A stretch of 64,000 nucleotides of DNA from Vitis vinifera (taxonomy: Eukaryota > Streptophyta > Magnoliopsida > Vitales > Vitaceae), in the NCBI RefSeq assembly GCF_030704535.1, contig NC_081817.1, positions 3,859,001 through 3,923,000 on the forward strand, in the 5' to 3' direction. The notes below the pieces were generated by a model. That model saw only the letters and a program-made list of their open reading frames with translations, made no database searches and was not told the origin of the DNA. Of the stretch, positions 1-64,000 are shown piece after piece (within the stretch, counting starts at the first letter, position 1; each line of letters begins with the position of its first letter). The position numbers were made by a program, and so were the translations under genes.

Positions 1-60
1 TCATAAAGACTTTCTAGAAGCTTGACATTCATGATGACTTTGTGATCTTACTGCATGCAG

Positions 61-888
61 CCAGATTTAACAGCCCCAGGTGTACACATTCTGGCTGCCT
101 GGTCACCAATTTCTCCAATCTCTCAAATGAGTGGTGATAATCGAGTAGCGCAATACAATATATTAAGCGGCACGTCAATGGCTTGTCCACATGCTACTGG
201 GGCAGCTGCCTACATCAAGTCATTTCACCCCACCTGGTCTCCTGCTGCTATTAAGTCTGCTCTTATGACTACTGGTAATGACTGAATTTTATTCCCGGCC
301 TTTCAAATTATGAAAGAGGTGATAGTAATGGATTTTAGTCCTTTGTGTGTTTTGTAAGCAGCTACTCCCATGAGCGCTAGAAAAAATCCGGAAGCCGAAT
401 TTGCATATGGTGCAGGCAATATTGATCCTGTAAGGGCTGTGCACCCTGGTTTAGTGTATGATGCCGATGAGATTGACTTTGTAAATTTTTTGTGTGGAGA
501 AGGCTATAGTATTCAGACTCTACGGAAAGTCACCGGGGATCATAGTGTCTGTTCGAAAGCTACGAATGGAGCCGTTTGGGATCTAAATTACCCGTCCTTT
601 GCTCTTTCCATCCCCTACAAAGAATCAATCGCTCGCACGTTCAAAAGGAGTGTCACAAATGTTGGATTACCAGTATCCACATATAAAGCAACTGTTATTG
701 GTGCCCCAAAGGGACTCAAAATCAACGTTAAACCAAACATTTTATCATTCACATCCATCGGGCAGAAACTATCTTTTGTGTTGAAGGTTGAAGGACGTAT
801 AGTTAAAGACATGGTCTCTGCTTCGTTAGTGTGGGATGACGGTTTACATAAAGTGAGGTCCCCCATTATTGTGTATGCAGTCCAATAA
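61..888 (+). CDS. Protease A: cucumisin-like subtilase, 3' end only (exons 9-10)
   Basis: Last two exons of an S8 subtilase whose 5' part lies before the window; bases 1-60 are the end of intron 8. Exons are 61-274 and 362-888 (stop TAA 886-888), with a phase-1 intron of 87 bp. Exon 9 encodes [14 protein letters not shown] and the catalytic-serine motif [15 protein letters not shown]. Exon 10 encodes the end of the catalytic region ([19 protein letters not shown]) and the Fn3-like C-terminal domain ending in [13 protein letters not shown] and protein are nearly identical to the same part of gene B, including the intron, so A and B are recent tandem duplicates. No break is visible in the part seen. 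The stop codon lies inside an AATAAA hexamer. Whether the unseen 5' part is intact is unknown. Confidence 0.88.
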
Positions 889-3560
889 AATTCCAAAAGC
901 CTGGTGTTTTGTACCAGAGGCATCGGAATTGTGGTATCTATCACGTTGAACTAAATGATGTGGTATCTACATAAGATGGAAATAAATGATAATATTTAGT
1001 ATTGGTTGTATTACCTGTCCATACGAGCTATTAGATCTAGCTCTAATAGATCTAATACCCTTTACATATGAAGGTTCGGTCTCAATACCCTTCTTTCTCC
1101 TCTCCCAGCCACTTTTCTCCTAGGCGGCCAGGCCCATCCTTTCTTTTTGCTCTCCCTAGGCACTTTTCTCCGGGGCCCACCGCACCTTTATGTGATACTT
1201 TAAGGACGTAGCTTTATCATGGTTGAAATTATTGCCAAAACATATATATTTAAATAGTAGTCAAATAAAAATTTCATAATTAATCTAATTTTATTCAAAT
1301 ATACACTTAAATAATAGTCAAATAAGAACTCCATGGTTATTTTCTTTTAAAAAAAAATCTTTTATGTAACAAGTTATTGTTGAAAGTACATGTATCAAGT
1401 TTCATGCCTTTTTTTGTTTCTCTTTATTTTATTAATTCATTATTTTAAAAATATTTTTATATATTTTAAAATTTTTTCTACAAATGTACTTACGTAGAAA
1501 AATTGAAATTAATTATAGTTAAATATATTTGTACCAATCTTCAAGAGGAGTGAATTAAATTAATCTTTAAACAAATCAACATACCATGAAAATAACCAAA
1601 AAATATTTTAAAAGAACTTTTGGAAATAATTTTTTTTCTAATTTGGAAAAAAATTATAATTAAATTTGAATAAAAATTATTTCATTAAAAATGTTGTCAT
1701 GTGTGATGTATCGGACACTCATGTACTAAGGGGTTTTGGCATTTTTTTGGTTTCCTTGTCATGATTATTTATTAATTTGTAATTTAAAAATTCTTTTTAT
1801 AATTTTTTTTACTCTTAAAAGTTAAGATAAAAGACTCATACCTCAATTTTGTTTATGCACTCTGTAAACAATACATTTGTATTGATTTTATGACATAGGT
1901 ATAAAACATTTTGTTGTGAATATGTTACAAAATACATAAAAAAGTGTAGTCCTATAAATTTATTTTAAGATGATTTTACTTAATTCTTCAAAAATGGAAA
2001 GACCATGGTATTTTCTTTGTATTCACAATTAAAAAGAGTGCATAGGACCCATGTAAAAGGGAATACATTCTCTATTTTAAAGGAATGAGTTTCTTCTCCC
2101 ACACCCAAGAGAATTTGATAATGCGGAATAATTTTTACTTGTCATCCATGTACAAAACATTTGTTTCGATTTGTGAAAGACATTTTGGGTATAAGAAAAC
2201 AATGTACACCAAATAAGGACCATTGTTATGTTTGCTCTAATATAAAATTCCAAAATCTTTGTGTTGGTGTGATATAAAATTGCGATATCTATAAAATTGA
2301 AAATAAATGTTGTGATATAAGTAAGATGGAAACAAAAGAGAAAATTGTAAGCCTTTAATATTAAGGAAATTTGGAATTAATTTTAAAATAAAATGTGTGT
2401 CATTAATTATTTGACTAGTTTTTTGTATATGGCACGGAGGGGTTGTTTCTCAATGTAATACATTAGTTATTAATAGGACATGTGAATATTAGTTGTGGAT
2501 TAACACAGCTCCAGGTTGATAGTGGTATTATAAAACTTTCAAAAAATGACTCATAAATGTAGTTTTCCTCTATTTTATATTTTTCTTAATTTTTCTAATA
2601 AATATATAGACCACATTACAAATCATGTAACAATACAATCTCCTACATAGTTTAATCAATGTAAGTCATATGCTGAAAAAAAAATCAATACTCCTAGTAT
2701 AGGAAATAATGACTTATTCATAAATATGAATCTTATGCTATAATTAAATCAAAAATAGAAATTAAAGAATAATAAAGAGACGAAAAAAACACATGAATAT
2801 AAGGTGAAAAATCTTTAAGGAGACAAAGAACCATGGACCAATCTTAATTAATCACAATATCTACTATAAAGGAAATGTCTGGTTCAAGATTTTACTTAAT
2901 ATACAGCTTCCAATCCTCTCCAAGGCCATTTGTTTAGTATTTTAGGGATCTTAGCTTTCCACCGTCTCCATGTGGAACTTTTTTGGAACCCTTTCAAATA
3001 TGATTTTAGACTCTTTTTGATATCCACAGAAAAATACATTTAACCGAAACGAGAGTATGGACAAAAATAATGGAATTAATGAGTAGTAAATAAATCTATT
3101 AAATATATACAAAAAATGTATATAAAATTATTTCATCAAGATGTTTTCCATTCTTGGAGAATTAAGTAAAATCATCAAATAGTGGGTGTTGTAAAATTTC
3201 CTTTCATCAAATAGTGGCCTTTCATTTTTCAGTTTATATTTTTATTATATTTTTAAAAATAAATCATTTGAAATGTCGTGTAAGGAGTAACTCAAGCATT
3301 TGAAAATAATGTATATTGGACTATGTAGGTTGATCATCAAATGTGTATCATAAGGTTTAAGCAGTTGCATTTGTATCTCAATTGTTGAAAGTGTACAATA
3401 AAGTTTAAATCATCAAAGATGATGATGCAAGTAATATAATTAAGTATAGATCAATAAAATTAAGGTAAAAAACAATAAAATCAAAGTGTAAAATAATGAG
3501 ACAAAATTCGGTATAAAGAAATGAAATTATAATTCAAACGTGATACAACTTGATTAATTG
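889..3560. other. 3' flank of gene A; no gene
   Basis: No coding sequence seen. The first ~350 bases include a pyrimidine-rich stretch (about 1085-1200) that recurs after genes B (about 9300-9450) and C (about 29600-29760). From about 1200 to 3080 the AT-rich sequence is homologous to the flank of gene B, which is split in two pieces (about 9520-9695 and 17908-19640) by inserted transposons. It is therefore part of the duplicated gene-plus-flank unit. Confidence 0.7.
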
Positions 3561-3679
3561 TGCTTTTTAATACTTATCATCGATTTAGTATTAGAGAGGG
3601 GCCTACGATGATTAAAAGAGGAGGATTGAAAGGCTCAGGTATATATACATGTCCAAAGCACCAGAATGTGGTCCATCTA

Positions 3680-3980
3680 ATGGCAAGAAAAAACTTTTTT
3701 CTCTGGTTTCTCCTTCTCAGTCTCATTTGCACTTTGTTCTGTACCCACAGTACTACAGCAATATAGATCCTGTGAAGGCTGTAGATCCTGGTCTGGTATA
3801 TGATGTCGATGAGATTGACTATGTAAAATTTTTGTGTGGGCAAGGTTATAGTACTCGGGCTCTATGGCGTCACTGGGGGTAATTGTGTCTGTTCTGCCGC
3901 TACAAATGGAACCGTCTGGAATCTAAATTACCCTTCCTTTGCTCTTTCCAGCTTCACCAAGGAATCTGTCACTGGAATGC
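3680..3980 (+). pseudogene. Subtilase pseudogene: leader exon fused to last exon by internal deletion
   Basis: The ATG at 3680 starts MARKNFFLWFLLLSLICTLF, the leader of the A/B/C subgroup. Near 3756-3762 the sequence jumps directly into exon 10 (NIDPVKAVDPGLVYDVDEIDYVKF...), skipping propeptide, catalytic Asp, His, Asn and Ser and all introns. The junction sits in GCAG-like microhomology shared by exon 1 and exon 10, and it changes frame. Small deletions break the frame again near 3870. Recognisable homology ends about 3980, after the segment like [15 protein letters not shown]. The promoter-proximal sequence before the ATG is still like that of B and C and there is no poly(A) tail, so this is a genomic deletion and not a retrocopy. 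No functional protease is possible. Confidence 0.88.
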
Positions 3981-4817
3981 ATGGAACCAAATTAAACCAA
4001 TATTATCTTTATACTAGAAAAGCTGGAATTGGGCTTTGTTGTAACTTCTGTTATATTTTTTAAAATATTTACGAAAGTACCATTGCTTTCCTTTCATATA
4101 TAGGATGGGATAATGGTAATTATCAATTAAATGCAGGTCGAAAGATGTAGTATGACAGCAACGTGTATTGTTGCCATTATGCCACCTATCATGATTTCAT
4201 ATATAGGAAGGCATCTTCCACAATTTCATTGAGCCTCTCTTTTTCCTTTACTTTGTTACTTTCAAATTAGAACAATTTACTTGAATTCAGGCAATATGGA
4301 TAAATCACCCGTGGGAGTGACCCAAATTCTAATTGCTACACCCGTCAACATTGACGGAAAAAATGGTGACGTATTATGGGAATCGTAATCAACTGTCGGT
4401 GGGCTGACGCAACCTTCCCACCCCCCTTTCCTCCAACACGTGAGTCACATGCTTGAGACCTTCAATGGCAAAACAATTATATCATGCACCTTTGGATGAT
4501 ATAAAACAATTATATAAAAGAATTATTTTATATCTAACACGTACCTTTGGATGCTAAAGAAATTTTATGTCAGATACATGTTTTAGTGGTATTCAAAGGC
4601 ACAAAAAAGCACAATTTATGGGAATATAAAATTTATTTAAATAATTGGAGTGAGAAAAAAAATGAAAAATATTTCTCTGCTAGAAATTAGGATTCAACAT
4701 TGTTAAATAGGATTTTCAGATGGTAATTTTACAAAAAAAAGTTGGTAATAATACCCTAAAAATAAATTGAAGGGCATTAATAATGGGATGAAATTCTAAA
4801 GATGAAGTCTAATGTAA
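3981..4817. other. Intergenic, AT-rich; upstream flank of gene B
   Basis: No gene seen. From about 4550 to 4820 it is homologous to the region upstream of gene C (about 24190-24720, interrupted there by a SINE), for example the shared stretch around TTTAGTGGT and AAAGGCACAAAAA. The C copy therefore provides empty-site comparisons for insertions in B's flank and the reverse. Confidence 0.6.
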
Positions 4818-4825
4818 TGATTGAT

Positions 4826-5393
4826 TAGGGGTCTCCAAAAAGCCCGCGGCCCGCGGCCCGCTTTAGGCCCGGCCCGGCCCGACGGGCTAAAGCCCGGCCC
4901 AAGCCCGCTAGGCCCAAGCCCGGCCCGAGCCCGTTTATGGGCTGGTCGGGCCGCGGGCCTGGCCCGTAGGCCCGCCCTTAGGCCCGCCTTTAATTTTTTT
5001 TTAAAAAATAATATACTATATTTTTATATATATATAACTAACTCATTTTATAAGTACAAAAGAAATGTAGCTCAGTTGGTTAGAGCCTTGAAATTTAAGC
5101 TTGAGGGGAGGGGTTCGAATTCCCTCCTCTTCCTTCCTTTATTTAAAAGCCATTTTGGCTTATTTAAAAAAGCCCGCGGCCCGGCTCGCTGGCCCGGCCC
5201 ACCCAGCCCGCCCCCCAGCCCGCTAGCCCGCGGGCTCATAGGCCGGGCCGCGGGCCTAGCATTTTAGCTCGGCCCGGCCCGGCCCGGCCCGACCCGTTGA
5301 CCAGTCAACAGGCCCATAGGCCCGGCCCGAGCTGGGCCGCGGGCCTCTTATTTACGGCCCGGCCCGCCCCGGCCCGCCCGTTGGAGACCCTTA
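4826..5393. mobile_element. Non-autonomous hAT-like element, very GC-rich, with tRNA-like core
   Basis: 568-bp element with near-perfect terminal inverted repeats (TAGGGGTCTCCAA at the left; the right end reads TAAGGGTCTCCAA on the minus strand) and an 8-bp target-site duplication TGATTGAT at 4818-4825 and 5394-5401. These are hAT hallmarks. The arms are strings of GGCCCG/AGCCCG units, in strong contrast to the surrounding AT-rich DNA; the centre (about 4990-5160) is AT-rich and holds a tRNA-like sequence. The paralogous flank of gene C has a single TGATTGAT at about 24987, an empty site. It has no transposase; long frames across it are artefacts of GC-rich repeats. Confidence 0.88.
5064..5136 (+). 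ncRNA. tRNA-like sequence (pol III A and B boxes) inside the hAT-like element
   Basis: TAGCTCAGTTGG (A-box, D-arm GCTC/GAGC) is followed about 40 bases later by GGTTCGAATTCC (B-box, T-arm with TTCGAAT loop). A D-arm and T-arm can be drawn, but the acceptor stem pairs poorly and the anticodon arm is irregular, so it is not a standard functional tRNA gene. It may be a decayed tRNA or a tRNA-derived promoter module carried by the transposon. The anticodon cannot be assigned with confidence. Confidence 0.6.
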
Positions 5394-5711
5394 TGATTGA
5401 TGCTCCAACACACTCTCTCCCTCTGTATAGTCTTTGAGCTTTATTCATAACTTTAACAAAATTCTTTCTCAAAAGAAGTGACAATAATAATAAAAAAGAT
5501 TGAATTATTGGAAGGGATGTAAAGTAGATGTTGATGGGCATATCTTTTAATGAAAAAAAGTCTTTGGTATTATGGGGGATGACTGGTGAGTCTTTTGATT
5601 TATCCGTGCATTGCTCTTTATTCTTTTATCTTTTTAAATACAAATTATTGGAAATGTCCTGGAAGGTGTAACATTAGATTAAAAGAGAAAAAGGATTGGG
5701 AGGCTCATGTG

Positions 5712-5718
5712 TATATAT
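5712..5718 (+). promoter_or_regulatory. Probable TATA box of gene B
   Basis: TATATAT about 50 bases before the start codon, in a stretch conserved with the upstream regions of gene C (TATAAAT 25306-25312) and of the pseudogene at 3680. The shared downstream string ATGTCCAAGCACCAC marks the 5' leader. Position and conservation are the only evidence. Confidence 0.5.
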
Positions 5719-5764
5719 GTATAGATGTCCAAGCACCACGAAGCGCATAGCTTACCATCATCTA

Positions 5765-9125
<3,361 letters not shown>

Positions 9126-9687
9126 AATTCCAAAAGCCTGGTGTTTTGTACCAGTGGAATTGTGGCATCTATCATATTGAACTAAATGATGTGGTATCTA
9201 TATAAGATGGAAATAAATGATAATATTCAGGATCGGTTGTATTACCTGTCCATACGGGCTATTGGATCAAATACCAAATCGCATGAGCCACTTGAACAGC
9301 CGGTAGACCCCCAGTTTTTTTTTTTTTTTTACCCTCCTAGCCACTTTTTTCTTGGGCCCACCTCGGTTGGTTTTTCAGTATTTACTCTCCCCAGAGCCCA
9401 GCTTTTCTTTTTGCTCCCCCTAGGCACTTTTCTCGGGGGCCCACCGCACCTTAATCCCTCTTGTTTGGTTCGTGTTTTGTTTTTTTTTTTGCCCTCACCA
9501 ACCCAAAATTGGAGTTTTAAGGACATTGGTTGAAATTATTGCCAAAACATACTTTTAAATTATAATCAAATAAAAATTTCATAATTACTCTAATTTTATC
9601 CAAATATGCACTTAAATAATAATAATAAAAAATAAGAGCTTCATAATATATATATATAAATCTTTATTGTTGAAAGTACATGTACAA
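9126..9687. other. 3' flank of gene B; no gene
   Basis: Holds a likely poly(A) signal region (AATAAA overlapping the stop, and another about 85 bases on), then the pyrimidine-rich stretch shared with the flanks of A and C, then AT-rich sequence homologous to about 1200-1400. The homology stops at the target-site duplication at 9688-9695 and resumes at 17908. Confidence 0.65.
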
Positions 9688-11642
9688 GATTTCATTATGA
9701 ATGACAACGGGGCTGATTTGGAACATGTCATTCTATGGACCCATTTGCGCTTCCACTCGATCTTTATTTTATTTGGTAAAAATTTGATTTTTAGAAAAAG
9801 ACTTGGAGTCATCATTTATTTTTATTTTATTTTTTTTTAAGGGAAAAACAAAATAAGAAAGAAAACCTTAAGTGTGACTCCTGAAGGAAAAACAGATCTA
9901 TGAAAAAAACCAGGTTTGGGTCTGGAGGTCAGGTTATTTATTGGGAAGGTACGGTGGTAAGTCCTAGCACCCCTTTAAGCCCTTATACATACGACGTCTA
10001 CTAAACGAATTAAGGGAATTGTGACAATTAATTAATTAATGGTGGATACCAAGAAAAATAATCAATGTACAAGTCATAATGGAAATCAATATACACAAAA
10101 ACAATGATGAAATCTAATTACAAAAATATACAAAATGAATAATAAGAGAATTATGTAAAATGATTTATTTAATTAAATAAATAAAAGATATTAAAAAAAG
10201 TTTTAAAGAAATTTCAAGGGATTTTATTAAAAATGATTTTGAATTAATGATTTCAATTTATTTACTTACAAAAAAAAATCAATTTTTTTCTCAATTTCAA
10301 TTGTATTCAATTTCCAAAAAAAAACTATTTACACAAAAATTAATTTTTGGAACAACTTTATTTACAAAACAATTTTTGGACAACTTTTATTAAACAAAGA
10401 AATTTTTGAACAATGTCATTAAAAACAATTTTTTTGGATTTTTCTAAAAGCATTTTTCTAAATTTTTATAAATAATAAAAAAACTTTCTTTTATTAAAAA
10501 GAATATTTTAAAATTAGTATTTTATTATAACATATTTACTGAATTATTCCTCTCATTTAAACAAAATTTCTAATTTGTTCGATGTTCAATTCTGTACACA
10601 CTCAATAAATATATACGAATAAATATTTATAATAACTAATTAAAATAAAACCAAATAAAAGTGGGAAATAAAATATGTACCCAAATAAACTTACAACAAG
10701 CTCCACGTGTCATCAATTCGTACTCAACCAATAAGATTGTAGAATGGGTCCATGCAAAAACAAAAATAGTACAAATGTAAATATCCAGGTATGTATAAAA
10801 TCCCAAACAAATATTCAAACCCAAATTCTAATTTCAAGTTAGTCCCATAAATTTCGTCAATTAAAATGAGCCCAAATTACTATAGGTATTAACCCAGAAC
10901 ATCCAAATTAATAACCAAAGATACAAACACAATCAACCAAACCTAAAATTGGATAAATTAAAATAAATTCTACTAGACCTAAATTTAATATTTCATAATC
11001 TAAGCCTAGTTTAATATACACCACAATTGTCCCATGTCCAAATTAAACAATTCAAATTGACCAAACCCATATCAAATATTCAAATAATCCAACAAATCTC
11101 ACCCACATTATGGACCCCAAAATTCACATCAATTAACATGCCCACAAAAAAAAAAAACATGGTCAAGAGAAATAATATTTCAACCCCAATCCAATAAGCC
11201 CAAACAAATAACTACTTAACAGTAGGTCCAAGTCCAAATAAACAATATGCAATTGATATAATCCAAATAATAATAATAATAATAAAAAAATTAAAAAGAA
11301 AAAAAAGATAATAAGAAAATGGGGGAGGAACGGCACTAGGAATGGCGTCGGCTTGGAGTTGAGTGGTAGTGTGTGGGAAGTTGGGGAGGAAAAGTGGAGA
11401 AAAAAAAAGGAAAAGGAAAAAATAAAAATAAAAATGGGCGTCGACGTTTTTGGAGAAAAAATGGAGAAAATGGGGGGATGAAAATAAAAATAAGTGAATC
11501 GGGGGCGCTTGCTGAGAATGGGAGTGGAGTTGCAGAGAAGGGGAAAAGAGAGAAAAAATTGGGGGGCCGGCCGTTTTTCCCGAGATGGGGGAGAGAGGAA
11601 AGAGGAGAGTGCAGGGGAAAAATGGGGGATGGTGGCCGATGG

Positions 11643-14600
11643 TGTAGACCCTCAATTTTGTCCCTTTAGCACATGTCTTTAAATTCACTTCCAGTGCTCC
11701 ACGGCAGTTCCTTGGTGGCCCATGGCTACTCATACCACTTACCTTTTTCTGAGTCACCTCGGAGATTTTGGTTGAGGGATTATTTGATCCTTTATTGTGA
11801 CCCTTGGCAACCCTAATTTAGACTTAGGCTTTTGTTATTCTTTTTAGGATAACTTTTTTTTTAGACACACTTGACCCATTAGGCACCACCCTAGGCCCAC
11901 TTAGATTCACCTAGGCTCATTTAGGCACATCTAGGTCCATTTAGGCACCCTAGGCCCACCTAGATTCACCTTGACTCGCACTGAGGCACCTTACAGTTTA
12001 CACACACTCACTTTAGGTCCACGTAGGCATCCTAGCCCACCTATGTTACCTTTTAGGTAATTCCTACGTGACTTGTATAATTTGCATGATCTGCATTTTT
12101 AACGTTGGCATGTACTTGATGTCTTATTTCTATTTATTTTATTTATTCATTTACTTATTTATTTATAATTATTTGGTTAGTTATTTGCTTTTATTTATTT
12201 ATTTTATAGAATATTGCATGAAATTGATGATTAATTTTGTAAACTAATGTCTTAATTATTTTTTGTATACCTATGATAGACATAATGTTTTTAATTGCAT
12301 AATTTTAGTTGGTTTTAATTTTCAATTTCATGACTTTTACTGATTTTAATTCGTATTTTATTTTGGCATGGGATTTGAACGCACACATTGGAGAGGATCC
12401 ATAGGCACGGCTACAATCTTCCATGGGCTGCAGTTTTGGAGATCACATAGTTGCATATCTGGAAGACGGAACAGACTTCCGTGGCAAGATGCACAGGAAG
12501 GAAAGGTGATGTCCAGAGAATGAGGAGAAGAATGCATAATCACACTTCCAACAATGTATTACTGTCATATGGTGTATTCCTCGAACCCAAAACCCTCTCT
12601 CAATTCCAAACGCGTTCGAGATTCATTGTTTCTGCAAGTCTCGGTGCATTTCGTTTTATTAAAGGTCATCCTTCCGCACAATTGCACCCTGAGATTGACC
12701 GACAGTGGAGTGCACGTTTTGGAGCCCTTGGAATCAGAAGATAGATGGGATCCTTGCCACTTAAAGATGGCGCACTTCGGATTGGACCCCAAGCCCACTC
12801 TCACATGGCTTGCATGGCCACCCCTTTTGTACATTATTTTAAAGCCAGCATGTCTCAGCCCTTAATTCCTCTTGCATGTTTTCCAAAATGGATTTTCAAA
12901 GATCCATTCTTTTTTTAATTTTCTGGAGAAATGTTGGACAGTTGCAGTGAGGATTATCTCCCAGATTTTTACCATGTTAGTGAAAGATCCCACGCACAGC
13001 CCACAATGGAAGATTCCACGCACAGCCCGCAATGAAAGATCTCCAACAGCACGCATCCAAGGAAGGAAGCCTATATAGGAGATATGGAACCATGATCAGT
13101 CCACAGCAACCATGATTCTTAAGGAAATCAGCCACAATTGAGGGGCCCACAAGACATCCAGATTTTGATTCCCACAGGCCGCACCATCCCGAGGGGATCT
13201 CCTCCACGCACCACTCAATTTTTTTGGAAGGCATGGCTGCATCTTGAGCATGCATCACGTGGAAAATAGCATGAAAATAGGAAAGAAGATGGCCACTTTG
13301 TGCACAGCACGCATATGGTGGGCTGTAAAGGGAGATTCCTTTTGGTTTTTTTTTGGAAAGAAAAGTCCACTCATCTAATCACTTACCAAACAGGGTACAG
13401 GGCAGCATCTTTGAAAAAGTCTCCAATATGAACCACACGTAAGCACTTTCCATATGTCTAAATGCACTGAAAAAAAGAAACAAAATATTCCATACAATGT
13501 GCGGCTACCATATAAGAAAGGAACGAGCAGAGAGGAGGGGATCCACACCGAGAGATATTATTTTCTGAGGGAACGAAGAGAGGCCTGAAAGGAAGGAGGA
13601 GGCAGTCACCACGCATTCTCCATTGATCATCAACCCGCGCCACCAGTAACAGCAGGATAACACCTTGGTTTGCGTATTGAAGGTTCGGTTTATGATTATT
13701 TTTTTTATTTTATTGAAAATTGATAATTTCATGTGTATTTTAGTTTATGACTTATTTTTTTCATTCTATGATTCCAAGTTTCGATATTCATTTACTTGTG
13801 TGACGATATGATAGAATTGAGAATTCTTGATTGATTAATTTTGATTCCAAGTTTTGATTTTCATTGAGAACTTTGACTAAATATATTAATTATTATATTC
13901 GATTCGAAGTTTCTTTTTTTAGTTGATTGAGTTAAATTTAAGGATTTGTTTAATTGTATGGATTATCATTGTCTTGATTCCAAGTTTTGATTTTTCTAGG
14001 TTGTTATGTTTTTAGAATTTTAGTTTATTATTCCTATTGAACCCATGTGATTAACTCCATGTTTAAAATTGTTAACTTTAGTCTTTGATTGACCCTATTT
14101 AGTCTATGTGTTTTAGATTTTTAGTTGATTACTTTCTCATGTCGTTATATCCACATTTTGAGCTTGTTCGTTTTAATCCTCGATTGATCCAATTTTATTT
14201 TGTGTGTTTTTTAGAGTTTTAGATATTTAATTTAAAAGTTACTTTTCTCATGTTGTAAGCTTGTTAATTTTAATTCTTGATTGACCTAATTTTAGTACGT
14301 GTGTTTTTAGAGTTTTAGGTAACTAGTTTAATCGATGCTCATATTTTAAAAAGTTTGTTAATTTTGGTTTTTGACTGATCTTGTCCTAGTTTATAGTTTT
14401 TTTAAAAATTTTAGTTAATTAGTTTAATCGATGCTCATGTTTTAAAAAGTTTGTTAATTTTGGTTTTGACTGATCTTGTCCTAGTTTATAGTTTTTCAAA
14501 ATTTTAGTTAATTAGTTTTATCCCATGTTATTATACTCATGTATTAAAAATAGTTAAATTTAGCTTTTCTACTTAGTTGATGTGTCCTTTTTTTAAATTT

Positions 14601-16599
14601 TTGGTTATCATTTTGCTTAATCCCTTGTTACTTAGTTTTGTTTTTGTTTTGGAAGTTACTAATGTCTAGTTGTTGATTGATATTACCCTAGTTTATGTGC
14701 TTCTAGAATTCTGATGGTTAGTTTTTTTTATTTATATCTTGTTAATTTGTTTGATCTAGAACCCATTAGTTAGTTGCTTTGATGAAATCCCTACAAAAAA
14801 AACTTATTTTTCAAAAACCCTTTATTGATAGCTTGTTCGATTATTTGACTTATAATTTTTCTAAAAATTTTCCAGTTGTTCCATGGTAGTTTAGACTTCT
14901 TGAACTTGAATTTAAGACTTTGTTTGAGTTAAAAATCACTTTTAAAATGGAAGATATGAATGAGTCTTTTGGGTGGTTCTGTTTTCACCCAGTTTTGGAC
15001 ACTCCAAATTTTTTTTTTTTTTTTTAAACATAAATTACTAGATGACTCTTGAAAAGTTAATTTTTGTTTGCTTAAGTTTTGATTCATCACTTTGGTTTAA
15101 AAGGTGAGAATTTTTGTTTTATTTTAATTTTGATTCATTATATTACATTGAAAAATTAGAATCTTTGTGTAGTTTGGATTTGATTCCTTGCTTAGTTCGA
15201 AAAGTTAGAATTTTGCTTAGATCGGTTTTAATAGATTTAATTTTAAAAGTCAGTTTTTTTTTTATGAGTCAGCTTTTTATTTAGTTCAAGTGTTTTATAA
15301 TTTTTATTTGATCTAAAGTCGTTTGGTTTGTTGCTTTGGTGAATATTTATTAAATTTGATTTTTAGAGGCCGTTGGAAAATCATGAAGATTGGCCTCTAC
15401 CATCACCATTATCATTTTTGTCAATTACTAAAAAAAATTTTACTTTGAGGTTTCATTTTTGTTTTGTTTATTATTTTATTTCTTATATTTTATTTTTTTC
15501 CAAATTAATTCCTTTTATTTTAAAATAAAATACTTTTCTCAACAAATCATTTTAAAAACCTATTTCAAAAACTCATTAGAGTCCTCAGGATCAAAATTTC
15601 CTTTTTTTATTATTTAAAAATAATATGCAACCATATCTTGTTCGGTTTGCATCCTTCTCGGTTTTCAACAAAAATTTTGGTTTTGAACAAAGACACGAAT
15701 CAAAGCTTGTGGTCCCACATAAATGGGATAATTCTGAGCTAAATTCGTGTATATCAATTGGTGAAACCCCTACATAAGAAAATCTTTTCAAAAATTATTT
15801 TTGTTGTCATTTTCGTCACTTGTTGAAATTATGTCTATCTTTTTTAGGAATTGTATACAAGATGTGTGTGATAATTAATGTTTTCATATACTTTGATAAT
15901 TTTTGTTATGCTAATTAGATAACAAGCATGCTAGGGTTTCTTTATTTTATTATTATCTAATCCCTCATGTCTTATGGAAGCGCATCGTAAGTTATCTATG
16001 CTATCCAGGTACGCCCCCTATCACCTACTTTCCAAATTTTGTAAACAATCATGTCACTGTGAAGTATGCATATGTTTGATAATCCTTAGGTGTTTAGATG
16101 TATGCTTGATTCACTATGATTAAATACATGTTGTGTGTTATACTTCTATACTATCTCTCATGTTTTATGATAGCGCTTGGGAAGCCGTCCAGGTACGCAT
16201 CCTTAACTTTCCTTCATTGTTATTTGATCTTGTCAGGCATGCAATATTCGAAATCATCTAGTCTACTTAGGTATCCATAATTAACTGATTAATGGTCGCA
16301 CTTCCCTTAACTTTGTCAGTAGAGACCTTTATAGGGCTTAGAGGGGTGCTACCTTTCAAAGGTACCTTCCCAATAGGTAACCTGATCCCCGGACTTAGAC
16401 TCGGGTTTTTCAAAGACATGCTTTTTTCCAAAAATTATGGAGTCACATTTTAGGGTTTTTCTTTCTTGTTTTATTTTCCCTTTAAAATAAAAATAAAATA
16501 AGTGGCCACTCCAACTTTTTTTCAAAAATCAATTTCTCACAAATAAAAAGCGAGTCTCGCCGATCGAGTGGGGGCGCACGTGAAAAATGCAGGTCCACA
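11643..16599 (+). mobile_element. Inner LTR-type insertion (4957 bp, probable solo LTR), plus strand
   Basis: Begins TGTAGACCCTC and ends ...GCAGGTCCACA, i.e. TG...CA, with 5-bp duplication GATGG at 11638-11642 and 16600-16604. It lies in opposite orientation inside a related element. No second copy of either terminus occurs internally, and no primer-binding site, gag, protease or RT was recognised, so it is best read as a solo LTR of a family with very long LTRs (or a LARD-like remnant). Internal repeats: CTAGGCCCAC-rich stretch 11880-12060, ~96-bp tandem pair 14320-14515, and a duplicated stretch around CCAGGTACGC (near 16005 and 16190). Confidence 0.78.
14320..14515. repeat. Tandem duplication, ~96-bp unit
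   Basis: Two head-to-tail copies containing TTTAATCGATGCTCAT (starting 14327 and 14423), inside the inner LTR. A few differences separate the copies. Confidence 0.75.
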
Positions 16600-17907
16600 G
16601 ATGGTGAGGAGAGAGAAGAAGTGGGTGGGTGACCGTAGGTGGAGGAGAAAGGAAGAGAGAGGAGAGAGGAGAGAGAAAATAAAAATAAATAAAATAGAAT
16701 ATAATAATAATAATAAAATAAAGTAACAGTAATAAAATAATATACAAAATAATAAAAGCTATTAAATGGTGAGTGAGCCAAAAAACACATGTAATTGGAA
16801 TTTAAAATTTATTGACAAAATTGGGCACAAAATTAATGTAAAAATAAAATTGTGACAAATTTTGGGGTCTACGTACACATTCATATCCGATTCCCATCCG
16901 TAATTACACAGTTATTTCCCATCCTTGGTAACCCGAGTTTGGGCAGATTGATTGGTTTCCATCCCCGTTAACAAAATGACTAATAACATCATCCCCACCT
17001 CAAACCGTCTCAGATGTCCATTGAACCCTAACCCTAGCTGATCATACCTAAATGCACTTTCCTTTCATTGCAAAATAACGAGATTATGATAATATATCAA
17101 TTATGAAAAGATAATAGCAAAGTTCAAATTAACACCACAACAATCTATAATCTTAAGCCCATAATTAGTTTATATGATTGAAAATTAATGCAAAACGAAA
17201 AAAAATAAAAATAAATTATCTAAACAATTCACAAGAGAATATAATGAACAATGAACCAAACGGGAACATGGGTCAACATTAGTCATGGATTTGAATCCCT
17301 CTTTAGGCCGATCTTTGAACCAAGACTTCATCAAATTCACTACTTCAAAGGCTTTTGTTGTTCCTCTTGAGTTGTGGTCTCAAACAAAGACTTAAAGTTG
17401 ATGTTCTGGATGTTTGTGTTATACATATTTAGGGCAAGGAGATTGGTGCCTATGACTAGTTTGATGTTGCAATAGAGGAGTTGTAGGCACTAAGGCTAAA
17501 CTAAGAACCAGAGGGAATTGATTTCAGAGTATTTCAGTTGGTGTGAGGGAGGAAGAAGAAGTGGTATTGATTTTGGAGATAGGGTTTTAGGCAGTGCATC
17601 AAAGGAAGAAGAAGAAGAAGAAACGATTGTTGAAATTAGGACAAATGGGAAGAATGAAGTATATATATATATATATATATTGGGAGGTTTTTGACATTTT
17701 ACTAGTAGTTAAAGAATAATTTTGTAAATTTATATTCAAGGTAGAGCGGGACGGGTTGAAACAAAATCCATACCCATCCCAAACCCGATTCAAGTTTTTA
17801 AAATATCCCCAAACCTGACCTATACCCGTTTTTTATATTTCATACCCATCCCAATAGGGGCGAAGCAGGGCGGATTACCTAGGTAGCCCACAAAATTGTC
17901 ATCCCTA

Positions 17908-19673
17908 GATTTCATGCCTTTTTTATCTCTTTATTTTATTAATTTATAATTTTAAAAATATTCAAATACTTTTTAGTTTTTAATTCTACAAATATACTTA
18001 TTTAGAAAATTTGAAATTAACTATAGTTAAATATATTTATACTAATCTTCAAGAGGAGTGAGTAAAATTAATTTTATTAAACAAACCAAGATCACTTAAA
18101 TATGCACAAATCATACCATGAAAATAACCTAAAAATATTTTAAAAGAACTTTTGAAAATATTTTTTTTTTTTATAATTTCAAAACAAATTTATAATTAAA
18201 TTTGAATAAAAATTATTTTATTAAAAATGTTATCTTGCATTTTTTGGTTCCCTTGTCATGATTATTTATTAATTTCTAATTTAAAATTCTTTTTATATTT
18301 TTGTTTTACTCTTAAAAGACAAGATAAAAGACTAATAACTCAATTTTGTTTCATCCAAATTTGAAAAAAAAAAATTTAAATATATATATAAAGATTAACT
18401 GTTAAAATTAAATGCTTATAATATGTCAATCACTAAGATAATAAAAAAAATAAACAAACCTTGCTATGCACTCTATCCACCATACATTTGTATTGATTTT
18501 ATGAGTCATGTATACAACAATTTCTTGTGAATATGTACAAAGCATTGTCCTATAAATTTGTTTTAGGATGATTAATTTCACTTAATTCTCAAGAAATGGA
18601 AAGACCATTCTTAGTAAAAAGGAGTACATTCTCTATTTTAAAGGAATGAGTTTCTTCTCCCACATCCATCAGAAATTGACAATGTGGAATCATTTTTACT
18701 TGTCATCCATGTACAAAACATTGGCATAGATTATGAAAGACATTTTGGATATGAAAAAACAATGTACATCAAATAAGGACCCCATTGTTATGTTTGCCCT
18801 CATATAAAATTCAAAAATCTTTATGTTGGTATCAAAGTATTGGAGTTGTAATATCTATAAAATTTAAAATAAATGGTGTAACATCAATAAGATGGAAACA
18901 AAAGAGAAAATTGTAAGCTTATAATATTAAGGAAATTTGGAATTAATTTTAAAATAAAATGAGTGTCATTAATTATTTGATTAGTTTTTTGTACATGATA
19001 TGGAGGGTTGTTTCTCAGCATGACACATTGCTTATTGACAGGATATGTGAATATTAGTTGTGGATTAGTACCTGAGCCAGCTCGAGGTCGATAGTGGTGT
19101 TATAAAATTTTCAAAAAATGACTCATATATGTAGCCTTCCTCTATTCTATTTTTTTCTCAATTTTTCTAATAAATATATAGATCACATTACAAATCATGT
19201 ATAATACAATCTCCTACATAGTTTAATCAATGTAAGTTATAAGCTGATAAAAAATCAATACTCCTAGTATAGGAAATAATGAGTTATTCATAAATACAAA
19301 TCTTATTCTATAACTAAATAAAAAATAAAAATTAAAGAACAATAAAGAGACAAAAAACATGCAAATATAAGGTGGAAAATACTTAAGGAGATAAAAACCA
19401 TGGACCAATCTTAATCACAATATCTACTATAAAGGAGATGTCCAGTTCAATATTTTACTTAATATAAGGCTTCACTCCTCTCCAAGGCCATTTATTTAGT
19501 ATCTTAGGGATCTTAGCTTTCCACCATCTCCATGTTAAACTTTTTTGAAACCCCTTCAAACATGATTTTATACTCTTTTTGATATCCACAAACAAGACAT
19601 TTGACCGAAATGAGAGTATAAACAAAAACAACATTGAATCAATTCATTTTAAGTGAAATTTTCTCACTTTTGA
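17908..19673. other. Displaced downstream flank of gene B; no gene
   Basis: AT-rich and non-coding. Collinear with about 1405-3080 downstream of gene A, for example CTTCAAGAGGAGTGA (near 1541 and 18048) and CATACCATGAAAATAACC. It shows the tandem duplication covered the gene plus at least about 2 kb of flank before the transposon nest formed. Confidence 0.7.
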
Positions 19674-20121
19674 TTTAAAACTAATGATGACAATGGAATG
19701 AGTTTTTTTAATACTCAGCATGCTTCAACCTTTAATGAGACGAGTTTAAAATTAAAATAAATAAATTAAGAGTGGATTTGAGATTATTATTTTTTTTTTT
19801 AATTCGAGGCAAGTTTGGGTATTGTCTTCTCCAATAGTTTAATTTAAAATTTTATTTTTCACATTTTAATATATAAAATAAAAAAGTTACTTTTCAAAAA
19901 AATTATAATATTTATTTATTTTTAATGTAATAATTTAAAAAAAAATTAAAAAAAAAATATTTTAACAAATAAAAATTTATCAAGACAAGTATAAGAAATT
20001 CTTATATCTATGTCTCTTCATTTAAATTTTTTTATTGGGATGAGAATAAAAGTTAATTGATTTATGTAAATAGAACGAGGCTCGAATAAAGGCAACCTTT
20101 CTTGAACTTACTCATTGTCAT

Positions 20122-21325
20122 CAGGGATGGCAACGGGACGGGTTCGGGACGGGTCGCCCCCAACCCCGCCCCGTTTATTTAAAATAATTCCCATCCCCGT
20201 CCCATTTAAAAATTTAAACGGGGCGGGGCGGGGCGGGCGGGGCGGGTATGATAAATTCCCATACCCGCCCCGCTTAACTTTCCTCTTTGATTTTCTAAAT
20301 ACATACATAAACTCACTCTCCATTATTTGAAATTGAATCAGGCCTTTGGGCATTTCGGCATTGCTTTTCGAAATGGAGAAAGAATCTTCCGACGATGAGG
20401 AGGATCGACAAAACCTAATCGACAAACATAAGCGGAAGCTCCCTCATCAATCCGGCTTCCAGATCGAGGATTTCAAGTCTAGAATTTCTGCTCATCGTTT
20501 CTCCTTCAATAAGAGGTACCTCTTCGCCATCTTCCCCCCTCTCTTTTCCTCTGAGTTTCATGGTCGCTGGGTGTAGGAAGTAGGGCAAAGTGTAGATTTT
20601 TCTCAAGTTGTTGTTGTGGGTTTTCGGAAAACTGGTTTTCGCATTCCGGGCCTTTGTGGTGTGAGGGAAATTTTGGGTGTGATTGTCAGATGCGTTTCCA
20701 AAACCCATCAATCATACCTCGAATCTAAGCTAGCCCTAATTAAATTTATGTGTGACAATATGCAAAATTTAGCACATTCAACCACAAAACTAGAAAATAC
20801 CATTGTCAAAAACATCATCCTCATTTATTTCACCACAGATGTTCGAAACTTATTTACCACCAGTATTTCCATCGTTAAAGCCGATTCTCCCACTGATCGT
20901 ATGAGGGAATCCGAATTGTGAGCTTTGTATTTGTTGAGGCAGCAACAGTTGAGTCTCTTCTCTCTTTGGAACCATACTGCATTTGTTGATTCTGCGCCTA
21001 TTCCTTCTGATCTTCTCTCCTCTGTTGATTTTAAATCTGCTTTGCTGAAGCAGTTGAGGACCACCCCGAACCCGATTATGAGGGTATGAATGGATATGGG
21101 AGATGGGGGATGTGTAGAATATATATTATATGTTATAAACGAAACGGGGCAGGGCGGGGCGGGGCAAGTGGGGTGAGGCAATACCCGAACCCGCCCCGAA
21201 CCCGTCCCGGGTTTTAAAAATTTTTTCCAAACCCGTTCCAAACCCGGTTATTAAAATTGATCCCCGTCCCATTAGGGGCGGGGCGGGGCGGGTACTCGAA
21301 AAAACCCGCCCCATTGCCATCCCTA
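20122..21325 (+). mobile_element. Younger hAT-like element with captured gene exons
   Basis: 1204 bp, ends CAGGGATGGCAA and (minus strand) TAGGGATGGCAA, with 8-bp duplication ATTGTCAT at 20114-20121 and 21326-21333. Subterminal arms are runs of GGGGC/CCCCG. The middle differs completely: about 20346-21075 is non-repetitive, less GC-extreme and reads like parts of a host gene (separate entry). No transposase is visible. Confidence 0.85.
20346..21065 (+). pseudogene. Captured host-gene fragment inside hAT element
   Basis: An exon-like frame (from about 20373, MEKESSDDEEDRQNLIDKHK, then about 25 further residues to a GT-like end near 20515) is followed by intron-like sequence and a second exon-like frame from about 20838 (VRNLFTTSISIVKADSPTDR, then ALYLLRQQQLSLFSLWNH after one in-frame TGA at about 20918, on to about 21060). 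Amino-acid composition is that of a real soluble plant protein, unlike the GC arms. I do not recognise the parent gene. The stop codon makes it a pseudogene unless the codon is an error. Confidence 0.55.
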
Positions 21326-21346
21326 ATTGTCATCCCTATTCAAAAC

Positions 21347-24300
21347 TACAAACTTTCCCTAAAAACAAACATACCCCTAAATTTGGCAAAGCATTTGAAG
21401 ATCCTCCAAAATTAGTAAAGATTTATAGATCAAGGTATATATATATATATATACATCCACCATCTTAAATCAATTATCAATTCTTTATCCATCCTTAATC
21501 ATGACGACTTTTGAAATGATAAAGAGGGGAGAATTTGAAACATTTAAGCTGAGGGTATACAATAAAATTTTTTATGTGAAATTGCTAACACATAAAGAAG
21601 CTCAAAAGATCAATTTTTAACCATCTTTTCATGACCGAACGACAAAGCTGGTACTGATAGGAGACATATAGTTGTGATTAGAAGCATGAGAAAGACTGAT
21701 GAGTTATTCATAAATAATCTTGAAAGTTTAGACTATTTAAAAACCGGATCACTGGAATGTAACATCTTAGATGAATAAATCCTATGCTAGAAATATATAT
21801 ATATATATAATTCTGAAATAGATAGAATTAGCGTCAATGTAGAAGTGAAAAATTTTATAAATTGCACAAAATTTACATGATTGAAAATTTTTGAGACTTT
21901 TGATAGTTCTTCCATTAATATGGTTCTTTTTCAAGAAATTGTGATATGTTAGATTTTTTTTAATTAATTTTTTTATGATGGAGATATAAGAAAGAGTTAG
22001 CATTAATTTATAACATAGAAATTAAGGAGAAAATAGTAATGCAGCATTGAACTTTAGGATTTTGTGAATAAGCATGAATCAATTTTAGTCTCAGCGTAAA
22101 AGTGCATATTCATGTAAGTCGCAACTCAGTATAATGTGACAAGTGTTACCTAGTTATTGCATGTCATTATGATAATATACTTCCAGGACTTCATCAATAT
22201 ATTACAACCCAACTAGGATTGAATTTGTTGTATTTCTCGTAAAATAGCCTATTCACGTACGGTGCATGCAAGTGAAAGCAATTGGGCAACATGGTATCTT
22301 CTCTTTCACGATGGCTTCTCTTTATTGTTAATCCCAAAAAATAAAAATAAAATACAAGATTTTTAATATAATTTAATGATTAATGTAATATCATGTCTAT
22401 AGACTACATTAACATTCAACAATCTATTAATCAAAATAAAAGATAAGAGTTATAATAATAAAATTTTCGAAAAAATCTCTCAATTATTGTTACACTCTCT
22501 AAAAACAAAACCTTAAACATAAAATGTTAAAACTCAATTGGTTGAATTGGTTAAGCAATAATAAACCTACCTGCTAATAATTAGTTAACTGATTAAATCT
22601 TACACTAAAAACTTGCATTTTATCTTAATATACCATTTAACCCTAATTTCCTTATATTTCATTATATCAAAATTACAAATTAGGAGGTTTATTCTTATCA
22701 AATATTTTCTTGTATACCTTGTGAAGTGGGTTTAATTGTGGGGTATCATTTGAGGGAAAAAAAAAAATCTAAGTAGGTATCACTTAGGATTTACCAAATG
22801 TGTAGTATCACTTATGGTTTGTCAAGTCTGGGGTATTAGGGAGTTCAAGAGAGAGACATCTCTTAAGGAAAATTATTAGTGCGCATTAGATCCAGTTAAT
22901 ACAAATGTAAAACTTGAAGGTTTGTGTTGGAAGCTTTGTTAATAGAACTCTCATTTGATTGAAGCTTGAGGAAAGTGAATCTAAGTCAAGATTTAACCAT
23001 TAAAAATCTTGAGTTCAAATTCGTTGGATTCCCTACTTTTTTTACTTTATATGTAATTATTTTTCATTATATTTGTTATATATATTGCTCAATTTAGTAC
23101 CCTTTAAAGTGATTATCTTGGGTTGGTTTTGCTAAAATTCTACTCTAAAAAATAATTTATTTATTAGGGATACGATGAACTTATGTATGACACAAAATAT
23201 TTCAAATTATTTATATTTTCAATTATTTTTGGGAATATTTTATGCAAAAGCACCAAAAATATCTAAAAATTATTTTTAAAATATACTTTATATATTTTCA
23301 AACAAATTCCTAAAAATCTATTTTTATTTAAAAATTTATGAAATATTCTTTTTTAATTAGAAAATTGTTTATATTTTAAAGAATAGAAAGAAATAATTCT
23401 CAAACATATCCAAAATCCTTTAGAATAATGAGATAACAAAAGGGATAAGTATCTTTTGTCACGTTGGTATGAAAATAACCACAAAATAAAAAATCTCTAA
23501 AAACAATTCAAATTTTAGATATCTACTAATCAAAGACAATACTTATATTATTAGAAAGTAATACTAATTATTTTTAAGAAATTTGAATTTTATAAACTGG
23601 GTTGTATTTTTTTTATTTTATGACAGCATGGAAACTCATTTTCACTATATATATATATATATTCCATCATTGCTGCTTATTTTATTGATGATTGGTGATG
23701 TATGGGGGGAGTCATAATCAACTTTATGTTAGCTGGCACACAGCATGTGACTCGGGTACCTGATAATTAAATGAGAGGACATTATACAAAGCATAAAATT
23801 TCTTAATTCTATTTTTGATTTCCGAAAAATTTAAAGACAAAAAGAAAATTAAAACTAATAAATTATTTCTATTTTTTATTTAAATTTATTTTATTTTTAT
23901 TTAAAAATTAAAAATTAAATAATTTTAAAATATATAATTTTTAATTGATCTTAATTATATTTAATTTTTTTTATTACATAAAGGAATTTTTTCTTTCATG
24001 TACAATAATTTGAAGCTAGTGCTCTTCTTTCAACCCATAATTGGGATTGGACTCCAATTAGTGTATGCCCCACCATTCCTACACTCCATCCTCATCTTGA
24101 CCACTTTCATAAAAGTCCTATGGCTAAGCTCCACTTTTTGAAAAGGAAGAGCCTCTTACGGAAAAAAGTTGTGTGAAAAGGATCTTTTACGTTGAAAACA
24201 TGCTTTAGTGGTGATGAAAGGCACAAAAATGCAGGATTCCTGGGAAAGATATAAAATTTATGTAAAAATATTTGTTGGGTAATAGTTGATTTTTCTCTAG

Positions 24301-24426
24301 CTAGCTTGTGATACAAAAAAGAAAATGGAAATAAAAATTTCCAAAAAAAAAAAAAAAATGAAGTGAGAAAATGAGAAAAAAAAAAGAAAAAAAATTCATT
24401 TTTCTACTAGATAATAAGATAAAATA
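21347..24426. other. Intergenic, AT-rich; no gene seen
   Basis: No convincing coding sequence. It contains (TA)n tracts near 21437, 21797 and 23648. Around 23990-24420 it becomes homologous to gene B's upstream flank (for example the AAAGGCACAAAAA tract near 24219). Confidence 0.5.
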
Positions 24427-24437
24427 TTGTTAAAGAA

Positions 24438-24573
24438 TCCCAATGGTCACCGGTTCAAGTCCCCTCAGGGTCACTGAAAGTTTACCCGGTTGTTAATTTC
24501 AGGGCCTGTGAGATTAGTCGAGGTGCGCATAAGTTGGCTTGGACATCCATGGTTATATAAAAAAAAAAATAAC
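24438..24573 (+). mobile_element. SINE, 5'-truncated (Au-like 3' end)
   Basis: Contains a pol III B-box (GGTTCAAGTCC near 24453) and the stretch GATTAGTCGAGGTGCGCATA...TTGGCTTGGACA...GGTTAT ending in an A-rich tail, which resembles the conserved 3' part of plant Au SINEs. An 11-bp duplication ATTGTTAAAGA lies at 24427-24437 and 24574-24584. The A-box half is missing. The paralogous site upstream of gene B (about 4690-4705) is empty. Confidence 0.8.
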
Positions 24574-24584
24574 ATTGTTAAAGA

Positions 24585-25305
24585 GGATTAATTTTGAGAC
24601 GGTACTTAAAAAAAAATGGTAATAATACCTTGCAAAGAAATCAAATAAAGCTAATAATGGAATGAAATTCTAGAGAGATGAATGAAATTCTAAAGATGAA
24701 GATTATATTTGGTTGTAAGGAAAATATAAAAAAAGAAAAATAAAGAGAAAAATTAAAAGAAAAAAATAAATAAATTATTTTAAATTTATTTTACTTATTT
24801 TAATTTTTTTATATAAAGATTGAATAATTTTAAAATATAGAAATTTTTAACTAGTTTTAATAATATTATATATTTTTTAAATATATTTTTATAACAAAAT
24901 CAAATAGGAGAAAATAATTAAAATTTTTTTTTTCTTTAATGGATACTTTTTTGGGAATCAAATATAGCGGAAGTTTAATGTGATGATTGATACTTTCTCC
25001 CTTTGTTTATAATGTTTGAACTTCGTCCACAACTTTAATAAAATTCTTTTTCAAAAGCAGCTATCATGAAAAAGATAGAATTCTTGAAAGAGGTGTAAAG
25101 TAGATGTTGATGTGAAAGTGTCTTTTAGTCGAGCAGCCTTTGCTACTTGGTTGACATGTAGTGTCGCCATTTGATTCAATGGGGCATCGCTTTTTATTCC
25201 AGCATTTGGTTTTTTTAGACTATAAATTATTAGAATGTCTAGGAAGGTGTAACGTAAGATTAAAAGAGAAAGAGGGTTGGAGGACTCAAGTATGTATCAT
25301 GTATG
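24585..25305. other. Upstream flank of gene C
   Basis: AT-rich; from about 24985 homologous to 5402-5700 upstream of gene B (shared AAAGTAGATGTTGATG). Holds the empty site for the GC-rich hAT. No gene. Confidence 0.6.
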
Positions 25306-25347
25306 TATAAATGTCCAAGCACCACAAAGCGCATAGCTGACCCTACA

Positions 25348-29396
<4,049 letters not shown>

Positions 29397-29770
29397 AATT
29401 CGACAAGCCTGCTGCTTGGTACGAAGCATAAGAGTTGTGGTATCTACCATATTGAAAGAAAAGATGTATCTATACAATATGGAAATAAATGAAAAAAAAA
29501 ATCAATGTTATTAATGTTTCTAAAGCTTGATCGGATCGGTTGTGTCACTGGTCTAGTTGAGCTATTGAATCGGATAAGCGTGTGAACGACTTGAACCGGT
29601 GAAGTGCAATATTCCTTTTCCTTTCCCTTTTATTCCTCTCTCGGCTACTTTTCTCTTGGACCCCTTCTCCTTTGCCGTTTACTCTTCCCAGCCACTTGTC
29701 TCCTTGGCCCGCCTCTTTTTCTGTTTGCTCTCCCCTGGCACTTTTCTCTCAGGCCGCACCTCACTTTACT
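29397..29770. other. 3' flank of gene C
   Basis: Same pyrimidine-rich flank as after A and B, with an intervening stretch (about 29520-29600) resembling the ends of the TIR element at 29772. No gene. Confidence 0.55.
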
Positions 29771-29771
29771 C

Positions 29772-30366
29772 AATGTTTTAAAAATTGAATCCGGCTATTG
29801 AAAATAAAAAAAACAAATTACTAGTTGACAGCTTAATGATTGGATCGATGATTCAGCTGTAGACAATGTTACAAATATGTAATAATTTATCTATATATCT
29901 ATGTATTTTATTATTTTAATTTTTTAAATTATTATATTAATTAATTTTTAGTATTTTCATATTTATCATTAATAATTATTATAAAATAAATGTAAATGTA
30001 AATATTTATTTATTTTTAAATACTTTATATGACAAAAATTTGAAAAGGACATTAATATATAAAAATGTACTAAAACACTTACCTAGGAGTTTCATAGCTT
30101 AATGCTACCCTACTCATTTCGTTATTTACACCTTCGTAGATTGGGCTGTAGAGTTTCTTTTCCTTATATTATAACCAATCCCACATCCAAAAATTTTATA
30201 ACTACATGTGTTGAGATATTATAAACTACATGCCTTGTATAAATACCTTGCATTTCCATTCTCCATGTAAACTAATTGGGGTGTATATGTTTGGTATGAT
30301 GATGGACCTTCATAGGTCGATGATTTATATTAGATCAATCGATCTGGTTCGATTTTTAAAGCATTG
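29772..30366. mobile_element. TIR element (MITE-like), family also at 40103
   Basis: Left end CAATGTTTTAAAAATTGAAT; right end on the minus strand reads CCAATGCTTTAAAAATCGAA. Interior is strongly AT-rich. It contains GTTTCATAGCTTAATG (about 30092), a motif found again in the element at 40103. No clear target duplication was found, so the superfamily is not assigned. Confidence 0.6.
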
Positions 30367-32790
30367 GTCTCATTTTTTTTTTCTTTCCATTTTCTTTTTC
30401 CCTGCATGATGCTTAAAAAAATTGGAGTTTTTAAGGACATAGCTTTGCCATTGGTGAAATTATTCCGGAAACACACATTTAAATAATAATGAAATAAGAA
30501 TTTTACAATTATTCTAATTTTATCCAAATGCGGACTTAAATAATAATCATATAAGAACAACAAAATGACCTTTTTTTTTTCATTTAAAAAAAAATCTTTG
30601 ATACAACAAATTATTGTTGAAAGTACATGCATGATATTTCATGCTTTGTTTTTCTTTTTACTTCTCCGAATTTTTGTAATTTGAAAGTACATATGAACCT
30701 GACCTATAACAATAGAAACCAAGAAGTAAAACCTTTGGTAATGGTAAATATATTGACGACTTGATCACCATTAAACTATTACAAATTTCTTTCAAACAAA
30801 ACAGTAATCAATCTCAATGATCATTATTAAACCATTGCAAACTTCTTTCAAACAAAATGAGCACAACAACATTATCACACCATAGAATAGGAGAGAGAAA
30901 CTAAACTATTCTTCCTCTATTCTTGCTAATAACCAAATAATAACAAATCAATTATTTGTTTCAGCCCTAAGATTACAACTCAATCATTGTCTCCCATAAT
31001 AAAGCCCTTGCAAACAAATATATATCAATGCTTGATGATAACCATGGGCATTCCAAGGGTCTAGTTACACTATCAAATTGCTGGTAACATGCCAAAAAAA
31101 GTGATCAATGAGGTCATAACCATGTGTATATATTGTTCTTATATTTTTATGCCAAGGTCAATCTCATTGCCTTATGCCAAGGTCAGTCCCTTTCCTTTGT
31201 ATTTGATCTAATTCCTTTGTGCATTAGTCTCAAGATTTATAGCTTTATTCAATAGCCTAGATTTTAGTATACATTTTCAATTACAAAAATGTAAAGTTTG
31301 ATAATTACCTCTTCAATAGCTGAAACTTTTCTACGTTCTAATTCAAAGTATTCATATCTCAAAGTTAATAGGCAACCAAAATCAAACCTCACAATTCAAA
31401 GCCACTTGTGTCTCTTCTTTGTTGCATCATCTTCTTCTAATATTTTATTCTCTAAATCTTTATTTAAATATTAGGGTGTAATTTGGGAAGATTGGTCTGA
31501 CCCAAACCTCAAATCTAAATTGATTTTTGGATTAATTTGAGTAATCACTATAAGGTTAGGTTACTTGAATAAACCTAAAATAATATTTTTATAATATTTA
31601 TAATTTATATATTTCATATAACAATATTTATTTTACTTTTAAAAAAATTAAGGAGAAAAACTCAAATTGTAATTATATCAAATATTATTTTATTTTATTA
31701 GAAATATTTAATTTTTTTTATTATCTTAAAATGTTGTCCTATTTATATTTTAATTTTGATATAAAATATATAAAAGAAAAAAAATAATTGTAGGTGCATT
31801 CAACCGAAGCTAACCTTACACTACCTATTCCAAGTCCAACGAAACCAAACATAACCTAAATTTATGAACTAGGTTGGATTAAATTTGGAGCTATGATTAA
31901 ATATAAACTTCATCAAGTAGCTCGGATTGCAACGGTGACAAAAGCCCTACTTTTTTTCAAGAATGAATGTACTTACTTTTTGTTTAAAACTTCTTTTTAT
32001 AAACTCGTAATATTATTAAGATTGTAGAAGGATAAAATTTAATTTTTATTTGGGAAGTGCTTTTAGAAATAGTTTTTGAAAATTACTTTAGTTTTTTTTT
32101 ATTTTTTTAATGTTTTGGGAAACAAAATTACATTTGAAAACTAAATTCTAAAAAATACTACTCCATCATAAAAAGAATATAATAAAATTTATTTGAGTGA
32201 TTGAATAAAGATAGTTTTATAAAACAAGTAAAACAAAAAATGTTTCTAAGTTATGTTTTTTTTTTGTTTTTTTTAAATGTGGTTTTTCTTCTATTAACTT
32301 AATATTATAAATAAATAATTTATAGATTTATTTTTAAATATTTTTTACCTTAGAAATAAACATAATTTAAAAAAAATAAAAAATAAAAATGCAATTAATT
32401 ATATTTTATCTTATGTTATTTTTACCTTTTATCTTCCATCCAAATTTTTTTACCTCAAAATTTACACTATCACGTGCCAATCCAAATGTTCACCTTATTC
32501 ACTTTTCACAACTTCTCTCGTTTAAAAAGCCTTAAAAGAGACCCATTACAGTGAGGAAACCCAAGAACTCTGTCGGATCCGTCCCCCACTTTCCCCAAAT
32601 CTACCAACATCCACACCCAAGGCTCCTAACCTCATCCAACAAGTAATCAGAGCCGTCAAAAACCAAACCCCCATCTTGTTCCTCTCATTCATATCTTCAC
32701 ATCCCGCTATTGACCTTCTCTTTTGGGTGCGGATTTGAGGGTCTGTGTTTTTTCTCCCGTGAACGGAGTAAAAAACATGTGAAAACGTGG
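30367..32790. other. Intergenic, no gene seen
   Basis: 30420-30660 resembles the A and B flanks (1200-1420, 9510-9690). The remainder is AT-rich. A short less AT-rich stretch at 32550-32780 has no supported reading frame. Two imperfect copies of a phrase around TTTCTTTCAAACAAAA occur near 30785 and 30842. Confidence 0.45.
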
Positions 32791-32794
32791 GTTC

Positions 32795-33115
32795 TATTTG
32801 ACATTTGCTTTTTAAAATACTTTTCAAAAATAAAATAAAAAATTTTAATTTATTTTTTAAATATGTTTAAAATTTTTTTTTATAGGTATTATTTTACTTT
32901 TAATCATTTTTATATTTTTATAATTATTTTTTAAAATAATAATAAAAAATAAAAATAAAAACAATTAAAAGATGTTATTTTATATTCTATTTTAAAAAGA
33001 AAAAAATTATTTTATTTTATTTTTAATTGACAAACCTATTTTCTTGTTTTTGTGTTCTAAAAAATTAAAAATTGTTTTATGAGTATAATCAACAAACAAA
33101 TCCTTAGAGTCATTC
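32795..33115. mobile_element. Probable MITE, related to 60097-60478
   Basis: AT-rich segment sharing an ordered series of motifs with 60097-60478 (CAATTAAAA..., AAGATRTTATTTTA, then TTGWCAAACMTATTTTC). Ends are inverted-repeat-like but imperfect. The call rests mainly on the shared interior. Confidence 0.4.
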
Positions 33116-33922
33116 TCAAAAACGCTAATATGACAACACAAAAAACAACTTTTCAAATAAAAGCAATCGTGAAATATGTTTTTACATATTTTTTATTTTC
33201 AAGAACAAAAAATATTTTTCAAAACATTTTTTAAATATATCCTCGACCCTTTACAATTTATCATATGCTTAAATTAAATTAATCATAAATCAATAAAAAA
33301 TGGATATTTTTCTTAAATATCCTAAAATTGATTTGTGTTGTGTTTATGCTATCTACTTATATAATATTTTATTCTATGCATTTGAGGCTCCATTTGTTAA
33401 TGATGAATTAAAATAGTAACAAAATTTTCCAACATTCTGCCAAAAGGGTGAAATTGTGATATTTATAAGTTAGAAATTGATGAATAAATTGTAAGCTGAT
33501 GACATTGAAGCCGCGGAATTCTAAAAATAAAATAGGTGTAGTCATTTCATTTGCTTTGGTGGATGAAGACCCCTATGGAGTTTTTTAGTCCAATACACCC
33601 ATCGTGGAAAAGATCGATCTTAGCCATCCTTCACAAAGAATAATTCAGTAAACAATATACTTGTAATAACTAAAGGACGAGATTGATTAAAATTTTTTTT
33701 ATCAAAAGCAATGGAAAGCAAGGGTTCATACATTTGTGTCGTTTGATCACTTTATCAATATACCAAAAAAATTCCCTGCTGTTTGTATTTTGAAAGTATA
33801 TATTCACTAGATTGATTACTTAGGCCACCCTTGCAAACACATTGTTAGAGCCGCCTTTGGACGGTTTTGTTGTTGGGCAGGCCGAGGAGGGGAGGATTGG
33901 ATCAATTTCTTTGTATTTCTAC

Positions 33923-33929
33923 TATAAAA
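33923..33929 (+). promoter_or_regulatory. Probable TATA box of gene D
   Basis: TATAAAA, 67 bases before the start codon. Genes E, F and G have TATAAAT or TATAAAA at nearly the same distance (51012-51018 minus, 53881-53887, 62369-62375). Confidence 0.6.
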
Positions 33930-33995
33930 GCCTATTTACTTTCATGAATAAGGAATGAGCCTCAAGCTGTTCCGGACACTCTCCCAATGGGCAAC

Positions 33996-37650
<3,655 letters not shown>

Positions 37651-38189
37651 AAGTTGTTATTACCTGCATTTTGGTTCTTTTTTAATTAACCAACAAATTG
37701 ACATGTTGTGTTTTATAATAAATATAGTAATGTTTTATTCTTTATTAAGCAGAATTTCAGTGATATACATGGCATATTCTGCCTACATTGTAACTTGCTT
37801 CGAAGCTTAGAAGTCATTATTAGGTCATATTTAGAATGTTAGAATGGATATTATTATTATTATTAAATAAGATCAAAAATAAAAAAATTATTATTTTGGA
37901 AATCAATCACTCTCATTCTTTCCTTTGTATTAGAATTATTGAGAAGAACTGATCAAGTTACTGTTTTTATTTATTTATTTTTGGAGAAACAAGTTTCCTC
38001 ATCTGTCATCACTCTCAATCTCTAAACCTTATATTGCTGCACATACTCTTTTTCTTTTTTTTGGTCAGCTAGATAATAATGACAATAAGAATAAATAAAT
38101 ATATTACGAAATCTTTGATTTTGGTGTGCTTCAATTGTGGCTGAATTTTCTTCAAGCATATATATATATATATATATATTTCCCTTCAT

Positions 38190-39135
38190 CGATTTTCTCT
38201 TCCGTCCCTTTTCCCTTAACCGATTTTCTCCTAATTTGTATACATTTATGTTTTACAATAGCTTTCTTTTGTATATATAGACAGACATAATGACAGAATA
38301 AAACACACGAGTTTTGTCATTGCATCCAAAGTTTTCATGGTATCAAAACGCAGTCGTTGTGCATAGGTCATGCAACCTCGTTGACCATCTCTTCTTCTTT
38401 GTTTTCATTTTTCCATGACAAGAGGCTCTATTGGTAACCAGAAAATAAATAAAACTGTAGATGAGAATAATCCATTTCATCTCCATCATTCTGACAATTC
38501 AGGATCCATGCTTGTGTCCTAACCTTTGAATAGTGAAAACCACTCAACCTGAATTAGGGTTATGCTTATGGACTTGAGTGGAAAGAACGAAGTGGATTTC
38601 ATTGGTAGATCAATAAAAAAAACCCTCTTCAACGGATTCAACCTATGGTTTGTGAAATCATTGCAACAACATGATAAAATCTTGGATCCCTGATTTTTTA
38701 ACTCAAGATTTAGCCAACGGTGTTATTTATGTAGATACAAGAGCTGAAATTAAGTTTGATCTCAAGGAGTGTTATTCTCAACTCAATGTCTCTCACCTCT
38801 TTCAAATTGAAAGAGATATTATCTCTCTAAGATAAGAACCACTTTTTGTTATTACCTATTATACCCTATTAAAAGCTTTATGGGATGAACTTACAAATTT
38901 GCAATTTTTTTCCACATGTATATGTCAAGCAAAAAAAGCCTTAGTAGATTATCAACAACACCATCTCATTCAATTTGATCTTGATGGTTTTGAATGAATC
39001 ATATTCTACTATACATGGACAATTTTGCTCATGGACCCTCTTTATAATGTGAATAAGGGATATTCTCTCATTCTACAAGAAGAAAGGCAAAGGAACATGG
39101 TTATGTGCTACAGGACAACTAAACATTGAAACCAT
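38190..39135 (+). pseudogene. Decayed Copia retrotransposon: LTR edge, PBS-like site and gag
   Basis: TGGTATCAAAACGC at about 38339 resembles a Copia initiator-Met primer-binding site; the sequence before it looks like the end of a 5' LTR. From about 38465 a gag frame is readable through stops: NNPFHLHHSDNSGSMLVS, then LMDLSGKNEVDFIGRSI, later LKECYSQLNVSHLFQIERDI and LKALWDELTNLQFF. These match the N-terminal gag domains of plant Copia elements by my recognition. There are several stop codons and no pol. Non-functional. Confidence 0.7.
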
Positions 39136-40102
39136 TGCGTTAGCAACACAAGTAAATCAAATAGTAAAGAAATAGAATAATAAGGGCTCTAAGTCATAAT
39201 AACTCAATTCGTAGGGAATATATGACCACCTTTAAGGTCTTACCCATAAGTCAAAGTCTCCTTTTGACTTCAACATACACTTAATATCCTCTTAAGGTTG
39301 ACAACTTATATAGTATAGTTGGTTAGTGAATCACGACTACCTGATACCTAATGTCATGATTCATTATAGGTGTAATTTACTGTGTAACAATACATATTAG
39401 TGCACTTACTATGAAAAAACAATTCCAATAACTTATCCTGAACTACTTATCATTTTGTAAGAAACCCGTGATTTAGATATTTTGTACAATTTGAATGTAT
39501 CCAAGTCATATACAATGCAAGTGATAGGGAAATGAATGCTCACATAACTAATTAACGCTAATAAGATATATATTAAAGGGTATCAAGATCATAAATAAAT
39601 AAATTTATTAATGACACTTAAATGTGTTACATCATGTAATACTTTTAGGGCTCTATCTTAATAAATCACATGACTTCCACATTGAAAACGTATTATGAAA
39701 AGAGAAATTTACCTTTTTAAAAAAACTACAAATAAGATGACCCGACAACTCTCCCTCTCCCTATGAAGTCTTCCTTGAATTTTGGAAAGCATTTCTTTCT
39801 TTTAATCCAAAGAGTTAGGCAAAGATTGCTAGGTTGGCCATGTCGTCAGGGTAAATAGAAGGGTTAGGGTTTTCTCTACCTTAATAGTGATGGAGGGTTT
39901 GTATAGTGGGCTTTGTTTTGGGGTGATGCGGTTGCTAGCGTTGAAGATGGGTATACTAAAGCTCTCATAGTGGTGAAGGAAGTAAAACAAACATGGGTTT
40001 TCTTTGGGTTTGATTTTGGATTTTCTTTCTTATTATTTTCTTAAGCTTGATCCCATGGAATGTACATGTGGATCCTTGAGGTGGTAGTCAGTTAGATGAC
40101 AG
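39136..40102. other. Intergenic, probably retroelement-derived
   Basis: Non-coding. It follows the decayed gag and may include more of that element, but no LTR partner was found. Confidence 0.35.
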
Positions 40103-41053
40103 TCAATGATTTAAAAACCGAATCGGACTGATTGGTCGGACCGTCAACCGGCAACCAAACCGATTCGGTCCACCCAAAAAAACGTTTGGGCATTAGACCG
40201 TCAATGAATCGGACGAACTGACGGTTGAACCGATGAATCGAACAATTTTTTTAATTTTTTTTTTAGACAAAAAAAAAATGGTTTTGATGCCTTAAGAGAA
40301 CCGAATCACTCCATGAGGAGCCCATTCAACCCATTTGTCATCAAGCCCAATAAGCATTTAGTCTTGCAAGTTAATGATTCTTGCATGCCTTTTATACCCC
40401 ACAATCCCTACATATTTTTGATTCATTTCCAATGTGAGATTAGTTAGTGAGAAGAAAGAAGAAAATTTGCAAGCTGGAGAGCTTGAGCCTGGGACCTTTA
40501 GGTGTAAAAATTGAAGTTTAATCATTAAGCTATGAAACTTCTTCATTACATTATATTTGCAAATCAAAATATATAATAAAATTAATATTTTTTTAAAAAA
40601 ATTTTATTGTATAAAACCCTTTCACATTTATTTTTATAATAATTATATAATGTAATTATACAAATAATATAAATTCATTAATATAATAATTTCAAAATAA
40701 TAAAATACAAAAGACATGCAAATAAAATTAAATATTATAATTTTTACATTTTAAATATATCTTTATATTTAAATATTATATATGTTCTATTTAATAAAAT
40801 TTAAAACATTAACATATTTATATTTTTCTTCATAATTTAATTTGACATATCAAATATAAAAAATGAAATATTATTAAAATTTTTAATTATATATAATTTT
40901 AATTTTTTATAATTATTTAAAATTTTATATAATATATAAATTATTATTTATGACGTCACTAGTTTGATCGCGATTTATCCACCAATCTGACCAGCGAATT
41001 GTGAACCGATAACTTTTTCGGTTCAATCACTGGTCCGATTATGAAAACATTGA
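40103..41053. mobile_element. TIR element (MITE-like), second copy of the 29772 family
   Basis: Left end TCAATGATTTAAAAACCGAA, right end (minus strand) TCAATGTTTTCATAATCGGA; subterminal CGGTTC/GAACCG motifs on both sides; AT-rich core. On the minus strand about 40470-40545 there are an A-box-like TAGCTTAATGATT and a B-box-like AGGCTCAAGC, giving a tRNA-like look. Target duplication not clear (TGACAG versus TGATAG). Confidence 0.6.
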
Positions 41054-41089
41054 TGATAGTTGTTGAGCAAGGCTTTTTTTTATGTGTAT

Positions 41090-41372
41090 GCATATTCAAG
41101 GTTGGTTGCTATGAATGATAGACAACTTTAAACATAGATGATAGTCTTGGAAGTGTGTGGATATAGTGGGTTATATGATAGTTGCTAAGGTAGACTTTTT
41201 TGATGTGTGGATTCGAGGTTGGTTGCTATGAATGATAGACAACTTTAAACATAGATGATAGTCTTGGAAGTGTGTGGATATAGTGGGTTATATGGTAGTT
41301 GCTAAGGTAGATTTTTTTGATGTGTGGATTCGAGGTTGGTTGCTATAGGTGATAGACGACTTTAAACATAGA
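41090..41372. repeat. Tandem repeat, 117-bp period, interrupted by a solo LTR
   Basis: GTTGGTTGCT recurs at 41101, 41218 and 41335, an exact 117-base period. The third unit stops at 41372 and its continuation (GATAGTATTGGAAGTGTGTGG) resumes after the insertion at about 42534. Confidence 0.88.
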
Positions 41373-42528
41373 TGTTTGTACTCGCTTCCCGGTTAGAAAA
41401 GACAGTGTAGAAAATGTGATAAACATCCGGATATAATTCTCGGGTAGATTAACACATAAATAGGAACTACCACAGGAGTGGAGTGAGTGGTAAGTGGATA
41501 GAGTCGACGTGGGCACTGCTCTAATTAGTTACAATAGAACGTGGGAAGCAATAGGAGCAATTCCTGACATGATACAATCTCCCTAACAATTCTGCTGAGA
41601 TAGTTGCCAGAAAGGTAAATAAAAAGGCATTCAAACTGCAAAATAGGTAGGTCTTGGCTGGGGAGTTTTTCATCTAAGAATTATTTGCCAACAATTAATT
41701 AACTTAGGCATCGAAGGGGATTGCCCAGAAACATATTTGGGTGAGCTTTCTTTTGCAGGAAGAAAGGAAGGCTATCGATCAAGAGTAGCTGTTGATGCTA
41801 GATCAACCGAAAGAAACGTTTCTTCCTTGTTCCTGCAAAAGATGTTCGGACAGGTGGTCCGGACACACTCTCCGAAGCTCAAGTCAGATGATCAGTTAGA
41901 GAGAATGCGTCATTTTTATAGAAGCTTAGGAAAGAATGGATTATAATACCTCCCTCCTTTTTTTCTCTCCCCTTTCCTTTGAGTTATATATGGGAGGGTT
42001 TTTATAGTGTCTGGGCCCCGTCACATTTATGCTAAGATGCTCTTTTGACTTTCACAGTCATGATGGTTGCACAAATAGTAGCAGAGCAATCATGACTCTT
42101 TGGGTGGCCGACAAGGATCGTTGGTGGGGCGATCTGGTGGCTCGCTAGTCACCTCACTCTACAGACGACGTGGCATAGAGTGTAGTAGGTCCTTTGAGAG
42201 GACAAGGAGGCGTCCCATCAAGCGTACTTTTGATGGGAGGGGGAATGATTGCTTGTGGAAACTGACCAGGGATCCTGCTCGGCGTCATGTATTCTTAGAA
42301 GAGCACAAAAGGGATCCTGCTCGGCGTCATGCATTCTTAGAAGAGCACAAAGTAGCCGACCATTGACTCTTGGGGCCGGATTGGGGGTTCCTGATTGATT
42401 GCGTTTGTCCGGGCAAAGACAGAGGGACGCCATGTGTCCAATAGAAGGGTGCCTCTAAGGACCAAGGCAACCTGCCACGTGGTTGCCAAGGGGAGGTCCT
42501 TACAGTAGCAATCATCAAGAACCCAACA
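41373..42528. mobile_element. Solo LTR, 1156 bp
   Basis: Starts TGTTTGTACTCG, ends AACCCAACA (TG...CA), flanked by 5-bp duplication ATAGA at 41368-41372 and 42529-42533, and inserted in the third unit of the 117-bp repeat. Non-coding. It holds a TATA-like TTATATATGGG (near 41984) and a short tandem pair around GGATCCTGCTCGGCGTCATG (42270 and 42312). Strand not determined. The interrupted repeat independently confirms both boundaries. Confidence 0.88.
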
Positions 42529-42689
42529 ATAGAGGATAGTATTGGAAGTGTGTGGTATTATTACTATTAGAGTGCATGTTGAGGGATTATTTTTCCCACC
42601 CTCTACTTATTCCAAAACTCAAAAGTTTAAGTTCTCAAAAATGCCATTTTTACCCGTCGTTATATGGTTACATGATTTGCCCAATAAGT

Positions 42690-43008
42690 GTTAAATAATA
42701 TAGTCCGAATAAGAAAAATTTAGAATAAAATATTCCAATGAAAAAGAAAAAAAACTTATATAACATGAATTTTTCTTAATACATAAAAGTAATGTATTTC
42801 CTAATTTCTTTCACCATCATTTTTACTTTTATTTTTATCAAACCCATTTAAAGAAATACAATGTTATTTTTCAATTTTTTTTCTATAACCCTTTAGTGAA
42901 GAATTACCTTTTATAAATAAATAAAATGAGGTTTATTTAGAAATTTAATTTTATTATTCAAGAACAAAGAATAATTTTTTAAAAAAGAAATTCAATTTAA
43001 TATATGTA
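42690..43008. repeat. Outer part of inverted-repeat left arm
   Basis: Reverse complement of this segment matches about 58220-58480 downstream of gene F (for example CCCTTTAGTGAAGAATTA against TAATTCTTCATTAAAGGG). It belongs to the E/F inverted duplication and was separated from it by the Copia insertion. Confidence 0.7.
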
Positions 43009-43239
43009 AATAAAAATATATTTTTGTAATAAAATATGAGAAATATTTATCGAACTATGAGAACTTGTGGATGATCATTCGTTATGATGTATATTTCTTT
43101 GTGAGTCCTTATAAAAGATGAGACCTCTAATGAAAATTCATTTAATTTTCTCCCTACATCTTAGACCAATTGTTGGTGTTTTAAGACAAGCTAAGGAAAT
43201 AAGACACAATAGAAAATAGAGAAAATATATAAGTGGAAG

Positions 43240-44600
43240 TCACTTCAAACTCAAGTAAGCCTTCCAACATTTCTGATTTTTGCATTTTGAGAAGCCCTTG
43301 ATAATGATAGTGCCCCAGTCGCTTATGCCGTAACTCAGCAATATTTTCTTTTGCTGGAAAAGCTATTTGTTCTTCCTTAAGTGGATCTAATGAGAAGCTT
43401 TTTCCTCTCATTTTGACCTTAAACAACTATTTCAGGTACGTAAAGCACATCATCAATGACTTTAGTACCTAAATGGGTTGCAATAGCAACAGTTCCAATT
43501 CCTTTCGTAGGAATATGACCACCGTGACTTATCCAGACTCTTGCAATTCTTGTAGGCTTCAATTCTTTGAAAAGTTCCTTGTCATGAGTCATGTGATTGG
43601 TGCATCCACTATCAATCAACCAGCTATCGCTTGAAATGCTACCTAAAAAACAAGTTACAACAAAGAGATGATCATTTTCATCTTCATTAGCGATTTGGGC
43701 ATCTGTGTCTTGCTGCTGATTTTGGTTCTTGCAAATGATAGCTTCATGTCCAAGTTGATTGCACTTGTTACACTTAGCATCTGGCCTTTTCCAGCACTTG
43801 AATGGTGAGTGGCTAGTTCTGTCACAATGCTTACAAGGTGGGTACTTTCCTTTGGAACTTCCAGCTTTGTTTTTGTTGCTCCTATGCACCGCAGCTTCTC
43901 CATTTGCTTGTTGGTGCTTTCTATTTTTCTTCTTTTTGTTTCTCCAACCATCTTCATGTTTGGCGGGCAAGGCTTCGTCTACAGTTGCTTCTTGTCTCAT
44001 AACCATCCATTGTTCTTGTGCCTGCAAAGAGTTCAACAACTCTGCCAACGTGATTTTGGACAAATCTTTGGTATTTTCCAAAGTGGTTATGGTAGCTTCA
44101 AATCTTTTAGGAATAGTAATCAGAATTTTTTCAACAATACGAGAGTCTTTAAACTCCGAACCAAGCAATCTTACTTTGTTGGCTATGCTTAAAAGCCTTT
44201 CAGAGTACTCCTTGATGGTTTATGACTCTTTCATCTTCTACAACTCGAAATCTCTAATTAGATTCAGCACTTTCATGCCTTTAATTCGATCATCTCCTTC
44301 ATATTCAAATTTGAGATAACTCCATATGACTTTAGCTGATTTCAAAGACATAATTCGGGTGAAGATTGTAGCTGAAATTGCTGCAAATAGGCAAGCTTTT
44401 GCCTTAGACTTCCTGGTTTTCCTTTCCTTGTGATTCTTGACTTGAGCCATCGTTGGGTTGTCTAATATCAGAGGAATGTCATAGTCATCTTCAACAGCCT
44501 CCCATAGATCTACAGCGTCTAGGTAGGCTTCCATCCGCACAACTCATATGGTGTAATTATCACCATTGAAGACTGGAGGTGCCATTGCTGAGAAACTTGA
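43240..44600 (-). pseudogene. Copia gag-protease-pre-integrase remnant
   Basis: Minus strand. A gag segment (44540-44238) with AYLDAVDLWEAVEDDY is broken by two in-frame stops near 44237-44216, then continues (ANKVRLLGSEFKDSR..., 44168-43419) to a zinc knuckle CNKCNQLGHEAIIC and the protease motif SWLIDSGCTNHMT. Near 43426 it shifts frame to the GAG-pre-integrase segment RHKRLGHYHYQGLLKMQ, ending about 43245. Deletion removed the rest of pol. The opposite-strand frames here are shadows. Confidence 0.85.
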
Positions 44601-44707
44601 GTCTCTTTCCATGCTTGAAATTTTGGTGGAATACGTGGTGTTTTGGTGGCCCTCAAATCTCTTGAAAACTCACAATTTTTTTCACTCACGATCCCTCAAG
44701 AATATAA

Positions 44708-44722
44708 AGCTCTGATACCAAA
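44708..44722 (-). other. Copia primer-binding site
   Basis: TGGTATCAGAGC on the minus strand, complementary to the 3' end of initiator methionine tRNA, as usual in plant Copia elements, just upstream of gag. Confidence 0.75.
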
Positions 44723-44865
44723 AGAATGCTTGAAATAAAAAATAAAAAAATAAATTCATCTATAAAATTTATTATAGGTATGTAACTTTATTTTCTTTAA
44801 ACAAAATATGAAAAGTAGTATGCGTGCATTATATTTAATTGTTATAATTTTTATTTACTTTATCT

Positions 44866-46020
44866 CATAACAAGAAGTTATGTAAATCATATTTCATATA
44901 ATCAAATCAAAAATTTGTAACTATAGATATTTTAATTATTTAATAATTAGAAGTTATATAGAAAAAATTTTCATTATTAAAAGTTATGAAAAAATAAGTA
45001 CAATCCTCATAACCAGAAGTTATAGGGTAAATTATGCATATGATTCCTAATTATTTTTTAATTATACTATATAACTGTAAGTTATACAAAACAATATTAT
45101 ATAGTCAGAAGTTATATAATGAATAGTTCATAACTTAAAGTTATATGCAAATTTGCATAATGAATAGTTCATAATCTAAAGTTATTTTCAAATTTACACG
45201 TACAACAAATAATTCATAACCTAAAGTTATATAACAAATTTGCACTTTTTTTTGTTCTGATAAAATAATCATAGTTCGAAGCTATGAAAAATATTCATTT
45301 TTAATTTCTATTTCATATTCGCGCATTTTCCATAACTAGAAATTATTGAAACATTCTTTATTACAATTATTTCATAGCTAGAAGCTATACACACAATTTC
45401 TAATTTTTTTGTATAACCATAAATTATATAAAACAAAATTATCAATTAACAACTATATAACTAGAAAATACAAAGACAATTTTTAATTTTGTTATATAAC
45501 CCAAAGTTATATCATAACATAATTATCAATTGTTTAATGTTATTATAATATTACTCAAATTTTAATTATTCATAGCCTAAAACTATGGGAAAAAAAAGGT
45601 TAGTAAATTAATAATTGTTAAAACTCGAATAACCAAAAGTTATATAAAAAATATTTTATTATAAACTTATATTATATAGACAGAAGTTATATAAATATTA
45701 TTATTCATAACTTGAAGTTAAGAAAATGAGAAAATTAATATTCTTTGTAATCAAATATTACGCCAAAGTTGCTAATATGTATTTTCTTATGCCTAGAAGC
45801 TATAGAGAACAAAATTGTTAACTAACAATTTTGTACAATTTTATGAAATTCACGTAACCAAAAGTTATAATAAAAAATATTATAGCCTAAAACTATGATA
45901 ACAAGCATGTAGATAATATTTACATATTATCAAAAGATCAATATTTTGTATATTAAGCTATACAAATAGGTAAGTTCTTGATAATTTTTTATGAACTCCT
46001 ATTATTAGAAGTTACATCGT
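44866..46020 (-). repeat. Array of about 22 short hairpin (dyad) repeats
   Basis: About 22 copies of a 17-base dyad, YATARY-NNRAA-RYTATR on the plus strand, spaced roughly 30-70 bases. Examples: CATAAC-AAGAA-GTTATG (44866), CATAGT-TCGAA-GCTATG (45270), CATAGC-TAGAA-GCTATA (45373), TATAAC-CCAAA-GTTATA (45495), CATAGC-CTAAA-ACTATG (45571). Arms vary together and the 5-base loop nearly always ends AA, so all units point the same way. Spacers share little. It lies upstream of the primer-binding site of the Copia element. Function unknown. Confidence 0.75.
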
Positions 46021-47653
46021 CATTAATAGAAATATTTACATATAAATGTGGAATTTTGTGTTACATGAATTTATGATATTTATACTTAATATTTTTGTGT
46101 CAAAGGTGATATTTTTACATATTTTTATTCTAGTTGTTTAATACACAATAATTTTTTATATGATATAATAGTTGAGATTAATCTTAATCTTTATTTTCCA
46201 ATATCTAATGTAAAATATATTTGTTATTCATATAGAAAGTTAAGATTTTTAGATAGCATATGTGCTTATGTTCCAAAAATTCTGGATAACATCTTTTTAT
46301 TTGGTTGTATATGATTTAAATTTTTAATGCTTTAAAAAGTATGTATAAAAATTCTTCTCATGTAAAAAAAAAAAAAAAAAAAGTTTGGATTTACTTATTG
46401 ATAATTTAATACTGAAATTATGCGTTGAAAATTTTGAGTACATAATTTGTTTTGAATACATGTGAAATATATGACTTGGTCATATAATTAATAATATGAT
46501 TTTATATGTCAATTTTCTTTAAGCCATGTTTTATTTATTTATTTTTTTAGGATTGCAAAAATTTTAGTTATATAAAATAATATATATTATTGCAGGCATG
46601 TTTCCACATATAATATTTTTATTAATGCAATAATTTTATCATCCAACAATAATTTTGAAATTACAATAGATTCAACTCTTGCTTTCAATATATTTTATTA
46701 TATCTTTGTATATATATTTAGATATATTTATGGTGGTTCAATTAAAGTTTTGAGACATGAAAAAATTGCAAGATGCTTTAAATCATGATGTGTTCTCTTA
46801 AAATTTTGATATATGAATTAATTTTTATACATTGATTTAGATCATAATAATATGTGAATAAAAATTATTGATCTATTATTACAATTAGTTAGATTATTGA
46901 AATACTTAGTTATTTCATGCATAAATTACTCCACACTTACGAAATCAAATATGTGAAATATTCAAGAAATATGTAACTTTAAATTATCTTTCTGATATTT
47001 TTTTGTTCTATTATATATATTGTGGGAACTTGTGGATGGTTATATATTATGATATATATCTCTTTATGACTTCTTATAAAATGGGATGGTTATATTATAT
47101 ATAAAAGTTCATTCAACTTTCTTCCTACATTCTATTTTCTTTTTCTCGTTTTCTTTTTCTATCACTTTATCATTTTACGACATTACTTTATTATTTTACA
47201 ACAACATATTTGATTTATTTTCAAAGGAATTAATAATAAAACTTTGATTTAAAAGAGAAATTTTAGGATAAGGATGATTTAGTAATAAAAATCTTTATTT
47301 TACAAAAATCTGACGATGTTTTGTCTCAAGTGTTAGATAAACTTTTTTATTAGATAAAATTGAGGGATTTATAGATAGGCTTTAGTGTTAAGTGATATAA
47401 AAACCCCCAAGTTTCTCTTTCTCTTTCTCTCATTTTTCAAAGTTAGTTATTTTATCAAATACCCCTTATTTTATATTCTTTTATTTATCTCTTTTGCTGG
47501 CCGTAAACATATTCCTCTGAGTCCTTGAAGCCTAGTAGATGCGAATATAGGATAATATGTCCTCTACGATTGTATCTCATTACAATTCTAGGATACAAGC
47601 CCCTATTTATTAGCAGAGATAAAAATAATAATAATCAATGAGGACAGGAAATT

Positions 47654-50946
<3,293 letters not shown>

Positions 50947-51011
50947 ATCCCCTAGCTATGGACAGGGGTCGTACCAATTGCTTGCATTTTTATGCAAATG
51001 AATGGCCTTTA

Positions 51012-51018
51012 ATTTATA
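51012..51018 (-). promoter_or_regulatory. Probable TATA box of gene E
   Basis: TATAAAT on the minus strand, about 66 bases before the start codon, mirrored by TATAAAT at 53881-53887 before F. Confidence 0.55.
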
Positions 51019-53880
51019 GAAGAACTACAAGGCCTCTCTAAACAATGTTTTCGTAAATACAATTATTATTTGTTGGAAGTTTTTTATATTTTCTTATTTA
51101 GCTAATGTTTTATAAGGAATTTTATTATTATTAAAAAGGAAATTAAAAAATAAGTTTATCTTTATAAAAAAAATATTTGTATGAAATCAGGACAAAATAT
51201 AAAGTGAAATTTGATTAAAATAGTGAGTCCTTTATGAAATTTAGGAATCACTCTTTGACTACAGTGAATGGGTAGAATGCCTCACCACATTAACATTTAT
51301 GTTCTCTCGTGATTGCTTTTTATTTATTTTTGTTTCTTGTTTATTATTCCCTTGCTTTTACATAACAAATATAGAGACAATACAATGAATGTGATTAAGT
51401 ATGATATAGAAAAAAAAAAGAAATTTATTTTATGTTCTTAAAAATATTTTTTTAAATATTTTAAAATTTTGTAGTGTCCAATTTTTTTTTTATATCTTTA
51501 AATTTTAACATGTTTAAAAAAATTTGTAGAACAATTCATATTTAAAAAAAAAAAATCTATTTTTAGAAATAAAATAGAAAGTATATTTAAAACTATTAAC
51601 TTAATAAATTCTAAAACCTTACCAAATTCAACTTTAAAGTAGTCCTAACCTAATTAATATAGATAGGCCCAACAAAATTAAAGAACATAAATTCAACCAA
51701 AACCAAGTTGATCAAAACAATTTTCGGCAAACCAAAACCATCAAAATCACTAATATAAGTCCAAACAAAAATAAGAAAATAATTATGGATCAAGGAAATA
51801 AAATGAGCAATAAAGATAATTTTATAACAATGGTCCTAAATTCATTTCCTTCTCAATAAGATTACCAACAGCTATATCATACACATTCTGGACTTGCAAA
51901 GCAATTTCTCAATTGAAACATGGTGATGTCCATCCTCATGTGAATTAGTCAACTGAATCAGATACTTTGGTTGTTTAGGGGGCTAAAGCTATCTAAATAC
52001 ATTATAATCAGTCATCACTAAATTCCTATACTTGTTAATGCTATCCATTCAACAAATTAAGTAATTTTATAAATCGATTACAAAAGAGAATATATATAAA
52101 TTAAACCATGAGAAACATTCAGAGTCCAAAATCTAAAAGTTGATAAAATTTTCATTAACTATAATGTAAAGAACACCTCTTTTCTTATCAAACCCTTCAT
52201 CATTAATATTAATAGAATTTAAAGTCTCTTGAGATTCAAAAAATTTCATTGCTTTTAGATAATTTGTCAATTCCTCACAATATCTTTAATGTCTCTTTTC
52301 GTAGTAGTAATAATACCTCACATTCCTCCATAAGTGTGATTGGGAACAATCATCTCTCTTATCATAGTACTTTTCTAGCAATTTACTCATACTACAATGT
52401 GGTTTAGAATTCATCACAAGAGTTTGTATATGAGATGAACTACTTGGCTATTTAATATTTTTAGTTTCTAAAAGAACAATTAACACCTCATTCACCATCA
52501 ATGTTGTCTTTCCAACTAAAAGTATAATTACCACTATCTCATATGATTTTGGTGGGGATCCTAAACAATTTTAACTTCTACACTTAGTAATTAGGTGATT
52601 GCCTGCTAATCTCTATTGTAAATAAAACACTAAAAACTAAAAACGTGATCACTCTAGCCAAGAAAAATCGAATATAGAATAAGCATGGTTTTGTAGTATT
52701 CCAAGTTGTCATCCTCGAGGATCAATATTTATATGTTTATTTGTTTTTAAATCAAAATGATTAATTATTTGTTAAAGGTAAAAAATGCCTAATTCAAATA
52801 AATTAGAATAAAATATGAACAAAGATTTCTTCAATAAACATATTTAAATTGTAGAATAATTATTGATTTTTAATTTAATTAATCAAGATTGGGGATCCAC
52901 AATCTAACATCGAGTATAGACCTTTAGGTGAAACTAGTCTTAGAGTAATTAAAATGCATGGTCCAACAAGATTAACCTAAGTTTCACACCTCAGAGTTAA
53001 TCTATATCATAACTTCTTACAAAATTTTAAAATATTAAAAAATTATTTTTAAGAACATAAAAATTTCTTCTTCTTCTTCTTCTTCTTTTTTTAGGTTTCA
53101 TAATCACATTTTTTTTTTTTTTGCTTGCTGAATATTGTTTTGATCAACTTGGTTTTGGTTGAATTTATGTGCTTTGATTTTGTTGGCCTATCTATATTCG
53201 GGCTTTGCTAATTAGGTTAGGACTATTTTAAATTTGAATTTGGTATGTTTTTAGAATTTATTAAGTTGAATAGTTTTAAATATACTTTCTATTTTATTTC
53301 TAAAAATAGATTTTTTTTTAAAATATGAATTCTTATACAATTTTTTAAATTTGGACACTACAAAATTTTAAAATATTTAAAAAATATTTTTAAGAACATA
53401 TATATATATATATATATTTGGGTTTCATAATCAACGGTTTTTTGTTTTTTTTTTTTATATCATACTTAATCACATTCATTATATTGCCTCTATAATTGTC
53501 ATGTAAAAGCAAGGGAATAATAAACAAGAAACAAAAGTAAATAAAAAGCAATCACAAGAGAACATAAATGTCAACGTGGTGAGGCATTGTACCCATCCAC
53601 TGTAGTCAAAGGAGTGATTCCTAATTTCATAAAGGACTCACCATTTTAATCAAATTTCGTTTTATATTATGTGCTGATTGCATACAAATATTCTTTATAA
53701 AGATAAAATTATTTCTCAATTTCCTTCCTAATAATAATAAAATTCCGTATAAAAAATTAGCTAAATAGGAAAATATCAAAAGCTTTCAAAATATACCAAT
53801 TTAAAACATCTTCCAAAAAATAATAATTGTATTTGCAAAAAGATGGTCAAAGCTAGCTTAGAGACGCCTTGTAGTCCTTC
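51019..53880. other. Spacer between divergent genes E and F
   Basis: No gene seen. The outer ~0.75 kb on each side are mirror copies (for example AAAGCAATCACAAGAGAACATAAATG at 53546 against its complement near 51320; quoted here only in part). The central ~1.3 kb (51780-53110) is unique AT-rich sequence without a supported frame, with (TTC)n near 53067 and (TA)n near 53400. Confidence 0.6.
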
Positions 53881-53887
53881 TATAAAT
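53881..53887 (+). promoter_or_regulatory. Probable TATA box of gene F
   Basis: TATAAAT, 70 bases before the start codon; same position as in E. Confidence 0.55.
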
Positions 53888-53950
53888 TAAGGGCCATTCG
53901 TTGGCATAAGTGCGAGCAATTGGTACAACCCCTGCCAATAGCGAAGGGAT

Positions 53951-57367
<3,417 letters not shown>

Positions 57368-57727
57368 GTAAAATTTCTTGTCCTCGCAGATCTTCGCCTC
57401 TGTCGTGTCTAGCTTTTAATAAATCTCATCAATGTTTATTTATTTTTGTCATATCCTAGAATTGTAATGAAACACAATCATACAGAACATATTATCCATT
57501 GTTCGCATGTACTATGGCTTGTGGTACTAAGAAGTTTAGGGCTAAACACACAAAAATAATTACGTAAAAGAGATAAATAAAAGAATATAAGACCAGGGAT
57601 GTTTGATAAAATTAATAGCTAATATATGAAAAGTGAATAAGAGAGTGACCTTGGCTACGTTGTGGGTTTGATAACATAAATTTTTGTCACTCAACTCTAC
57701 ACTAAATGCTACTTACAAACCCTACAA

Positions 57728-57893
57728 TTTATTTAGTAAAAAAAAAAAGGTTTGATTGACCACTTAAGACAATATACCTTTGGTAATTCTTAAATTGGGT
57801 TATTTGATTAAAATTTATTTAGTAAAAAAGGTTTGATTGACCACTTAAGAGAATATTCCTTTGGTAATTTTTAAATTGGGTTATTTGATTAAA
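57728..57893. repeat. Tandem duplication downstream of F, ~85-bp unit
   Basis: ATTTATTTAGTAAAAAA...GGTTTGATTGACCACTTAAGA...TTGGGTTATTTGATTAAA occurs twice in a row, differing mainly in the A-run length. Non-coding. Confidence 0.8.
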
Positions 57894-58480
57894 AAGGTTA
57901 TTGGAAACCAATTTTGGAAATCTAACACTTCATTCTTTTTTAACCTCATTTTTACAAAAATGTTCTTATTATTTTCTTGTAAAAATAACTCTTTCTTTTA
58001 ATACATATTGTAAATACTTGAAATAGTCAAGGACATTTATGTCAAAAATGGGTTTTTTTTTTTTTTTAATAAAAGTATGGAAATAGTTAAATTCGTAAGT
58101 ATAGAGAGTATTTCATCATTTTTAATCAATTATTTCTTTTAAATTTTTATAATCTACTAAATCATCTCTTCTTTTAAATCAAAATTTTATTATTAGTTCC
58201 TTAAAAAATAAATCAAATTCTATTTTATTTGACATATTAAAATTGAATTTTCTTTTAAAATAAAATATTTTATTCTTTATTCTTTAATAATAAAATTGAA
58301 TTTCTAAATAAACTAAATTTAAGTTATTTATAAAAGCTAATTCTTCATTAAAGGGTTATAGAAAAAAAAATGAAAGATATCATTGCATTTCTTTAAATGG
58401 TTTTGACAAAAATAACAGTAAAAATGATCCTAAAGTAAATTAGGAAATGGATCATTTTTATGTACTATGAAGATTTTTTT

Positions 58481-61260
58481 TCCTTTTTGTTAGAATTTTC
58501 TGTTCTAAACTTATTTTCTTATCATGACTATATTACTTAATACTTATTTGATTGTAAGAAAGTTTGGGGAGAAAAATTTGAAAAAGAAAAATAGAAGGAA
58601 TGAATATAATGAAGAAAATTTGTAAAATTCTTCTCTTATTTAGTTATTTGTAGAAAACTTGAGAAAAAAAGTATTGAGAAATGTATCTTTCCCAAACTTC
58701 TAAAATTCTTTTTGCGGAAAATATCAAAGACAATATTTTATCATTTTCCTTATGGTATTTATTCGCCTCTTTTTGTGCATGTAAACATACATAGGATAAT
58801 GATTTTTCTTAACATTCTTTTCCTTTTCATAGCATTTTTGAAGAAATGTAAATATTTTTATTAAAAGAAAAAAAAAATATAATAATGAAATTAATTGATA
58901 ATCTACTACTTTTATTGTTAACTAATATTTACGAGATATTTTTAGATTATATTTTATTGGTTGGATATAATATGGAATAAGATAAAAGAATGAATAATAT
59001 ATTCAATCTCATGTTTGATTGGTAATGAGATAATTTAAAAAAATGCCTGGGACTAATTAGTAAAAGGCCTAAAGCCATAAGTGATCAAGGGACCTTTCCT
59101 GAGGTTTGTACCAAGTTTCAAATAGAAAGGAAATAGGATCTTTATTTGAATACCTTCTCTTAACTAGTTATCGACACGAGTGTTCTTCACCCAAAAAAAT
59201 ATTCATTTTGAAACAACATCTACATTAATATAGTGGTAGAAAAAAAATATCATGCTGGGTCTGGACTTTAAACGATTTAGATACGCATACTAATGAACTT
59301 TGAGGAAAAAATACCCATTTGAATGGTTCATAGTACATATCATTATATGCATTGAAACTAGGTTATTTTATAATTTATTTTATCCTATATTTAATTAAAT
59401 ATGAGATAAAATAAGTCGTAAGATATATTATCTACTCTCTTTTTATATCTCTTGTACATAAAATATGTTAATCATAAGTTAAGAAATAAAATATACAGAC
59501 CCATGTATCATAAATCTTTTTATCAAATTTTAATATTTTTTATTACTTATTTTTAAAATAAAATTTTTATTATAAAATTAAATTTGTGATTGAAAAAGAA
59601 GAACTAAAAAATATTTATAAAATAATATCAATATATTTATGATTTAATATTATATATATATATATATATTAAATAAAATAATATAAAAATCTTGATTTAT
59701 AAATTTTAAATATTTTAATCACAAATATTATTAAATCATAAGAGAAATTTCATATTTTTTAAATAGAAAACATTAGGACACAATATAACTTTTATTTCAA
59801 ATAGTGAAAAATAATATATATTCTGTTTTATTTTTTTATTCATTTTATAAACTAAATATAATCATAACATAGCATATCCAATTGATATAATATCTAAAAT
59901 ATCATATATCCCATTGAAAATCATATCATAAAATATGCATTTCCTATTAAATGAGAGATGACATCTCAATCAAACCTAACATTAGAGCATGATTAAATTA
60001 TTTTTAATTACACATGCTAAATTGAAGAATGTGATTGAATAAGCTTTTGGAGTTTTGAAACAAAGATTTTCAATCTTGAAAACCAAGGCACCAACTACTT
60101 GTTTGGTAACTATTTTTTAAAATAATTCTAAAAAATAGTTTTTAAGAATAGTACAATGTTTTGTAAAACAAAAGTCCATTTGAAAACTTAAAAGAGTTTT
60201 TCCTATTTTTAATATTTTTAAATATGTTTCAAAAATAATGTTTATGTCTATAGCTTTATTTTTAATCATTATATATGTTTGTATTAATGTTTTTAAAATA
60301 GCTCAAAAAAACAAATCAAAACAATTAAAAATAACTAAAAGATATTATTTTAAAACACTTTATTTTCTGTTTTTGATAGTAAAAAATAAAAAATAGTTTT
60401 TGATTGTCAAACATATTTTCGACTTTTTTTGTTTTGAAAAATAGAAAACTATTCTAAAAAACAGTTGTCAAACATATAGTTTTTTATTGCAAAGAAAAAT
60501 TGTTATTATATATCTAGTAATACATCACTATCTTGAAACACAATCTAATTAGATTTATACGTTCAATTTGTATAACCAAATTATAATAAATTATTTAATA
60601 GTTGAATTTGAATTTTTTTTTTAGTTATTTTAATTATCAAGGAATTTTTTTTTTTAACTACCGCTCATTGTTCTAATAACAGTAGGAAACAATCCATATA
60701 ATATTTTATATCAATTAAATTTTTTGTTAATCAAATATGTTATTCATATAATATTTAAACAAATATTCAAAATATATCATATTATAAATATAGGATTAAT
60801 TAAATTTATAATATAACCATTTCTACCCTTAAACTACTTCTGTTATCAAACCGTTAAATTAAATTCAATACTTAGATACTTTTAGCATAAGATAATATCA
60901 AATACTTCCACTTTTATTAATATAACACTTATAATTAAAGAATTAAGTTTTCAGTTGTGATTTTCATTTTATTACCCTATTACTCAAATATAAAAACTAA
61001 AATATATTATTCAAATTAGAAACTATTTTAATTCACTTTTTTTAAAAAAAAAAAATCTAATCTAATTTATAAATCTTCCAAAAACTCATATATACTTCCC
61101 AACAGTGGAAAGATTATATACTGATTACTACTTTGAAGTTATTATTATGTATTAGGACTATAATTCCAAGTGCAATGAGAGAGAATTGTGGGGAAGAGTA
61201 CAATTTTCTATATATGACACCCAAATGCCAAAAGGACTTTATACAATAATGTCTAACCCT
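58481..61260. other. Intergenic, AT-rich, MITE-like segments
   Basis: No gene. 60097-60478 resembles a MITE (left TTTGGTAACTATTTTTTA, right on minus strand TTTGACAACTGTTTTTTA) with interior shared with 32795-33115. 58970-59990 has weak inverted similarity at its edges (ATCTCAATCAAAC type) and may be another element; not resolved. (TA)n near 59650. Confidence 0.45.
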
Positions 61261-61261
61261 T

Positions 61262-61365
61262 TTGGCTTGCCCAAATGCTACTGAGGCAGCTGCTTATGTG
61301 AGGTCCTTTCATCCCACAAGGTCTCCTAATGATACAAGTATGCTCTTATGACTATTGGTAAATAT
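61262..61365 (+). pseudogene. Relic of a subtilase catalytic-serine exon (exon 9)
   Basis: Reads CPNATEAAAYVRSFHPTRSP, clearly derived from [20 protein letters not shown] of the functional genes, followed by NDTSMLL with a one-base deletion that shifts the end, then a donor-like GTAAAT after ATGACTATTG. The His after CP is Asn here. The GTSM part upstream is not recognisable and no other exon is nearby. It marks a former protease gene between F and G. Confidence 0.82.
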
Positions 61366-62368
61366 TGTATCAAAGATAAAATTAATTCACACATTAAGAT
61401 ATACCAGTTTTAATATTCTTTTACCAATTAGGTTTATATCTACGTACCAAACAGAATCAACCAACCATATTATAAATAGCTCTAAAGCATCCTATGTACT
61501 CATATTCCTTAAGCATCTTATGTTCAAGTTCCCTTAATGTTTTTTTTTTTTTTTTCCTTTTTAAGTTTAGGCCCATAAATGGTTGTATTAACATTTTGTT
61601 CGAGTATTAGTTAAAGTCTATCATTTGGGATCAAATTTTTCTAACAGAATTTGTAAATACTCTATAGTCTATTTCCCAACAAAATAATAAAAAAAAAAAA
61701 AAAATTGGACTATGTTAGAGGTATGTGTTGGTGTGGTATTTTTATACATGTTGTATAAGTATCTGAATCACATAACGGGGGAAGAAAAGCTGGCTAATGT
61801 TGAAGGACGGAAAAGATCGAGCATAGATTCTGCTTCTTAGCCGAATGATGGAATATATCTAGGACGTACACCCATATTGTGTCTGTTTCGAATTACAATT
61901 CTTGAGCATATATATACTTATATCGCATTGATGTTGCCAAAAGCATTGGAATTATGGAACTATAAGAAACGAATGAATGCATGACAGTAAGCAATTGATC
62001 GTGACATTGAAGAACTGTACGGAATCTTCTTTCAAAAGAAAAAAAATAAGTAAAAGAGTTGTCATTGAATTTGCTTTTGTACAAGATCCAGCTTGATGTT
62101 CTTGAACTCACCACAACCGTCATGGACAAACATCCATCTTAAACATATATCCTCCAAAAAGAATTCATATAGCTCCAATTATATGAGACAAACTAACGTA
62201 ACTGCGGGCAGTGATTGTGATTCATTAGAAGCATTAACATATAACAAAAAAAAAAAAAAATCACACCCTTAGCATTAGAGCTAGCCGGCTTTGGACTGTA
62301 ATATTTGTTGGCGAGGTTAGCAATGATAGTTTGAGAACCCAATGAGAGGGCGCTTTGGGTCAATTTCC
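61366..62368. other. Upstream region of gene G; no gene
   Basis: AT-rich, no supported frame. Possible old upstream sequence of the gene, ending in the TATA-like box. Confidence 0.45.
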
Positions 62369-62375
62369 TATAAAA
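62369..62375 (+). promoter_or_regulatory. Probable TATA box of gene G
   Basis: TATAAAA, 76 bases before the start codon, in CAATTTCCTATAAAAGG; similar placement to D. Confidence 0.6.
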
Positions 62376-62444
62376 GGTAGCTTGCATCAAAATACAAGCA
62401 CTGTCACCTCAAGATTCTGGGACTATCCCCTTCCAGTGGGCAAT

Positions 62445-63981
<1,537 letters not shown>

Positions 63982-64000
63982 TAAATGATTTTTTCTTTTC

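What the first reader, a model, noticed from the sequence alone, without database searches (positions are those of the whole stretch)
44866..46020. Array of ~22 same-direction 17-base dyads with compensating arm changes
Seen directly: a repeated unit YATARY-NNRAA-RYTATR in which the 6-base arms stay complementary while changing together (CATAAC/GTTATG, CATAGC/GCTATA, CATAGT/GCTATG, TATAAC/GTTATA). The loop stays at 5 bases and nearly always ends AA. Spacers are AT-rich and not conserved, so pairing or a two-fold protein contact, and not simple duplication, appears to be what is kept. It sits just 5' of the primer-binding site of a Copia element, where an LTR promoter or RNA leader would be. 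I know no named feature with this form. Function is inference.
Basis: partly seen in the sequence, partly recalled or inferred. Interest (0 to 1): 0.78.

Follow-up and report, generated by a model that had tools for sequence, protein, structure and literature searches.

The report
Hairpin-repeat leader of old Copia retrotransposon
A plant genome's old, multi-copy Copia-type jumping gene carries, in the stretch between its start and its genes, about 20 to 30 small mirror-image repeats whose two halves have changed together, which suggests that they worked as a row of tiny RNA hairpins.

Summary
The array is real: 10 strict and 25 relaxed 17-base dyads at 44866-46016, against means of 0.003 and 1.3 in shuffles. 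It does not belong to the Copia whose primer-binding site lies beside it. That copy (43159-44721, minus strand) is a later nested insertion. The array sits, sense strand, in the 5' leader of another LTR retrotransposon (43025-47206, 5-base target duplication), probably Copia-type, with many copies. In 29 aligned copies there are 31 orthologous dyads. Across them pairing partners 1-17 and 5-13 are the most correlated of 36 position pairs at one decay threshold (phi 0.94, 0.77) and, with one dyad per flank group, at both; at the other threshold 5-13 (0.50) falls just below 5-7 (0.53). Non-Watson-Crick pairs are more often G-U than C-A on the sense strand (9:1; genome-wide 790 vs 414, partly descent). 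Best reading: a row of weak RNA hairpins, loop mostly YNRAA, in the transcript, perhaps a multivalent Gag or host-protein dock. Against it: copies decay at dyads nearly as in spacers, the window copy alone covaries weakly, and arm-copying or a DNA-binding array is not excluded. Function is inferred.

The parts
43019..43023 (.). Target-site duplication, left copy (TATTT)
   Evidence: Read by eye output; identical to 47207-47211; the flanks align to a paralogous site without the element at 58218-58223
43025..43158 (+). 5' LTR of the array element, cut short by the nested Copia copy (one extra T, 43024, lies between it and the duplication)
   Evidence: 75% identity over 109 columns to the 3' LTR; matches LTR-position sequence of other copies
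43159..44721 (-). Nested Copia-type copy (gag and start of pol; primer-binding-like GGTATCAGAGC, minus strand, at its right end), not part of the array element
   Evidence: Pfam Retrotran_gag_2 3.5e-11 and Pol_BBD 9.3e-20; six other genome copies at 94-95% use the same outer bases with other flanks
44722..44865 (+). Leader of the array element between the nested copy and the first dyad
   Evidence: Aligned with leader of L018, L012, L027 and others
44866..46016 (+). Dyad array: 25 relaxed (10 strict) 17-base dyads in one direction
   Evidence: 31 orthologous dyads in 29 aligned copies
44866..44882 (+). Dyad with six Watson-Crick pairs (CATAAC AAGAA GTTATG)
45070..45086 (+). Dyad with six Watson-Crick pairs (TATAAC TGTAA GTTATA)
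45495..45511 (+). Dyad with six Watson-Crick pairs (TATAAC CCAAA GTTATA)
46017..47003 (+). Rest of the internal region, AT-rich; no frame of 120 codons or more lies within it
   Evidence: Aligned in part with the region after the array in other copies (query R)
47004..47206 (+). 3' LTR of the array element (begins TGTT, ends ACA)
   Evidence: start and end read by eye
47207..47211 (.). Target-site duplication, right copy (TATTT)
   Evidence: output, read by eye
58218..58223 (-). Paralogous site without the element
   Evidence: 42773-43015 aligns to 58471-58223 and 47208-47256 to 58218-58170

Best explanation
Shown: the array is part of the 5' leader (between 5' LTR and genes, sense strand) of an old, multi-copy LTR retrotransposon family, Copia-type as far as its one recognisable coding remnant tells. 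The four copies listed carry 20 to 33 relaxed dyads, at spacings shared by many copies. Shown: across the 31 orthologous dyads the pairing partners 1-17 and 5-13 vary together more than nearly all other position pairs. Inferred: in the family's active past each dyad was kept as a base-paired unit, most likely a weak 6-pair hairpin with a 5-base loop (mostly Y-N-R-A-A) in the element's own RNA. Inferred with less support: the row of hairpins is a multivalent docking platform, most plausibly for the element's Gag (packaging or dimer formation of the genomic RNA), otherwise for a host RNA-binding protein. The window copy is an old, decayed copy without coding sequence and probably does nothing now.
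For: Place: L027 has LTR 3735-3951, array, coding remnants, PPT AAAGGGGGAG and a second LTR 9158-9375 at 91.6% identity, with ATATT on both sides (ends read by eye). Relatives of its RNaseH-like ORF lie 3-10 kb downstream of an array, same strand, at 13 of the first 50 listed matches (L027 itself is one of the 13), using the 40 arrays scored. A relative (61% over 41 residues) lies in an intact frame with RVT_2 at 9.1e-51. Pairing: phi 0.94 (1-17) and 0.77 (5-13) over 31 family-level dyads, next of 36 pairs 0.46 in size (threshold 0.4); one dyad per flank group gives 0.89 and 0.79, next 0.45, and at threshold 0.5 0.80 and 0.71, next 0.42. Permutation P with one dyad per group (18) is 0.0006 and 0.0018 at threshold 0.4, 0.0024 and 0.0044 at 0.5. 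CG and TA outer pairs each occur with AT and GC inner pairs. Founder types alone would be expected to link all positions (inference). Strand: non-Watson-Crick pairs in family-level dyads are 9 G-U to 1 C-A at threshold 0.4, 11:3 at 0.5, 6:1 at 0.3. Genome-wide T-G 489 vs C-A 212, G-T 301 vs A-C 202. Loop: position 9 purine 2449 vs pyrimidine 401. Direction: strict dyads in the 29 leaders are 305 sense, 0 antisense; no locus had clusters on both strands (402 clustered instances, 31 loci; 86 lone ones not counted).
Against: Between copies dyad A/T columns (0.07-0.17, mean about 0.115) differ little less than spacer A/T columns (0.13-0.15): hardly any constraint is visible between copies. In the window alone covariation is weak. 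At threshold 0.5, 5-13 (phi 0.50) is below 5-7 (0.53) and 23 of 31 dyads are Watson-Crick there. A harsher reading of the group permutation (permuted value at least the lowest observed) gives 0.00025 and 0.014. The genome-wide T-G excess is partly descent: dyad number 30 and an 80-base tandem unit carry T-G. Pair 6-12 shows no covariation (CG 246, TG 69, CA 40, TA 16), and one family-level dyad has C-A there. Hairpins are weak, 0 to -6.2 kcal/mol on the sense strand, and many are slightly stronger on the antisense strand, where position 7 can pair with 11. In a span-limited fold 3-10 of 9-19 strict dyads per copy form their own hairpin, and both strands fold better than shuffles. No protein partner is known.
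Confidence: 0.5

Rival explanations
1. DNA-level array: repeated binding sites of a dimeric protein encoded by the element or the host, like the same-direction motif arrays bound by VANC anti-silencing proteins in VANDAL transposons, or like dyad-symmetric transcription boxes.
For: Same-direction dense arrays of a short motif in non-coding parts of a transposable element are what PMC5735166 describes for VANC21 (passages). The dyad form fits a two-fold protein. Spacings show a weak period near 11 (R 0.53, P 0.014 after a 7-16 scan, n=25), as helical phasing might give.
Against: A dimer reading each half-site alone predicts no correlation between halves; the halves correlate. A symmetric site does not explain the fixed direction and the one-sided loop RAA. 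G-U-type departures exceed C-A-type. The period is nearer 11.2 than 10.5 (R 0.32 at 10.5, P 0.08).
Confidence: 0.22
2. Mutational origin: the arms agree because one arm is copied from the other (template switching at quasi-palindromes during reverse transcription or replication), and dyads spread by duplication; no selected function.
For: Duplicated modules are visible (flank groups; 80-base tandem units in L041 and L042). Template switching at short inverted repeats is a known source of such correction (recalled). Constraint is hardly seen between copies.
Against: Arm copying should treat G-U and C-A departures alike; the excess of G-U is against it, though partly descent. The loop RAA is kept in dyads with unlike flanks.
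Confidence: 0.2
3. Plain tandem repeat: the array is a decayed minisatellite in a leader whose unit happened to be palindromic, with no pairing constraint.
For: Tandem Repeats Finder sees a 41-base unit, 3 copies, at 45116-45244; tandem repeats in leaders are common (general knowledge).
Against: Correlation is strongest at the pairing partners; pair types combine freely; flanks outside the duplicated groups are unlike (mean 12 of 28 bases over all dyad pairs).
Confidence: 0.08

Closest known systems
VANC-target motif arrays of VANDAL (Mutator-type, class recalled) transposons, Arabidopsis (PMC5735166)
   Same: Many copies of a short motif, in one direction, dense, in non-coding parts of a transposable element, changing by tandem duplication
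   Different: 9-base motif YAGTATTAY bound as DNA; the word palindrome does not occur in the paper's text; no LTRs (recalled)
Repeated palindromic motif boxes of Sirevirus retrotransposons (PMC2829016)
   Same: High-copy dyad-symmetric motif in non-coding parts of a Copia-type element
   Different: CGG-CCG core forming CpG islands, in the LTR upstream of the promoter and before the env-like gene; here AT-rich, in the leader, with a loop of fixed size
SIRC, short interrupted repeat cassettes of Arabidopsis (PMC10342631)
   Same: Short direct repeats separated by unlike spacers, common in mobile elements; some with palindromes
   Different: Found with CRISPRCasFinder; about 57% have no palindrome; linked by its authors to MITEs
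Leader packaging and dimerisation structures of Ty1 RNA (PMC5454406)
   Same: Paired RNA elements near the 5' end of an LTR retrotransposon's RNA
   Different: A few distinct structures including a pseudoknot and kissing loops, not a row of 20-30 like hairpins
Variable untranslated leaders of grapevine Copia families Noble and Tvv1 (PMC2576258)
   Same: Length-variable leader between a short LTR and the ORF
   Different: Noble leaders are 269-695 bases and start with TGGTATCAGAGCC; no dyad array is mentioned in the passages read; the Tvv1 leader paper was not held

Membership tests
LTR retrotransposon (for the array element) | Two LTRs with TG...CA ends and a 5-base target duplication | tested here: met
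   Window copy 43025-47206 with TATTT on both sides (one extra T at the left end); L027 LTR pair 91.6% with ATATT on both sides (ends read by eye)
Copia type (for the array element) | Copia-type pol | tested here: inconclusive
   Only an RNaseH-like remnant that resembles part of an intact frame with RVT_2; the remnants themselves have no convincing Pfam match
   Opposite strands; the Copia copy has its own dispersed relatives with the same outer bases and other flanks; array copies elsewhere have 80-140 bases in its place
VANC-target array | VANC21 motif YAGTATTAY or VANC6 motif AGTTGTCC/AGTTGTAC, dense | tested here: not met
   0 in the window element on both strands; in 29 leaders (38,992 bases) YAGTATTAY 0 sense and 1 antisense, AGTTGTMC 0 sense and 17 antisense, not a dense array
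VANC-target array | Bound by a protein as DNA | not testable with these tools
   No binding data
Sirevirus palindromic repeated motif | CGG-CCG core | tested here: not met
   No CGG or CCG in the array or the rest of the window element outside the nested copy
SIRC | Direct repeats detected by CRISPRCasFinder and the paper's filters | not tested
   Program not at hand; the form is alike
Described RNA family (Rfam 15) | Match at gathering score | tested here: not met
   0 matches in the window
RNA hairpin array | Joint change of pairing partners beyond other position pairs | tested here: met
   not clear in the window copy alone, not for pair 6-12, and 5-13 third by size at threshold 0.5 over all 31
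RNA hairpin array | G-U tolerated, C-A not, on one strand | tested here: inconclusive
   9:1, 11:3 or 6:1 by threshold; genome-wide 790 vs 414 over two pairs but swollen by descent

The most novel reading that the evidence does not exclude
A Copia-type retrotransposon family carries in its RNA leader a row of 20-30 weak hairpins with a YNRAA pentaloop, kept by selection on pairing and loop while spacers drifted: a multivalent RNA docking array in a plant LTR element, working like phage coat-protein or packaging hairpins but by number and not by strength.
Probability: 0.42. Interest if true: 0.75.

Novelty: new variant of a known kind. Interest (0 to 1): 0.55.

Why it matters
How plant LTR retrotransposons select their own RNA for packaging is poorly known (general knowledge). 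A repeated, self-similar hairpin with some two thousand natural variants in one genome gives a ready test set for a Gag or host-protein RNA contact. If it turns out to be DNA-level instead, it would be a motif array in an LTR element resembling the anti-silencing target arrays of DNA transposons. It also warns that a primer-binding site next to an array need not belong to it.

Tried and rejected
Rejected: array as part of the adjacent Copia. Rejected: a named RNA family. Thought unlikely: a two-founder duplication account, since correlations centre on pairing partners. Naming the family: L027's LTRs begin TGTT and end AACA, as PMC2576258 says of Brand and Rangen, but no sequence was at hand to compare. 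Literature: eight searches were answered and I saw no paper describing this array in their listings; the library lacks most subscription journals.

Rows dropped: one search left out L001-L008 (single-motif loci) and L016, L017 (doubles), and counted 402 clustered of 488 instances; one search found the array in 30 sequences and aligned 29 (L038 left out for length; L013 gave no hit); one search used 23 of the 25 relaxed window dyads (45427 and 45866, which overlap neighbours, left out). In one search the pattern places added to the 40 scored arrays were picked by eye from listings cut at 100 places, so its 25 of 50 is not a blind count; with the 40 arrays alone it is 13 of 50, the query's own place included. 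The flank groups were set by eye from the flank-identity table and include some pairs at 18 of 28; one search used 25 of 30 spacings, repeats of the same group pair removed by hand.

Full report
WHAT IS THERE. The window is part of contig 13 of a 495.6 Mb assembly in 21 contigs. Size and contig number fit grapevine, which I recall and did not test. Dinucleotide shuffles give means of 0.003 and 1.3. Generic dyads (any letters, 6-base arms, 5-base loop) are only 6 against a mean of 1.8 and a maximum of 7 in 150 shuffles: it is the motif, not dyads as such, that is far beyond chance. With C and G fixed at positions 6 and 12 the counts are 2449 against 102 in the control. On the part of contig 1 listed many matches come in same-direction clusters.

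WHOSE ARRAY. A DNA search with the array finds matches on 19 of 21 contigs: 40 of 408 candidates were scored, 92 matching pieces, 68-88% identical apart from the window itself. Several copies match the window near 43000-43159 and then jump to 44722 or later. The piece in between is a Copia-type copy on the minus strand, with gag and the first part of pol. Six other copies of it, 94-95% over the main piece, use the same outer bases (43159, 44721), with other flanks. It is therefore a nested insertion, and its primer-binding site lies beside the array by accident. In those six copies an 87-base terminal piece follows the primer-binding end; the window copy has this piece at its left end and not there.

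The array element itself runs from 43025 to 47206 with TATTT on both sides. A paralogous stretch of the same window lacks it (58218-58223). A longer copy, L027, shows the plan: LTR, about 50 bases with a primer-binding-like stretch, array, about 0.6 kb, coding remnants, polypurine tract, LTR. One remnant resembles Copia RNaseH by recalled motif. Its relatives lie 3-10 kb downstream of arrays on the same strand at 13 of the first 50 listed matches, L027 itself included, and one relative, 61% over 41 residues, lies in an intact frame with RVT_2. The array is thus in the leader, in sense direction. The window copy lacks the coding part and its LTRs are 75% identical over 109 columns: old and decayed.

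DO THE ARMS CHANGE TOGETHER. I first chose dyads by positions that are not under test (ATA, RAA, TAT): 402 clustered of 488 instances, in 31 loci. Pair 1-17 is CG 140, TA 128, TG 48, CA 33. Pair 5-13 is AT 173, GC 102, GT 52, AC 42. Pair 6-12 is CG 246, TG 69, CA 40, TA 16 (other combinations are rarer). The first two covary, the third does not. Aligning 29 copies gives 31 orthologous dyads. Family-level letters (threshold 0.4 for decay) give 1-17 as CG 17, TA 12, TG 1, AA 1, and 5-13 as GC 14, AT 13, GT 4; 0 of 20,000 permutations reach either value. Because some dyads are duplicates, I took one per flank-similarity group (18): P 0.0006 and 0.0018 at threshold 0.4, 0.0024 and 0.0044 at 0.5; a harsher comparison gave 0.00025 and 0.014. 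Of 36 position pairs, 1-17 (phi 0.94) and 5-13 (0.77) stand out at threshold 0.4; the next is 0.46 in size. At threshold 0.5 the values are 0.88 and 0.50, with 5-7 at 0.53. Among group representatives the two pairing partners lead at both thresholds (next 0.45 and 0.42), and so they do among 244 unique single instances, where values are lower, 0.31 and 0.39, next 0.24 in size.

WHAT SPEAKS AGAINST. Between copies at one dyad most change is decay of C and G, and dyad A/T columns vary only a little less than spacer A/T columns (mean about 0.115 against 0.13-0.15). The constraint, if it was one, acted in the past of the family and is seen between dyads. In the window copy alone the signal is weak.

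RNA, DNA OR MUTATION. If hairpins formed in the sense RNA, T-G and G-T (as U-G and G-U) would be tolerated and C-A and A-C not. At 1-17 and 5-13 the two kinds should arise about equally by decay because the sequence context is palindromic (inference), and spacers show no strand bias: 67 of 81 columns with C as the main base are C/T-variable, 56 of 69 with G are A/G-variable. Family-level dyads have 9 G-U to 1 C-A (11:3 and 6:1 at other thresholds); these are not all independent. Genome-wide counts are 489 to 212 for 1-17 and 301 to 202 for 5-13. Part of the first is descent from one dyad and from an 80-base tandem unit. The loop purine at position 9 is 2449 to 401, and many of the listed places among the 401 are, by eye, antisense reads of dyads with the loop TTGAA. 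Local folding is better than shuffles in the 12 copies tested, on both strands (z -2.6 to -11.1), which the dyads force and which does not choose a strand; single hairpins are often slightly stronger on the antisense strand. Spacings have a weak period near 11.2 (R 0.53, n 25, P 0.014); I would not build on it. A symmetric DNA site explains neither the arm-to-arm correlation nor the one-sided loop; arm-copying explains the correlation but not the G-U excess. RNA pairing explains most, with the weak stems, the silent 6-12 pair and the antisense stability as its soft points.

FUNCTION. The step from hairpins to a Gag or host-protein dock is inference from place (leader), number, and the known use of paired leader elements in Ty1 RNA (PMC5454406, passages, some from the abstract). 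The nearest array by form is the VANC target array (PMC5735166, passages), a DNA-level system; its motifs are not dense here. Sirevirus boxes (PMC2829016, passages) and SIRCs (PMC10342631, outline and passages) are also near. In PMC2576258 (passages and section 13) grapevine Copia leaders of variable length are described, without an array in what I read.

VERDICT. Most likely the remains of an RNA hairpin row in the leader of an old Copia-type family.

Noticed in passing
window 43159-44721: Nested Copia-type copy has an 87-base LTR-like piece at its left end, while six other copies carry it on the primer-binding side; compared with L018 and L027 it took the place of the last 50-85 bases of the host LTR and the primer-binding region.
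   Followed up: partly
window 47640-50492 and 54536-57385: Large inverted duplication at 94% identity with subtilase (Peptidase_S8, fn3_6) gene pieces in its left arm; a further fn3_6 piece at 37099-37650 and other repeats suggest a gene cluster.
   Followed up: partly
window 41094-41374: 117-base tandem repeat, 2.4 copies, 95% matches; also a 42-base duplication (97%) at 42268-42351.
   Followed up: no
L024:6503-8998: Open frames with matches to viral movement protein, caulimovirus coat domain and zinc knuckle, downstream of an array: an endogenous caulimovirus-like stretch beside or in the element.
   Followed up: no
L041 (contig 2, 8036801-8039000): Arrays on both strands within 2.2 kb, with an 80-base unit (45 + 35) holding two dyads, repeated several times.
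   Followed up: partly
31 dyads of the alignment: Dyad start-to-start spacings bunch near 30, 41, 54, 62-65, 76 and 84, a period near 11.2 that may be chance or phasing.
   Followed up: partly
29 array leaders: AGTTGTMC, the published VANC6 motif, occurs 17 times antisense and never sense in 38,992 bases; probably one or two shared positions, not looked at further.
   Followed up: no
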